64,000 bases of DNA from an uncultured bacterium (GCA_903832635.1 CAILCF010000003.1:1-64000); one strand, 5' to 3'. Positions 1 to 64,000 are shown, counted from the first letter of the stretch. Translations and numbers: made by a program. Notes: generated by a model from the letters alone, not told the origin.

Positions 1-236
1 ACCCTTAGTACGAGAGGACCGGGGCGGACAAACCTCTGGTGTATCGATTGTGGCCACCTGCTGCATTGTCGAGTAGCTACGTTTGGAATAGATAAGCGCT
101 GAAAGCATATTAAGCACGAAGCTAACTTCAAGATAAGATTTCCCTATGAGGACACTGAAAGAATATCAGTTTGATAGGCGCAAGGTAGAAGCATGGCAAC
201 ATGTGTAGCTGAAGCGTACTAATAGTCCCATCGCCT
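1..236 (+). rRNA. 23S rRNA, 3' end (partial, truncated by window edge)
   Basis: Conserved 3'-terminal 23S motifs: 'ccttagtacgagaggaccggg', 'aagcatattaagcacgaagc', 'agctgaagcgtactaatag'. 3' boundary approximate. Confidence 0.95.
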
Positions 237-386
237 TTTTATGTCCTTATTACCAATGTTAATGCTTGCATTAACAGCGGTGATTAGGTAGACTTAACTA
301 GTATTTGGTGTTAATCACCACGTCAGTTGTTTAAAACTTAATTGCAACCTTAATAATTCATGCATCGAAATGGACACCGTGAGATT

Positions 387-414
387 GGAATATGGAATAT
401 GGAATATGGAATAT
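387..414. repeat. 4 x 7-bp tandem repeat GGAATAT in 23S-5S spacer, followed by CCAATAG x2 at 431-444
   Basis: Four perfect consecutive GGAATAT units; flanking ATTGGAAT (384-391) / ATTCCAAT (428-435) inverted repeat. Confidence 0.9.
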
Positions 415-458
415 AGCAAAGCGCTACATTCCAATAGCCAATAGCCATCTTCCAGTTG

Positions 459-569
459 ATTCGGTGCCCATGGCGCTGGGGAAATACCTGTTCTCATCCC
501 GAACACAGAAGTCAAGCCCAGCAGCGGCGATTATACTGCCGAAAGCGGGAAACTAGCACGGTGCCGAAT
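459..569 (+). rRNA. rrf: 5S rRNA
   Basis: Terminal helix attcgg...ccgaat, conserved 'cccgaacacagaagtcaagc' core, located after 23S. Confidence 0.93.
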
Positions 570-572
570 TAT

Positions 573-603
573 AAAAAGACCATCCGAATAGGGTGGTCTT
601 TTT
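573..603 (+). terminator. Rho-independent terminator after 5S rRNA
   Basis: aaaaagaccatcc-gaata-gggtggtcttttt stem plus T tract. Confidence 0.85.
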
Positions 604-647
604 CTATGGCTAAATATCGTATTTTACGACTATTAGGATAAAAATAC

Positions 648-680
648 AAAAACGACCAATATCGCAGATTTGGTCGTTTT
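648..680. terminator. Second hairpin/terminator (bidirectional-looking)
   Basis: aaaacgaccaa...ttggtcgtttt perfect stem. Confidence 0.7.
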
Positions 681-784
681 ATTTGAATCAAATTATTTGG
701 ATTCAAACAGGTGCTTATTTATAATATAGCACCCACAGAATAATTGCAATAGTACATCTAACATAAAAAATGATTATGTATATA

Positions 785-813
785 TTGACAATTAACATAA
801 GCTATGTTAGTAT
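785..813 (+). promoter_or_regulatory. Sigma70-like promoter of KGG protein gene with dyad operator in spacer
   Basis: TTGACA (785-790), 17-bp spacer, TAGTAT (808-813); perfect inverted repeat TAACATA-AGC-TATGTTA at 793-809. Confidence 0.7.
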
Positions 814-946
814 AAATACATCCACATATCATGTGTGAGGTAATAAAGAGGGTTTTCAGGTTGATTCGCCATACAGCGAGGGCTTGGAAATCTTTTTAAT
901 TCGCTTTCGCTGTACAGCGAAAAGCAGAAAAAAGGAGTATAACATT

Positions 947-1153
947 ATGGCAGGAACAAAAACTGGTGGCCAAAAGGCTGCAGCTAAGAACCTAGCAAAG
1001 GATCCATTCTTTTACGCAAAGATTGGTGCAAAAGGTGGCCAAAATGGTCATACTGGTGGCTTTGCAGCTAACCCAGACCTAGCACGTGTTGCTGGTGCAA
1101 AAGGTGGTCGGATAAGTCGACGTAAAAAAGCCGTCGTAACAACTGAATCTTAA
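947..1153 (+). CDS. KGG-motif (con-10/general stress-like) small basic protein
   Basis: MAGTKTGGQKAAAKNLAKDPFFYAKIGAKGGQNGHTGGFAANPDLARVAGAKGGRISRRKK; SD aaggag before ATG 947 (the ORF-track start at 884 is upstream of the SD). Confidence 0.8.
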   Translation: MAGTKTGGQKAAAKNLAKDPFFYAKIGAKGGQNGHTGGFAANPDLARVAGAKGGRISRRKKAVVTTES

Positions 1154-1172
1154 TTTATTAAACATTTCAGTC

Positions 1173-1201
1173 AAAAAGCACATCCCTGCGGTGTGCTTTT
1201 T
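1173..1201. terminator. Terminator between convergent genes
   Basis: aaaaagcaca-tccctgcgg-tgtgcttttt 10-bp stem. Confidence 0.85.
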
Positions 1202-1202
1202 G

Positions 1203-1661
1203 TTATTTTTGGTAGCTATATCGCCTAAGAGCACAGGTTCTAGCTTCGTTAACATGCCACTTATGGCTACAAGCTAAACATTGGTAATTTTTCTTGCTAA
1301 TTTGCATTCCGCTAGCGCTACAGTTAGGGCAAGTACTGCGCTCATGCATCCAATCTCTATAAGTATCCAAATTGTCCTGAATATAGTCATCATCAATTAT
1401 TACATCGTAACTTGATGCGATTTCCTTAGCTTTGTCCCAAGCCTGTCTTTCCATTGCAATAAGTTCGATATCACGCCCATAATCGGCATGACCCAGTAGA
1501 GCATGTGCTAATTCATGAAATAAAAATCGGAAATCGTCTTTTTTGTCGGTGTAGTATATCGTATTATCACTGTGCGACCACAAAAAAATTGATGATCTTT
1601 TAAAGATGAACTGAGGAAAATCGGATTTAAGATTTTTTATCAGCGATATTGTCGAGGGCAT
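1203..1661 (-). CDS. ImmA/IrrE-like zinc metallopeptidase-fold protein with C-terminal zinc ribbon (hypothetical)
   Basis: HELAHALLGH (HExxH) motif and CPNC...CLAC cysteine pairs; ORF to 1676 overlaps the ROK gene, MPSTIS start assumed. Confidence 0.6.
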   Translation of the reverse strand: MPSTISLIKNLKSDFPQFIFKRSSIFLWSHSDNTIYYTDKKDDFRFLFHELAHALLGHADYGRDIELIAMERQAWDKAKEIASSYDVIIDDDYIQDNLDTYRDWMHERSTCPNCSASGMQISKKNYQCLACSHKWHVNEARTCALRRYSYQK

Positions 1662-2448
1662 AATAATAACATCCATAAATTACTGCCAGTTCCGGATACC
1701 TGGCTTTTTTAAATATAGGACAGGGGGCTATTGCAGGCAGCTTTTCCTTTAAAAGTTTCAATAATTGGTCGTCGAATTTATCAAAATAAGTACCTATACT
1801 GCCACCAATAATTACTACGTCAGGCTGTAAAACAGGGACTATAGCTAAAAATCCGCGGCTAATTCTATCTGCTACTTGATTCCAGGTTCTTTTACTAGTT
1901 ATTTCGTGGGCGTATTTTCCATATGTTTCGTATATGGCTTTCCCGGAGGCGAAACTTTCCCAGATACGAACGACCCCATCATATTCAATCATCATATGTC
2001 CACCCTCGCTATTACGAAACGCCTGATTAATATGACCATCGGTAATAATACCCGTACCTATACCGGTACTGATTGTTACATAAAGTGCTTGTGATGGGAC
2101 TTGTTTCAAGAATCTGGTTTCGGCAAGCCCTGCGAGTTTTGCGTCATTTTCAATAAATACTGGCACTTTTCCTAAAACACCAGCCAGGGCTGAAGTGATA
2201 TTGAATTTTTTCCAAGGAAGATTACCACACTCAACAACGATCCCACCCTTTATAACGCCGGGGATAGCCACAACAATTGCATCGACTGCTTTGTCGCTAT
2301 AATGGTTTGTTATCGTTTTTTTCAGAGTAGTTATATATTCATTTTGGTCTTGGGGGGTTGGGAATTTGATTTGATGTCCTAAAACCCCATCTTTATCAAA
2401 GCTGGCAACGAGTGTTTTTGTTCCCCCCGTATCTACTGCGACTAACAT
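1627..2448 (-). CDS. ROK family protein (sugar kinase-like)
   Basis: MLVAVDTGGTKTLVA ... ENDAKLAGLAE ... TISTGIGTGIITDG ... EGGHM. Confidence 0.85.
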   Translation of the reverse strand: MLVAVDTGGTKTLVASFDKDGVLGHQIKFPTPQDQNEYITTLKKTITNHYSDKAVDAIVVAIPGVIKGGIVVECGNLPWKKFNITSALAGVLGKVPVFIENDAKLAGLAETRFLKQVPSQALYVTISTGIGTGIITDGHINQAFRNSEGGHMMIEYDGVVRIWESFASGKAIYETYGKYAHEITSKRTWNQVADRISRGFLAIVPVLQPDVVIIGGSIGTYFDKFDDQLLKLLKEKLPAIAPCPIFKKARYPELAVIYGCYYYALDNIADKKS

Positions 2449-2531
2449 GTTTCTAGTGTATCATAATTTGACGGGTTGATTATTTCAAAAAATAAATGCA
2501 TAATAAGTATATATAAACAGAGGTTAGAGAA

Positions 2532-2897
2532 ATGTTACGACGAACAAATCAGGGTGGTTCGGTCGCAAGTTTTGTGGTAATTGGTATTATTTTGGTTGTC
2601 GGACTGGTTTCTGCAGTTTATATCTTGAATCAGCGTGGTCAACAAGCTCGAAAAGAACCGACGACTGCATCTATCGATAAAACCGCCAGTTCTACATCAA
2701 AATCATCAAATAACAATAGTAAAACATCCGAATCTGTGTCGGTAAAAACTTCGGATACTAGTCAGACAAAATCAAAAAACATGCCAACAACAGGTCCCGG
2801 GCTTTCAATTTTTGAACTGGCGGGCGTCTCTGCAATAGCTACCTCGACAGCCTATTATTGGTTATCCCGGAGATCGCTTTCAGCCCACTCTCTTTGA
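2532..2897 (+). CDS. Small surface protein with N-terminal TM and LPxTG-like C-terminal signal
   Basis: N-terminal hydrophobic segment, Ser/Thr/Lys linker, MPTTGPG + hydrophobic segment + RR. Confidence 0.6.
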   Translation: MLRRTNQGGSVASFVVIGIILVVGLVSAVYILNQRGQQARKEPTTASIDKTASSTSKSSNNNSKTSESVSVKTSDTSQTKSKNMPTTGPGLSIFELAGVSAIATSTAYYWLSRRSLSAHSL

Positions 2898-2922
2898 CTT
2901 GTGTATCTATATGGGGTACAAT
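2894..2922 (+). promoter_or_regulatory. rpsA promoter
   Basis: TTGACT-N17-TACAAT; overlaps stop codon of preceding ORF. Confidence 0.75.
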
Positions 2923-2998
2923 GTTATCAGTCTTGAGGTGCTGTTTTAGACATGTACCTCAGAAATATTAATTTTAAGGAAGGAGTCTGAAAAGACTT

Positions 2999-4096
2999 AT
3001 GGCAAAAGCCACAACAATGGATGAGTTGCTCGCTGCCGAAGGTGACAGCGTCAAGCAATTGACACAAGGGGATTCAATCGTCGGGACGATTTTATCAATT
3101 AGAAAACACGAAGTATTAGTTGATCTGGGAGCACATGGTATTGGATTAGTTCCACGTAGGGAAGTAGGATTTTATCGAAACCTAAATATTGGTGATGAAA
3201 TCGCAGCCAGTATTGTTGACACGGAACTTGATAATGGCTATTCATTACTTTCACTACGTAAAGCCGCTAAAGATCGTGGTTGGGACGAAGTAATAACCAA
3301 AATGGAATCTGGTGACATTATCGAAGTTTCACCGTATGACGCCAATCGTGGCGGCTTACTGGTTGAATACGACGGCGTAAGGGGCTTCCTGCCTGTTTCT
3401 CAGTTATCGGCTGAACATTATCCTCGCGTTGGTGGCAGTGATAAAGATGAAATTCTACAAAGATTAAACGTTTTGATTGGGAAAAACTTGACTGTTCGAA
3501 TCTTGGATTGTGACCGGAAAGCCAACAAACTGATATTTAGTGAAAAAGAAGCTATTAAAGACGGTTTGGCTGCAAGGTTTGAAAAACTTACAGTAGGAGA
3601 CTCAATAAAAGGGGTTGTGACTGGGGTTGTTGATTATGGTGTATTCGTCAATGTCGAAGGTATTGAGGGGCTTGTTCATATCAGTGAAATTAGCTGGGAA
3701 CGCGTAAATAATCCAGGGGATTACGTAAAAGTCGGACAGACAATCGATGCGAAAATTATTGCTATTGATAAGGACCGACTAAGCCTAAGTATCAAACAAC
3801 TATCTGAAGATCCATGGATGACCGAAGTCGATCAGTTCAAACCGGGGGATAAAGTCGAAGGGACAATAACTAGGATTACGCCATTCGGTGCTTTCGTCCA
3901 AATTAGTCCGGCAGTTGAGGCCTTGGTGCATGTTAGCGAACTTGGTGAGGGTGATGATGTTGATCCGGAAAAAGTCTTTACGTTGAACGAACGCAAAGAA
4001 TTCGTAGTACTTGATGTCGAGAAAGAAAGTCGAAAAATTTCTTTAAGTTTAGTCAACAAATCCAAACCAAAATCGAAAACTAAAGCTAAAAAGTAA
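2999..4096 (+). CDS. rpsA: 30S ribosomal protein S1
   Basis: Four S1 (OB) repeats, e.g. GDSIKGVVTGVVDYGVFVNVEGIEGLVHISEISW, GDKVEGTITRITPFGAFVQI. Confidence 0.95.
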   Translation: MAKATTMDELLAAEGDSVKQLTQGDSIVGTILSIRKHEVLVDLGAHGIGLVPRREVGFYRNLNIGDEIAASIVDTELDNGYSLLSLRKAAKDRGWDEVITKMESGDIIEVSPYDANRGGLLVEYDGVRGFLPVSQLSAEHYPRVGGSDKDEILQRLNVLIGKNLTVRILDCDRKANKLIFSEKEAIKDGLAARFEKLTVGDSIKGVVTGVVDYGVFVNVEGIEGLVHISEISWERVNNPGDYVKVGQTIDAKIIAIDKDRLSLSIKQLSEDPWMTEVDQFKPGDKVEGTITRITPFGAFVQISPAVEALVHVSELGEGDDVDPEKVFTLNERKEFVVLDVEKESRKISLSLVNKSKPKSKTKAKK

Positions 4097-4140
4097 ATTA
4101 ATAATTATTGCCTGGGATAGGCAGAAGGGAGCTTACGGAA

Positions 4141-5913
4141 ATGGCAGAAAAAGTTATTACAATTGCCGACTCAATTACCGTAGGCGAACTTGCTGAAAAG
4201 TTAAATCTGCCGGTCACTAACTTGATTGGTGAATTGTTTAAAAATGGTATCGTTTCGACAATCAACCAGCACATTGATTTTGAAACAGCAACAATTATCA
4301 TTGAAGAGTTGGGTATTTTGGACGTAACGTTAGAAAAGAAAGATCTTTCAAGCCAAAGCGTTCGGAAGGTTCACGAACTATCTGAATCAGCAGTTCCCAG
4401 GCCACCAATTGTTGCAGTTATGGGTCATGTTGACCACGGAAAGACCAGCCTGCTTGATGCTATTTTGAAAACTAAAGTCGCCGATAGTGAAGCTGGTGGG
4501 ATAACTCAATATATTAGTGCCTATCAAACAACTCATTCTGGACGTTTGATAACACTTCTGGATACACCTGGTCACGAGGCATTTGCAGCTCTCAGACAAC
4601 ATGGAGCCGAGCTTACTGACGTAGTAATAATAGTAGTTGCAGCCGACGACGGTGTGAAACCACAGACCGTAGAGGCAATCAGATTTGCAAAAATGGCAAA
4701 TGCAAAAATTGTTGTTGCAATCAATAAAATCGATAAAGACGCAGCAGACTCAGCCAGGGTAAAAGCCCAACTTGCTTCAGAGCATGGACTGAACCCCGAA
4801 GAATGGGGTGGGGATACGGTGATGGTTGAGGTTAGCGCAAAAACCGGCGAAAATATTGATAAGTTGCTCGATATGGTTCTACTAATTGCTGATTTAGAGG
4901 ATTTGCGAGCTGATATTGATACTCCGGCCGAAGGATTGGTAATAGAATCGCATATGGAAGTTGGAAGAGGGCCGGTTGTAGGATTACTTGTAATGCAGGG
5001 TATTTTGAAACCCAGTCATTTTCTGGTTGCAGGAATTACTTACGGCAAGGTGCGGACATTGCTTGATTTTTCGGGGAAAACTCTGAAAGAGGCTAGACCA
5101 TCGACACCAGCAACCGTAACAGGCTTCAAGGAATTACCACAATTTGGCGATAACTTTATTATTGTTAAAAATGAAAAAGAAGCCAGACAACAAACAGCTA
5201 CAAGGCGTATCGAATTCGAAAAAAATGCCGCTAGTACTAATATTACTGGTGCTGACTTACTAAAAATGATGAGTCAACAACACGAAACACAAGATTTGAA
5301 AGTTATTGTAAAAGCCGATGTTCAGGGTTCTTTGACGTCAGTTGTAAACAGTTTGAAAATAATTGATACTCAGGGTGAAATTTCACTCCGAATAATCGGA
5401 AGCGGTGTCGGGAATATATCAGAAAATGATATTCGACTGGCGGCGGACGAACAGACCATCGTCTATGGTTTTAATGTCGAAATATCACCTGCAGTAAAAA
5501 GGCTCGCTGCCAGAGACCACGTTCAAGTCAGATTGTTTGATGTGATTTATAAACTTCTTGACGATGCCCGTGAAGCGATGGAAGAACTGCTAGCCCCTGA
5601 GGTAGTAGAAACTGAAATTGGAACACTAAAAATAAAAGGCATATTCCGTACATTGAAAGATGAGGTGATTGTTGGTGGTGAAGTAACAAGTGGCAAAGTT
5701 ATCGCCGGTGTTATTGCTCGTGTCAAGCGTGGGAAAGAACTAATTTCCGAAGTTGAAGTTGTAGGTGTAAAAAGACAACAACAAGAAGCAAAAGAAGTTT
5801 TCGAAGGTGAAATGTGTGGTTTAAATCTGAAGACATCGAAAAAAGTTCAGATAGAGGAAGGTGACAAACTTGAACTATTTACCCGAGAGCTGGTAAAGCG
5901 TAAACTAAAGTAA
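4141..5913 (+). CDS. infB: Translation initiation factor IF-2
   Basis: VMGHVDHGKTSLLD, DTPGHEAF, NKID GTPase motifs; IF-2 C-terminal domains. Start MAEKVITIADSITVGELAEKL. Confidence 0.97.
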   Translation: MAEKVITIADSITVGELAEKLNLPVTNLIGELFKNGIVSTINQHIDFETATIIIEELGILDVTLEKKDLSSQSVRKVHELSESAVPRPPIVAVMGHVDHGKTSLLDAILKTKVADSEAGGITQYISAYQTTHSGRLITLLDTPGHEAFAALRQHGAELTDVVIIVVAADDGVKPQTVEAIRFAKMANAKIVVAINKIDKDAADSARVKAQLASEHGLNPEEWGGDTVMVEVSAKTGENIDKLLDMVLLIADLEDLRADIDTPAEGLVIESHMEVGRGPVVGLLVMQGILKPSHFLVAGITYGKVRTLLDFSGKTLKEARPSTPATVTGFKELPQFGDNFIIVKNEKEARQQTATRRIEFEKNAASTNITGADLLKMMSQQHETQDLKVIVKADVQGSLTSVVNSLKIIDTQGEISLRIIGSGVGNISENDIRLAADEQTIVYGFNVEISPAVKRLAARDHVQVRLFDVIYKLLDDAREAMEELLAPEVVETEIGTLKIKGIFRTLKDEVIVGGEVTSGKVIAGVIARVKRGKELISEVEVVGVKRQQQEAKEVFEGEMCGLNLKTSKKVQIEEGDKLELFTRELVKRKLK

Positions 5914-5944
5914 ATAACAACGAACCATAATAGGAGGAAAATCG

Positions 5945-6373
5945 ATGTTTCAACTAGATGAGAAGTTTTTGGAAGAAATTGGATTGAATGAACTCCCCGA
6001 AGACCAAAAAAAGCCATTTTTACAACATATTTATGATGAACTTGAGCTTCGTGTTGGAATAAGACTCTCAGACGGCATGAGTGACGAACAGCTGACAGAA
6101 TTTGAATCAATAATTGATCGCAAAGATGAAATTGTTGTTGCTTGGTTAGCTAAATATTCACCTGACTATAAAAGCGAACCATCATTTACCCAGCTTCAAA
6201 AAGCAACTGGGCTTGTAGAAAATGACCCTGGCTTGAGGGCAGAATATGCAGCTACAAAATGGCTGGAAGTCAACAGACCAGATTATCGAAAAGTCGTCTC
6301 TGAAGTACTTGAGGGTTTAAAACAAGAGGTCATTGCAAGTCGTGATGTAATTTTGAATAATCCTACAGTCTAA
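5945..6373 (+). CDS. DUF5663-like conserved hypothetical protein
   Basis: LDEKFLEEIGLNELPEDQKKPFLQHIYDELELRVG pattern typical of CPR DUF5663 proteins; SD aggagg. Confidence 0.6.
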   Translation: MFQLDEKFLEEIGLNELPEDQKKPFLQHIYDELELRVGIRLSDGMSDEQLTEFESIIDRKDEIVVAWLAKYSPDYKSEPSFTQLQKATGLVENDPGLRAEYAATKWLEVNRPDYRKVVSEVLEGLKQEVIASRDVILNNPTV

Positions 6374-7257
6374 CTGTAGCCATTGAGAAATTCACGAGCC
6401 GTTATTTGATTCCCAGTAGGGGCTATCAGTTCATCAATCGATAAAAATGCTCCATCTTTGCATTTTACATCCATTGGTGACTTTTGTTCATCCGATATAT
6501 GCGCCTTGGTTACAATAATATTTCGTCCTAAAATATCTATTTTAGATTTAGGGAATTCTAAATATGCACGAATTTGGCGTTCAGCTTCAATCGCAGTTAA
6601 CTCATTTATGTTTAAAGCAGAGTCTTGCTTAGTCAATAAGTTACAATAACTAGCATCATTGTTGTTTTGAGTCACAGGTTGAATTGAACCGTTCAGTATG
6701 TCCGGTAAAAGCGTTATCAGAGTCATAGTGCCGGCATCGGCCAATGTTTTTCGTAAGTTAACACGAGTCTCAATACCAGAAAGCTGATGCACAATCTGTC
6801 CGTAAATTGGCCCTTCATCCATACCGGATGTAAGTTTCATTATTGAAACTCCGGTTATTTGCTCACCGTTTTTAATAACTGACTCAATTGGCGAAGGTCC
6901 ACGATATTTTGGTAAAAGTGATGGATGAACATTAATAATGCCTGGGTTAAATAATCTTATGGTCGATTCTGGGATTAATTTGCCATAACTAACTAATACA
7001 CCGGCAACTTCGGATCCTAAGGAAGAAATTTTATCATCTATTTCTGATACCTGTTCAGGTTGCCAAACTTCAATATTATTATTCAATGCAAATTCCTTGA
7101 CCGCAGGCATTTCTATTTGTTGCCCGCGACCACTTTTTCTGTCAGGTTTTGTTACGACTGCTACGACCTTATAACCTGAACCGATCAGGTTTTTAAGGGT
7201 GATTAGACTGAAATCATCAGTCCCAAAGAATACGATTGTTTTTAATGAATTTATCAT
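6370..7257 (-). CDS. fmt: Methionyl-tRNA formyltransferase
   Basis: IVFFGTDDFSLITLK, NVHPSLLPKYRGPSPIE, MDEGPIYGQ. Confidence 0.93.
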   Translation of the reverse strand: MINSLKTIVFFGTDDFSLITLKNLIGSGYKVVAVVTKPDRKSGRGQQIEMPAVKEFALNNNIEVWQPEQVSEIDDKISSLGSEVAGVLVSYGKLIPESTIRLFNPGIINVHPSLLPKYRGPSPIESVIKNGEQITGVSIMKLTSGMDEGPIYGQIVHQLSGIETRVNLRKTLADAGTMTLITLLPDILNGSIQPVTQNNNDASYCNLLTKQDSALNINELTAIEAERQIRAYLEFPKSKIDILGRNIIVTKAHISDEQKSPMDVKCKDGAFLSIDELIAPTGNQITAREFLNGYS

Positions 7258-7792
7258 AATCCAGCGGTTGTAGCTCGCCTTTCTCGTCGAGTTTAAAAAA
7301 AGCGTCTTTTTGATCACGAATATGATCTATAAAAACAATACCATTCACATGGTCAATTTCATGTTGGATAATTCGTGATAAAAAGCCATCAGCCTTAAAA
7401 CGCACTTCATTTCCATTCACATCCATGGCCTTAACTCTGATTTTATCGTAACGTGGTACTTTTCCATATACATCAGGTACACTCAAACAGCCTTCAAAGT
7501 CAGTTTGTATTTCTCCTTCGAATTTAATTATTTTTGGATTTATAAGTGCAGTAAAGTCACGAACTTTTTTATCATCAAAGTCGCTTCGAATAATCGCAAC
7601 TTTTTCTAAATGATCAATTTGTACTGCAGAAATCGCGGCGCTTATTTCGTGTGGTCTAGAATTTTCCCAATCTAATGCAATCCCTGTCATTTCCTTGATT
7701 AAATTCAGTATCTCGGGCGTTACGAAATTAATCTTTTTTGATTTTTGTCGCAGGTGTGGGTTGGGGAGGACAATTATTTTCTCTTTATTCAT
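7217..7792 (-). CDS. def: Peptide deformylase
   Basis: EGCLSVP and QHEIDHVNG motifs; overlaps fmt. Confidence 0.95.
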   Translation of the reverse strand: MNKEKIIVLPNPHLRQKSKKINFVTPEILNLIKEMTGIALDWENSRPHEISAAISAVQIDHLEKVAIIRSDFDDKKVRDFTALINPKIIKFEGEIQTDFEGCLSVPDVYGKVPRYDKIRVKAMDVNGNEVRFKADGFLSRIIQHEIDHVNGIVFIDHIRDQKDAFFKLDEKGELQPLDYDKFIKNNRILWD

Positions 7793-7816
7793 TAGGGACT
7801 ATTATACCAGGGGTAT

Positions 7817-9763
7817 CTATAGTAGGCTAGTCGGATCCAGTTCGAATTGCCAATATTTACTTGGTAAGTATTTTAATACATCAATCAAATATTCACGTTT
7901 GGGACTTTTTAACACAATTTGCCAACGAAATGTACCATGCTGTCTTTCATAAAATGCAGGAGTTGGTCCAAATAATTGAACATTTGGGTTCGCTTTCAAT
8001 TGCAATTCTTTTATTAATTTTTTTGCATTACTTATTGCAGATGCCTCAGATTTATAAACACAGGTAAGTTGTAACAAGAAAGTAAATGGGGGGAACAATC
8101 CTTTCCTTCTTTCTTTCAAAGTATTTTTGTAAAATTCTTGATAATTTTGAGTCAAACCAAAAACAATACTTGGGTGAGTCGGTCGGTATGTTTGGACAAT
8201 AACCCGTGTCTCTTTATCGTTTCGTCCAACCCGTCCAATTACTTGGGCTAAAAGTTGATATGTACGTTCATTCGTATTAAAGTCAGGCAGCGATAAGCCG
8301 GTATCGGCTTGTATTACACCGACTGTTCGAAGATGTGGCAAGTCCAAGCCCTTAGCGATTATTTGTGTTCCTATTGCTATATCAATTGTGCCGTTGTATA
8401 AATCATCATATCTGTTATTTACAGCTTCTTCATTTGTGTTATCAGCATCAAAACGTGCGATATTTGCTTGTGGGAATAACTTTTTTAATTCAGTTTCGAT
8501 AAGCTTCGTTCCAAGCCCTTTATGAATAATATCAACACCACCACAACTTGGGCATAAAGTAGGTACAGATTCACTATATCCACAAATATGGCAAAGAAGT
8601 TGATGTTTATCGCCATGTAAAGTAAGTGGCAGGAAACATGTTTGACATTCAGCTATCCAGCCACAATCACTACAAAGAGTTGTATTTGCACTACCCCGTC
8701 GATTGTGAAATATTAGTGTTTGTTTATGTTCCTGAAGAGTGCTTAAGATTTGATTTACTAGTACTTTCGATAAAAACCGATGTCCAGTTAAAAGATTTGA
8801 ATGATTCGTCATATCGATTAGTGAAATTTTTGGAGGAATGCTCCCTGGTCTGGCGACAGAGTTAAGCGTCAAGACTGGAAGATTTGATTTTTCAGCCAAG
8901 TATCGGTCAGTGATATTTGGAGTAGCGCTACCAAATATAACCTTGGCTTTATGGAATCTTCCAAGCATTGTTGTAGCGCGCAAGGCAGAGTATTTTGGTG
9001 CCTGTTCCTGTTTGTAACCTGGCTCGTGAGCCTCATCAACAATAATAGTGCCAATATTTCGTAGCGGACTAAACAGTGCGGATCTTGGGCCGATTACGAT
9101 TCTTGGGGAAGTGCTTATTAAAGCTTGATGCCATATTGTCTGGCGTTCGGACTCTTTCATTTTTGAGTGTGTGACAAGTAAATTGTCAAAATGGTTTGAA
9201 AAGTCTGATATTAATTGTGAAGTTAGAGCAATTTCTGGCACTAGAATAATCACTGATTTACCAATCGAAATTGACTCTTTTGCGATTTTTATATATAGCT
9301 CAGTTTTACCTGAACCGGTAACACCTTGCAATAATAATGTTCCGGAATCTATTTTTGACAACGTATCTAATACATTTAACTGCTCTTTATTGAACACAAT
9401 ATTTGTTCGTTCTCGATTTACTATCGGTTTTTGGATATAAGTGGTGTTACGACGCTTTTTCTGGATTCCGACTGGAATAATCAGACGAAGAACAAGTGCT
9501 AATGGAGTTAAATAATATTTCGATAACCATAAAGATAACTCTAACAATTCGTCGGGGATTGGGTTTGACTCAATTATTGACAACACAGGCTTTGTTGGGT
9601 ATTTTGGTTTGGACGTAGTACGAAGTACAATTCCAACTATTTGCTTTTTACCCATTTCAATCATGACAATTTGGCCGATTAAAAGCGGGGTTTTTGATGA
9701 ATAAGTAAAAGTCTCGCTGTCAGAACGAATAATCTGTCTGGGTGCTACCTCGTAATAGTGCAT
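7817..9763 (-). CDS. priA: Primosomal protein N' (replication restart helicase PriA)
   Basis: GVTGSGKTELY, DEAH, zinc cysteines CSDCGWIAECQTC...CHICGYSE, helicase C motifs. Confidence 0.95.
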   Translation of the reverse strand: MHYYEVAPRQIIRSDSETFTYSSKTPLLIGQIVMIEMGKKQIVGIVLRTTSKPKYPTKPVLSIIESNPIPDELLELSLWLSKYYLTPLALVLRLIIPVGIQKKRRNTTYIQKPIVNRERTNIVFNKEQLNVLDTLSKIDSGTLLLQGVTGSGKTELYIKIAKESISIGKSVIILVPEIALTSQLISDFSNHFDNLLVTHSKMKESERQTIWHQALISTSPRIVIGPRSALFSPLRNIGTIIVDEAHEPGYKQEQAPKYSALRATTMLGRFHKAKVIFGSATPNITDRYLAEKSNLPVLTLNSVARPGSIPPKISLIDMTNHSNLLTGHRFLSKVLVNQILSTLQEHKQTLIFHNRRGSANTTLCSDCGWIAECQTCFLPLTLHGDKHQLLCHICGYSESVPTLCPSCGGVDIIHKGLGTKLIETELKKLFPQANIARFDADNTNEEAVNNRYDDLYNGTIDIAIGTQIIAKGLDLPHLRTVGVIQADTGLSLPDFNTNERTYQLLAQVIGRVGRNDKETRVIVQTYRPTHPSIVFGLTQNYQEFYKNTLKERRKGLFPPFTFLLQLTCVYKSEASAISNAKKLIKELQLKANPNVQLFGPTPAFYERQHGTFRWQIVLKSPKREYLIDVLKYLPSKYWQFELDPTSLL

Positions 9764-9854
9764 AAATCCAGTATACTCGAAATGAATGTAACGGTTTAGG
9801 CCGTGATAGTTAATAATTTATGAAAGACTAATAAAACTGCTAAACTAGACTTGT

Positions 9855-10511
9855 ATGTATTTCGAAAATCGTGAACAGGCTGGAAAATTATTGGCGGCAC
9901 AACTCGTCGAAAAATATCGTTATGACGATTGTACCGTAGTTGCTCTCAGTGATGGTGCTGTTGTAGTCGGAGAACAAATTGCCAAAGCGCTACACTGTTT
10001 GTTGACGTTGTTGCTAGTTGAAGACATCCAGGTCCCAGGTGAAGGGGTTAGTTTTGGGAGTGTAACCCAAAACGGTGGATTTACTTATAATGGAATGTTC
10101 TCTGTTGGCGAAATTGATGAGTATAGTAGCGAATATCACGGTTATCTTGAAGAACAAAAAAGACAGGCATTCCAAAGCATCAATCGCTTGCTTGGTGATG
10201 GTGGATATATTGACGAGGCAATGCTTCGAGACAGAGTCGTTATATTAGTTGCGGATGGATTTGATAGTGGATCGTCACTTGATGCTTCACTGGACTTTTT
10301 AAAGCCAATCAAAATAAAAAGGTTAGTAGTAGCAACGCCAGTTTCGACTGTTCAGGCAGTCGATAAACTTCACATCGCTGCTGATGAGATACATATTCTA
10401 GATGTAAAACAGAATTTTTTAGGGATTAACCATTATTATGAAACAAATATTATTCCTTCTCATGAAGAAATAATTACTAAAATAAACCATATTGTTCTGA
10501 ATTGGCGGTAA
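9855..10511 (+). CDS. Phosphoribosyltransferase-fold protein (degenerate active site)
   Basis: MYFENREQAGKLLAAQL start typical of PRTase-like proteins; VILVADGFDSGSS at PRPP-loop position. Confidence 0.65.
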   Translation: MYFENREQAGKLLAAQLVEKYRYDDCTVVALSDGAVVVGEQIAKALHCLLTLLLVEDIQVPGEGVSFGSVTQNGGFTYNGMFSVGEIDEYSSEYHGYLEEQKRQAFQSINRLLGDGGYIDEAMLRDRVVILVADGFDSGSSLDASLDFLKPIKIKRLVVATPVSTVQAVDKLHIAADEIHILDVKQNFLGINHYYETNIIPSHEEIITKINHIVLNWR

Positions 10512-10586
10512 TTTATCGTTGCATAATGTTGTAAGATTGTGCTACGATAGTTTAAAGCGAACAAGAAACTAAGCACAAGGGAGACT

Positions 10587-10886
10587 ATGTTAGACGTTTT
10601 TATTACATCTCGAGTCAGGCGTAAAATCGTTGTTGTTTATGCGAAGTATCCAGATTTTCATACTCATGTGCGAGGACTTGCAAAGCTCATCAAGGAAGAC
10701 CCGGGAAATATTCAACGTGAACTGAAAAGGTTGGAAAAAGTCGGTTTTCTGACAAGTGAAAAGCAAGGTAATACAAAAATCTACTCAACAAATAAACAAT
10801 TTCCAATTTTTAAAGAGCTTCAAGGCATTGTAATTAAATCTCAACAGCAAGCCGGTCGGAATAAACGTCCTTCTTCTGATATTTAA
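10587..10886 (+). CDS. ArsR/winged-helix transcriptional regulator
   Basis: RGLAKLIKEDPGNIQRELKRLEKVGFLTSEKQGNTKIYSTN wHTH pattern. Confidence 0.75.
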   Translation: MLDVFITSRVRRKIVVVYAKYPDFHTHVRGLAKLIKEDPGNIQRELKRLEKVGFLTSEKQGNTKIYSTNKQFPIFKELQGIVIKSQQQAGRNKRPSSDI

Positions 10887-10888
10887 TA

Positions 10889-12517
10889 ATGACATTGTTT
10901 GAAAGAATCCTTGATGCCAGGGGCCTCGACGCCAAATCACGGGCGTCATTTTTAAACCCAAAATACGAATCCGTTAATGACCCATTTTTATTACCCGACA
11001 TGGAGAAGGCTGTGAACCGGTTAGTATTAGCACATAAAAACCAAGAGAAAGTTGTTATTTACGGCGACTATGACATTGATGGACTCACATCAACTACACT
11101 TTTATTTAATTCACTGAAAAGTTTTGGTTTTAATAACCTCGAAATTTTTATACCCAATCGATTTGAAGAGGGTTATGGCCTGTCTGTAGGTGCCATCGAA
11201 AAATTCGCAAAAAATGGGGTAAGCCTGGTAGTCACGGTAGATTGTGGGAGTACGAGTGAAAAGGAGATTATCCAGGCGAATAAGCTTGGGTTAAATATAA
11301 TTGTAACTGATCACCATGACTGCCTAGGTTTACAAGTTCCGGCGTTCGCTGTAGTAAATCCGAAGTCTTTGGGTAATAAGTATCCATTTGTTGATTTGGC
11401 CGGCGTTGGTGTAGCTTTTAAATTTGTTCAAGCTCTTCAAACAAAACTCAGTGGGTTGCCAAAAGGTCATGAAAAATGGCTGTTGGATTTGGTGGCGCTT
11501 GGAACAGTTTGTGATGTTGTGAAGTTAACCGAAGAGAATAGGACTCTGGTATATTTCGGTTTAAGAGTACTAGCAAAAACAAAAAGACCAGGCCTTAGAG
11601 CGTTAATGGCAGTTTCAGGGGTTGATGCGGAAAATATTGATACACGCGCATTGGGCTATAGACTCGGCCCCAGATTGAACGCGGCGGGTCGCTTGGAAAC
11701 AGCTAAAAATGCAATGGATTTATTGATATCTGATGATCCATTGGTGGCTCTGAAGAAAGCTGAATATCTGGATGATTTGAATAGGGCAAGGCGTACAACA
11801 CAAGATAAAATATTTAAACAAGCACAAAAACAGGCAGAACTTTTTGCTAACGACCCAGTATTAGTAGTGAGCGGTAAAGATTGGAACCATGGCGTGGTAG
11901 GGATTGTTGCATCAAAACTTTTAGAGAAATACAAAAAGCCGACCTTTGTTCTGCAAGAAATCGGAGATGAATCACAAGGTTCAGCTAGGAGTTTTGGTGA
12001 TTTTAGTGTTATTGATGCGGTTCGAGAATCTAAACGATTAATCACCAAAGGCGGTGGTCATAAAATGGCAGCAGGCATTACATTGCCAACGAAAAATATT
12101 ACTAAATTCAGAAAACGAGTTAATGATTTTTATAAAAGTTTGAACTTAAAGGATCAACATCTTTTATTACTTCCTAATGCAGATGCAACCGCAGAACTAT
12201 CCGAAATAACCGAAGAATTAATTGGTCAACTGTCATCGCTTGAACCATTCGGTATTGGGAATTCTCAACCCGTAATCCAATGTGATAATTTAGAGGTATT
12301 AAAAGTTAAAAAAATGGGGGTCGATTCACAACATGTCAAACTGGACCTAGCGGATAAAAATGGTTTTGTGATGCAGTTTATATCTTTTAATGCTCCAGAT
12401 TCTTGTTTTGTTAATCTAGGTTCTTTTGTATCGGTTTGGTTTTCTCCGAATATAAATGAGTGGCGTGGAAGACGTTTAGTTGAAGGACAAATATTACATA
12501 TTGATACAAAAGTGTAG
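10889..12517 (+). CDS. recJ: Single-stranded-DNA-specific exonuclease RecJ
   Basis: VVIYGDYDIDGLTSTTLL, TDHHD, GRLETAKNAMDLL, DHH/DHHA1 GGGHKMAAG. Confidence 0.95.
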   Translation: MTLFERILDARGLDAKSRASFLNPKYESVNDPFLLPDMEKAVNRLVLAHKNQEKVVIYGDYDIDGLTSTTLLFNSLKSFGFNNLEIFIPNRFEEGYGLSVGAIEKFAKNGVSLVVTVDCGSTSEKEIIQANKLGLNIIVTDHHDCLGLQVPAFAVVNPKSLGNKYPFVDLAGVGVAFKFVQALQTKLSGLPKGHEKWLLDLVALGTVCDVVKLTEENRTLVYFGLRVLAKTKRPGLRALMAVSGVDAENIDTRALGYRLGPRLNAAGRLETAKNAMDLLISDDPLVALKKAEYLDDLNRARRTTQDKIFKQAQKQAELFANDPVLVVSGKDWNHGVVGIVASKLLEKYKKPTFVLQEIGDESQGSARSFGDFSVIDAVRESKRLITKGGGHKMAAGITLPTKNITKFRKRVNDFYKSLNLKDQHLLLLPNADATAELSEITEELIGQLSSLEPFGIGNSQPVIQCDNLEVLKVKKMGVDSQHVKLDLADKNGFVMQFISFNAPDSCFVNLGSFVSVWFSPNINEWRGRRLVEGQILHIDTKV

Positions 12518-12555
12518 TTGCATGTAAGATGTATCTCTGTTACAATACCCATTAT

Positions 12556-12768
12556 ATGGTACAAGTTACACGAAAAGACGAACGAGAGGCTAACGAGAAC
12601 ATTATCCGCCGATTTAACCGAAAGGTTCTTCAAAGCGGAGTTCTTGCTGAGGCAAAAACTGCTATGCGGTTTGCAAAACCAATTTCTAAACCCGAGCGTC
12701 GTAAAAAGGCGATTATCCGCAAAGCTCGTAAAGCAGAAAAATTTGATAAAACCCGACTAGGTTTGTAA
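12556..12768 (+). CDS. rpsU: 30S ribosomal protein S21
   Basis: MVQVTRKDEREANENIIRRFNRKVLQSGVL...KPERRKKAIIRKARKA; promoter TTGCAT-N17-TACAAT immediately upstream. Confidence 0.88.
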   Translation: MVQVTRKDEREANENIIRRFNRKVLQSGVLAEAKTAMRFAKPISKPERRKKAIIRKARKAEKFDKTRLGL

Positions 12769-12770
12769 AA

Positions 12771-13223
12771 GTGGTTTTGAAGGATAAAATCAACAGTGAC
12801 TTAAAAGAAGCGCTTCTTAGTGGTGATCATTTTAGGGCAGAAACCTTACGCGGAATAAAGGCAGTTATCTTGAACGAAGAAGTTGCTCAGGGAAAACGTG
12901 AAGACGGCATCGACGATAACGTAATCGAGCAATTGCTTGCTCGCGAACTAAAAAAACGGAATGAAAGTGCAGTAATATATGAAAATGCTCAGCGACCGGA
13001 ACTTGCCGAAAAAGAGCGAGCCGAAGCAAAAATTATTAGCGAATATTTGCCAAAGCAGGTTACGGAAGATGAAATTGAAGCAGTCGTAATACGTGTGATA
13101 AAAAATCTTGGGGTTTCTAAACAAAATGAAATGGGTCAAGTTATCGGTTTGGTAAAAAAAGAACTTGGAAACACGGCCGACGGAGCATTAATTGCTAAAA
13201 TTGTTAAAAATAATTTAAATTAA
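12771..13223 (+). CDS. GatB/YqeY domain protein
   Basis: LKDKINSDLKEALLSGDHFRAETLRGIKAVI ... EYLPKQVTEDEI ... MGQVIGLVKKEL. Confidence 0.9.
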   Translation: MVLKDKINSDLKEALLSGDHFRAETLRGIKAVILNEEVAQGKREDGIDDNVIEQLLARELKKRNESAVIYENAQRPELAEKERAEAKIISEYLPKQVTEDEIEAVVIRVIKNLGVSKQNEMGQVIGLVKKELGNTADGALIAKIVKNNLN

Positions 13224-13243
13224 TATCAATACAAGGGGGATAA

Positions 13244-13801
13244 ATGATTTTATTTTTCGGTCCAGCCGGTTCGGGTAAAAGTGTTCAGGGACAGATTCTC
13301 GCGGCTCGCAAAGAGGGGTGGCGATGGCTATCTATGGGCGAGTTATTAAGGGGCACTCACGATGCTGAACTCTATAAAATAATGCAAGAAGGTGGTTTGG
13401 TTCCTGATGAAAAAACCAATGAGATTATAGACGAAGCATTAAAAAGTTCAGATATTAACAAAATTATTTTGGATGGATACCCAAGAAAACTTAAGCAAGC
13501 AGAGTGGCTAATTGAACATCAAGAACAAAAAGGTAAATCAGTCAGTTTGGTTATTGTATTAGAAGTGCCGAGGGCCGAGATTATAAAAAGGCTAGAACTG
13601 CGTGGTCGTGCTGATGATACGCCCGAATCTATTAATGAACGGTTAATAACTTACCGTAAACAAATTTATCCAATATTAAATTATTTGACAGAACAAGGTG
13701 TCCATATTGCTCATATTGATGGTACCGGTTCTGTTGGACAGATTCACGATAGGATAATTGAAGAATTAGAATCTTGTAATCTTGGTCATCATGCAGGTTA
13801 A
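13244..13801 (+). CDS. adk: Adenylate kinase / nucleoside monophosphate kinase
   Basis: FFGPAGSGKSVQGQ, LDGYPRKLKQAEWL, RGRADDTPESINERL. Confidence 0.88.
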   Translation: MILFFGPAGSGKSVQGQILAARKEGWRWLSMGELLRGTHDAELYKIMQEGGLVPDEKTNEIIDEALKSSDINKIILDGYPRKLKQAEWLIEHQEQKGKSVSLVIVLEVPRAEIIKRLELRGRADDTPESINERLITYRKQIYPILNYLTEQGVHIAHIDGTGSVGQIHDRIIEELESCNLGHHAG

Positions 13802-14564
13802 ATTAGGATCAGTCCAACCAAAAAAGACCCCCGAACAAATCGAAGCGATGCGTAGCGGGGGTAAAATACTTGCAACGATATTTGAAGGGTTAAGACGTCA
13901 TGTTGCCGTCGGGATGAGTGAAATTGAAGCTGACTCTTGGGTTGAAACACAGATTAGAAAACACGGTGCAATTGCAACCTATAAAACCCAAGAAGTAAAC
14001 TTTCCTGGTGTTATTTGTATATCGGTAAATGATGAAATAGTCCACAGCTTTCCAACATCATACATATTCGAAAAGGGCGATGTCGTGAAATTTGATTTGG
14101 TTATAACCTATAAAGAAATGAAGGTTGATAGCGCTTTTACTATGGTTGTTGGTGAGGTGCCGACTGGGATTAAAAAACACTTGTTAAACTATACAGAACG
14201 AAGCTTGTATGCCGGGATTGACTCAATAAAAGGTCCGACGCGAACAGGAGACATCGGTGCGGCTGTTGAAGCGGTATTAAATGAAGGTAAATTGGGAGTT
14301 ATCAGAGATTTAGTGGGACATGGCATAGGCCAAAAAATGCAACAATCCCCAGAAATACCTAATTATGGTAAAAAAGGTAGCGGGACACTACTAGTTCCGG
14401 GGGACACGATTGCGATTGAACCAATGGCAACCTTAGGTGGTGAATCGATAAAAACAGAAGATGACGGCTGGACAATAAGTAGTCGTGACGGCAGTTTATC
14501 CGCGCATTTTGAACATACGGTTCTGATAACCGAAAACGGTACTGAAATTTTAACCAAATTATAA
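13791..14564 (+). CDS. map: Type I methionyl aminopeptidase
   Basis: KTPEQIEAMRSGGKILA, VVKFDLV, VGHGIGQKMQQSPEIPNYG, AIEPM, FEHTVLITENG. Confidence 0.94.
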   Translation: MQVKLGSVQPKKTPEQIEAMRSGGKILATIFEGLRRHVAVGMSEIEADSWVETQIRKHGAIATYKTQEVNFPGVICISVNDEIVHSFPTSYIFEKGDVVKFDLVITYKEMKVDSAFTMVVGEVPTGIKKHLLNYTERSLYAGIDSIKGPTRTGDIGAAVEAVLNEGKLGVIRDLVGHGIGQKMQQSPEIPNYGKKGSGTLLVPGDTIAIEPMATLGGESIKTEDDGWTISSRDGSLSAHFEHTVLITENGTEILTKL

Positions 14565-14610
14565 GCACTATCTCTAGGCAAAAAGTCCTATAAGCGATAT
14601 ACTCTTAGAT

Positions 14611-15849
14611 ATGCAAGAAGTTTCAAATAAATACGCCGTAGGTATTGATATCGGTACAACAACAGTTCGTTGTGTAGTCGGGCATATTGACGGCACAACA
14701 GGAGTGCCAACAATTGTTGGTGTCGGTGTGGCTCCAAACACAGGTATGCGTAAAGGAAATGTAGTTAATCTGGCGGGCCCGGCACAGGCTATAGACGACG
14801 CTTTGGGTGAAGCCGAGCGAATGAGCGGATATCAAGTTGACGCTGCAACAATAAGTATAAACGGATCACATATTTTAAGTACTCATGCGGATGGGATGAT
14901 TGCAGTCGGGAGTGCGAATCATGAAATTGTTGAAGAAGACATTATGCGGATTGAAGAAGTTGCAACTCTTGGGAAAGTTCCTGCAAACCGAGAAATTCTT
15001 GATGTCATCCCTCATGCCTACAAACTTGACGGTCAGGATAGTATAAAAAATCCGGTTGGCATGACTGGTACGCGATTGGAAATTGATGCACATGTTGTTT
15101 CCGTACTTACACCAAACTTATTAAATCTGCAAAAATCACTTGAATCCGCCAAAGTTACAACACATTCAATAATAGTTGCCGGAGTTGCTGCTGCTCGTGC
15201 GGTGTTAAGTGAAAGCCAAGTTGAAAATGGCGTTGTATTGATAGATATTGGTGGTGCGACGACAAATATTGCAATTTATGAAGAGGGTGATCTGCAATTT
15301 ACCGCAGTTATCCCAATTGGTGGAATAAATATCACTAACGATTTGGCAATTGGATTGAAAATTGATCAAGAGGTTGCAGAAAAGGTAAAAATCGAGCACG
15401 CATCAGCAGTTTTTAGGGGTAATTCATCAGGTGTCAGTTTAGAGCACGATGGTGAAATAATTAGTTTTTCAACATCTGATATCGACGAAATTGTCGAAGC
15501 TCGTTTGGAAGAGATTTTCGAAGCAATAAATAAAGAACTTACCCGAGCCGGACGTGCCGGGAAGTTACCAAGTGGGGTAGTTTTGACTGGTGGCTCTGCA
15601 AAACTAAAAGGTATTTCAGAATATACGAAAGAATCTTTGGGATTGGCTGCTCGTGTTGGGAAAGCGACCGGCTTCGGTGGCGTAGCTGACGATATCGATA
15701 AACCGCAATTTGCTAGCGCTGTAGGTTTGATGTTAATCGATTCGGAAACAGCTATCGGTCAACTAGGCACAAAAAAATTTAGCGGGAAAAATGCAATATC
15801 GGGCGGAGCCAATGTTCTATCGAAGATATTCAATCGTTTTCGCCCCTAG
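14611..15849 (+). CDS. ftsA: Cell division protein FtsA
   Basis: YAVGIDIGTTTVRCVVG, VLIDIGGATTNIAIYEEG, GVVLTGGSAKLKGI; adjacent ftsZ. Confidence 0.95.
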   Translation: MQEVSNKYAVGIDIGTTTVRCVVGHIDGTTGVPTIVGVGVAPNTGMRKGNVVNLAGPAQAIDDALGEAERMSGYQVDAATISINGSHILSTHADGMIAVGSANHEIVEEDIMRIEEVATLGKVPANREILDVIPHAYKLDGQDSIKNPVGMTGTRLEIDAHVVSVLTPNLLNLQKSLESAKVTTHSIIVAGVAAARAVLSESQVENGVVLIDIGGATTNIAIYEEGDLQFTAVIPIGGINITNDLAIGLKIDQEVAEKVKIEHASAVFRGNSSGVSLEHDGEIISFSTSDIDEIVEARLEEIFEAINKELTRAGRAGKLPSGVVLTGGSAKLKGISEYTKESLGLAARVGKATGFGGVADDIDKPQFASAVGLMLIDSETAIGQLGTKKFSGKNAISGGANVLSKIFNRFRP

Positions 15850-15909
15850 CGTTTTTTTGTTCAAGTGTTATACTAGATATTAAATAAGAAGATGGAGTGA
15901 ACAGAGATA

Positions 15910-17112
15910 ATGCCTGAATTAAAACCAAGCGATATACAAACATTTGCCAGCATAAAAGTCGTGGGAGTTGGCGGAGCGGGTGGTTCAGCAGTTAATAGAA
16001 TGAAAGATGCCGGTTTGGCTGGTGTGCAGTTTATTGCTATGAATACGGACGCACAAGCCTTACATAACAGTAAAGCTGACATAAAACTACATCTGGGTGG
16101 AACAACAACTAGCGGTCTTGGCGCCGGTGCAGACCCATCAATTGGTGAAGCAGCTGCCAATGAATCGCGAGATGAGATTCGTGATGTATTAACTGGGGCG
16201 GATATGGCTTTTGTTACTATTGGCGCAGGTGGTGGAACTGGTAGCGGCGCTGGCTATATTGTTGCCGAAATTGCACGCGAACTTGGTGTGTTGGTTGTTG
16301 GTGTTGCTACCAAACCCTTTAGTTTCGAAGGTGAAAAACGTCGTCAAAATGCTGAATGGGCGATTACTCAACTTGGTAAACATGTTGATACATTAATCAC
16401 AATTCCAAATGATCGACTGCTTCAAACGATTGATCGACGAACACCACTTTTAGAAACATTCAAAATTGCGGATGATGTTTTACGTCAGGGCGTACAAGGT
16501 ATTTCTGAGCTAATTACCGAACACGGTTTAATTAACCTGGACTTTGCAGACGTACGGGCGATTATGAGTAATGCCGGTTCGGCACTTATGGGTATTGGAC
16601 GCGCAAGTGGTGATAACCGTGCTGTCCAAGCAGCTCAACAAGCAATCGAGTCTCCGCTAATTGAAGTTTCAATTGATGGTGCCAAAGGTGTACTATTCAA
16701 TGTCACCGGTGGATATGATATGAGTATGAGTGAAATTCAAGAGGCAGCCGAGATTATTACTAGTGCTGTTTCACCTGATGCGAATATTATTTTCGGTGCA
16801 ACCTTAAAGGCTGAAATGGAAGATGAGTTGATTATAACCGTAATTGCAACTGGGTTTGATTCGGCATATTTCCACTCAAAAACTGCTAGTCTTGGTGAAA
16901 CCAAAAATGAACAAGACGATAATCCACAAGTTTCCGATGAAACGGTTGGTGGAATAAATTTAGATCTTGATCACAGTGAGTCCGCTACAATATTTGCGGA
17001 TGAGAATTCGGAAGATATATGGAATCAACCAAACGATGACGATGATGAATCAGACACTCCGGCATTTTTACGAAGACGTAAAAAGAACAAAAAATCGCAC
17101 GATAAGGAGTAG
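15910..17112 (+). CDS. ftsZ: Cell division protein FtsZ
   Basis: VVGVGGAGGSAVNRM, GAGGGTGSGA tubulin signature, C-terminal TPAFLRRRKK. Confidence 0.97.
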   Translation: MPELKPSDIQTFASIKVVGVGGAGGSAVNRMKDAGLAGVQFIAMNTDAQALHNSKADIKLHLGGTTTSGLGAGADPSIGEAAANESRDEIRDVLTGADMAFVTIGAGGGTGSGAGYIVAEIARELGVLVVGVATKPFSFEGEKRRQNAEWAITQLGKHVDTLITIPNDRLLQTIDRRTPLLETFKIADDVLRQGVQGISELITEHGLINLDFADVRAIMSNAGSALMGIGRASGDNRAVQAAQQAIESPLIEVSIDGAKGVLFNVTGGYDMSMSEIQEAAEIITSAVSPDANIIFGATLKAEMEDELIITVIATGFDSAYFHSKTASLGETKNEQDDNPQVSDETVGGINLDLDHSESATIFADENSEDIWNQPNDDDDESDTPAFLRRRKKNKKSHDKE

Positions 17113-17117
17113 ATCCA

Positions 17118-17582
17118 ATGCCAAAGTACAATATCGGTGACAGTCGAGTAATTGAGTCACGCGAAGTAAGTGATGGGGTTACAATCCGACGGCGTCGAGA
17201 ATCTCCTGATGGTAAAAGGTTTACGACATACGAAAGAATTGAGCGACCGAACTTGGCAGTTATTAAAAAAAGCGGAGTCAGGGAATTATTCGATCGTGAT
17301 AAATTATCAATTGCAATAAAGCGTTCAGTTGGTAAGTTTTTTGTATCCGAAGTAGAAATTGAAGAGATGATTGCCGAAATCGAGGATTCACTTTATGCAA
17401 TCGGGGAAAATGAAATCACTTCAAAACAAATTGGCGATATAGTTTTAGACGAACTACTTAAACGTAACGAGGTTGCCTACGTAAGGTTTTCAAGTGTTTA
17501 TCACAAATTTAAAACATTGGATGATTTCGTGAAAATACTCGAACAAAGAACGAATAAAAAAATTAACACCGAGATTAACTAA
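17118..17582 (+). CDS. nrdR: NrdR-like protein (ATP-cone) with cysteine-free N-terminal ribbon
   Basis: RVIESREVSDGVTIRRRRESPDGKRFTTYERIERPNLAVIKKSGVRELFDRDKL matches NrdR layout; zinc cysteines absent. Confidence 0.85.
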   Translation: MPKYNIGDSRVIESREVSDGVTIRRRRESPDGKRFTTYERIERPNLAVIKKSGVRELFDRDKLSIAIKRSVGKFFVSEVEIEEMIAEIEDSLYAIGENEITSKQIGDIVLDELLKRNEVAYVRFSSVYHKFKTLDDFVKILEQRTNKKINTEIN

Positions 17583-17842
17583 TGCGTGTTGTTGTACTTT
17601 ACAGAGATAATACCGATTATGCACGCACGGTTATTGAATTTCTTCATGACTTTGAACATCAAACAGGACATAGTTTAGAGATATTGGACCCGGACTCCCC
17701 AGAAGGTATGCTTTTTTGTGATACTTATGGGATTTTTGACTTCCCAACATTAATCGCTACCACCGAAGACGGTGTTATGCAAAATACCTGGAATGGATTA
17801 CCGTTACCTACTATTAGTGAGCTAAGTTACTACGTCCAATAA
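17582..17842 (+). CDS. Thioredoxin-fold protein lacking CXXC
   Basis: Conserved FPTLIAT cis-Pro loop; no CxxC. Confidence 0.55.
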   Translation: MRVVVLYRDNTDYARTVIEFLHDFEHQTGHSLEILDPDSPEGMLFCDTYGIFDFPTLIATTEDGVMQNTWNGLPLPTISELSYYVQ

Positions 17843-17878
17843 AATATTTGTCATAATCCAGATAAACAGATATAATAA

Positions 17879-18068
17879 CTAGCCAGAACGTCCTTATATA
17901 AGGTGAGTGGCTATCAACCGCGAATGTTTTTCGGAAGAAATCAAATATGAGATTAGAACCGAACGGAAATCGTCCCGAAATGACGAAAAATAAGCGCTAA
18001 AAAGAATCTCTTTTTGGAAACTGGATGGTACCGTCCGCCGCAGCTTTTGCAAAGGTGGATTCCAGTGA
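17879..18068 (+). promoter_or_regulatory. T-box riboswitch leader of ileS (translational-type candidate)
   Basis: Antisequestrator-like fold: CTGGA(18021-18025)/TCCAG(18061-18065) closing, TGGTACC bulge (18026-18032), TCCGCC(18034-18039)/GGTGGA(18054-18059); upstream hairpin GTGG-CTATCAA-CCGC (17907-17921) with ATC specifier in loop. Confidence 0.75.
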
Positions 18069-18104
18069 CTAAATGGGGATTTTTGTTAACTTGAAAGGTA
18101 GACA

Positions 18105-20972
18105 ATGCAATTTACATCAGGAACTAGGCGACGAGCAGTAGAATACGAAAAAGATCTTGTGACAAAATGGAAACAGAACAAGACTTTTGAAAAATCGGTA
18201 GATTTTAGACCGGCTGATAACTCATATGTTTTTTATGATGGGCCACCTTTTATCAGTGGCTCACCTCATTACGGTACATTGTTACCAAGTATCGTCAAAG
18301 ATGCAATTCCTCGTTATCAGACCATGAAAGGCAAGCGAGTTGAGCGTGTTTGGGGCTGGGATTGTCACGGTCTACCGGCAGAAAATTTCGTTGAAAAAAA
18401 ACTTGGGATTAAAGACAGGCATGAAATTGGTACAAAAATAAGTTTAGCTGACTATATTACCACTATTCGTGAAAGTTTGATCCAAACCAGCAATGAGTGG
18501 GAAGATACGGTTAATCGTATTGGTCGTTGGGTAGATTTCGATGGTGGTTATAGAACCATGGATAAAGACTACATGGAGTCTGTATGGTGGGCCTTTAAAG
18601 AGCTCTACGATAAAGGCAAGATTTACGAAGGTGAAAAAGTTTTAATGTATGACACACAGTGGGCAACACCTTTGTCAAAAGCCGAAGTAACAATGGATAC
18701 GGGTGCATATATCGAAGTTACTGACCCTAGTATTTATGTGGAATTTAATTTAAAAGACGAAGACGCGAAACTCTTAGTATGGACAACAACTCCATGGACT
18801 TTGCCTGCAAATACAGCAATTGCCATTAATAATGATATGAATTATGTTGAGGTCGAACTTAATGATGGTAATAAATTTATTCTGTCTGAAAATTCACTCG
18901 ATACGGTTTTAACAGATGAAAAACATAATTTAATAGTTTACAAAATCATAAGGAATATAAAAGGCGAGGATTTGGTTGGGAAATTATATGAACCTTTATT
19001 TGGTGATCGTGGTAAAAACGCACAAAAAATTTGGTCAGCCGATTTTGTTACAACCGATTCCGGAACGGGGATAGTTCATATTGCACCAGCATATGGTGAA
19101 GATGATTTTATTTTGGGTCAAGAAAACAAAATCCCAGTTGTTCATGTTCTTGACGAATATGGTAAATTCACTGAAACCGAATGGAAGGGTGAAGATGTTT
19201 GGGAAATAAATAAAACGATAGCTAGAACATTAAAAGACCGTGGTATAGTCTGGAAAATTGAATACATCCAACACGAATATCCGCATAATCCCAGGACAGG
19301 CAACCGCTTGATGTACCGAGCACATCCTAGTTGGTTTTTTGATATTGATGGTCAACGCACGCAGATGCTAGCAGAGAATTCACAGCATATTAATTGGTTC
19401 CCTGAATATATTAAACATGGTCGTTTTGAGAAAACAATTGAAACAGCGCCTGACTGGAACTTGTCTCGTGATCGTTTCTGGGCTACGGCAATGCCTGTTT
19501 GGAAAGGAATTGATTCAAAGGGTAAAGAACATATCAAAGTTGTTGGCAGTTATGCTGAATTGAAGGAACTTAGTGGAGTTGAACTTGAGGACTATCATCG
19601 CCCATGGATAGATGACGTAAAGTTTGAAATTGACGGCATAAAATACCAGAGAATCGACAAGGTTTTAGATTGCTGGTTTGAAAGCGGAAGCATGCCATTT
19701 GCACAGTTCCATTATCCATTTGAAAATGTAAAAAAATTTGAAGAAAACTTCCCAGGTGATTTTATAGTCGAATACGTAGGACAGGTGCGAGCATGGTTTT
19801 ATTATGTACACGCCGTTAGTGTCGGTCTGTTTGGTCATAATGCCTACAAGAATGTCATTGTAACTGGGACTATCGCCGGTAATGACGGTCGAAAAATGAG
19901 TAAAAGTTATGGTAATTTTACCGACCCTAACGAGTTAATGGACCAATTCAGTGCAGATAGTTTGCGGTATTTATTGCTATCCAGCCCATTACTAAACGGT
20001 GAAGATTATAGTTTGCAAAACAAAGACGTCAGCGATATTGCCAGAAAACTTAGCATGATATGGAATATGTATGATTTTTTCACAATGTATGCCGAAGTTG
20101 ATAAGTGGGAATTCAATGGCGAAATAGTTGACCCAACCGAACACCTCGACACACCACTGGACCTATGGATAGTCAGTCGTGTACACCAACTGGTTGCCGA
20201 AGTTGAAAAAAATATGGATCTTTACGATATCCCTAATGCGATGAAGCCGATTTTGCCATTTATCGAAGATGCCAGTAACTGGTATGTCAGACGCAGTCGT
20301 AGACGCTTCTGGAAAGCTGGAGACGATGCCGACAAAAATAACGCCTATTCAACCCTGCATTATGTTTTAGTGCACCTAAGTATGGTATTAGCGCCATTTA
20401 CACCGTTTTTGGCAGAAGAACTTTATCAAAAAATGACGGGTGGTGAAAGTGTTCATCTGTTAGACTGGCCAAAAGTAGGTCATATTAATGAACTTGTCGT
20501 TAATGAAATGGAACAAGTTCGTGATTTTGTTAACCAGGGGTTAAGCATTCGTGCCAAAGAGCATCAAAAAGTACGCCAGCCACTTGCTAGCGTTACGATA
20601 CCGAAAATTGGAAACTTTGTTGATTTTGATAGCATATTGCGGGAAGAGCTGAATGTTAAAAAAGTTAGAATTGGTGATAAATTTGAACTTGATATGGTGA
20701 TAACGCCCGAACTAAAGAGCGAAGGTATTGCCCGCGAAGTAATTCGGCACATTCAAAGTGCCCGAAAAAATGCAGGACTTAATATTGATGACCGGATAGA
20801 ATTGTCACTTATAACGAATAATAATGAATTAGAAAAATCTATTAAAACCCACATCAAGATAATCACAGACGAGACACTAGCAATAAAATTCTCTAAATCT
20901 AATCATTTGAGTTATAGCGTAGATGTCAAGATTGACGACTTTGATTTGAAAATATTACTTCAAAAGGCATAA
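18105..20972 (+). CDS. ileS: Isoleucyl-tRNA synthetase, eukaryote-like/type 2
   Basis: GPPFISGSPHYGTLLPSIVKDAIPRYQTMKGKRVERVWGWDCHGLP, KMSKSYGNFTDPNELMDQFSADSLRYLLLSSPL. Confidence 0.95.
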   Translation: MQFTSGTRRRAVEYEKDLVTKWKQNKTFEKSVDFRPADNSYVFYDGPPFISGSPHYGTLLPSIVKDAIPRYQTMKGKRVERVWGWDCHGLPAENFVEKKLGIKDRHEIGTKISLADYITTIRESLIQTSNEWEDTVNRIGRWVDFDGGYRTMDKDYMESVWWAFKELYDKGKIYEGEKVLMYDTQWATPLSKAEVTMDTGAYIEVTDPSIYVEFNLKDEDAKLLVWTTTPWTLPANTAIAINNDMNYVEVELNDGNKFILSENSLDTVLTDEKHNLIVYKIIRNIKGEDLVGKLYEPLFGDRGKNAQKIWSADFVTTDSGTGIVHIAPAYGEDDFILGQENKIPVVHVLDEYGKFTETEWKGEDVWEINKTIARTLKDRGIVWKIEYIQHEYPHNPRTGNRLMYRAHPSWFFDIDGQRTQMLAENSQHINWFPEYIKHGRFEKTIETAPDWNLSRDRFWATAMPVWKGIDSKGKEHIKVVGSYAELKELSGVELEDYHRPWIDDVKFEIDGIKYQRIDKVLDCWFESGSMPFAQFHYPFENVKKFEENFPGDFIVEYVGQVRAWFYYVHAVSVGLFGHNAYKNVIVTGTIAGNDGRKMSKSYGNFTDPNELMDQFSADSLRYLLLSSPLLNGEDYSLQNKDVSDIARKLSMIWNMYDFFTMYAEVDKWEFNGEIVDPTEHLDTPLDLWIVSRVHQLVAEVEKNMDLYDIPNAMKPILPFIEDASNWYVRRSRRRFWKAGDDADKNNAYSTLHYVLVHLSMVLAPFTPFLAEELYQKMTGGESVHLLDWPKVGHINELVVNEMEQVRDFVNQGLSIRAKEHQKVRQPLASVTIPKIGNFVDFDSILREELNVKKVRIGDKFELDMVITPELKSEGIAREVIRHIQSARKNAGLNIDDRIELSLITNNNELEKSIKTHIKIITDETLAIKFSKSNHLSYSVDVKIDDFDLKILLQKA

Positions 20973-21054
20973 TCATTAACTACAAACAGAGGTGGGTAGT
21001 TGACTATTATTTCCGATTATGCTAAAATAAGGTGATTAAGGAATAAACATAAAA

Positions 21055-21246
21055 ATGTCTGAACTTAACTACCTACAATTTCAACCAATCGATCCGTCCT
21101 CTTATGACATGCCGGAAGAGCATCGCCATCAAGACGAAATTGTCTTAGATGACGGAATTGACGAAGAGCAACTGGATCAGTATTGGGACCAAGTCGTTGA
21201 AGACATACATAAAGACCCGGATTGGTTCACTTTTAGTGATGAATAA
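21055..21246 (+). CDS. Small acidic hypothetical protein
   Basis: 63-aa acidic ORF in intergenic position with plausible promoter upstream. Confidence 0.55.
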   Translation: MSELNYLQFQPIDPSSYDMPEEHRHQDEIVLDDGIDEEQLDQYWDQVVEDIHKDPDWFTFSDE

Positions 21247-21262
21247 AAGCTATAATTAATAT

Positions 21263-21634
21263 ATGACTGACGCAGAATTTGACGAATTAATTACCAGGGC
21301 AATGAACGAATTGCCCCAAAAATATATTAAAGGATTGCAAAATGTAGCGATTGTAATGGCTGACGAACCAACGCCAGTACAGATGCAAAAGATGAAAATT
21401 GATGGTAAACACCTTTTATTGGGTCTTTACGAAGGGATTCCACTGACCCAACGGGGATCTAATTATACCTTCGTACTTCCGGATAAAATCACCCTTTTTA
21501 AATATTCAATCATAGCAGTATCACGCGACGATGAACAATTATTCGAGCAGATAAAAAGAACACTGTGGCATGAAATTGCGCATTATTATGGCTTGAATCA
21601 TAAAAGAATCGATGAAATTCAAAACAAAAAATAG
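21263..21634 (+). CDS. Zincin-like metallopeptidase family protein
   Basis: TLWHEIAHYYGLNHKRI (HExxHxxxxxH). Confidence 0.8.
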   Translation: MTDAEFDELITRAMNELPQKYIKGLQNVAIVMADEPTPVQMQKMKIDGKHLLLGLYEGIPLTQRGSNYTFVLPDKITLFKYSIIAVSRDDEQLFEQIKRTLWHEIAHYYGLNHKRIDEIQNKK

Positions 21635-21683
21635 TTTTCCGGGTCTCGCTTTTTATCCATAAGTGCTTTATATTAGTATCATC

Positions 21684-22586
21684 GTGAAAGCGAAAACAAA
21701 AATCAGTAAAAAAAATAAGTTTCCGACTATTAGACGAGTCAATGACGCCTTTAAATTAGCGTTTGTACCGCATAAAAAGAACGGATTTCGACCACATTTA
21801 ATCAGGTATTACGGAATTATCGCTATTATATTTGTTGTAGTGGGGCTTCAATTTGGATATAACGGTGCTAAAACCGGAAATGTATTGGGCGTTGAATCGA
21901 ACATTACAATTACTTCACTATTTAATCAAACAAATGTTTATCGACATGAAAAAGGCGTCGGTCAATTAAAACTCAACGACAAGCTCGATAAAGCAGCGTA
22001 TTTAAAAGCTCAAGATATGTTTGCAAAACAATATTGGGCTCATAATTCTCCTGATGGAATACAGCCTTGGAAGTGGTTTGCGGATGTCGGATATAATTAT
22101 GACGAAGCCGGTGAGAATTTAGCTAAAAACTTTTCAACGACTAACGGAGTTATGACTGCTTGGATAGAATCACCAACACACAAGGCAAATATTTTAAAAA
22201 GCAGCTATCAAGACGTTGGATTTGCTGTTGTAAGTGGGATATTAGATAAAAAACCGGCTACTTTAGTAGTCGCATTGTACGCAAGTCCAGCCAATAATGC
22301 AGTATCAAGTGCAAGTACGGCTGTTTCTGAATCGTCGGATACCAACCAACCCAATATTCTGACACAATTTGCCGTGGCGGCTCAATCGATAACACCGGCT
22401 GTCATGTGGGGGCTACTAATTTTGCTATTTGCTGTTGCGGTGTCGGTCGTGACTCACACAAACCGCTCAAAGTTAACCAGAACTCTTCGCAGATCATGGT
22501 ATCGTCACCATGCAATTTATAAAGCAGTCGGCTTTTTGGCGTTGGGTTTATTAATCGTATATCTATATGGTGGCGGACAGATTTAG
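21684..22586 (+). CDS. CAP (SCP/PR-1) domain membrane protein
   Basis: QTNVYRHEKGVGQLKLNDKLDKAAYLKAQDMFAKQYWAHNSPDG ... GENLAKNF ... AWIESPTHKANIL; TM segments. GTG start assumed (ORF opens at 21663). Confidence 0.85.
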   Translation: MKAKTKISKKNKFPTIRRVNDAFKLAFVPHKKNGFRPHLIRYYGIIAIIFVVVGLQFGYNGAKTGNVLGVESNITITSLFNQTNVYRHEKGVGQLKLNDKLDKAAYLKAQDMFAKQYWAHNSPDGIQPWKWFADVGYNYDEAGENLAKNFSTTNGVMTAWIESPTHKANILKSSYQDVGFAVVSGILDKKPATLVVALYASPANNAVSSASTAVSESSDTNQPNILTQFAVAAQSITPAVMWGLLILLFAVAVSVVTHTNRSKLTRTLRRSWYRHHAIYKAVGFLALGLLIVYLYGGGQI

Positions 22587-22668
22587 ATTATTATAATGTT
22601 CGTTGCATAAGAAGCTCACATCTGTTATAATCTGCAGTTGATTGAATATAAAATATAAGGAATTTTAA

Positions 22669-22977
22669 ATGGTAAAAGCAGTTGTTAAAATTGGCGGAAA
22701 ACAATTCATCGTTTCTGAAAAAGATACTCTATTAGTTGATTTGCTACCCGAGGGTACAAAGAAATTAGAACTTGACGCGTTACTCATAATTGATGGCGAT
22801 AATACTCAGGTTGGAAAACCAATCGTCAAAGGCGTAAAGGTATCGGCAAAAGTTCTTGAGGATTTTGTAAAAGGTGAAAAAATCCGAGTAATCCGATATA
22901 AAGCAAAAAAACGCGTTCACAAAGAGAACGGTCATCGTCAAAAGTACAGTAAAATCCAGATAATTTCAATAAAATAA
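22669..22977 (+). CDS. rplU: 50S ribosomal protein L21
   Basis: VVKIGGKQFIVSEKDTLLVD ... RYKAKKRVHKENGHRQKYSKIQI. Confidence 0.92.
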   Translation: MVKAVVKIGGKQFIVSEKDTLLVDLLPEGTKKLELDALLIIDGDNTQVGKPIVKGVKVSAKVLEDFVKGEKIRVIRYKAKKRVHKENGHRQKYSKIQIISIK

Positions 22978-22995
22978 TCTTAATTTAGCAAAGAG

Positions 22996-23021
22996 AATTC
23001 CCGTTAAGACTCGGGGATTTT
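22996..23021 (+). terminator. Terminator after rplU
   Basis: aattcccg...cggggatttt stem (one G-U). Confidence 0.65.
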
Positions 23022-23070
23022 GTATTTGCTCATGTTATAATGGTTTGAAAGAGAAGAGGAATATCAACAC

Positions 23071-23838
23071 GTGGCGACTGTAATTTCAGTGACTAATCAA
23101 AAAGGTGGCGTAGGTAAAACAACTACTGCTGTAAATTTAGCGTATTATATCGCAAAAACCGGTCGGAGAACGCTACTGATAGATTTTGATCCTCAGGGGA
23201 ATGCCACCAGTGGCTTGGGGATAGATAAACAGGATTTGCAACTAACAATGGCCGATGTTGTAATGGGCCAGGCTAGTCTTGACCAGGTAATTATACAAAT
23301 GTCATATAAAAACTTTTTTTTAGCCCCTTCAACTCCTCATTTGGCAGATACCGAGGTCCAATTAGCGCAGGCCGAAAAACGATTCTCACGTTTGAAAAAT
23401 GCTATTGAATCAAGCACCGCAGAATATGATGTAATAATCGTCGACAATCCACCAAGTCTAAGCCTGCTGACCGTAAATGGGATTGTTGCAGCAAAATATG
23501 TTCTAATACCCGTTCAAGTTGAGTTTTATGCACTTGAGGGGTTAGGTCAATTGCTTGAAACTATGAAACTAATCAGAAAGGGTATGAACCCAACCCTAGA
23601 ACTATTGGGAGTTTTACCTACGATGATGGATACTCGTACAACATTGGGCGGTCAGGTTTATCAAGAAATAAGAAAGCATTTTCCTGGAAAAGTTCTTGAA
23701 ACAATTATTCCTAGGAACGTTCGATTAGCCGAGGCACCAAGCCACGGTTTGCCAATCGGTGCTTACGACAAGTTTTCAAAAGGTGCACGTGCCTACAAAG
23801 CACTAACCAAGGAGGTAATAATTCGTGCCAACGTCTAA
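23071..23838 (+). CDS. parA: ParA family chromosome-partitioning ATPase
   Basis: NQKGGVGKTTTAVNLAYYIA, IDFDPQGNATSGLG; followed by parB. Confidence 0.95.
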   Translation: MATVISVTNQKGGVGKTTTAVNLAYYIAKTGRRTLLIDFDPQGNATSGLGIDKQDLQLTMADVVMGQASLDQVIIQMSYKNFFLAPSTPHLADTEVQLAQAEKRFSRLKNAIESSTAEYDVIIVDNPPSLSLLTVNGIVAAKYVLIPVQVEFYALEGLGQLLETMKLIRKGMNPTLELLGVLPTMMDTRTTLGGQVYQEIRKHFPGKVLETIIPRNVRLAEAPSHGLPIGAYDKFSKGARAYKALTKEVIIRANV

Positions 23839-24727
23839 AAATAACAGATTAAAACACGGTCTTGGCCGAGGCTTTGAAACACTAATACCTACAGATTTGT
23901 TAGACGAGTCATTTGATCCTACGGTTTCTCAAGACCATAAAGTCAGTGAACTTCGCCAAATTAAACTTGATCAAATAATTGTCGATCCTGACCAGCCACG
24001 AAAACAATTCGATGACGCTGGAATAGAAGAACTAGCTATATCGATTAGGGAACATGGGGTATTGCAACCGATTATTGTGACTCCACATAAAAATGGATAC
24101 CAAGTAGTAGCTGGTGAACGTCGTTTACATGCATCAAGAATTGCAGGTTTAGATAAAATTCCAGCTCTTGTCAGGACACTCTCGGGTCAACATAAATTAG
24201 AAATATCATTGATTGAAAATTTGCAGCGTAAGGATTTGAATGACATGGAGACAGCTACCGCATACACTAAACTCCATATCCAATTCAATATGACCCTCGA
24301 ACAGATTGGAAAGAGGGTTGGGAACAAATCCGTTGCTACTGTTAGCAATAAGATGAGGTTGTTAAAACTACCAAATTTTGTCCAAGAGATGATTGTTTCC
24401 GGTTCTATTACAGAAGGACAGGTAAGGCCTTTAATAGGCCTTGATGAGCCTACAATAAAACGAGTTATGGAAAGAGTTGTGCGTGAAGATCTTAGTGCCA
24501 GAAGAATTGAGCAAATTGTAGTTGATTTAAAAAAGAATCGTAAGGACTCAAAAATGTCTCCAGAGCAACAGATTAAGGAACAGCCATACATAAATCAATT
24601 AAAACGGATTCAAAAACATTTAAAAACCGATGTTAGTATCCAAACAAACGCCAAGGGTTCTGGAAAAATTACTATAAAATTCAAAAATCAAGATGAATTT
24701 GAGAGACTACATAACTTACTTGGTTAA
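23825..24727 (+). CDS. parB: ParB/RepB/Spo0J chromosome-partitioning protein
   Basis: LGRGFETLIP, PDQPRKQFDD, GYQVVAGERRLHASRIAGL, ENLQRKDLNDMETA. Confidence 0.95.
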   Translation: MPTSKNNRLKHGLGRGFETLIPTDLLDESFDPTVSQDHKVSELRQIKLDQIIVDPDQPRKQFDDAGIEELAISIREHGVLQPIIVTPHKNGYQVVAGERRLHASRIAGLDKIPALVRTLSGQHKLEISLIENLQRKDLNDMETATAYTKLHIQFNMTLEQIGKRVGNKSVATVSNKMRLLKLPNFVQEMIVSGSITEGQVRPLIGLDEPTIKRVMERVVREDLSARRIEQIVVDLKKNRKDSKMSPEQQIKEQPYINQLKRIQKHLKTDVSIQTNAKGSGKITIKFKNQDEFERLHNLLG

Positions 24728-24728
24728 C

Positions 24729-25328
24729 CTAAAAAGAACGAATTTTGTTTAGCGGAAATATTCTAAAACTGACCGGTCCAACGACATCGTAAAGTGGTAT
24801 CGTGCCAAGTCCATTTCGCGAATCAAATGAATACGTTCCCTGACGATGGTCACCGGAAACAAATAACTCTTCGTTTGGAACAGTCCAGTCACCACTTCCA
24901 CTTGTTGGACTGCCAGGTTCACCATGGTTGGAGTCATCCGGGTTAAAACCATTCGGATACTGTTTATTGTAAACAGTGTAATGTCCATCTTTTAGAACTA
25001 CGCGCTCACCGGGAAGACCGATAACGCGTTTAACAATATACTCATCACCAATACCATCAGTGTAACGAGGATTTTTAAAAACAATAATTTGTCCTCGATT
25101 GGGCATATAGGTTTTATTCTGCAACTGAGCGACCGTTACTGGAACACGATTTACAATCAAGCGGTCGCCTGTATATAAAGTAGTTTCCATACTTGGTCCG
25201 ACAACACTAAAACTTCGAAAGATAAATGTATTAATAAATAAGGTACCTATTAAAACAAAAAGAATAAAAATAGTAATACTAATTGCGTCTTTAACAAACG
25301 GATGGCGCTTGATAAAATTAATTTCCAT
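24729..25328 (-). CDS. lepB: Signal peptidase I
   Basis: VGPSMETTLYTGDRLIVNR, YIVKRVIGLPGERV, SGDHRQGTYSFDSR. Confidence 0.93.
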   Translation of the reverse strand: MEINFIKRHPFVKDAISITIFILFVLIGTLFINTFIFRSFSVVGPSMETTLYTGDRLIVNRVPVTVAQLQNKTYMPNRGQIIVFKNPRYTDGIGDEYIVKRVIGLPGERVVLKDGHYTVYNKQYPNGFNPDDSNHGEPGSPTSGSGDWTVPNEELFVSGDHRQGTYSFDSRNGLGTIPLYDVVGPVSFRIFPLNKIRSF

Positions 25329-25428
25329 ACTTAATCACTATACACTTTTTAAGGTTATATCGATACCCGTGAAAGCGGTTACAGTGTTTTAATATACTTC
25401 AAAGTTAGGTATAGTAGTATGAGTATTT

Positions 25429-27069
25429 ATGAAAGAAAGTAACTCCTCAGTTGATGGATTTATTCCCAGGCGTGCTGGGATTAATTTGAGTGATATTAAT
25501 CTTCGAGCCGGCCAAAGTAATGTTATTGGTCTGCACGAAGAAAAATCGCAAAAAAGAGAAAAACCAAGTGACGGATTTATTCCCCAAACCGCAAAAGTAC
25601 AATCCGGCATAGGCGTGAAGCGTTCAGATATTGATGAATCACTCCGGGATATTGACGATAATAAAAAACCTGCAAAAAAAATCAGTCGAAAACAACGCAG
25701 GCGACTAAAAAAACTGTCGAAAAAGCCAAAGAATAAACTGAAAAGAATAATTAAATGGTTCGCAGTCATATTAATTGTGTTAGTAATTGCTGCAGGAGGT
25801 TATGTTGCTTATAGGTTTGTTGTTGCCGGCGGAAATATTTTTCAAGGGAGTATATTCGATCTTTTCCAGAGTCAATCATTAAAAACCGATAGTAATGGGC
25901 GAAGTAACTTTTTAATTCTTGGTACCACAGAAGACGATCCGGGGCATCCGGGATCAAACTTGACAGACAGTATGTTGGTACTAAGTATTGATCAAAAGAA
26001 TAAAAATGCGTATATGTTCAGTATCCCTCGTGATTTGTATGTTGAGTTCGGCACTGCATGCACATCAGGTTATGCCGGTAAGATTAATGAGTATTTCAGT
26101 TGTTCAAACGACGGAACTGATAGTTTAGCCGAACAAGATCGTCTAACGAAAACTCAAAAATTAATAGGGGACATATTCGGTATGGATATCCAGTATGGGG
26201 TGCACGTCAATCAAACAGTAGTAAAGGAGGCCGTCGATGCCGTTGGAGGAATTGATGTGAATATTGTTGGTGACGGTGCACCGGGGATATTGGACCGAAA
26301 TTTCGATTGGCGATGCAATTACAAATGCTTCCTCGTTAGATATAAAAATGGCGTAAATCACCTAGACGGGACAGCTGCTATGTATTTGACAATGGCCAGA
26401 GGTGATAGCTCACCAACATATGGACTGGCAAAATCGAACTTTGACAGAGAAATAAACCAACAAAAAATTATTATCGCTCTGAAAAACAAGGCTGCAAGCA
26501 CGGGTACGTTAACAAATATTGGTGCAGTATCAAAATTATTAGATACCTTGGGTAACAATTTAAGGACAAACATCCAAACAAAGGAAATTAGAACCTTAAT
26601 GCAGGTCGGTGGTGAGATAAAAGCAAACGATATCCATACATTAAGTTTGATTGATGGTGATAATGCGGTAGTAAAAACGGGTGGTTACGGAGGTATGAGT
26701 GTCGTAATGCCTTCATCGGGTATGTTTGATTATTCCGGTATACAAGCATTCATTAAAAAGAACCTCAGCAATAATGCGGTTGCCAAAGAATCAGCCTCAA
26801 TTGTTGTACTGAATGGGACTAATCAAGTTGGATTAGGTCAAAAGAAGGCCGATACTTTAACAGCAGACGGCTTTAATGTAATAAGTGTCCAGAATGCACC
26901 AACGGGGACTTATGATAATGTTGAGGTATATAAAATCGGAAAAGGTTATCCAGCATCGGAACAAAAACTAACTAGTTTGTATAACGTAAAAATTAAAACC
27001 ACAACACCTCCAATAACTGTAGATAGTAATACAAAATTTGTAATAATTTTTGGGTCTGCAACTAATTAG
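25429..27069 (+). CDS. LytR-CpsA-Psr (LCP) family protein with LytR C-terminal domain
   Basis: DSMLVLSIDQKNKNAYMFSIPRDLYV, GGIDVNI, YLTMARGDSSPTYGLAKSNFDREINQQ; C-terminal VVLNGTNQVGLGQKKADTL. Confidence 0.92.
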   Translation: MKESNSSVDGFIPRRAGINLSDINLRAGQSNVIGLHEEKSQKREKPSDGFIPQTAKVQSGIGVKRSDIDESLRDIDDNKKPAKKISRKQRRRLKKLSKKPKNKLKRIIKWFAVILIVLVIAAGGYVAYRFVVAGGNIFQGSIFDLFQSQSLKTDSNGRSNFLILGTTEDDPGHPGSNLTDSMLVLSIDQKNKNAYMFSIPRDLYVEFGTACTSGYAGKINEYFSCSNDGTDSLAEQDRLTKTQKLIGDIFGMDIQYGVHVNQTVVKEAVDAVGGIDVNIVGDGAPGILDRNFDWRCNYKCFLVRYKNGVNHLDGTAAMYLTMARGDSSPTYGLAKSNFDREINQQKIIIALKNKAASTGTLTNIGAVSKLLDTLGNNLRTNIQTKEIRTLMQVGGEIKANDIHTLSLIDGDNAVVKTGGYGGMSVVMPSSGMFDYSGIQAFIKKNLSNNAVAKESASIVVLNGTNQVGLGQKKADTLTADGFNVISVQNAPTGTYDNVEVYKIGKGYPASEQKLTSLYNVKIKTTTPPITVDSNTKFVIIFGSATN

Positions 27070-27103
27070 GCTATAAGGCTATCGTGATATACTATCTATT
27101 GAT

Positions 27104-27910
27104 ATGGAATTCTTAAAGACAATTAAAAAACGGCGATCGCTGTTGAGTGAAATAATCTATATCGCACTTAATATCGGCATTGCGGTTCTTTTAATGATTA
27201 CTATCAGGACAACCGGCTCTTTTCTATTAGCATTTGCAATTGTTTTAATTGGTAAATGGCGAATTTTTGCCGTTAGACCACGATTTTGGTTTGCAAATAT
27301 TCAAGCTAATCTAGTCTCTATTATAGTAAGTATCAGTTTTGTCGTACTATTGTATGCTGCCAATTTAAGTGGAGCAAACAGTACCCAGATATTTATTATT
27401 CAGTTAATTTTGGTAATTCTAGATGTCATCTGGCTATTATTTTTGAAGTCACAGTCAAAAAGGGTATACATTGTAGCCCAGGCTGGGATAGCATTGTTTG
27501 TCGGAATTACGTCGATTTTTTATATGTCATACAACTGGATAGCATCAGTAGCTGTAATACTAGCCTGGGTGGTAGGTTATGCCACGGCCAAGCATGTGCT
27601 TGGAAGTTATGATGATGAAAGTCACACAGTATTTTTAAGTCTTGTATGGGGTCTGATGTTAGCAGAAATCAGTTGGCTCGCTTATCACTGGACAATTGCA
27701 TATCATCTGCCATTCGTTTCAAACATGTTGTTACCACAGGTATCGATCATTACTCTTTGTTTTGGGTTTTTGATATACAAGTCTTATGATTCCTATTATC
27801 ACTATCAAAAAATTCGCATGAACGACATTATACTTCCGCTTCTTTTTACATTTTCGATAGTCACTCTATTAATGCTGTTTTTTAATGGCGTTAGTACTGG
27901 TGTGTCATAG
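27104..27910 (+). CDS. Polytopic membrane protein, hypothetical
   Basis: Multiple hydrophobic helices; -10 like TATACT upstream. Confidence 0.75.
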   Translation: MEFLKTIKKRRSLLSEIIYIALNIGIAVLLMITIRTTGSFLLAFAIVLIGKWRIFAVRPRFWFANIQANLVSIIVSISFVVLLYAANLSGANSTQIFIIQLILVILDVIWLLFLKSQSKRVYIVAQAGIALFVGITSIFYMSYNWIASVAVILAWVVGYATAKHVLGSYDDESHTVFLSLVWGLMLAEISWLAYHWTIAYHLPFVSNMLLPQVSIITLCFGFLIYKSYDSYYHYQKIRMNDIILPLLFTFSIVTLLMLFFNGVSTGVS

Positions 27911-28774
27911 TTTTTGAAAAGAAATTACATAGCCTGTAATTGATATTAATTTGAAATTATATTTTTTTGCATATTTACATAAGATTAATTGTTGGCTGGG
28001 ATCAGCTTCGATAAGTAAATAACAATTTATTTTTAATATTTCCGATGCTTGGGCTATTAAGAGTTCATTAGAAGATAATCCATTTTTATCGGCAAATAGT
28101 GCTAGGTGTGGCTCGTAACCAGTATCAGGCGATTTTTCCCAAGTCTCGTCGACATATGGCAGATTAGCGATAATGATGTTAGGTTTGTAGGTTAGATTTT
28201 TCAACATATCATTGTTTAAACAATTGACAGTGACACTATGTATATTTGCATTTTGCTGTGCAACCAGTAAAGCTTCTTTACTAATATCAATCAATAATAC
28301 ATCTAAAGAGGAGAACTCTAATTTTGCAGTGATACCAAGGCATCCACAACCTGTGCCTACATCTATAAGTTGTGGGTTGGGGGTTGGTTCGTCGTCCGAC
28401 GAATAAAAAATTGAATTTAAGGGTAAGATTTTTTTCAATACCTCGATAAAATCTTCTGATTCCGGGCGAGGAATAAGTGTGTTTGGTGTTACTATAAATT
28501 TTCGACCATAAAAATCTTTATATCCGACAATGTAGGCAATTGGTTCGTGTTGTGTTCTTCGTTGAAGTTGTGAATTAGCAGTTTTTGTTTGGTCGACGTT
28601 TAGTAACAGATTATTATGCGCATGCAAATAAGTACGCGATTTGTTAATAGAATTTGCTAGTATTAATTCGGCATCAAGGCGAGCACTGCTAATGCCGACT
28701 TTTTGCAGTTTAGGAATTGCTTCAACCAGCCAATTATTAATTGTTTGCGCTTGATGAAGCGAGTTCGCGTTCAT
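27905..28774 (-). CDS. prmC: Peptide chain release factor N5-glutamine methyltransferase
   Basis: [30 protein letters not shown] (NPPY-like); next to prfA. Confidence 0.9.
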
Positions 28775-29807
28775 AATTTTGCAGTTGCTCGATTAAATCA
28801 TCAATATCACCGTTTAGGGCATCGGTTATATTGCTTCGGGAATAACCTATGCGGTGATCTGTAATTCTGTCCTGTGGGAAATTATAAGTACGGATTTTTT
28901 CACTGCGATCACCTGAACCAATTAAACTGCGGCGTTTGGCTGTTTCTTTGGCAGCTTCTGTATCAATTTTTTGTTGGAGAAGTCTGCTTCGAAGCACGCT
29001 TAAAGCCTTCTCCTTGTTTTTTGTTTGTGATTTTTCATCTTGATTGGTTACCACCATTCCACTCGGGAGATGGGTAATGCGGACTGCGCTGTCGGTTGTA
29101 TTAACTGATTGACCACCATGACCGCTAGCATGAAAAATATCTATTCGTAAATCTGCAGGATCTATCTGGATATCTATATCTTTTGCCTCTGGAAGTACGA
29201 CAACCGTTGCAGTACTGGTGTGTATACGCCCCTGAGATTCGGTTGTAGGAATACGTTGAACGCGATGTACACCTGATTCAAATTTTAGTTTTGCATACGG
29301 GCTGTCACCTTTGACGCTAAAAATTACCTCCTTATATCCACCCGTATCATTGACATTTTCACTAATAATTTCTGATTTAAGATGATGAGATTCGCAAAAA
29401 CGCAAATACATTCGGTATAATTCAGATGCGAACAAGCTAGCCTCGTCACCACCGGCACCGGCACGGATTTCAATTATTACGTTTTTTTCATCATTTTCGT
29501 CTTTTTTTGTCAGCATTTCGAACAAATCGTCCTCAATTTTTTGCAATTGATTTGATAGGGTGATAACTTCCTGCTTTGCGATTCCGGCAAGTTCGTCGTT
29601 TCCGTTTGATAAATCGACAGCTTCGGTCAATTGACCTTCTAAACTCTGACGTAAATGGGCTTTTTCAAGAATATTATCAAGTTCTGTCAACCTTTTGTGC
29701 TTTTGTGAATAATCCGGGTCTGAATATGCAGAGGGCTTTGACAAAAATAAACCTAACTCGTTTCTTTCGAGTAGTAACTCATCAATATTTATAGATAATT
29801 TTACCAT
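28737..29807 (-). CDS. prfA: Peptide chain release factor 1
   Basis: [59 protein letters not shown]. Confidence 0.93.
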
Positions 29808-29835
29808 TGTTTGTCCTATATTGTTTATTGTAACA

Positions 29836-29864
29836 AAAAAGAGGCTATCTTGACGATAACCTCT
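29836..29864 (-). terminator. Terminator of rpmE
   Basis: Minus strand agaggttatcgtcaagatagcctcttttttt. Confidence 0.8.
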
Positions 29865-29879
29865 ATTGATAAATTGACA

Positions 29880-30200
29880 TTAACGTTCAGCTTTTTTAGC
29901 TTTTAAGACTTTTGCTTTTATCGCTTTATTAGCTAATTGGGTTTTCCGTGCCTCAGCAGCAGCAAACTTAGCTTTATATCGGTCAACACGACCTTCGGTA
30001 TCGATAATTTTTTCTTCACCGGTAAAAAATGGGTGACTGGCTGACGAAATATGCACCTTAACAAGTGGATATTCGTTGCCATCTTCCCATTTTATGGAGT
30101 CTTTGGTCTGCGCGGTAGACTGAGTCAAAAACGCAAACCCAGCCACATCATCGCTAAACACAACGGGACGATAATCGGTTGGGTGTAAATTTGTTTTCAT
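29880..30200 (-). CDS. rpmE: 50S ribosomal protein L31 type B
   Basis: [29 protein letters not shown] ... [13 protein letters not shown]; no zinc cysteines; Lys-rich tail. Confidence 0.92.
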
Positions 30201-30210
30201 AATCTGAACT

Positions 30211-30239
30211 ATTGTATCTGTTTTTAGGGGAAATGTCAA
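30211..30239 (-). promoter_or_regulatory. rpmE promoter, leaderless geometry
   Basis: Minus strand TTGACA-N17-TACAAT then 10 nt to ATG. Confidence 0.8.
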
Positions 30240-30254
30240 AGGTTACCTTCTCTA

Positions 30255-30283
30255 TTGAAAATTATCGTCTAAAGGGTTAGAAT
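30255..30283 (+). promoter_or_regulatory. rpsB promoter
   Basis: TTGAAA-N17-TAGAAT. Confidence 0.7.
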
Positions 30284-30312
30284 AAAAAGGTAATCAAATT
30301 AATGAAACAACT

Positions 30313-30364
30313 TATGCGGTAACTCCTGAGATTAATCGGACGCATAGGCGAAGGAAAAGGAGTT
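30313..30364 (+). promoter_or_regulatory. Candidate rpsB leader pseudoknot sequestering SD
   Basis: TATGCG(30313-30318)/CGCATA(30341-30346) interleaved with AACTCCT(30321-30327)/AGGAGTT(30358-30364, the SD). Confidence 0.6.
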
Positions 30365-30371
30365 CAAAATA

Positions 30372-31118
30372 ATGGCATCTAATGTCGATATAAAAGCCCT
30401 GTTTGAGTCAGGTGTGCACTTTGGACATAAAACCAGTCACTGGAATCCAAAAATGGCACCGTACATTCACAGTAAACGCCAGGAAAGTCATATTATCAAC
30501 TTAGAGAAAACCGTACAGGGACTTGAGGTTGCACTGCCGTTTATTACACGAGTAGTAGCCAACGGCAAGCAAGTTTTATTTGTCGGTACAAAAAAACACA
30601 CAAAGGACATTATCCGCGAATCTGCTATTGCATCAAAACAACCATATATGACCGAAAGATGGCTTGGGGGCACATTAACAAATGTTGCGACAGTCACACA
30701 GCAAATCAAGAAATTAAAAGACCTGGAAAAACGAATGGTTTCCGGGGATTTGGAAAAGCGCTATTCAAAACTTGAAGTTCAGCGGTTTCAAGAAGAAATT
30801 GATGATCTGAATATTAAATACGGTGGCATAAAGGACTTAAACGGTAAACCAGGCGCGTTATTGGTTATTGACGTAATAGGCGATACAAATGCCATCAAGG
30901 AAGCAAAAACTCTCGGAATCCCAATTGTCGCAATAGTTGATACAAATGCCGACCCTACTTTGATTGATTATGTTATTCCTGGTAATGACGATGCAATCAA
31001 GGGGGTGCAGCTAATTCTAGACTATGTCAGTTCTGCGATAGCTGAAGGTACAAAGTCCGAGAAAACCAAGGTTGAACCAGTAATTGATAAACTAAAGGAT
31101 GCTCCAAAGGAGAAATAA
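30372..31118 (+). CDS. rpsB: 30S ribosomal protein S2
   Basis: LFESGVHFGHKTSHWNPKMAPYI, ERWLGGTLTN, PIVAIVDTNADP. Confidence 0.97.
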   Translation: MASNVDIKALFESGVHFGHKTSHWNPKMAPYIHSKRQESHIINLEKTVQGLEVALPFITRVVANGKQVLFVGTKKHTKDIIRESAIASKQPYMTERWLGGTLTNVATVTQQIKKLKDLEKRMVSGDLEKRYSKLEVQRFQEEIDDLNIKYGGIKDLNGKPGALLVIDVIGDTNAIKEAKTLGIPIVAIVDTNADPTLIDYVIPGNDDAIKGVQLILDYVSSAIAEGTKSEKTKVEPVIDKLKDAPKEK

Positions 31119-31119
31119 A

Positions 31120-31716
31120 ATGAGCGTATCAATTGATGACATCAGAAAATTAAAAGAATTATCAGGGATTGGGTTAACTGATGCCAAAGCTGCATTAGTC
31201 GAAGCTAATGGTGATTTCGATATCGCTCTGGCAGAACTTCGTAAAAAAGGAATCACAAAAGCCGAAAAAAAAGGCGATCGCGAAGCCAGACAAGGTTTAA
31301 TAGACAGCTATGTCCACAACGGACGGATTGGTGTTTTAGTGGAGGTTAATTGTGAAACTGATTTTGTAGCTAGGACTGATAATTTCAAAACTTTCGTTCA
31401 TGAAATAGCCCTACAGGTAGCATCGATGTCTCCGCTATATGTTAGCGAAGCGGATATACCTGCAAACGAGTTAAAACGAGTGCAAGACGAAGCAATGGAA
31501 AGAGTAAAGGCAGAAGGCAAACCAATCGAAATTGCTAAAAAAATCGTTGAAGGGCAAGTAAAAAAATATTTTGCGGAAAAGGTTCTTCTTGAACAAGATT
31601 ATATTAAAAACGAAAAACAAACCGTAAACGATTTTGTCAAAGAAAATATATCAAAAACCGGTGAAAATTTAATAATTCGCCAATTCAAGCGTATCGAGCT
31701 TGGGTTTAGTGAGTAG
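31120..31716 (+). CDS. tsf: Elongation factor Ts
   Basis: IRKLKELSGIGLTDAKAALVEANGDFDIAL, VEVNCETDFVARTDNF. Confidence 0.97.
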   Translation: MSVSIDDIRKLKELSGIGLTDAKAALVEANGDFDIALAELRKKGITKAEKKGDREARQGLIDSYVHNGRIGVLVEVNCETDFVARTDNFKTFVHEIALQVASMSPLYVSEADIPANELKRVQDEAMERVKAEGKPIEIAKKIVEGQVKKYFAEKVLLEQDYIKNEKQTVNDFVKENISKTGENLIIRQFKRIELGFSE

Positions 31717-31783
31717 AAGTCTATATATTTTTGTTAATTCCCACATAGGGTTTAACTAGTTATTTTGTTACAATATATATATT

Positions 31784-32338
31784 ATGTTTGATACAAAACC
31801 TTACGAAGAGAAGTTTAACCAAATTATTGGACGATTTGAAGAAGAACTTAAAAAAGTTCGAACGGGTCGGGCCCACCCCAGTCAATTAGATGGTATAAAG
31901 GCCGAAGTTTACGGAGTATCTTTGCCACTAAATCAAGTTGCAAGTATTGCTGCACCAGAAGCCCAGATGCTTCAAGTAACTCCTTTTGATCCAAATAATA
32001 TTCAATCAATTACATCCGCCATTCGCAACGATCAAAGTCTTGGATTCAATCCCAGCGACGATGGCCATACAATTCGCATACCTGTCCCAGCTCTAACCGA
32101 AGATAGACGAAAAATACTTGTTAAGCAAGCCAGTGAAAAAGTCGAAGAAGCAAGGATTGCACTTCGTGGTGTCCGCCAAGACGCTCTAAAAGATTCTAAG
32201 CGTAAAAAAGACGCCAAGGAGCTTTCAGAAGACGATTTAAAGCGGATAGAGAAGGACATTGACGGTAATATGCTGGATGCAAATAATAAAATCGACGAAA
32301 TATTTTTATTAAAAGAGAGAGACATATTAAAAATATAA
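31784..32338 (+). CDS. frr: Ribosome recycling factor
   Basis: LKKVRTGRAHPSQLDGI, IRIPVPALTEDRRKILVKQASEK. Confidence 0.97.
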   Translation: MFDTKPYEEKFNQIIGRFEEELKKVRTGRAHPSQLDGIKAEVYGVSLPLNQVASIAAPEAQMLQVTPFDPNNIQSITSAIRNDQSLGFNPSDDGHTIRIPVPALTEDRRKILVKQASEKVEEARIALRGVRQDALKDSKRKKDAKELSEDDLKRIEKDIDGNMLDANNKIDEIFLLKERDILKI

Positions 32339-33030
32339 TGGAAGAAAAAATAATTCCCAATCACATTGGGTATATTGTTGACGGAAACAGGAGGTGGGCA
32401 AAAATACACGGTTTGCCGTCATATGAAGGCCATCTAGCGGGCTATAATACCCTACATGATATTATCTCGGCCAGCTTCAAACACGGAGTAAAATATGTCA
32501 CTGCCTATGTATTTAGTACTGAAAATTGGAAACGAAGTAAAAAAGAAATAAATAAATTTATGGGCTTAGCTCTTCGCTCACTAACATCAGATTTACATAT
32601 TTTTGACGACAGCGACATCAGATTATTGGTATTAGGTTCCCGTGAGAATGTTAAAGACAATATTCTAAAAGCAATAAATAACGCCGAGAAAAGAACTGAA
32701 AATAATAAATCAGGAACCTTCGCCGTATGTTTTAATTACGGAGGTCAACTTGAAATAGTTGATGCTGTAAAAAAAATTGTTGATTCTGGGGTTCCTATTG
32801 ACAAAATAACAGTAGACTCAATAAATCAGAATATATATTCACCGGAAATTCCGCCGTTAGACCTAATAGTCAGGACTTCTGGCGAAAAAAGAATTTCTAA
32901 CTTTATGCTATGGCGGTCGGCCTATAGTGAAATTATGTTTATTGATAAGCTATGGCCCGATCTAAACGGAGACGATGTAACGGATATAATCAATCAATTT
33001 AGTTTACGTGCAAGGCGTTTTGGAGGCTAA
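32338..33030 (+). CDS. uppS: Polyprenyl diphosphate synthase (UppS family)
   Basis: IPNHIGYIVDGNRRWAKIHGLPSYEGH, YVFSTENWKRS, DLIVRTSGEKRISNFMLWRSAYSEIMF. Confidence 0.93.
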   Translation: MEEKIIPNHIGYIVDGNRRWAKIHGLPSYEGHLAGYNTLHDIISASFKHGVKYVTAYVFSTENWKRSKKEINKFMGLALRSLTSDLHIFDDSDIRLLVLGSRENVKDNILKAINNAEKRTENNKSGTFAVCFNYGGQLEIVDAVKKIVDSGVPIDKITVDSINQNIYSPEIPPLDLIVRTSGEKRISNFMLWRSAYSEIMFIDKLWPDLNGDDVTDIINQFSLRARRFGG

Positions 33031-34170
33031 ATGGGTTTGATTATCGGTATCATCGTTGGGTTGTTAATTTTAATATTTTTAGTAACAATTCATGAGCTAG
33101 GACACGCAATTGTTGCAAGACGCAACAAGGTTGTCGTAGAAGAGTTTGGAATCGGATTCCCACCACGTGCAATTGGTAAAAAATTAAAAAGCGGTACACT
33201 ATTAAGTTTGAATTGGCTCCCATTGGGTGGTTTTGTCAAACTTCAGGGAGAAAATGATGCAGCTAATAAAAAAGGGGACTATGGAGCTGCAACTTTTTCC
33301 CAAAAAACAAAAATATTATTTGCAGGAGTTTTTGCGAATTGGCTTCTAGCAGTTGTGTTAATTACAATACTTGCATTATTTGGTTTACCAAAAGTTTTAC
33401 CAAATCAATTTACTTTCCCCGGAGACACGACAATAGTTAGTCAACCGGTTATTATTACAAATCTAACCCCGGGATTTCCAGCAGCCAAAGCCGGACTAAA
33501 AGACGGCGATACTATTATCAAATTTGCTGGTCAAAACGTACCTACCGTCGATATATTGCTGACTCAAATCAAAGCTTATGCAGGTAAAAATGTCTCTGTA
33601 GTATATCAAAGGAATAATATTCAACAGACAGCGGACGTTAAATTAAAAGCCAGTGGCAATAAAGAGATATTTGGATCCGGATTAGGCCAAAGGGAATCAA
33701 TCAAAGCCACATGGTCCGCACCAATTATTGGGATAGGGACAACAGCACAATTCACCTGGGTTACTATCCAGGGCGTTGGGGACCTTCTAGGAAGTTTAGT
33801 GCATGGATTGGCTTTACAGCTTAGTCCGGACGGTTTGGTCCGCAGTCAAGCCTCAAAAGAGCTCCATACAGTTAGTAGTAGCGTAGCCGGACCAGTAGGA
33901 ATTATTGGTACGATATTCCCAGCTGCGGAACAGGCTGGATTAATTCAACTGACATTCCTAACAGCAATTATCTCGCTGTCTCTGGCTGTAATGAATGTAC
34001 TACCAATCCCTGCCTTAGATGGTGGTCGATGGGCTACTATGGTCATATTTAGAATGTTAAATAAAAAACTTACAAAGGAACGTGAAGAAAGAATCCAAAC
34101 GATAGGCTTTTCAATACTGATGGGATTAGTAATTTTGGTAACTATTGCAGATGTCACAAAATTCTTCTGA
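33031..34170 (+). CDS. rseP: Site-2 protease RseP-like, M50 with PDZ
   Basis: TIHELGHAIVARR, PDZ region, NVLPIPALDGGRW. Confidence 0.92.
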   Translation: MGLIIGIIVGLLILIFLVTIHELGHAIVARRNKVVVEEFGIGFPPRAIGKKLKSGTLLSLNWLPLGGFVKLQGENDAANKKGDYGAATFSQKTKILFAGVFANWLLAVVLITILALFGLPKVLPNQFTFPGDTTIVSQPVIITNLTPGFPAAKAGLKDGDTIIKFAGQNVPTVDILLTQIKAYAGKNVSVVYQRNNIQQTADVKLKASGNKEIFGSGLGQRESIKATWSAPIIGIGTTAQFTWVTIQGVGDLLGSLVHGLALQLSPDGLVRSQASKELHTVSSSVAGPVGIIGTIFPAAEQAGLIQLTFLTAIISLSLAVMNVLPIPALDGGRWATMVIFRMLNKKLTKEREERIQTIGFSILMGLVILVTIADVTKFF

Positions 34171-34969
34171 AACAAACACTGAAAAGATTAAGAAAACGGC
34201 GGTTCATTTCACTTTTCATAAATGGTGGATGGTTTTTATATTACCCGCATGGATAGCAATTAGTTTTTATATTGCACAAAAATTCGCCCAGTTGTTACTT
34301 GATTTTTTGTTATTCGTAAATATAGCGCTGGATTCATTAAACTCCACCGTGGTAGAAACAATTATGACGATGATAGTGTATATCGTCACAATTATGCTCG
34401 TGATAGGTTTACCCTATGTAACAAAAAAATATCAAACAAGTTGGTCTGAAATTGGAATTAACAGATATCCACTTTGGAAAGACATCTTAATTACTCCAGC
34501 TGGTTTAATTATATATTATTTATTTTCAGCAATACTACTATTTTTGATGACCAAATTGTGGCCGGGATTTAATATCGAACAAGTACAAAAACTTGGTTTT
34601 AATAATTTAGTTTTACCGTACCAATATATATTGGCTTTTATATCTTTAGTAGTAATTGCACCTATTGCAGAAGAAATATTGTTTCGAGGATATTTATTTG
34701 GAAAATTAAAAAAAATCATCCCAATTTGGCTAGCAATTATTATAACAAGTTTGGTTTTCGGTGTATTTCATTTAGTAAATTCGGGTAATTCTGGTGTGCT
34801 TGGATGGAATTTGGCTATCGACACTTTTGCTCTAAGTGTTATTTTGTGCTTACTGCGGGTTTTTACCGACAGTTTATGGGCTTCAATATTATTACATATG
34901 GTAAAAAATGGAACTGCTTATTATATTGTCTTTATTTCTCCACTACTATTGGTTACACTGGGTAAGTAA
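34151..34969 (+). CDS. CPBP family intramembrane metalloprotease
   Basis: APIAEEILFRGYLFGKLKK, FGVFHL. Confidence 0.87.
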   Translation: MSQNSSETNTEKIKKTAVHFTFHKWWMVFILPAWIAISFYIAQKFAQLLLDFLLFVNIALDSLNSTVVETIMTMIVYIVTIMLVIGLPYVTKKYQTSWSEIGINRYPLWKDILITPAGLIIYYLFSAILLFLMTKLWPGFNIEQVQKLGFNNLVLPYQYILAFISLVVIAPIAEEILFRGYLFGKLKKIIPIWLAIIITSLVFGVFHLVNSGNSGVLGWNLAIDTFALSVILCLLRVFTDSLWASILLHMVKNGTAYYIVFISPLLLVTLGK

Positions 34970-34970
34970 T

Positions 34971-36215
34971 ATGCGTATTTCAAATTTATTTACAAAGACA
35001 AGCAAAAACGTTCCGGCAGGTGAAATTGCTAAAAATGCTCAACTATTAATTAGGGCAGGCTATATCAGCAAAGTTATGTCAGGTGTATATGTATATGCTC
35101 CACTCGGATTAATGGTGCTTGAAAAAATTAAACAAATTGTTCGAGAGGAGATGAATTCTGTCGGTGGGCAAGAGTTGATAATGAGTACACTTCAAAAAAA
35201 GGAAACCTGGGATGTTACGGGTCGCTGGGATGACAAAGTTGTCGACATGTGGTTTAAGTCAAAATTACAGGATGGTAACGAAGTTGGGTTTGCTTGGTCA
35301 CACGAAGAGGCGATTATTGAAATGTTAAAAGAGTTCGTAGTAAGTTACAAGGATTTGCCGGTAAATGTATATCAGTTCCAAACAAAATTTCGGAATGAGC
35401 TTCGTTCAAAAAGCGGGATTATGCGCGGCCGTGAATTTTTAATGAAAGATATGTATTCATGCAGTATTGACGAAAAACAACACAATCAATTTTATAACGA
35501 CACTATCGAAGCCTATAACCGGGTTTTTGAACGATTAGGCCTAAAAGATGATACATATATGACTTTTGCCAGTGGCGGTGCTTTCACGCAGTTTAGCCAT
35601 GAATTTCAGACAGTCTGTGAAGCCGGCGAAGATACCATTTATTTGCATAAGGAAAAAAACATCGCTATCAACGAAGACGTGATGGATGATGAGAATTTGA
35701 ATAAACTTGGTATAAATCGAGATGAACTTGAAAAAGTTAAAACTGCCGAGGTTGGAAATATATTTAATTTCGGCACTAAAAAAAGTGAGGATACGAATTT
35801 TACCTTTACAAATAAAGAAGGGAACAAACAATTAGTATATTTTGGGTCCTACGGGATTGGGATTACTCGATTAATGGGCGTAATTGTCGAGAAATTTAGT
35901 GATGATAAAGGGCTTGTTTGGCCGGAAAACATCGCACCTTTCAAAATATATTTGCTACGAATCGGAGGCGACCAAGCTACAGGCCATACGAATGATTTAT
36001 ATCGGGAGTTCACCGAAAAAGGTTTCGAAGTACTATATGATGATCGAGACATTCATCCGGGGCAAAAATTTGCTGATAGTGAGCTTCTTGGTATTCCATA
36101 CCGTGTTACCGTAAGTGATAGAATGCTTGAAAATGACCAATACGAACTAGTTGAACGTAAAAATGGACAAAAAAGCTTGTTGACACGCGAACAACTGCTT
36201 GCTAAACTAGGCTGA
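34971..36215 (+). CDS. proS: Prolyl-tRNA synthetase lacking INS editing domain
   Basis: FRNELRSKSGIMRGREFLMKDMYS, GSYGIGITRLMG; HEFQTVCEAGED passes directly to AEVGNIFNFGTK. Confidence 0.93.
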   Translation: MRISNLFTKTSKNVPAGEIAKNAQLLIRAGYISKVMSGVYVYAPLGLMVLEKIKQIVREEMNSVGGQELIMSTLQKKETWDVTGRWDDKVVDMWFKSKLQDGNEVGFAWSHEEAIIEMLKEFVVSYKDLPVNVYQFQTKFRNELRSKSGIMRGREFLMKDMYSCSIDEKQHNQFYNDTIEAYNRVFERLGLKDDTYMTFASGGAFTQFSHEFQTVCEAGEDTIYLHKEKNIAINEDVMDDENLNKLGINRDELEKVKTAEVGNIFNFGTKKSEDTNFTFTNKEGNKQLVYFGSYGIGITRLMGVIVEKFSDDKGLVWPENIAPFKIYLLRIGGDQATGHTNDLYREFTEKGFEVLYDDRDIHPGQKFADSELLGIPYRVTVSDRMLENDQYELVERKNGQKSLLTREQLLAKLG

Positions 36216-36302
36216 TTGTAGAAAGCTTTGTATAATATACGCTATATGTAGTGTATAAGTTGGCGAATTAAACGCTATCTACTTAAAAAAAGGAAATATA
36301 TT

Positions 36303-36758
36303 ATGAAGAAATCATATATGATTACAAAACAGGGTAGGCAAGAACTTGAGATTGAACTCAAGTCCCTTAAGGGACATCGCAGTGAAATTGCTGCAAAAAT
36401 CGCAGAAGCTCGCGATTTTGGTGATTTAAGTGAAAACGCCGAGTATGACGTTGCACGCGAAGAACAAGGCCTAATCGAGACTAGAATCGCAGAAATAGAA
36501 GATATTATTTTGAATGCAGAGATAATTAAAAACGGTAATAAAACAAAAATTGCGCTTGGAAATAAAGTTGAATTAAAAAATGGAAAAAAGCGATATGTCT
36601 ACACAATTGTCGGCCCTGTAGAGGCAGACCCTCTTGAGGGCAGAATAAGCAACGAGTCACCAATCGGATCAGCTATATTTGGTAAAAAAGTCGGTGACAA
36701 GGCCACAATAGAAACTTCAAAGGGAAAAGTTGCATACGAAATTCTTAGCATTTGCTAA
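36303..36758 (+). CDS. greA: Transcription elongation factor GreA
   Basis: EIAAKIAEARDFGDLSENAEYDVAREEQ, ISNESPIGSAIFGKKVGD. Confidence 0.95.
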   Translation: MKKSYMITKQGRQELEIELKSLKGHRSEIAAKIAEARDFGDLSENAEYDVAREEQGLIETRIAEIEDIILNAEIIKNGNKTKIALGNKVELKNGKKRYVYTIVGPVEADPLEGRISNESPIGSAIFGKKVGDKATIETSKGKVAYEILSIC

Positions 36759-36812
36759 TTAATCCAATAAAACACCATCTCAAAGATAAGATTATGCTAT
36801 AATGTAGCGGAT

Positions 36813-38324
36813 ATGGCGACATTAAAAGATTTTCGCGATGAGCGAATAAGGAAACTTAAAGTCTTAAAGGACATGGGTTTTAACTTATATCCTCCTGATT
36901 CTCATAGAACAAATAATACAGTTGATATTATAACTAATTTTGATAGTATGGATGGTCAAATTGTTACAGTTGCTGGTAGAATTGTCGGCATTCGCAAATT
37001 TGGCAAATTAGCCTTTATTGTAATCAGGGATTTTAGCGGGCAAATTCAACTTTTTTTGCAAACTGGAACGGTTGAGGGTTTAGATTCGAAAAACTCTCAA
37101 TTAGGTATAGCAGAACTACCACTTCTTGACAGTGGTGATTTCATCGAAGCAACTGGCAAGATAATTAAAAGTAAAACTGATGAGATCTCTATTGATGTAA
37201 CGAAACTACGACTTTTAACAAAAGCAATCAGACCAATGCCAAGCGCAATCGATGGTTTTACTAACAAAGAAGAACGTTTGCGCCGAAGATACATTGACAT
37301 GAATATAAATTTGAATGTTCGCGATCGATTTGTAAGGCGAAGCAAGTTTTGGCAAGCTACCCGTGATTTTTTGAATCAGAATGGTTTTTTGGAAATAAAT
37401 ATTCCAGTTTTAGAACACACTACTGGTGGTGCAGATGCTAATCCATTCGTGACACATATGGATGCATTAGACCAAGACTTCTATCTTAGGATTAGTCAAG
37501 AACTGCCCTTAAAGCGATTGTTGGGTGGTGGTTTCGAGAAAGTATACGATCTAGGGCCTCGATTTAGAAATGAAAACTATAGTGACGAGCATCTCCCAGA
37601 ACATATTGCTATGGAGTGGTACTGGGCATATGCGGACTGGAACGATGGGATGAAGTTTATCGAGGATATGTACAAGTATGTCCTAGAGCAAACTTTTGGA
37701 AAACTTCAATTCCACATAAATGATATGGATATAGATATGGGTAAAGAATGGGAAAAATGGGATTATTCAACCGTAATCAAAAACCGTTATAATATCGATG
37801 TCTTTGAAAGTTCAATGGAAGACATAAAAAAGGCACTTACTGATAATAAACTTGAAGTTCAGCAAACCGACAGTCGAGCAAGGGGTATCGACAAATTATG
37901 GAAAAATATACGGAAAGATGTCGTTGGCCCGGTTTGGTTGATTAATACCCCTAAATTCATTAGCCCACTATCTAAATCAAATCCTGATAATGACAGAACA
38001 GTTCAAAGGTTCCAACCAATTATTGCTGGTTCAGAACTGGGCAACGGTTTCTCGGAATTAAATGATCCGGTTGACCAATTAGATCGTTTTGTTGAACAGC
38101 AAAAATTACGTGAAGCAGGTGATGACGAGGCAATGATGTTGGATATCGATTTTGTTGAAATGCTTGAATACGGTATGCCCCCAGCGTGCGGATGGGGAAA
38201 TAGCGAGCGCGTATTTTGGGTTTTTGAAGGAGTAACCGCACGAGAAGGTGTCCCATTCCCTCAACTTCGCTCTGAGATTGACAACACAACTCGTGATATA
38301 TACCCGGATTTGAAGCTATTATAA
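36813..38324 (+). CDS. lysS: Lysyl-tRNA synthetase, class II
   Basis: RRRYIDMNINLNVRDRFVRRSKF, ARGIDKL, GSELGNGFSELNDPVDQ. Confidence 0.96.
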   Translation: MATLKDFRDERIRKLKVLKDMGFNLYPPDSHRTNNTVDIITNFDSMDGQIVTVAGRIVGIRKFGKLAFIVIRDFSGQIQLFLQTGTVEGLDSKNSQLGIAELPLLDSGDFIEATGKIIKSKTDEISIDVTKLRLLTKAIRPMPSAIDGFTNKEERLRRRYIDMNINLNVRDRFVRRSKFWQATRDFLNQNGFLEINIPVLEHTTGGADANPFVTHMDALDQDFYLRISQELPLKRLLGGGFEKVYDLGPRFRNENYSDEHLPEHIAMEWYWAYADWNDGMKFIEDMYKYVLEQTFGKLQFHINDMDIDMGKEWEKWDYSTVIKNRYNIDVFESSMEDIKKALTDNKLEVQQTDSRARGIDKLWKNIRKDVVGPVWLINTPKFISPLSKSNPDNDRTVQRFQPIIAGSELGNGFSELNDPVDQLDRFVEQQKLREAGDDEAMMLDIDFVEMLEYGMPPACGWGNSERVFWVFEGVTAREGVPFPQLRSEIDNTTRDIYPDLKLL

Positions 38325-38342
38325 CCATGGTATTATAGATAT

Positions 38343-39026
38343 ATGATTGAGGTAAAGGGTGTAACGAAAATTTATGGTAAAAAGGACAACGAATTTAAGG
38401 CTTTGTCTGATGTAAGTTTTACAATACCAGACGGTGGAAGCGTAGCTATTCTTGGTAAATCAGGAAGCGGAAAATCAACACTTATGCATGTAATGAGTGG
38501 TCTTGATAAACCTCAAATCGGGCAGATAATTATTGATGGTAAAAATATACTGAAATTAAAAGCAAAAGAAATTGATAAATTTCGATCAAGAAAAATGAGT
38601 TTTATTTTTCAAAGTTTTTTCGTACAAGGTAACGAAAGTTGTTACAACAATGTAAGTCTTCCTCTTGAGATTGCTGACGTTTCCCCATCAAGACGCCGTA
38701 AAAGAGTAGAAGCGGCACTTAGGGCGGTTGAGCTATATGATAAGAAAAAAGCAAAGGCTAAGGAACTATCGGGTGGGCAAAAACAGCGATTGGCGGTTGC
38801 CAGAGCAATTGTTAACAGCCCTCAAATACTTTTTGCTGATGAGCCAACTGGAAATCTCGACAGTATCACTGGTAGGGTAATTGAAAACCTATTGTTTAAT
38901 TATCATAAAAAATTTCATGTTACATTAGTTCTTGTAACTCATGATCCTGAATTATCTGAACGTTGTGATATTCAAATCCATATTAAAGATGGTGTAATTG
39001 ACGAAATTAAAAGGAAAAAAGTATGA
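38343..39026 (+). CDS. ABC transporter ATP-binding protein (MacB/LolD-like)
   Basis: LGKSGSGKSTLMHVMSGLDKP, LSGGQKQRLAVARAIVNSPQILFADEPTGNLD. Confidence 0.95.
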   Translation: MIEVKGVTKIYGKKDNEFKALSDVSFTIPDGGSVAILGKSGSGKSTLMHVMSGLDKPQIGQIIIDGKNILKLKAKEIDKFRSRKMSFIFQSFFVQGNESCYNNVSLPLEIADVSPSRRRKRVEAALRAVELYDKKKAKAKELSGGQKQRLAVARAIVNSPQILFADEPTGNLDSITGRVIENLLFNYHKKFHVTLVLVTHDPELSERCDIQIHIKDGVIDEIKRKKV

Positions 39027-40306
39027 AAATTCGTGACATTGTAATCAGATCAGGAAGAAGCTTAAAACAAGCCAAAGCCAGAACTATACTAACAAGTCTA
39101 GCAATTGCGGTTGGTGCTTTTACTATTACCTTATCGTTGGCAGCTGGGGCTGGAGGTCGGGCATATACGGATCAAATTGTTAAATCCAATACTGATGCAA
39201 AGGAGTTAAGTGTTACAAAAACTCAACCAAAAAATCAACAAGGTCCACAGAAATATTCACCGAACTTAGGCAGTACTGCTTTATCAAGTGAGTTGGGTAT
39301 TCAGACGGTTCTAACTCAGGATGATATTTTAAAAATAAGCAAAGTTCCGAATGTAGACTCCGTTTCGCCAGATTATAATCCTGTAATTAAGTACATTACT
39401 CGGGTGAGTCAGGATAAGTACATAGCTTCAGTAAGTACTTTTAGTCCTAGTGTTACATTGACTTACGCTGCGGGATCGACTAACGGAGATATTGCTAATA
39501 ACGAAATTATTCTGACTGAAGAATATGTCGGAGCATTGGGATTCAAAAACGCTCAAGATTCAATAGGAAAAATGGTTGAGATCGCAGCCGATAAACTTTC
39601 AGCCCCTGTTACTGCACCGGAAACGAAAATTTTTCTTTTTAAAATTAAAGCCGTAAGTAGCAAATCGGGCTTAGCGTTTCGTTCGCAAAGATCTTTGCTG
39701 ATTTCAAACACTGTTGCAAAAACTTTGTATGATTATATTAATCAAGATACGCATAGCTATAACTACTTTTTAGGTGCCTCGGTACGTGTCAACAGCGCTG
39801 AAAATGCTGATTCAGTAAAAAATACATTAACCGGTATGGGATACACAGCGCAGACGGCTTCAGACATCCTAGGCGTAGTTAATACATTCATTAACGTTTT
39901 ACAGGGCATTCTACTCGGTTTTGGGGCGTTAGCAATACTAACGTCGATTTTTGGAATCATTAACACTCAATATATAAGTGTACTTGAAAGAACTCAACAA
40001 ATTGGCTTGATGAAAGCATTAGGTATGAGAAAACGTGATGTTGGTAGATTATTTAAAATAGAAGCCGCCTGGATTGGCTTTCTTGGTGGAGCAATTGGAA
40101 GCGGACTAGCATATGTCGTGGGGACTTTGGCAAACCCATTGATTAGTAAAGCGCTGGATTTGGGAGATATTCGTCTACTAATATTTAACCCTATAAGTAT
40201 GGTTATTGTTGTAGTTGGATTAATACTAGTTTCTGTTGCGTCTGGAATTTTGCCAGCACGCAAAGCATCAAAGCTGAACCCGATAGACGCGCTTCGCACC
40301 GAGTAA
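39023..40306 (+). CDS. ABC transporter permease (FtsX-like/MacB)
   Basis: N-terminal TM, periplasmic domain, three C-terminal TMs; LERTQQIGLMKALGMRKRDV. Confidence 0.92.
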   Translation: MKIRDIVIRSGRSLKQAKARTILTSLAIAVGAFTITLSLAAGAGGRAYTDQIVKSNTDAKELSVTKTQPKNQQGPQKYSPNLGSTALSSELGIQTVLTQDDILKISKVPNVDSVSPDYNPVIKYITRVSQDKYIASVSTFSPSVTLTYAAGSTNGDIANNEIILTEEYVGALGFKNAQDSIGKMVEIAADKLSAPVTAPETKIFLFKIKAVSSKSGLAFRSQRSLLISNTVAKTLYDYINQDTHSYNYFLGASVRVNSAENADSVKNTLTGMGYTAQTASDILGVVNTFINVLQGILLGFGALAILTSIFGIINTQYISVLERTQQIGLMKALGMRKRDVGRLFKIEAAWIGFLGGAIGSGLAYVVGTLANPLISKALDLGDIRLLIFNPISMVIVVVGLILVSVASGILPARKASKLNPIDALRTE

Positions 40307-40346
40307 TTAATAGTAATGAAGAATAATATTCTGTTACAATAAGAGT

Positions 40347-41591
40347 ATGTTAGATATTCGATATATTCGCGATAATACAGATAAAGTACAACAAAGTAGT
40401 AAAGACAAAGGTTATGAAATTGATATCAATAGGCTATTGGCATTAGATACAGAGCGTCGAAAACTTTTAACTCAAGCCGACGAACTGCGCACAAAACGCA
40501 ACGACAATATCTCCAAAATCAAAGGAGTAAAACCTACACCCGATTTGATAGCAGAAGGCAAAAAAATCAAAGAGCAAATTACTGAACTTGAATCAAAAAC
40601 AAAAATATTATCTGATGAATATACGATTTTATTGAATAGTGTACCAAATGTAATTAATGAAGATGTTCCAAAAGGCGGCGAAAATGACAGTGTCGAGGTA
40701 AGAAAATATGGCGAACAGCCAACCGGGGCGGTTGATCACCTAGACTTTGCATTAGCTCGTGATTGGGTTGATTTTGAACGTGGAGCCAAAGTTGCCGGTG
40801 CAAAATTTTACTTTCTAAAAGGCGACTTAGCACTCTTAGAAAATGCGATATACCAATTTGCCTTAGATTTTATGGTTAAGAAAAATTTTACGTTTATGAC
40901 CGTGCCCCATATGGTATCGTCGAGAATAATGACAGGTGCCGGGTTTGCACCTCGTAGTAGTGACCAGAGTGACGAATATTCAATTGAAGGCGAGGACTTG
41001 TCCTTGATTGCTACAGCCGAAATTCCTTTAACCGGTTATCACGCTGACGAAATAATTGACGAAGAAAAACTTCCGATATGTTATGTCGGATATAGTCCTT
41101 GTTATAGAAAAGAAGCAGGTACTTACGGCAAGTTCACTCGCGGTTTATTTCGCGTACATCAATTTAACAAACTTGAAATGTATGCTTTTACATTGCCGGA
41201 AAAAAGTACTGAAATGCATGAGATGATTTTAAAAAACGAGGAAGATATTTGGCAGGCCATCGGAGTGCCATATCACGTGGTAAATATTGCAGCCGGAGAT
41301 TTAGGTGCACCTGCTGCTAAAAAATACGACCTTGAATATTGGTCACCAGTCGATAATATGTATCGGGAGCTAACAAGCTGTTCAAACTGTACAGATTTTC
41401 AAACCCGAAGTCTTAATATCCGAGTTAGACGAAAAAATGGCAATGTTGAAGTTCTGCACTCATTAAACGGCACTGTCGTTTCATTAGCCCGATCGATTGT
41501 TGCAGTATTAGAGAATTTCCAAGATAAAGACGGTACACTAAAAGTCCCAAAAGTACTACAACCTTATCTAGATAATCGCGAAAAACTATAA
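40347..41591 (+). CDS. serS: Seryl-tRNA synthetase
   Basis: MLDIRYIRDNTDKVQ, TAEIPLTGYHADEI, FRVHQFNKLEMY, YRELTSCSNCTDFQTRSLNIR. Confidence 0.97.
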   Translation: MLDIRYIRDNTDKVQQSSKDKGYEIDINRLLALDTERRKLLTQADELRTKRNDNISKIKGVKPTPDLIAEGKKIKEQITELESKTKILSDEYTILLNSVPNVINEDVPKGGENDSVEVRKYGEQPTGAVDHLDFALARDWVDFERGAKVAGAKFYFLKGDLALLENAIYQFALDFMVKKNFTFMTVPHMVSSRIMTGAGFAPRSSDQSDEYSIEGEDLSLIATAEIPLTGYHADEIIDEEKLPICYVGYSPCYRKEAGTYGKFTRGLFRVHQFNKLEMYAFTLPEKSTEMHEMILKNEEDIWQAIGVPYHVVNIAAGDLGAPAAKKYDLEYWSPVDNMYRELTSCSNCTDFQTRSLNIRVRRKNGNVEVLHSLNGTVVSLARSIVAVLENFQDKDGTLKVPKVLQPYLDNREKL

Positions 41592-41612
41592 CTTAAATAG
41601 AAGGAGGATGGA

Positions 41613-41984
41613 ATGATTTCACAAATTAAAGTAAGTGGGATAGCCTATGAAGTCGATGATACTACACGCAAATATGCAATAAAAAGAATTGGAAGACTTG
41701 ATAGTTATCTTCCTAGGCATGCACGTAAATCCGTATCAGCTGAAGTAAAATTAGAGCAAGTCAACCACGACCATGGCAATAAATACGAAGCAGAAGTGTT
41801 GCTGAGTATACCGGGGAGTTTAATCACAGCCAAAGACTCGACTAATAACATATTTGCAGCAATAGATATTGTTGAAGCTAAAATTCGGTCGCAACTGAGG
41901 GATTATAAAGAAACAAATATCGCACATATTGGTAAAAGACGTATAATGAGTCGTTTTAAAAAGAGTTTTAAACGCGAATTATAG
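41613..41984 (+). CDS. hpf: Ribosome hibernation promoting factor HPF/RaiA family
   Basis: IKVSGIAYEVDDTTRKYAIKRIGRLDSYLPRHARKSVSAEVKLEQV. Confidence 0.85.
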   Translation: MISQIKVSGIAYEVDDTTRKYAIKRIGRLDSYLPRHARKSVSAEVKLEQVNHDHGNKYEAEVLLSIPGSLITAKDSTNNIFAAIDIVEAKIRSQLRDYKETNIAHIGKRRIMSRFKKSFKREL

Positions 41985-42081
41985 CGATTTCATCTCTTGT
42001 AAAAATGCCATTTTGGCTCTATAATAAGTTGCAGTATTTCGTTATGGGACTTTATTTTGAAGGAGTAAGAGTTTATTCGTT

Positions 42082-44697
42082 ATGGTAAATAAGAACAAAG
42101 TTCTAACAAAGATATTTGGCGACCCTCAGGTACGCACATTGAAGGGTCTTCAAAAAAAGGTCGCGTCAATAAATGCATTGTCAGATAAATATGAAAAAAT
42201 GACAAAACCGGAACTTAAAAAGCAAACACAGGTTTTAAAAAACAGACTGCATAAAAAAGGTACGACCCTGGATTCGATTATGCCAGATGCTTTTGCTTTG
42301 GTCAGGGAGGCAAGCTTTAGAATACTTGGTATGAGACACTTTGATGTTCAACTGGTTGGTGGTATGGCCCTTCACGAAGGAAAAGTCGCTGAGATGAAAA
42401 CCGGTGAAGGTAAAACACTTGTTGCAGTTTTATCAGTTTATCTAAATGCACTTGAAGAAAAGGGCGTGCATGTTGTTACTGTTAATGATTACCTTGCCCA
42501 ACGTGATGCCAGTTGGATGGGTGGAGTCTATCACTTTTTAGGACTTTCAGTTGGCGTCATCATTAACGACGCGTCTTTCATTTATGATCCTGATTATAAC
42601 AATGAACACCACGAAGATGAACGTTTGAAAAAATTAAGACCTGTTACCAGAAAAGAAGCATATGCAGCTGATGTTACTTATGGTACAAACAATGAATTCG
42701 GGTTCGACTACCTTCGAGACAACATGGTTAATGAAGTAGATTTGTTACGCCAAAGAGAATTAAATTTCGCCATCGTTGACGAAGTTGATAGTATATTAAT
42801 TGACGAAGCTCGTACACCATTGATTATTAGTGCACCGGCAGCTGAAAATCCCGATAGTTACTATCAATTTGCGAAAATTGCTGCAAAACTTGTTCCCGAA
42901 GATTATATTATGGACGAAAAACACCGTACAGTATCCCTAAGTGATATTGGCACTGAAAAAATTCAAAAAATTTTAGGAATAAAAAACCTTTACAGTCCTG
43001 ATTATGTTCGTTCTGTCTATCATTTGGATCAATCGCTTCGTGCGCAAACCTTATTCAGACGTGACAAAGATTATGTTGTAACGAATGATGGTGAGGTAAT
43101 CATTGTTGACGAGTTTACCGGTCGTTTAATGCAGGGTCGTCGTTATAACGAGGGACTACATCAAGCGATTGAGGCCAAAGAGGGAGTCTCAGTATTACAA
43201 GAGAGTATGACTCTGGCAACTATTTCCTTCCAGAATTATTTCCGTTTATATAAAAAACTATCCGGAATGACTGGAACAGCATTTACTGAGGCTGAAGAAT
43301 TCCAACAAATTTATAGCCTTGACGTTATTCAAATACCATCAAATAAACCATTAATTCGTGAAGATAAAGAAGATTTAATTTTTAAAACCGAAAAAGCAAA
43401 ACTAAAAGCTGTAGCAAATGCAATTGCTGAATATCATAAAGTTGGTCGTCCTGTACTAATTGGATCTGCTTCAATCGCCAAGAATGAACTAATAGCTTCA
43501 TTTCTGGACGCTGCACATGTTCCATACGAACTTTTAAATGCTAAAAATAATGAACGTGAAGCATCAATTATTGAAAAAGCTGGCGAAAAAGGCTCTATCA
43601 CACTAGCAACTAATATTGCTGGTCGTGGGACTGATATAAAACTTGGTAAGGGTGTTGTTGAACTTGGGGGGTTAGTTGTTCTCGGATCTGAACGGCATGA
43701 ATCTCGTAGAATTGACAACCAGCTACGTGGTCGCGGTGGACGCCAGGGTGACCCTGGTGAAACACAATTTTATGTTTCAACCGAGGATGACTTGATGCGT
43801 ATTTTTCAGGGCGAAAGAATTGCCGGATTAATGGATAGGTTGGGTGTTGGTGAGGATACGCCAATTCAAAATAAGGCAGTATCTAAAACATTAGAAGCAG
43901 CCCAAAAGCGTGTTGAGGGATTCAATTTTGATACTCGTAAAAATGTTGTCCAGTACGATAATGTGATCAACCGTCACCGCCGTGTTGTTTATACAATGAG
44001 GCGTAAAATTCTTGAAGGAAACAACATCAAGCCCGAAATCGATAGATTAATAGAATCAGCACTGGAAAAACTAACATATGTGCCTGCAAAAAATAACGTA
44101 AGTTTTGTAGAGGAGTTTGAAACACTATTCCCTGTTCCAAACGATAAAATTTTAATTATTGGCGAAGAAAAGAAAGATAAAACTCGTTATGAAATGGCGC
44201 TAAGGGAAGTAGAAAAATACTACACAGATAAGGAAACAGAACTCGGGAACGATATCATCAGAAAGGTCGAACGCGAAGTATATTTACAAGTTCTTGATAC
44301 GTTATGGATGCAGCATTTGGAAAATATGCAACATTTAAGGGAAGGTATTCATTGGCGAAGTGTTGGTCAACGTGACCCACTTGTAGAATATCGAAGCGAA
44401 TCCCAGAAATTGTTCGATAGTTTGCAAGCAACATTACGTGACGAAGTATTACGTACAGTAATGCATGTTCATAGCAGCGATGTAATCGCTAAGACACAAG
44501 AGGAGTATGAAACAGAGCTTACTCGCTTGGCTGAGAATGCAGTGGAAAGAGGTGTTAACGAGGTTACGGGTGGTGAGGAAAATCGGGACAGTGATTTTAG
44601 TGTCAAGAAATCTAATGCTGTTTCGAATCAGAAAAAAAACCAAAGCCGAAAGAAAAAGAAATCTCAGCGACAGAATCGTAAAAAAAGCCGAAAATAG
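42082..44697 (+). CDS. secA: Preprotein translocase subunit SecA
   Basis: MKTGEGKTLVAVLSVYLNAL, VDSILIDEARTPLIIS, NIAGRGTDIKLG, RGRGGRQGDPGETQFYVS. Confidence 0.97.
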   Translation: MVNKNKVLTKIFGDPQVRTLKGLQKKVASINALSDKYEKMTKPELKKQTQVLKNRLHKKGTTLDSIMPDAFALVREASFRILGMRHFDVQLVGGMALHEGKVAEMKTGEGKTLVAVLSVYLNALEEKGVHVVTVNDYLAQRDASWMGGVYHFLGLSVGVIINDASFIYDPDYNNEHHEDERLKKLRPVTRKEAYAADVTYGTNNEFGFDYLRDNMVNEVDLLRQRELNFAIVDEVDSILIDEARTPLIISAPAAENPDSYYQFAKIAAKLVPEDYIMDEKHRTVSLSDIGTEKIQKILGIKNLYSPDYVRSVYHLDQSLRAQTLFRRDKDYVVTNDGEVIIVDEFTGRLMQGRRYNEGLHQAIEAKEGVSVLQESMTLATISFQNYFRLYKKLSGMTGTAFTEAEEFQQIYSLDVIQIPSNKPLIREDKEDLIFKTEKAKLKAVANAIAEYHKVGRPVLIGSASIAKNELIASFLDAAHVPYELLNAKNNEREASIIEKAGEKGSITLATNIAGRGTDIKLGKGVVELGGLVVLGSERHESRRIDNQLRGRGGRQGDPGETQFYVSTEDDLMRIFQGERIAGLMDRLGVGEDTPIQNKAVSKTLEAAQKRVEGFNFDTRKNVVQYDNVINRHRRVVYTMRRKILEGNNIKPEIDRLIESALEKLTYVPAKNNVSFVEEFETLFPVPNDKILIIGEEKKDKTRYEMALREVEKYYTDKETELGNDIIRKVEREVYLQVLDTLWMQHLENMQHLREGIHWRSVGQRDPLVEYRSESQKLFDSLQATLRDEVLRTVMHVHSSDVIAKTQEEYETELTRLAENAVERGVNEVTGGEENRDSDFSVKKSNAVSNQKKNQSRKKKKSQRQNRKKSRK

Positions 44698-44722
44698 TGG
44701 ATTGGGCAGAAAGTAGCAAAAT

Positions 44723-46009
44723 ATGGACCATGAAGTCGAAGAAATCAGATTAAAGAATGGTGCAAGAGGGCTTTTAATAGACGTCCCCAATGCTACGACT
44801 ATGAGCATGCAGTTTCAATTTCGAGCCGGCAATCGCTATGCAAAATCCAAAGATATTGAACAAGTCGCCCACATAATGGAACATATGGCTTTTGGAGCAA
44901 ACGCCAGATACAAAACGGAGAACGAGTTTGAGTTTGAATTTACAAAAAACGGTGCTTACCGAAACGCCTACACGAGTGATTTATCAATGGTTTATACAGC
45001 AGATTGTGCAGATTTTGAATGGGATAGAATCTTGGATTTGCAAAAGGTTGCGATTTGTCATCCACGGTTTAATGAAATTGAACTAGCAGCCGAAAAGGGT
45101 AATGTCAGGGGTGAACTGACAAACTATTTAAATGATCATCAGCGAATATTATGGCCAAGAGTTCAACAACTACTAGGAGAAGACATTTTAACCTATCGTC
45201 AATCATTGCCTACGATTGGTAACGTGACGCTTGCTGATGTTCGGGAACATCATCGTCGTACACACACCACAAAAAACATGCGCTTTGTTATTGCGGGAAA
45301 ACTTGCAGGAAGAAAGGCTGAAATACGGCGACAAATTGAAGAATTTAAATTACCTGAGGGTGAACGCTTTGAAGTCCCTCATGACGAATTGGTCAAAGCA
45401 AATCCGACAATTGTTCGTCGCAAGGATGCAACAAATCTGACTTTCGGTTTTTTTATGGCAATTAAACGAGAACTAGACGACGAAGAGCTGGATGCAATGC
45501 ACTATCTTAACCACATTCTTACTGGAACCATGCATTCACGAATATTTGGGGCAGCTCGTCAGCGCGGGTTGGCCTATAATGTAAGCGCCTATACCGATGT
45601 AGGGTTTTATGATAGTGGCTGGGATATAACAGGAGAAGTCAACCACGAAACAGCTGATGAACTATTCGATATCATTACAAAAGAACTAAGAAATGTTTTA
45701 GATGGGAAAATAACGCAACAAGAAATTGATGCCGCAAAGTCATTTGCTTTGGGTAGATACCAAATGGGAGCTCAGACTGTTTCGCAGATAAGTGGTTTCT
45801 ATACCGGGCGATATTTTGCTGATGGATTTATTAAAGATTATAAAAAAGTGCCGGAAATGATTAAAAATGTGACAGTAAGAAGAATGGTGGATACCGCTAG
45901 AAGTTTTATTTGCGAAGATAAATGGGTACTAGCTGCCGTTAGTAGTGGTGAAAAACAGGAATTAATTGAATTAAACGACAAATTAGCAACATTATTCGAA
46001 CCGCGCTAA
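44723..46009 (+). CDS. M16 family zinc peptidase
   Basis: VAHIMEHMAFGA (HxxEH) with downstream AAEKGNVRGEL. Confidence 0.88.
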   Translation: MDHEVEEIRLKNGARGLLIDVPNATTMSMQFQFRAGNRYAKSKDIEQVAHIMEHMAFGANARYKTENEFEFEFTKNGAYRNAYTSDLSMVYTADCADFEWDRILDLQKVAICHPRFNEIELAAEKGNVRGELTNYLNDHQRILWPRVQQLLGEDILTYRQSLPTIGNVTLADVREHHRRTHTTKNMRFVIAGKLAGRKAEIRRQIEEFKLPEGERFEVPHDELVKANPTIVRRKDATNLTFGFFMAIKRELDDEELDAMHYLNHILTGTMHSRIFGAARQRGLAYNVSAYTDVGFYDSGWDITGEVNHETADELFDIITKELRNVLDGKITQQEIDAAKSFALGRYQMGAQTVSQISGFYTGRYFADGFIKDYKKVPEMIKNVTVRRMVDTARSFICEDKWVLAAVSSGEKQELIELNDKLATLFEPR

Positions 46010-46018
46010 GATAATTAT

Positions 46019-47305
46019 ATGAAGATTGTAATTGCAGGATATGGTCAAGAGGGTGAATCAAACTACAGGTATTTTTCTTCAAATCCGGATAATATTGTGA
46101 CAATTGCTGACCAAAAACAACAACCGGGTCGACCCTTACCAAGTGGTGTAAAGACTATTATTGGAGAGGATGCATTTGAAAAGCTAGAGGATTTTGACAT
46201 TATTGTTCGTACAGCTGGACTAGCACCTAGAAAAATAAAAACAAACGGTAAAATATGGTCCGCAACAAATGAATTTTTTGCAAAATGTCCTGCAAAGATT
46301 ATTGGCGTAACCGGCTCTAAGGGGAAAGGTACTACAGCTAGTTTAATCTCAAGTATTCTATCAGCTGCTGGAAAAAAGGTTTGGTTGATTGGTAATATCG
46401 GGACACCGGGTTTAGATATTTTGGTACAGATTCAACCCGATGACATAGTAGTATACGAATTATCAAGTTTTCAATTATGGGATATAGAAAAATCTCCAAA
46501 TATTGCAGTACTGCTATTTATTGAACAGGAACATCTGGATGTACATAAAAACATAGAAGAGTACGTCAAAGCAAAAGCAAATATCACAAAATACCAAAAA
46601 AGTGAAGACATTTTGGTTTATAACAAATCAAATCAGTATGCAAAAAGAATTTCTAAGAACTCCAATGCTCATCTGATAGGTTATCCTGACAATGGATCAG
46701 CCCATGTCACGGATAGCAATTTTTACTATGGCGAACAAATTATTTGTTCAGTTGAATTACTAGGTATTGTCGGAAAATTTAACAATGATAATGCATGCGC
46801 TGCAATAGATGCGGTATGGAGTATAACCAACGACATTACAGCAATAAAAAATGGGCTCAATAACTTCAAAGGACTGCCACATAGACTTCAATTAGTTCGC
46901 GAAATAAACGGTGTAAAGTATTTCGATGACAGTATCGCCACCATTCCGGGAGCAGCAATTGCTGCGATTAATGCTTTTGATACTTCTGAAGTAATAATAT
47001 TAGGTGGTTCTTCGAAGGGTTCAGATTTTACTGAGCTTGGGAGGGTGCTTGCAGAACATGATGTCAGGGCAATATTAATAGGTGAAGAAGCTGAAAATAT
47101 AGCTAAATCATGCATAAGTGCCGGATTTACAGATTTTGAAATCTTTAAATATACATCGATGGAAGATGTAGTACGACGAGCTGTAGAACTTTCAAAACCG
47201 GGTGGAGTGGTTCTATTAAGTCCGGCTTGTGCAAGTTTTGGTCTGTTTAAAAATTATGCCGATCGTGGCGAGCAGTTTAATGCAGCGGTAGAAAAAATTA
47301 AATAA
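46019..47305 (+). CDS. murD: UDP-N-acetylmuramoylalanine--D-glutamate ligase
   Basis: IIGVTGSKGKGTTASLI, ELSSFQLWDI, NDNACAAIDA, LLSPACASFGLFKNYADRGEQF. Confidence 0.93.
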   Translation: MKIVIAGYGQEGESNYRYFSSNPDNIVTIADQKQQPGRPLPSGVKTIIGEDAFEKLEDFDIIVRTAGLAPRKIKTNGKIWSATNEFFAKCPAKIIGVTGSKGKGTTASLISSILSAAGKKVWLIGNIGTPGLDILVQIQPDDIVVYELSSFQLWDIEKSPNIAVLLFIEQEHLDVHKNIEEYVKAKANITKYQKSEDILVYNKSNQYAKRISKNSNAHLIGYPDNGSAHVTDSNFYYGEQIICSVELLGIVGKFNNDNACAAIDAVWSITNDITAIKNGLNNFKGLPHRLQLVREINGVKYFDDSIATIPGAAIAAINAFDTSEVIILGGSSKGSDFTELGRVLAEHDVRAILIGEEAENIAKSCISAGFTDFEIFKYTSMEDVVRRAVELSKPGGVVLLSPACASFGLFKNYADRGEQFNAAVEKIK

Positions 47306-47939
47306 TTAACGATTTTGTTCTGGAGGCGATTGCGTCTGAAGGTTCAAGCACTTTAACGGAGTGTCCGGCGGCCTTGATAATCCGATCTTTTATCCAATGA
47401 AAATGAGTACAACCCAGTACAATAACATCAACGTTTTTGTTGAGTAGCATTTTGACAACCGTGTTGATATCTACTTCCTCTGATTTGCCATTTTCAATTA
47501 ATTCGGCCCATTTGCTACAATCTGGTTCAATAACAGTTATATTTTTCGCCCAAATATTTTTTAATTCATAATACTTTTCACTTTTTAATGTTCCGGGAGT
47601 AGCACAAACAGCAATCCTATTTGTCTTTGTAATTTTAGAGGCTGGTTTTATCATTGGTTCAATGCCAATAAAATTTTCATTTGGGAAGGTTTGTCGGAGT
47701 GAAGTAATGGCAACAGTTGTTGCAGTATTGCAAGCGATAATGATTGCGTCACAATCCATTTTAATCAATGGTATTATTGAATTTTTTGTAAGTTGAATAA
47801 TTTCATCAGGTTTGCGGTCGCCATAAGGCATATGTTTGTGGTCATTTATGGTGATAATTTCAGCACCAAGTAAAAGTTGTCTAAGGGTTGTGGCAATTGC
47901 CTCACCACCAATTCCAGAATCAAAAACTCCAACACGCAT
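47298..47939 (-). CDS. murI: Glutamate racemase
   Basis: VGVFDSGIGGEAIATTLR, IIACNTATT, VDVIVLGCTHFHW. Confidence 0.92.
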   Translation of the reverse strand: MRVGVFDSGIGGEAIATTLRQLLLGAEIITINDHKHMPYGDRKPDEIIQLTKNSIIPLIKMDCDAIIIACNTATTVAITSLRQTFPNENFIGIEPMIKPASKITKTNRIAVCATPGTLKSEKYYELKNIWAKNITVIEPDCSKWAELIENGKSEEVDINTVVKMLLNKNVDVIVLGCTHFHWIKDRIIKAAGHSVKVLEPSDAIASRTKSLII

Positions 47940-48027
47940 AATTATTAATTAATATTAGCATCTGAGTGATAAATTAGTCTACTAATCATACAACTGACTT
48001 TTCATTACTGTTATAATAATAGGATCA

Positions 48028-49113
48028 ATGAATCCTTTAATAAAGCGAATTACACATCTTGACTCACAGATTGAGATTGCCTTTAAGCGCTTGCAAATAT
48101 CAGAAAAACAACAAAAGATTGCAAAGTTAGAGTCAGAGCTTTCAAAATCAGAAATTTGGAATAACCCGATTGATGCTCAAGAAAAATCGAAAAATCTTGC
48201 TGCACTAATTTCAACTATTGAACCTTGGCTAATTTTAAAAGCTCAGGTAACTGATATAGCAGAACTAATAGAGATGGGTGATACCAGTCTTGAAAAAGAG
48301 TTCGAGGTCCAGGTTTTGGCACTAGAAAATGAATTCAAGGCACGTCAAAAAGACCTGTTATTCCATGGGAGATACGATGATCACAATGCAATTATTAGAT
48401 TGAGTGCCGGAGTAGGTGGGACGGATGCTCAGGATTGGACTGAAATGCTAGAACGAATGTATTTACGTTGGGCTGAAAAATCTGGGATGAAAACCGATAT
48501 CATTGAGCGTTCTAGCGCTGACGAAGCCGGTATAAAGTCGAGCATAATTGATGTTGTCGGGCCTTTTGCTTATGGCAAATTGCGTAGCGAAAATGGGGTA
48601 CATCGATTAGTCAGGTTAAGTCCATTTAATAGTGATAATTTACGTCAGACAAGTTTTGCGTTGGTGGAAATACTACCTAAAATTGACAGTCCCAAAGAAA
48701 TTCAAATCGATAGTAAAGATATAAAAGTTGACGTATACCGAGCAGGCGGGCATGGTGGTCAATCTGTCAATACTACGGACAGTGCGGTTCGAGTAACGCA
48801 TATCCCGACCGGGATAATTGTAGCTATCCAAAATGAAAGGTCACAATTACAGAACCGAGAAATGGCCATGAAGATTCTTTATTCAAAATTGACACAACTA
48901 CAATTAGACCAGCATGTTGCAAATATTACCGATCTTCAAGCCGGTGAATCGGCAAATTGGGGATCACAGATTAGAAACTATGTTATGCATCCATATACAT
49001 TAGTTAAGGATACACGTACTAAATACGAAGAACACGATGTTCAAAGTGTCCTAGACGGAAACATCGACGGGTTTATCGAAGCTTTTTTAACCACTGTTCC
49101 ACTTATGGTATAA
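48028..49113 (+). CDS. prfB: Peptide chain release factor 2
   Basis: [48 protein letters not shown]; no programmed frameshift needed. Confidence 0.95.
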   Translation: MNPLIKRITHLDSQIEIAFKRLQISEKQQKIAKLESELSKSEIWNNPIDAQEKSKNLAALISTIEPWLILKAQVTDIAELIEMGDTSLEKEFEVQVLALENEFKARQKDLLFHGRYDDHNAIIRLSAGVGGTDAQDWTEMLERMYLRWAEKSGMKTDIIERSSADEAGIKSSIIDVVGPFAYGKLRSENGVHRLVRLSPFNSDNLRQTSFALVEILPKIDSPKEIQIDSKDIKVDVYRAGGHGGQSVNTTDSAVRVTHIPTGIIVAIQNERSQLQNREMAMKILYSKLTQLQLDQHVANITDLQAGESANWGSQIRNYVMHPYTLVKDTRTKYEEHDVQSVLDGNIDGFIEAFLTTVPLMV

Positions 49114-49123
49114 TTGTTCAAAG

Positions 49124-49819
49124 ATGATATTGCTTGATAGGGTAACGAAAACTTACAGTAAAAGTTCGAGCCCGGCTCTTGACAGGGTTAGTTTATTTAT
49201 TGAACCACGTGAATTTGTTATTCTAGTTGGTACCAGTGGTGCTGGAAAATCGACTTTATTTAAACTTTTAACTCGTGAAGAGAAACCGACTAGTGGTAAA
49301 ATCGTTGTTGGTGGAATTGATTATGACTCTCTAAAAGACAGCAATATCCCAATGCTACGACGCAAAATTGGGGTTGTTTTTCAAGATTTCAAGTTACTCC
49401 CGCAGCGAACAGTTTTTGAAAACATAGCTTTTGCCCTTGAGATTGCAGGTATGACGCGTCGTGAAATAAAAAGTACAGTCCCAAAAGTAATAGAATTGGT
49501 TGGACTTACGGGTAAAGAAAAACATTTCCCTCACCAACTGGCCGGTGGTGAACGCCAACGCGTTGCAATTGCCAGGGCGGTCGTTAGACAACCGAAAATA
49601 TTAATTGCAGATGAGCCGACGGGTAATTTGGACCCAAGACATAGTTGGGATATTATTCGACTGCTAGAGAAAATCAACAAATATGGCACGACAGTTCTGC
49701 TAACTACTCATAACGCTGAAATTGTGAACAAATTAAAACGTCGAGTTATCACATTAGACCACGGGAAAATTACAGGTGATCAGGCGGTTGGTAGTTATAG
49801 GCAAGGTGGGGGGTTATAG
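49124..49819 (+). CDS. ftsE: Cell division ATP-binding protein FtsE
   Basis: GTSGAGKSTLFKLLTREEKPTSG, VFQDFKLLPQRTVFENIAF, LAGGERQRVAIARA; followed by ftsX. Confidence 0.94.
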   Translation: MILLDRVTKTYSKSSSPALDRVSLFIEPREFVILVGTSGAGKSTLFKLLTREEKPTSGKIVVGGIDYDSLKDSNIPMLRRKIGVVFQDFKLLPQRTVFENIAFALEIAGMTRREIKSTVPKVIELVGLTGKEKHFPHQLAGGERQRVAIARAVVRQPKILIADEPTGNLDPRHSWDIIRLLEKINKYGTTVLLTTHNAEIVNKLKRRVITLDHGKITGDQAVGSYRQGGGL

Positions 49820-49822
49820 GCA

Positions 49823-50806
49823 ATGAGCACCAAGAAAAAAACTGACCACAAGGCTTTGTCGAATAAAAAGCATAATAAACGTAGGATGCTTACTTTTTGG
49901 CGCGTCATTAGGTATGGGACTGACAGCTTTATCCGTAATTCTTGGTTATCGGTTGCAGCAACTGCCGTGATGACCATTACATTACTTATTATTTTTACTG
50001 CGTTTGCGACACAAAATATTCTGACCGACACGGTTAATGACATTCAAAGCAAAGTCAACATGTCAATATATCTAAAAACAGATACTCAAAATAATGTCGT
50101 CACGGATTTAACAAATGATCTGAAACAACTTTCATCAGTAAAAACGATACATGTTATTAGCGCAGATGATGCGAGGACGCAATTTGCAAAAAGTAATAGC
50201 AGTGATGCTGAAACGCTGTCAGCATTGAACGCTGCCACAAACAAGTTTCCTGTAACACTTCAAATAGAGGTAAATAATATAAACGATACATCTCAATTGG
50301 AAAAATTCGTTGCTGATAATGCTTTATTAAAAAAGAATATTGATCCCAATCACGCACCTTCCTTCGCCGGTGAAAAGCGAAATACCATAAAATCTATCGG
50401 TCGAGCTGTTAATTTTGCCCAGGTTGTAGGTGTGGGAGCTGGAATAATCTTTGTCATAATATCATCACTTATCATCTTTAACACAATTAGAATGGCTATA
50501 TTCAACCGTCGTGAAGAGATTCAAATGATGAAGTTAATCGGTGCAGACCAATCATTTATCCGAGGACCGTTTTTGGTTGAAGCAATAATATATGGGATTA
50601 TTGCCGCATTTATATCTACAGGTATTGGGGTGTGGGTTTTATTCGCAACGTCGAATACTTTATCAAGCTATCAAATATCAGTTCACGATACGATTAACTT
50701 GGTCACAATCTATTCTCCATTTGTGATTTTAGGTATGATTTCTATTGGTGCGTTAATTGGTATTGTGTCGTCGCTATTGGCGACACGTCGCTATCTTAAG
50801 TTATAA
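49823..50806 (+). CDS. ftsX: Cell division protein FtsX
   Basis: Four TM topology; FNTIRMAIFNRREEIQMMKLIGADQSFIRGPFLVEAIIYG. Confidence 0.93.
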   Translation: MSTKKKTDHKALSNKKHNKRRMLTFWRVIRYGTDSFIRNSWLSVAATAVMTITLLIIFTAFATQNILTDTVNDIQSKVNMSIYLKTDTQNNVVTDLTNDLKQLSSVKTIHVISADDARTQFAKSNSSDAETLSALNAATNKFPVTLQIEVNNINDTSQLEKFVADNALLKKNIDPNHAPSFAGEKRNTIKSIGRAVNFAQVVGVGAGIIFVIISSLIIFNTIRMAIFNRREEIQMMKLIGADQSFIRGPFLVEAIIYGIIAAFISTGIGVWVLFATSNTLSSYQISVHDTINLVTIYSPFVILGMISIGALIGIVSSLLATRRYLKL

Positions 50807-50857
50807 TAAATAACAGGTTGACATATTCGTAAAGCTTATGGTATTATTGGAAATACT

Positions 50858-52048
50858 ATGAAACTGCGTCCCACCACACCAGCTTCGGTCTCTATGACCA
50901 CCAGAGTTATTCTGGTTTTTGCAAGTCTTTTAATTTTATTTTCGTTGCCTTTGCAATTGACCCAAAAAGTATTCGCCGATCACTTTGACGATCAGATAAA
51001 CGCGCTTCAACAACAGATTAATAACTATAATACCCAAGCGGCGGCATTGAACGCTCAGGCAAAAACTCTTCAATCTGCGGTTGACAGTTTGCAAACTCAA
51101 GCGTCGTCTATTCAAGCTCAAATAAATTTGAGTCAGGCAAAATACGATAAATTAGTTCAACAAATCGCCGATACCAATAAACAAATCAAAGATAACCAGG
51201 ATGCACTTGGAGTAACAATCGCCGATATGTATGTTGATGGCAAGGTTTCGCCGATTGAAATGCTGGCCAGTAGTAAGACGATTAGCGATTATTTGGATAA
51301 ACAAGAATATCAATCCTCAATTCGCGACCAATTAACATCGACAATTAGTAAAATCAAAAATTTAAAGTCTCAACTCGTTAAACAGCAAGCGGATGTAAAA
51401 AAAGTGTTAGACGAGCAGACTGCACAGAAAAACAGTTTATCGGCAAAACAAACCGAACAACAAAACCTCTTAAGTCAAACGCAGGGCCAAGAATCAGCCT
51501 ATCAACAATTGGTTGCATCTAACAATCAAAAATTGGCGGATGTAGCCTCTCAGCAACGTTCTTATTATCAAAGCCTTGTAAATAGCGGAGGGGGTGTTAA
51601 TGCGGGCGTGTACGGCAGCTTCCATTACTCAAACTGGAGCGGTAACCAAGGTTGTAGTGGCGGATATCCCTACTGTGGTCCGCAAGACAGTGGGATTGAT
51701 CCCTGGGGATTATATAACCGCGAATGTGTTAGTTATGTTGCTTGGGCACTTTCAGCCAGGTTTAATAGATATGTAGGTAATTTTAGTGGCCAAGGCAATG
51801 CATACCAATGGACATATAGCGCGCCGGCATACAGTGGTGCTGTCAGAGTTTACGATCCACAACCGGGTGATGCGGTCGTCTTGCCTCAATCGGGTGGTTT
51901 TGCCCCTCTAGGGCACTTGATGATTGCTGAGTCCGTCAGTGGAAATACAATTCATGTCAGCCAATACAATTTCTATGGCACAGGCGAATATAGCACAATG
52001 GATATTCAAAACTCCGGAATCGTTTTGTTACGCTTCCCGTCCAGATAA
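50858..52048 (+). CDS. Secreted coiled-coil CHAP-domain peptidoglycan hydrolase
   Basis: Signal peptide, long coiled coil, NRECVSYVAWALSARF...PQPGDAVVLPQSGGFAPLGHLMIAESV. Confidence 0.9.
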   Translation: MKLRPTTPASVSMTTRVILVFASLLILFSLPLQLTQKVFADHFDDQINALQQQINNYNTQAAALNAQAKTLQSAVDSLQTQASSIQAQINLSQAKYDKLVQQIADTNKQIKDNQDALGVTIADMYVDGKVSPIEMLASSKTISDYLDKQEYQSSIRDQLTSTISKIKNLKSQLVKQQADVKKVLDEQTAQKNSLSAKQTEQQNLLSQTQGQESAYQQLVASNNQKLADVASQQRSYYQSLVNSGGGVNAGVYGSFHYSNWSGNQGCSGGYPYCGPQDSGIDPWGLYNRECVSYVAWALSARFNRYVGNFSGQGNAYQWTYSAPAYSGAVRVYDPQPGDAVVLPQSGGFAPLGHLMIAESVSGNTIHVSQYNFYGTGEYSTMDIQNSGIVLLRFPSR

Positions 52049-52129
52049 TTTATACATTTAGTAAAACTTTTATGCCATATGCGTTATACTTGTATATGAC
52101 AGAAAAACTGGTTTAAGGTAGGGGATTTA

Positions 52130-53377
52130 ATGGCACAAAACGAAAAAAGGAAAGTTAATCACAAATTAACGCGACGCAAAATTAATAAGTTTTTTTATAA
52201 TGATGTGAAATTTTGGCCGGGGACTTGGTTTGTTATGATTGCACTTGCGGCAGCGGTTGGATATGTATCTGGGGTTTACCACTATCAAATCGAGGCATAT
52301 ATTGGACCGGTTTTTGGTTATCATGCCCACTCGGGCAGTATTGACCTTTCATCAGTTCAACAAACCTACAACCATCTGGCGGCGAATTTCGATGGCAAGC
52401 TTGACACCAAAGCACTTCTCCAGGGGGCTAATAGGGGCCTTGTGGATGCTGCGGGCGATGCATATACGGTATATATGACCCCACAGGAATCAACAGATTA
52501 CAATAATACCTTATCTGGGACAATTGGCGGGGGAATCGGTGCTGAAATTGGACTAAAAAATAATTCTATTACAATAATCAGGACTTTACCGAATAATGCT
52601 GCGATCAAGGCAGGGCTAAAAGCTAATGATGTAGTATTAAAGGTCAATGATCAATCTACAAGTGGTTGGACGGTTGAAAAAACAGTAGGTTTAGTCAGGG
52701 GTCAAGTCGGAACAACCGTCAAACTTACAGTTAAGCGTGGTGATGAGGTCAAAGACTTTACGATTACCAGGGAAACAATTAGTAATCCAAGTGTCGAAAG
52801 TACTATTACAAATGGGGTTGGGATTATTACAATATCTAGATTCGATTCAGAAACCGGTAATTTAACAAAACTTGCAGCTCAAGATTTTAAAAAACAGGGC
52901 GTAAAGGCTGTTATCCTTGATCTTAGAAATAACGGTGGTGGATATGTGAATGCAGCAAGTGATGTTGCTGGGCTTTGGCTGGAAAATAAAATTGTTGTAA
53001 CTGAACGCAATGGCTCGGTGATTAAAAATACCGTCAAAACAGGTGACGACGCAATTTTAAAGGGAATCCCAACCGTGGTGTTAGTAAATGGGAGTTCTGC
53101 CAGTGCCAGTGAAATAGTTGCTGGTGCTTTGCAGGATTATAACCAAGCAAAACTGGTTGGTGAAAAAACCTACGGAAAAGGTAGCGTTCAAGAGCTTATC
53201 GACCTAGATGGTGGCGCGCAATTAAAGGTTACAACCGCTAGATGGTATACACCTAACGGAATAAATATTTCCAAAGAGGGGATCAAACCGAATGTGTCTG
53301 TTACTTTGACACAAAACGATGTCAATAACGGTGTAGACCCTCAACTTGATGCAGCTAAAAAATTACTAGGGCTATAA
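52130..53377 (+). CDS. S41 family carboxy-terminal processing peptidase
   Basis: PDZ region, LDLRNNGGGYVNAASDVA, VLVNGSSASASEIVAGALQD, GEKTYGKGSVQELIDL. Confidence 0.94.
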   Translation: MAQNEKRKVNHKLTRRKINKFFYNDVKFWPGTWFVMIALAAAVGYVSGVYHYQIEAYIGPVFGYHAHSGSIDLSSVQQTYNHLAANFDGKLDTKALLQGANRGLVDAAGDAYTVYMTPQESTDYNNTLSGTIGGGIGAEIGLKNNSITIIRTLPNNAAIKAGLKANDVVLKVNDQSTSGWTVEKTVGLVRGQVGTTVKLTVKRGDEVKDFTITRETISNPSVESTITNGVGIITISRFDSETGNLTKLAAQDFKKQGVKAVILDLRNNGGGYVNAASDVAGLWLENKIVVTERNGSVIKNTVKTGDDAILKGIPTVVLVNGSSASASEIVAGALQDYNQAKLVGEKTYGKGSVQELIDLDGGAQLKVTTARWYTPNGINISKEGIKPNVSVTLTQNDVNNGVDPQLDAAKKLLGL

Positions 53378-53431
53378 ACCCATTTGTGACGCTTGTGTTT
53401 TTATATAAGGTTGTAGTAATATGGGGTTAAT

Positions 53432-53845
53432 ATGGAACAAAAGAAAAAAATACTATTAGTCGAAGATGACGCAGCACTATCCGGAGTTTACAAATCACGT
53501 CTGTTGATGGAAGGTTTTGATACGCGCGAAGTAAATAATGGTGAACAAGCTTTGTCAGCTGCCTTGGAATACAAACCGGATTTGATATTACTGGATGCAA
53601 TGATGCCGAAAATCAGCGGATTTGATGTTTTGGATATATTGCGAAACACCCCAGAAACCAAAAATATTAGAATTATTATGCTGACCGCGTTGTCACAACC
53701 CAAAGACAAAGAACGAGCCGAAGCACTAGGTGTCAATGATTATTTGGTTAAATCGCAGGTTGTTATCGGTGATGTTGTTGAACGTGTTAAATACCATTTG
53801 GGAATGGTAACGCCAGACGAGGGCCAGCAACAGAACGCTTCGTAA
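53432..53845 (+). CDS. Response regulator receiver-only protein
   Basis: KILLVEDDAALSGVYKSRL, DLILLDAMMPKISGFD, MLTALSQPKDK. Confidence 0.93.
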   Translation: MEQKKKILLVEDDAALSGVYKSRLLMEGFDTREVNNGEQALSAALEYKPDLILLDAMMPKISGFDVLDILRNTPETKNIRIIMLTALSQPKDKERAEALGVNDYLVKSQVVIGDVVERVKYHLGMVTPDEGQQQNAS

Positions 53846-53857
53846 TTATAAAATTTT

Positions 53858-53886
53858 AAAAAAGAGCGCAAAATGCGCTCTTTTTT
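53858..53886. terminator. Bidirectional terminator between response regulator and rpmA
   Basis: aaaaaagagcgca-aaa-tgcgctctttttt. Confidence 0.9.
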
Positions 53887-53901
53887 GTTTAACGATAATA
53901 A

Positions 53902-54174
53902 TTATTTTACGGAAACTTGAGTGCGGGGGACAGTTTTGCCCGTAAATTTGCCTTTACGAATTTTACTGAAACTGACAATTCCGTCAACTGCAGCGTGTAT
54001 TGTGTAATTCTTGCTGATAAATGTACCTGGACCGGAAATTTTGGTTGAACCGGTTTGTCGGACTAAAACTTCGCCAGTGCGGACCTTTTGACCACCAAAG
54101 CGTTTAACACCAAGTCGTTGACCGGCATTATTATGAATATTTTTGGACGTTCCGCCCGCTTTGACGTGTGACAT
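53902..54174 (-). CDS. rpmA: 50S ribosomal protein L27
   Basis: MSHVKAGGTSKNIHNNAGQRLGVKRFGGQKVRTGEVLVRQTGSTKISG...VDGIVSFSK. Confidence 0.93.
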   Translation of the reverse strand: MSHVKAGGTSKNIHNNAGQRLGVKRFGGQKVRTGEVLVRQTGSTKISGPGTFISKNYTIHAAVDGIVSFSKIRKGKFTGKTVPRTQVSVK

Positions 54175-54193
54175 ATATTATTTACGCTCTCCT

Positions 54194-54213
54194 AATTCGC
54201 CGTACGGCGAATT
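54194..54213. promoter_or_regulatory. Perfect 20-bp palindrome AATTCGCCGTACGGCGAATT in rpmA leader
   Basis: Directly abuts SD (aggag) of minus-strand rpmA. Confidence 0.85.
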
Positions 54214-54272
54214 TATATCAAAATCTAAGTAATTGTATCAAAAATATGGGGTGGCGTCAAGAGGGTAGACTA

Positions 54273-54926
54273 CTACCGAAAAGCTTTTGCAGCATCTGAT
54301 TCAGATTCAGGTTCTGGTACTATAGAAGATAACGGTGTATCTGGCGAGTCAAGACTGTCAATCAATGCCTGGACACCTTTATTGTGTTCAGCTTTTTTCT
54401 CGGCGTTTTTAGATTCTAACTCTGTAACAAATTTTTCTGAAGCTTTTTGTCCGAATTGATCAATTAGTTCCTGACTAGCAAGAGGGAATTGCTTTTTTGC
54501 TAGTTCTACAGCACGACTTTTTACATCAAGTGCCATTGCTTCGGTTCCAGCGTTATCATGAAGAATATCAGCCATCTGCTCTGGTGTCGTCTCTCCGGGA
54601 ACTTTTCCAAACAAATTATCAGAAGAATCTTTTGATCTTTCTTTGAAATCTTCCATGTCGTCACGACTAGGCATATAACCATCATCACGGTGATAGTTTT
54701 CCGCCTCAGCACCAATAACTGGCAATCCTTCAACTGTTTCTCCCTGTTCAATGTGTTGTTGTACGCCCGGCTGAGAATCGGAATCAGTGGTAGTTTCGCC
54801 GACCGAAGTTTCTGCCGCAGAAATTCGCCCAACATTTTCGCCTTCTTGTTCAATCAAAACTTTTGGGTCGATTGACGGGTCAATATAACTTTTATCCGTT
54901 AGGTCTGGTACTTGTTCTGGGCCCAT
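54273..54926 (-). CDS. Acidic hypothetical protein
   Basis: Long ORF with consistent acidic/low-complexity composition; no recognised domain. Confidence 0.65.
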   Translation of the reverse strand: MGPEQVPDLTDKSYIDPSIDPKVLIEQEGENVGRISAAETSVGETTTDSDSQPGVQQHIEQGETVEGLPVIGAEAENYHRDDGYMPSRDDMEDFKERSKDSSDNLFGKVPGETTPEQMADILHDNAGTEAMALDVKSRAVELAKKQFPLASQELIDQFGQKASEKFVTELESKNAEKKAEHNKGVQALIDSLDSPDTPLSSIVPEPESESDAAKAFR

Positions 54927-54969
54927 ATATTTTTTCCTTGATTAGATTTGGTTTAATAATACTAATGTT

Positions 54970-56268
54970 TTAACACTTTGTCAAAACTAGCAACTCGCGG
55001 GCAACGATTTGGTTTTCACGGTAGTAGAGTAGGTCATTTTGCGAAATATTTGTAAATTCGTGTGGTTTGTAACCCAGTCTGGCGATTGTTGAGATTAATG
55101 GTAGGTGAGTGAACTTGCCGTCTGTATTTCGCCAAGCAGGGACCGCCAGGCAAACTGGGGTGCCAGGTTGAATTTGAGGTGATAAATTTTTCAAAAATTC
55201 TGTAATAATATGGTTGCAATTTATAACAACTTCCTCGAGTTTTTCCTGGGATGGCGGGGCACTAAAAGGTTGTCCTAGATATACCTCGCTAACAACCGCA
55301 TCAATTGGTTGTTGCCATGTTGCGTTTGTTGAGTCACCCTCATACAAAAACCAATCGAACCTAATTCGATGGCTGTTAGCTAGCCAATTAAGGTTATCAC
55401 GGCTGTAACGAATCATTTTTTCGGACAAGTCTGTGCCATAAACCGAATAACCCATCAGGACTGCCTCTTGCAATATAACACCAGTGCCACAGAAGGGGTC
55501 GAGGATTCTTAACCTTCCCTGACCTTGGTCGCTTATTAGGCTACTGTTTTTCACATCACTGCTTCGCTCCGGGTCCACTAAGGCCCCCGGCACCTTATTG
55601 AACTCGGGTTCCAGGGTGACGTTCGAAACAATAGCCGAATGGCTCGGATGCAAATTTCCGACAGCCAAATTTATCATAATTTGTGCTAGTTTTGGTGGTA
55701 ACATGCCAACAAAAGTGTCGCGCTTCGGGCGCATTTGATCACGGCTGGCGTAGGCGGTAATGTTTTGTGCACCGGTACTTTCGGCAATTATTACTTCACC
55801 GTCGTTTGAGCGAACAATTAGAAGCTCAACCTTGTTAGGTGATAACCCAATTTTGTTATTGTGACTAATTGCAGAGTTTAATGCTGGCGCTGGATTGGGA
55901 ATTAAGCGAAGACTAACGCCCGATTTTTTTAGTTTTTGTTTTAAGATAATACCGGTTTTTTGAACTTCGCGTGCATCGATATCAAAGCCGTAAGCACTTA
56001 TTCCCAGAGTAATCTTGCCCTCAAAAGCCGACCATTTGCTAGAATAATGCTGAACAACTTTTTGACTCACTTTGTGCCAATCACTTTTTGGAAGCTCGTT
56101 AATAATTATTCCTGCCTTGGGGACTCCACCGAGATTTTGGACGTCAATGTAGTCAGTTTCAACAGTTGCAGATTGATTTGAATAAATATGCACAGATTGT
56201 GCGCTAAACACTTTTTCAAGTTCAGCGATACCAAGAGCGGGTTGCCTACCTAAAATTGCGATAATCAT
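54970..56268 (-). CDS. THUMP/TRM11-like RNA methyltransferase
   Basis: ILDPFCGTGVILQEAVLMGYSVYGTDLSEKMIRYSRDNLNWL, DAVVSEVYLGQP. Confidence 0.82.
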   Translation of the reverse strand: MIIAILGRQPALGIAELEKVFSAQSVHIYSNQSATVETDYIDVQNLGGVPKAGIIINELPKSDWHKVSQKVVQHYSSKWSAFEGKITLGISAYGFDIDAREVQKTGIILKQKLKKSGVSLRLIPNPAPALNSAISHNNKIGLSPNKVELLIVRSNDGEVIIAESTGAQNITAYASRDQMRPKRDTFVGMLPPKLAQIMINLAVGNLHPSHSAIVSNVTLEPEFNKVPGALVDPERSSDVKNSSLISDQGQGRLRILDPFCGTGVILQEAVLMGYSVYGTDLSEKMIRYSRDNLNWLANSHRIRFDWFLYEGDSTNATWQQPIDAVVSEVYLGQPFSAPPSQEKLEEVVINCNHIITEFLKNLSPQIQPGTPVCLAVPAWRNTDGKFTHLPLISTIARLGYKPHEFTNISQNDLLYYRENQIVARELLVLTKC

Positions 56269-56322
56269 ATGACCATTATACGTCTTAAGTGATGTTTTAG
56301 GTGGTATAATTGTCAATAAGTT

Positions 56323-57369
56323 ATGAAATTTCGTACATGGGTTAATATTATTACGATTATTCTGCTAGCTGTAGTAATTTACTTTAGCTGGGGGCAGATT
56401 TCGCAGGCGTGGGCACTGTTGTGGACAGTTAATCTTTGGATTTTTGTTTTGATGATACCCGTACAATTTGTAAGTTATTACGCCGTAGGACAAGTTATGT
56501 TTTCATACCTGCGTTCAAAAGGTGAACTTCACAAAATGACTAGGTGGGGCATGACGCGAGTCGCGCTAGAATTGAATTTTGTTAATCACGTTATACCTGT
56601 TTCCGGTATAGCGGGCTTTTCATATTTAGGGGTAGTCATGAAAGAGCACGGCGTAAGCGTCGGCCGTGCTACCGTGGCGCAACTAATTCGCTATGCCACT
56701 ATGTTTGTTGTTTTCGTGATGATGATATTGGCCTCGGTAATAATATTGGCATTTGATCAAAAGGTCAGCCGGACTACTCTTATTATTTGTGGAGCATTTA
56801 TTCTGGCAACGATAGTCTCGGCCATAGTTGTGATTTATTCTGTTAGCGATCGAAGGAGACTAGTAAAATTTTCAAGTTGGCTGACAAGGACTGTAAATAA
56901 AATAGTCTCAAAAATTTCGTTCGGTAAAAAGAAACATCTATTAAAATTAAATAAGGTTGAAGATTTCTTTACAGATATACACCAAGATTATATTGAAATA
57001 CTCAGCGACAAAAGAATATTAATTCGTCCATTTCTATGGTCGTTATTGGCAAATATATGCGACGTCGGTTTGGTATTTATTGCATTTTTGGCTCTTGGTA
57101 CCTATGTTAATCCCGCAACACTGGTAGTGGCATGTGGTATATCATCATTCACGGCAATATTTGCCGCAACTCCAGGCGGTTCGGGCGTATACGAAGCTAT
57201 TATGATTGCTTTTCTTGCGTCAGCCGGGGTCAGTCCGGATGTTGCAATTGCGGGTACACTGTTAGCTAGGGCAACGGTATTAGCTGGCACGATTATTTTT
57301 GGTTTTATATTTTATCAATTAACAATTCATAAATATGGAAAAATCGATAAACCCACAACCAATTTATAG
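56323..57369 (+). CDS. Lysylphosphatidylglycerol synthase TM region/UPF0104-like flippase family protein
   Basis: Polytopic; NHVIPVSGIAGFSYLG, FAATPGGSGVYEAIMIAFL. Confidence 0.87.
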   Translation: MKFRTWVNIITIILLAVVIYFSWGQISQAWALLWTVNLWIFVLMIPVQFVSYYAVGQVMFSYLRSKGELHKMTRWGMTRVALELNFVNHVIPVSGIAGFSYLGVVMKEHGVSVGRATVAQLIRYATMFVVFVMMILASVIILAFDQKVSRTTLIICGAFILATIVSAIVVIYSVSDRRRLVKFSSWLTRTVNKIVSKISFGKKKHLLKLNKVEDFFTDIHQDYIEILSDKRILIRPFLWSLLANICDVGLVFIAFLALGTYVNPATLVVACGISSFTAIFAATPGGSGVYEAIMIAFLASAGVSPDVAIAGTLLARATVLAGTIIFGFIFYQLTIHKYGKIDKPTTNL

Positions 57370-58441
57370 CGTCAGCGATTTTATCGCAGTAGTTAATCAA
57401 ACTCTAGAATTTGCTTATCCGAGTGTAGAGATTGAAGGTGAGGTCGCTTCGTTCAAAGTGAACCAAGAAAAATATGTTTTCTTTGACATCAAAGATAGCG
57501 AGGGCAGTATAAATTGCTTTATGACCATCTGGCAACTTCGAATGCCAATAGATAACGGGATGAAAGTTGTTGTATTAGCTATCCCGAAGCTAACTCAATG
57601 GGGGAAATTTAGCTTAACTATCAAATCAATCCGACCAAGTGGTGAGGGAGCATTAAAAAAGAGTTTTGAGTTGTTAAAAACGAAATTAGAAAAAGACGGT
57701 TTGTTTTCACTCGAACGGAAACGCTTACTTCCTAAACTCCCAAATCACATTGCGGTTATCAGCAGTACAGGGGCAGCCGGTTATGCTGATTTTATAAAAA
57801 TTTTAAATGATAGGTGGGGTGGTTTATTAGTTGATGTTGCAAATGTCAAGGTACAAGGCCAGGGTTCGCCAGATCAGATAATGCGAGCAATTGATTATTT
57901 TAATCAACAAAAAAAGATGCCTGAAGTTATCGTGATTATTCGTGGCGGGGGAAGTGCTGATGATTTGTCAACTTTTAACGATGAACCATTGGTTCGTGCG
58001 ATTGCCGCCAGTAGAATCCCAACCCTTGTCGGAGTAGGGCATGAAACAGATCAGAGCCTGGCTGACTTAGTGGCGGACGTACGGGCAGCCACACCAACTA
58101 ACGCTGCTGTAATATTAGTACCTGATAAAAACGAAATTATTCGAGCAGTCACGACTCAAATCGATTTGCTAGAACCAAGAATAATTCAAGTTATAGACCG
58201 ACAAATATCATCAACAAAAAGTCAATTGTTAGGCATTCTTGATAAAGCTGAGTCAGTATTAAATAAGCAAATCTTACATGTATTAAACCTTAAAAGCATA
58301 CTTTTCCAACTTAATCCAAATATGGTGCTAAACAGGGGCTATGCGATTATTAGAGGAGTAATAAAAAAGGGTGTAATGATTGAGATTGAAACAAAAAAAG
58401 CTATACTGGAAGCAGAGGTAAAAAATGTCACAGGTAAATAA
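57335..58441 (+). CDS. xseA: Exodeoxyribonuclease VII large subunit
   Basis: YPSVEIEGEVASFKVNQEKYVFFDIKDS, VIIRGGGSADDLSTFNDEPLVRAIAASRIPTLVGVGHETDQSLADLVADVRAATPTNAA. Confidence 0.94.
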   Translation: MEKSINPQPIYSVSDFIAVVNQTLEFAYPSVEIEGEVASFKVNQEKYVFFDIKDSEGSINCFMTIWQLRMPIDNGMKVVVLAIPKLTQWGKFSLTIKSIRPSGEGALKKSFELLKTKLEKDGLFSLERKRLLPKLPNHIAVISSTGAAGYADFIKILNDRWGGLLVDVANVKVQGQGSPDQIMRAIDYFNQQKKMPEVIVIIRGGGSADDLSTFNDEPLVRAIAASRIPTLVGVGHETDQSLADLVADVRAATPTNAAVILVPDKNEIIRAVTTQIDLLEPRIIQVIDRQISSTKSQLLGILDKAESVLNKQILHVLNLKSILFQLNPNMVLNRGYAIIRGVIKKGVMIEIETKKAILEAEVKNVTGK

Positions 58442-58631
58442 ATCAATCCAGGAAAAAACGGAACAACTGACAAAGTTAGTAGAGTGGTTTGACAGTGATG
58501 ATTTTTCGATTGAAGAGGCATTAGATAAATACAAAATAGCCGAAAAATTAGCAAATGAAATTGAAAGTGATTTGCTTTTACTTAAAAACGAAATACAAAT
58601 TATTAAAAAGAACTTTGATAGCGAAAAATAA
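58425..58631 (+). CDS. xseB: Exodeoxyribonuclease VII small subunit
   Basis: QEKTEQLTKLVEWFDSDDFSIEEALDKYKIAEKLANEIESDL; overlaps xseA. Confidence 0.85.
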   Translation: MSQVNKSIQEKTEQLTKLVEWFDSDDFSIEEALDKYKIAEKLANEIESDLLLLKNEIQIIKKNFDSEK

Positions 58632-59158
58632 TGATTTGGTTTTGGTTAGTTATAATAATTATCTTTTTTTGTTTTGGACTTGTTGCATTCCGAGGGGCTC
58701 CCTATATACCGAGTCAAAAAAAATATCTAAATCTTGCATTCTATGATTTATATCAATTAACAAAAAATGATGTATTGGTTGATATTGGTAGTGGTGACGG
58801 GGTCGTGTTAAGACAAGCTTCAAAAAGTGGTGCAAGGGCTGTTGGATATGAAATTAATCCCATTCTTGTTTTAATATCTCGTTTACTATCTATTAACGAC
58901 AAACTTGTTAAAGTGCGAATGGTCGATTTTTGGCTATCACATTTACCGAAGGATACGACAGTAGTTTATGCATTCTCTGTCGGGCGTGATATTGATAAGC
59001 TGATTAAATGGATGCAAGCCGAAGCAACTAGGATTGGAAGACCAATATCATTAATAAGCTATGGATTTAATTTGAAAAAAATGAAAGTTAGTAGAATTAA
59101 AAAACCATATTATTTATATGTCTTTAATCCTTTACACCAAGTTAAACCACAAGTATAA
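58631..59158 (+). CDS. Membrane-anchored class I SAM methyltransferase-like protein
   Basis: N-terminal TM then DVLVDIGSGDGVVLRQASKSGARAVGYEINP. Confidence 0.75.
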   Translation: MIWFWLVIIIIFFCFGLVAFRGAPYIPSQKKYLNLAFYDLYQLTKNDVLVDIGSGDGVVLRQASKSGARAVGYEINPILVLISRLLSINDKLVKVRMVDFWLSHLPKDTTVVYAFSVGRDIDKLIKWMQAEATRIGRPISLISYGFNLKKMKVSRIKKPYYLYVFNPLHQVKPQV

Positions 59159-59165
59159 TGACGTT

Positions 59166-59828
59166 ATGCCACCAGTAAATGACGTAGTAAAAGAAAAACA
59201 CCAAATAAACGGATGGATGATTGCCACAATTATTTTAATAATTGTTACGGCAGGGCTAATTGCGTTATCTGTTTGGATATATTTTAATTATAATGACCAA
59301 AAAACTAATGTTGACAGTAAAATTGACGCTGCGGTTTCGATAGCTAAAAAGGATCAAGTTAATCTGGATAATATCAAACGAACTGAAAGTGAAAAACTAC
59401 CAAATCGGCAATTCGTTGGTCCGAATGATTATGGACGAGTCACATTTGATTATCCAAAAACTTGGAGTGTATATATTAATAAAGACGCAACCAACGGTGG
59501 AACTTATGAAGCTTACTTAAATCCAGTAACCGTTCCGCCAGTGAGTTTATCTCAACAATATGCTTTAAGGGTCGTCATTGACCAACAGGATATTGACAAG
59601 GCAATTGCAAGCTATGACACTGCAGTAAAAAAAGGTGACCTAAAATCCTATAGCGTATCAGCGAATGGTAACATGGGAACAAGGCTAGACGGTGTCTTTT
59701 CAAAGGATATTCGTGGCTCAGTTGTTTTGTTTAAAATCCGCGATAAAACACTAACAATTCGAACTGATGCAACGACATTTAAAGACGACTTCAATAAACT
59801 GATTTCAACGATAAAATATACCAAATAA
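59166..59828 (+). CDS. Single-TM hypothetical lipo/anchored protein
   Basis: MPPVNDVVKEKHQINGWMIATIILIIVTAGLIALSVWIYF; TATAAT 6 nt upstream. Confidence 0.65.
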   Translation: MPPVNDVVKEKHQINGWMIATIILIIVTAGLIALSVWIYFNYNDQKTNVDSKIDAAVSIAKKDQVNLDNIKRTESEKLPNRQFVGPNDYGRVTFDYPKTWSVYINKDATNGGTYEAYLNPVTVPPVSLSQQYALRVVIDQQDIDKAIASYDTAVKKGDLKSYSVSANGNMGTRLDGVFSKDIRGSVVLFKIRDKTLTIRTDATTFKDDFNKLISTIKYTK

Positions 59829-59868
59829 ATATTTTACATAACTTGCAACATGGTACAATTGATAATAT

Positions 59869-60609
59869 ATGAGTGCACAGATAGGGGAGCACAATAGTTT
59901 TACGAATGGTTCACTATTAGATGGTCTACCGTCTGTTATCGCAGCTGCACACGAACTTAAATCTCCGCTGGCCTTGATTAGGCAATTATCGCTAACTCTT
60001 GAAGATTGTCCTTTTAGTGCTGAAGAACAAAAGCGAATGTTGAAGCAGATAAGTTTGACTAGTGAAAGTGCACTTCGCTTAACTAGTGACTTAACCCGCT
60101 CTGTACGACTTTCAGACGCACTTTTCAAATTAGAACCGATAAATCCTAAACAACTTTGTGAAGATATAATCCATGAGTTGACTCCATTTTTTAGTGCCCA
60201 CGACTGCAAAGTTAGATTGAAATCAAGAAAACATCCACTTTTGTTAATTGCAAATCGTGATTTACTTCGAAGAATTATTATGAATTTTAGCGATAACGCA
60301 TTGCACTACACAGAGGAAAACACTACCGTCGAAATTCAAATCGCAGCACTTGCCGGAGGGAAAAAGGTACGTTTAGGAGTAAGAGATTATGGACCAGCAC
60401 TATCTATGGATGTTTTAAATTCGTTACAAAGTAGACTTGTTGATGCATCAACAACGATACACGCCAGACCACAAAGCAGTGGGTTGGGGCTATATATTGC
60501 AAGGCAATTTGCAGACGCAATGAACGGAAACATTGGCGTAAAACGTCATCGAAATGGCTCAACTTTTTATGTAGATTTACAGGCATCGAATCAATTGAGT
60601 TTATTATGA
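59869..60609 (+). CDS. Soluble sensor histidine kinase (HisKA + HATPase_c)
   Basis: AAHELKSPLALIRQLS H-box, NFSDNALHYTEENT N-box, GLGLYIARQFADAMNG. Confidence 0.9.
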   Translation: MSAQIGEHNSFTNGSLLDGLPSVIAAAHELKSPLALIRQLSLTLEDCPFSAEEQKRMLKQISLTSESALRLTSDLTRSVRLSDALFKLEPINPKQLCEDIIHELTPFFSAHDCKVRLKSRKHPLLLIANRDLLRRIIMNFSDNALHYTEENTTVEIQIAALAGGKKVRLGVRDYGPALSMDVLNSLQSRLVDASTTIHARPQSSGLGLYIARQFADAMNGNIGVKRHRNGSTFYVDLQASNQLSLL

Positions 60610-60977
60610 AAAACGTGTCAATTTTGGTCGTAGAAGATGACAATTGGCTATCTGAACAATTTGCAAGGGTGCTGGAAAATGCAGGTTATGTTGTTAAAAC
60701 AGTCTCAAATGCACTGTCGGCGATTGAAGAAATCGATGACGAACAACCAGATGTGGTTGTTCTGGATGTACTTCTGACCGGCAGTACAGCGTTTGCCCTG
60801 CTCCACGAACTTCAGTCATACGGAGATACGGGTTCTATCCCGGTAATTTTATGTACTAATCTGGCAAGCGAACTTGTACTTGATGATTTAAAACCATATG
60901 GAGTAAAAAAAATATTAGATAAAACGACAATGATTCCGGATGATTTAATAATTTCGGTGCGGAGTGTATTGCCTTGA
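60606..60977 (+). CDS. Response regulator receiver-only protein
   Basis: SILVVEDDNWLSEQFARVL, DVVVLDVLL; overlaps kinase by ATGA. Confidence 0.9.
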   Translation: MKNVSILVVEDDNWLSEQFARVLENAGYVVKTVSNALSAIEEIDDEQPDVVVLDVLLTGSTAFALLHELQSYGDTGSIPVILCTNLASELVLDDLKPYGVKKILDKTTMIPDDLIISVRSVLP

Positions 60978-61648
60978 AATCAGTTAGGACCCCGGCAATT
61001 ATTCTTCGTCGGACAAATTACAGTGAAGCTGATAGAATTATTCAATTATTAACACCAGATGGAAAACAGAGTGTAGTGGCAAAAGGTGTACGTCGAGAAA
61101 AAAGTCGATTAGCAGGAGGGATTGAACTATTTGCAATTTGTGAAGTTGTTATTGGCGAAGGTAAAGGTGAAATAGGTATATTAACATCTTCGAAACTTAT
61201 GTATTTTTTTAGACATATAATAGAAGACTATGACAAAATGCAGTTTGCATATACTGCAGTAAAACTAGTATCCAAAGCCAGTGAAATGGTGAGAGGGCCA
61301 GAGTGGTATGATGTGCTTGCTGAAACTTTGGCGGGACTTGATTCTAAATCAGTTCCATTTGATTTAGTCCAGATATGGTTTTACTTGCATTATTCGGCGG
61401 TCTTAGGATACGAACTCAGTTTATGGCACGATGAAAACGGTAAGGATTTATCTCCGGATATAAATTATCATTATGATGTTGCTGAAAAAGGACTAAAAGC
61501 CGCTTCAAACGGTGAGTTATCATCTGAGCATATAAAATTATTGCGCCTTGCCGCAACCAGACAATTAAAAATTTTGGCGAAAATCGGTGGGATAGAGTCG
61601 ATTCTGCAAGATTGTCTATTAGTTGCTCGCGAACATGCTGCAATATGA
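60974..61648 (+). CDS. recO: DNA repair protein RecO
   Basis: TPAIILRRTNYSEADRIIQLLTPDGKQSVVAKGVRREKSRLAGGIELF. Confidence 0.9.
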   Translation: MKSVRTPAIILRRTNYSEADRIIQLLTPDGKQSVVAKGVRREKSRLAGGIELFAICEVVIGEGKGEIGILTSSKLMYFFRHIIEDYDKMQFAYTAVKLVSKASEMVRGPEWYDVLAETLAGLDSKSVPFDLVQIWFYLHYSAVLGYELSLWHDENGKDLSPDINYHYDVAEKGLKAASNGELSSEHIKLLRLAATRQLKILAKIGGIESILQDCLLVAREHAAI

Positions 61649-61668
61649 TGGTATAATTATCGACAGAT

Positions 61669-62967
61669 ATGAGCAACGAAAACATAAGAAACGAAAAGAT
61701 GGAAGCAATCGTAAGCCTAGCGAAACGACGCGGCTTTATTTATCAGGGAAGTGAAGTTTACGGTGGTCTAAGCGGTACTTGGGATTATGGCCCACTGGGG
61801 GTTAGACTCAAACGCAACATTATGAATCTATGGTGGAAAATGTTTGTAGAAGAACGCGATGATATGTACGGAGTTGACGCGGCTATTTTAATGAATCAAA
61901 AAGTTTGGGTTGCCAGTGGACACACAAACACATTTAGTGATCCAATGGTTGAATGTAACAATTGTCATGGACGATTTCGGGCAGATGCGATTGATACGGG
62001 CAAATGTCCTACGTGTGGTAAAGAAAATTCATTTTCTGAGCCTGTTCAATTTAATATGATGTTTAAAACTCACGTCGGTCCTGTCGAAGATGAATCAAGT
62101 ATAAGCTACCTCCGCCCGGAAACAGCACAAGGGATTTTTACAAATTATAGAAATGTCATTGATAGTTTTCATCCAGATATTCCTTTCGGAATTGGCCAGC
62201 AGGGTAAGGCATTTAGAAACGAAATATCACCACGTGATTTCATATTTAGAACACGAGAATTTGAACAAATGGAAATTGAATATTTTGTAAAGTCCGAAAA
62301 ATGGGAAGAATCTTTTGAGATGTGGCGACAATTGGTTTGGCAATATTGCGAAGCCATTGGTTTGCCGACAGAATTGGTTCATGAATTCGAAGTACCCGAT
62401 AAAGACAGGGCGCATTACAGCAAACGAACAATTGATTTTGAGTTTGATTATCCAATCGGTCGCGAAGAACTATTAGGACTAGCATATCGTACTGATTTCG
62501 ATTTAGGCAACATCCAGCGTGAAACTGGAAAAAGTATGGATTATAACGTAAAGGGAACGAATGAAAAATTCGTTCCTCATGTAATCGAACCAAGTTTTGG
62601 TGTCGAAAGAACCCTTATGGCTGTATTATCAGCAGCATACACCGAAGATGAAATAAATGGTGAAAAGCGTGTGTTTCTGAAATTTCCAGAACACCTAGCA
62701 CCCGTAAAATATGCGGTTTCGCCTTTGCTAAAAAACAAGCCGGAATTGGTTACAAAAGCCCGTGAAGTTTACAAACTACTTAAGAAAAAATATGGTGCTG
62801 TAATGTGGGATGATAATGGCAACATCGGGAAACGATACAGGCGACAGGATGAAATCGGTACACCATATTGTGTCGTAGTCGACTTTGACACGTTGGATGA
62901 TAACGCAGTTACTATTCGAAACCGAGACACAACAGAACAAAAACGTGTTGCAATTAGCGAGCTTTAA
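61669..62967 (+). CDS. glyS: Glycyl-tRNA synthetase, alpha2 type
   Basis: RRGFIYQGSEVYGGLSGTWDYGPLGVRLKRNI, RPETAQGIFTNYRNV, FRNEISPRDFIFRTREFEQMEIEYF. Confidence 0.96.
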   Translation: MSNENIRNEKMEAIVSLAKRRGFIYQGSEVYGGLSGTWDYGPLGVRLKRNIMNLWWKMFVEERDDMYGVDAAILMNQKVWVASGHTNTFSDPMVECNNCHGRFRADAIDTGKCPTCGKENSFSEPVQFNMMFKTHVGPVEDESSISYLRPETAQGIFTNYRNVIDSFHPDIPFGIGQQGKAFRNEISPRDFIFRTREFEQMEIEYFVKSEKWEESFEMWRQLVWQYCEAIGLPTELVHEFEVPDKDRAHYSKRTIDFEFDYPIGREELLGLAYRTDFDLGNIQRETGKSMDYNVKGTNEKFVPHVIEPSFGVERTLMAVLSAAYTEDEINGEKRVFLKFPEHLAPVKYAVSPLLKNKPELVTKAREVYKLLKKKYGAVMWDDNGNIGKRYRRQDEIGTPYCVVVDFDTLDDNAVTIRNRDTTEQKRVAISEL

Positions 62968-62992
62968 AAAGACACCGATTTCGGTGTCTTTT
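62966..62992 (+). terminator. Terminator after glyS
   Basis: aaaaagacaccga-tt-tcggtgtctttt. Confidence 0.9.
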
Positions 62993-63003
62993 CTGTAAAT
63001 TAG

Positions 63004-63069
63004 TTAAACTAGCTTTGCTTTTTTTGGTTTTTTTACATTCTTCTTTGGTTTTGAAGCGCCTTTTGCCAT
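63004..63069 (-). CDS. 21-aa lysine-rich small protein (MAKGASKPKKNVKKPKKAKLV)
   Basis: Complete ORF on minus strand with SD 'aaaggg' just upstream of ATG; not in ORF track because of length cut-off. Confidence 0.6.
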   Translation of the reverse strand: MAKGASKPKKNVKKPKKAKLV

Positions 63070-63184
63070 ATAATCCCTTTCCACCGGACTTACTAGCCCT
63101 TGTGTTTCTATTATGCGCTTAAGCTTTGCAAATTCAAGTACGATTTGTCAGATTTTAAGATAGCGATAATCTATAGTAGAATAG

Positions 63185-63622
63185 GTGATGATGATTACAT
63201 ATTATACCGACGGCAGTTGCAGTCCCAACCCCGGTCCAGGTGGTTTTGCGGTTATTAAAGACACAGAACTTGCACTTATCGGACATGAACCGATGTCGAC
63301 TAATATTCGTATGGAAGGCAGGGCAATGATGACAGCGCTTATGGACGCAGGGAAAAATCAATGTCTGATATTTAGTGACAGTGAGTTTTGGGTTAATGTG
63401 ATAATGAAGTGGGGCAAGGGTTGGGAAGCCAATGGCTGGGTAAAAAAGAACGGTGAAATTAAAAATCTGGATATCGTGAAAGAAGTCTTGCGTCTGTTTA
63501 AACAGTCTGAGGCTAAAGTAATTTGGGTACGTGGTCATGAAGGTGATATAGGTAATGAGCTGGCTGACAAATGGGCAAATAAGGCACGTGAAGAACGACT
63601 AACTGGTAAGTTTATGCTTTAA
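63185..63622 (+). CDS. rnhA: Ribonuclease H family protein
   Basis: YYTDGSCSPNPGPGGFAVI, VRGHEGDIGNELADKWANKA. Confidence 0.9.
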   Translation: MMMITYYTDGSCSPNPGPGGFAVIKDTELALIGHEPMSTNIRMEGRAMMTALMDAGKNQCLIFSDSEFWVNVIMKWGKGWEANGWVKKNGEIKNLDIVKEVLRLFKQSEAKVIWVRGHEGDIGNELADKWANKAREERLTGKFML

Positions 63623-63654
63623 TAAATCACTAGCATAACGTATAATTAATTCAT

Positions 63655-63800
63655 TAACAAATAAACAACTGGAACCCGGTGTAAATCCGGGACTGTGCCG
63701 CAACGGTGAGGTAGTCATACTAAGTCCGATACAGTTAGAAAGCTTCCGAGCAGAAGTAAAAGTATTTTTTTGGCCCCTGCTTTCGAAGTTAGGGGATATT
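63655..63800 (+). promoter_or_regulatory. Cobalamin riboswitch with SD-sequestering hairpin
   Basis: ggaacccggtgtaaatccgggactgtgccgcaacggtga...aagtccgatacag matches cobalamin riboswitch core; expression platform CCCCT(63774-63778)/AGGGG(63791-63795). TATAAT at 63641-63646. Confidence 0.85.
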
Positions 63801-63803
63801 TAA

Positions 63804-64000
63804 TTGGTAGAAACATTACTAAAAAGTCCAACAGCTGAAAGACGATATAGGAGCCCCGAGATGGTCAACCCTGAAAGGTTTGCCAAAATCGGGCGACAGG
63901 CGATTATTAGCGCAGAACAACTTGATGTTGATGATCTTGGGATAAATGACCCGCTTACTCATCTTTACAAATACGAACAAATGGGCAGTGAGGCATTGGT
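63804..64000 (+). CDS. 5' end of a cobalamin-riboswitch-controlled gene, truncated (possibly B12-dependent ribonucleotide reductase)
   Basis: Open frame from TTG 63804 to window end: (M)VETLLKSPTAERRYRSPEMVNPERFAKIGRQAIISAEQLDVDDLGINDPLTHLYKYEQMGSEAL; SD aggggat. Product is inference from context. Confidence 0.5.
   Translation, partial: MVETLLKSPTAERRYRSPEMVNPERFAKIGRQAIISAEQLDVDDLGINDPLTHLYKYEQMGSEAL

Follow-up and report, generated by a model that had tools for sequence, protein, structure and literature searches.

The leader in front of ileS in the window (the whole 64,000-nt stretch of DNA analyzed) raises three questions: whether it is a T-box, through which output it would control ileS, and where it came from. 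The original prediction proposed a translational isoleucine T-box with an ultrashort specifier stem, acquired together with a type-2 IleRS from an actinobacterial host. The gap between an 86-amino-acid gene (17582-17842) and ileS (18105-20972) is 262 nt long, and all of the elements named in that prediction are present in it; the parts of the leader described below, and ileS, lie on the plus strand. Judged by sequence and covariation, the leader (about 17884-18093) is a genuine T-box. The genome of 793 kb in 5 contigs belongs to a tiny, probably epibiotic bacterium (Candidatus Saccharibacteria), and the closest named relatives of its ileS are found in Candidatus Saccharibacteria MAGs. Descriptions of T-boxes cover Firmicutes, Actinobacteria, and a small number of further phyla, and Patescibacteria are mentioned neither in a survey (PMC2494555) nor in a database paper (PMC7778990). 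Searching the open-access literature for T-boxes together with Saccharibacteria, TM7, Patescibacteria, or the candidate phyla radiation retrieved nothing relevant, an absence that is weak evidence.

A promoter-like site, TTGTCA-17-TATAAT (17848-17876), matches the consensus at 11 of 12 positions and places the expected start at about 17883 to 17885, just before the leader. Alone, this site is weak, with a shuffled region averaging 1.7 sites; among the relatives, 62 of 75 leaders have a −10 element that matches at 5/6 positions or more and precedes the specifier stem, against 21.7 expected from shuffling. The Stem I region (17887-17928) has an outer helix, AACGU/AUGUU (17887-17891/17924-17928), and a kink-turn-like GA/GA sequence (17905-17906/17922-17923), which is exact in 42 of the 75 leaders. 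An extra hairpin, CCUU-AUAU-AAGG (17892-17903), is inserted at the usual position of the kink-turn bulge. Hairpins immediately 5' of GA occur in 43 of 75 leaders, in the clade of the window and in others, against 11.4 expected from shuffling, and in many leaders without the extra hairpin, GA is preceded by a plain bulge of some 4 nt. Such an insertion at the kink-turn GA would make a k-junction, as in the TPP riboswitch, where a three-way junction is likewise built on kink-turn GA pairs (PMC4005666); unlike the latter, the junction here lies within a T-box Stem I and is predicted from sequence only.

The specifier hairpin GUGG-CUAUCAA-CCGC (17907-17921) has a covarying helix and carries the AUC specifier at 17913-17915. 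In all 75 leaders, a 4-bp stem closes a 7-nt loop that contains AUC and mostly reads YUAUCAN. The 30 tRNA loci examined in the genome include one tRNA-Ile gene, with the anticodon GAU and the end CACCA, which fits both AUC and UGGU. The predicted hairpin is present and conserved, and the reading of the leader as an isoleucine T-box with the specifier in the apical loop of an ultrashort stem is supported.

Stem II (17930-17963) consists of UUCGG/CCGAA around an S-turn-like internal loop, with AAGAAA opposite AUUAGAA (consensus, AGUAGAA); the relatives show double-sided changes in four of the five lower pairs and in both upper pairs. It is followed by the Stem IIA/B pseudoknot (17964-17986), formed by CG/CG (17964-17965/17976-17977) and UCGU/ACGA (17970-17973/17983-17986), in which three of four pseudoknot pairs are double-changed, one such change being in the window itself. 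The purine string AAGCG (17992-17996), Stem III (17997-18005/18009-18017, loop AUC), and AA (18018-18019) together match the published RRRxG-Stem III-AA discriminator motif (PMC7583486), and Stem III is paired in 99.4% of cells, with two double-changed pairs in 20 leaders. The antiterminator (18020-18066) contains helix A1 (18020-18025/18061-18066), the bulge UGGUACC (18026-18032), and helix A2 (18033-18039/18054-18060). In the same 20 leaders, A1 is 100% paired, with four of its six pairs double-changed, and the G18033.U18060 wobble with which A2 starts is G.U in 18 and G-C in 2. The helix CUGGA/UCCAG, the 7-nt bulge, and the upper helix UCCGCC/GGUGGA were all in the original prediction and are both visible in the sequence and conserved. 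The leaders of L033, L034, and L036 lack Stem II and keep the IIA/B pseudoknot, and the L016 leader lacks IIA/B.

Two checks had been suggested for the T-box, covariation across related genomes and a search with the Rfam T-box model. Of 60 relatives searched at the DNA level, 30 had the leader, and covariation was counted on an oriented alignment of 20 leaders and 38 pairs. The T-box fold was paired in 97.0% of cells, with double-sided changes in 20 of the 38 pairs; none of 500 shuffles matched the real alignment, and pairing was only 28 to 49% when the partner was slid by 1 to 3 columns. Region 17997-18090 folded with a z score of −5.4 (0/200 shuffles equal), and the entire 231-nt leader folded with one of −2.8. 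The Rfam model RF00230 scored the window leader at 14.9 bits, below its gathering score of 93, with the alignment covering the right region and UGGUACC aligned, and at the gathering score there was no T-box in the window or in the whole genome. The low score is read as a limit of the model, since RF00230 expects a long Stem I, which is absent in class III. The specifier, the UGGN(ACC) bulge, the G.U pair at the A2 base, and RRRxG-Stem III-AA, by which a T-box is recognized, are all present.

The leader is similar to the class III T-boxes of Nocardia farcinica and Mycobacterium tuberculosis ileS (PDB 6UFM and 6UFG). In both, Stem I is short, lacks the elbow-binding module, and presents the isoleucine specifier in its apical loop; the kink-turn, Stem II with an S-turn, the IIA/B pseudoknot, Stem III, and an antiterminator-type helix with a UGGN bulge are also shared (PMC10482949, PMC10651847). 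However, the specifier loop as drawn here has 7 nt, compared with 5 to 6 nt in the literature, and Stem II is said to be required (PMC10482949), whereas some relatives lack it. The clade of the window also adds the hairpin in the kink-turn bulge. In addition, known class III T-boxes are mostly translational and act by sequestering the Shine-Dalgarno (SD) sequence, whereas the antiterminator of this leader lies inside a terminator that uses the 3' arm of Stem III as one of its strands.

This nested terminator (18005-18087) has its 5' arm at 18005-18017, the 3' arm of Stem III, and its 3' arm at 18069-18081. The strand after A1, GACUAAAUGGGGAUUUUU, pairs with AAUCUCUUUUUGG in the 3' arm of Stem III, and the terminator therefore encloses A1/A2, so that Stem III and the terminator exclude each other. 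It ends in the U-tract UUUUUGUU (18080-18087), in which UUUUU (18080-18084) comes directly after the 3' arm; the earlier statement that no U-tract terminator follows the T-box is contradicted by this helix, which lies below the antiterminator. A terminator scan missed it because the scan allows loops of only 3 to 8 nt. The two terminator strands change jointly in other lineages (AAUCACUUCUUUUG/CAAAAGAAGUGAUU, AGUCAUCUCGUUUG/CAAACGAGAUGACU, and AAGCAUCAUGUUUG/CAAACAUGGUGCUU), and the extended helix plus A1/A2 is paired in 94.8% of cells on the alignment, with double changes present. A gap-free count with arms anchored on A1 (66 distinct leaders, positions 3 to 16) gave 85.5% pairing, against a mean of 67.8% and a maximum of 72.4% in arm-swap controls, and 189 doubly changed cells, against an arm-swap maximum of 114; in this count, as in the U-tract counts, the 3' arm was located partly by means of the U-tract, and the leaders come from related MAGs and are not independent. 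With the same qualification, 74 of 75 leaders have at least 6 U residues among the 8 nt that follow the helix, compared with a background in which such a stretch begins within a 9-nt span at 2.7% of positions, and the U-tract onset lies 13 or 15 nt past A1 in 54 of 75 leaders and tracks arm length.

In all 75 leaders, computed energies favor the terminator fold over Stem III plus the antiterminator, by a mean of 11 kcal/mol, for isolated RNA and ignoring tRNA, pseudoknots, and transcription kinetics. The terminator base in the window is weaker than those of many relatives, with one U-U mismatch and several G-U pairs. A local terminator of the usual type was rejected for the Saccharibacteria ileS leaders; the 3' hairpin averages −1.9 kcal/mol, and the strand that covaries with the 3' arm is located 5' of A1. 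The leader shares RRRxG-Stem III-AA, UGGNACC, and the G.U pair with class I/II transcriptional T-boxes, such as those of Bacillus subtilis tyrS and glyQS, and would also share their output by intrinsic termination. In the class I/II T-boxes, the terminator draws its 5' strand from the 3' sides of A1 and A2, which makes terminator and antiterminator mutually exclusive (PMC7583486). In contrast, the terminator 5' strand here is not taken from the antiterminator; both states retain A1 and A2, the terminator destroys Stem III, and Stem I is ultrashort.

Taken together, these features suggest that the leader probably acts as a class III-type, tRNA-Ile-sensing T-box that controls ileS through transcription attenuation. 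The transcript would begin at its own promoter, its AUC specifier would pair with the GAU anticodon of tRNA-Ile, and its UGGU bulge would pair with the ACCA end of the uncharged tRNA. Uncharged tRNA-Ile would latch Stem III and its purines and so permit transcription. The end of charged tRNA-Ile would not fit the bulge, which would leave Stem III open to invasion; the emerging strand 18069-18081 would then pair with the 3' arm of Stem III, and the long hairpin with its U-tract would terminate transcription. The real competitors would thus be Stem III and the terminator base, with the antiterminator helix present in both states. The two states would still be exclusive, because an isolated antiterminator without Stem III does not bind tRNA appreciably (PMC7583486). 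Against this reading, a 3' end seated in the bulge could conceivably be compatible with the extended helix.

The attenuation reading has to be weighed against three others. That the leader is a decayed or chance structure with no functional switch is barely credible. The Rfam score of just 14.9 bits and the nearest named ileS relative, L031 (87% identity), which lacks any leader, would fit decay, but the strong covariation, the invariant specifier, the promoter-like site, and conservation at 76 of 79 loci speak against it. A translational T-box as in Actinobacteria, in which charged tRNA would let a sequestrator hide the SD sequence of ileS, is unlikely here. It has a precedent, since the actinobacterial ileS T-boxes with ultrashort stems act on translation initiation (PMC1262725, PMC7583486) and class III T-boxes mostly do so (PMC10482949), and the start codon lies just 18 to 55 nt past the U-tract onset. 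However, the SD sequence GAAAGG (18093-18098), which precedes the AUG at 18105, pairs negligibly with the leader. The mean probability of pairing between the SD sequence and the upstream leader is 0.06 in 71 leaders and 0.02 in the window and exceeds 0.3 in just 4 of the 71; the SD sequence of the relatives, AGAAAGGA, lacks the GGUA required for pairing with the T-box; and the covarying helix and U-tract end upstream of the SD sequence. SD sequestration, the usual class III output, was rejected, the proposed pairing of the T-box GGUACC with the SD sequence is not conserved, and the evidence favors transcription termination over the translational switch of the original prediction. Control could also be dual or coupled to translation, with the nested hairpin mainly delaying the polymerase or destabilizing the RNA and termination being partial or Rho assisted. 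The A/U-rich basal helix, with its G-U pairs and mismatch in the window, would agree with this, but the strong folding energies and the tight U-tract, present in 74 of 75 leaders, fit ordinary intrinsic termination, and we regard dual control as improbable as well.

The origin of the leader and its enzyme was approached through the enzyme and through the distribution of the leader. The ileS product (18105-20972) has 955 amino acids and scores 791 bits with TIGR00392 (cutoff, 621). It scores 649 to 584 bits against PDB entries that include eukaryotic cytoplasmic enzymes and 1ile and 328 to 207 bits against the groups of 1ffy, 8c9e, and 8wnf; the sorting of these entries into IleRS2 or IleRS1 is in part our assumption. 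By this ranking, the IleRS is type-2-like, closer to the eukaryotic cytoplasmic/IleRS2 enzymes than to IleRS1, in agreement with the prediction of a type-2 enzyme downstream. In an IleRS scan of genome contigs, the named loci were all patescibacterial, and the plasmid matches listed were mostly staphylococcal mupA. In the Saccharibacteria IleRS (L031 to L110), another residue takes the place of the final His of the HIGH motif, with HHGT, HYGT, HFGT, and similar versions in 72 of the 72 motif matches found; the window has HYGT, and most of the other patescibacterial IleRS seen have HxGH or HxGN. A small zincin-like metallopeptidase (PF06262) is encoded downstream of ileS at 21263-21634.

A covariance model, R1, was built from the aligned leaders of the relatives and found exactly one copy in the window genome. 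A second, weak model match in the window, at 8711-8894 (16.3 bits), was rejected as chance; it overlaps a 648-amino-acid open reading frame (ORF) on the opposite strand and lacks the T-box bulge. R1 matched upstream of ileS at 76 of 80 named loci, or 76 of the 79 evaluable Saccharibacteria loci (L095 is truncated), and the leader was absent before ileS in L031, L039, and L091. Across the phylum, R1 matched in 70 of 380 genomes, and RF00230 matched in 123 of 362 Patescibacteria genomes at an E value of ≤0.001, with 13 above the cutoff and none in the four sampled genomes of the genus of the window. Outside the class, the matches precede ileS (AUC), valS (GUC), thrS (ACC), lysS, and non-discriminating aspS (GAC/AAC); the specifier could not be placed in the lysS leaders. 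The agreement between specifier and gene independently supports the view that R1 finds T-boxes. The nested topology occurs before ileS, valS, and thrS out of class, and other leaders have ordinary or adjacent terminators.

The distribution bears on the idea that the leader and IleRS were acquired jointly from an actinobacterial host and still operate in the way they do in the donor. A short Stem I resembling that of the actinobacterial ileS T-boxes (PMC10482949) and a type-2-like IleRS would suit such a transfer, but the leader is present at 76 of 79 evaluable Saccharibacteria ileS loci, T-boxes precede several other aminoacyl-tRNA synthetase (aaRS) genes in other patescibacterial classes, and the output differs from the actinobacterial one. 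The first two of these findings, with the T-boxes in the other classes matching in architecture, fit an old, vertical possession. Since the leader is general in Saccharibacteria ileS and occurs before several aaRS genes in the wider phylum, a recent joint transfer is not the simplest reading; the distribution does not support that part of the original prediction, which we consider very unlikely.

We hold it moderately probable that the nested terminator, which would compete with Stem III or, in leaders that have no Stem III, occupy the purine-string region itself, represents an output logic not described in the literature covered, in which charging would be read through the latching of Stem III or its purines by tRNA and not through the stability of the antiterminator. 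In the same reading, it would be the standard switch of Saccharibacteria ileS, recur before ileS and thrS elsewhere in Patescibacteria, and form part of a T-box control of aaRS genes across a phylum that is itself missing from the published T-box surveys covered. T-boxes before ileS, valS, thrS, lysS, and aspS would mean that host-dependent bacteria can measure amino acid supply by RNA alone. In the nested terminator, nature has set up a test of which helix decides the switch, and the leaders of relatives that lack either Stem II or Stem III show what a minimal T-box would be; with both at hand, experiments in vitro can directly address how much of a T-box is required.

Several loci differ in the arrangement of the leader. 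The leaders of L145, L149, L150, L175, and L176 have no Stem III hairpin, and the 5' arm of their terminator covers the purine-string region (AAGUCCAC/GUGGAUUU type). In L178 and L169, T-boxes precede genes for non-discriminating aspartate--tRNA(Asn) ligases, one with an AAC (Asn) and one with a GAC (Asp) specifier. The nearest named relative of the window, L031 (IleRS 87% identical), has about 40 nt before ileS (3640-3687), from which the leader is cleanly absent, a natural loss. About 30 loci (L032, L035, L048, L062, L085, and some 25 others) have one small variable gene between the leader and ileS, as if this interval were an operon slot for variable genes. In L034 (3659-3942), helix A2 of the antiterminator carries in its apical loop an 81-amino-acid ORF with a GIY-YIG domain (PF01541); the sequences on both sides of the ORF lengthen A2, and this T-box still has its terminator arm and U-tract. 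A close relative, L036, has a long A/U hairpin alone at the site of this ORF.
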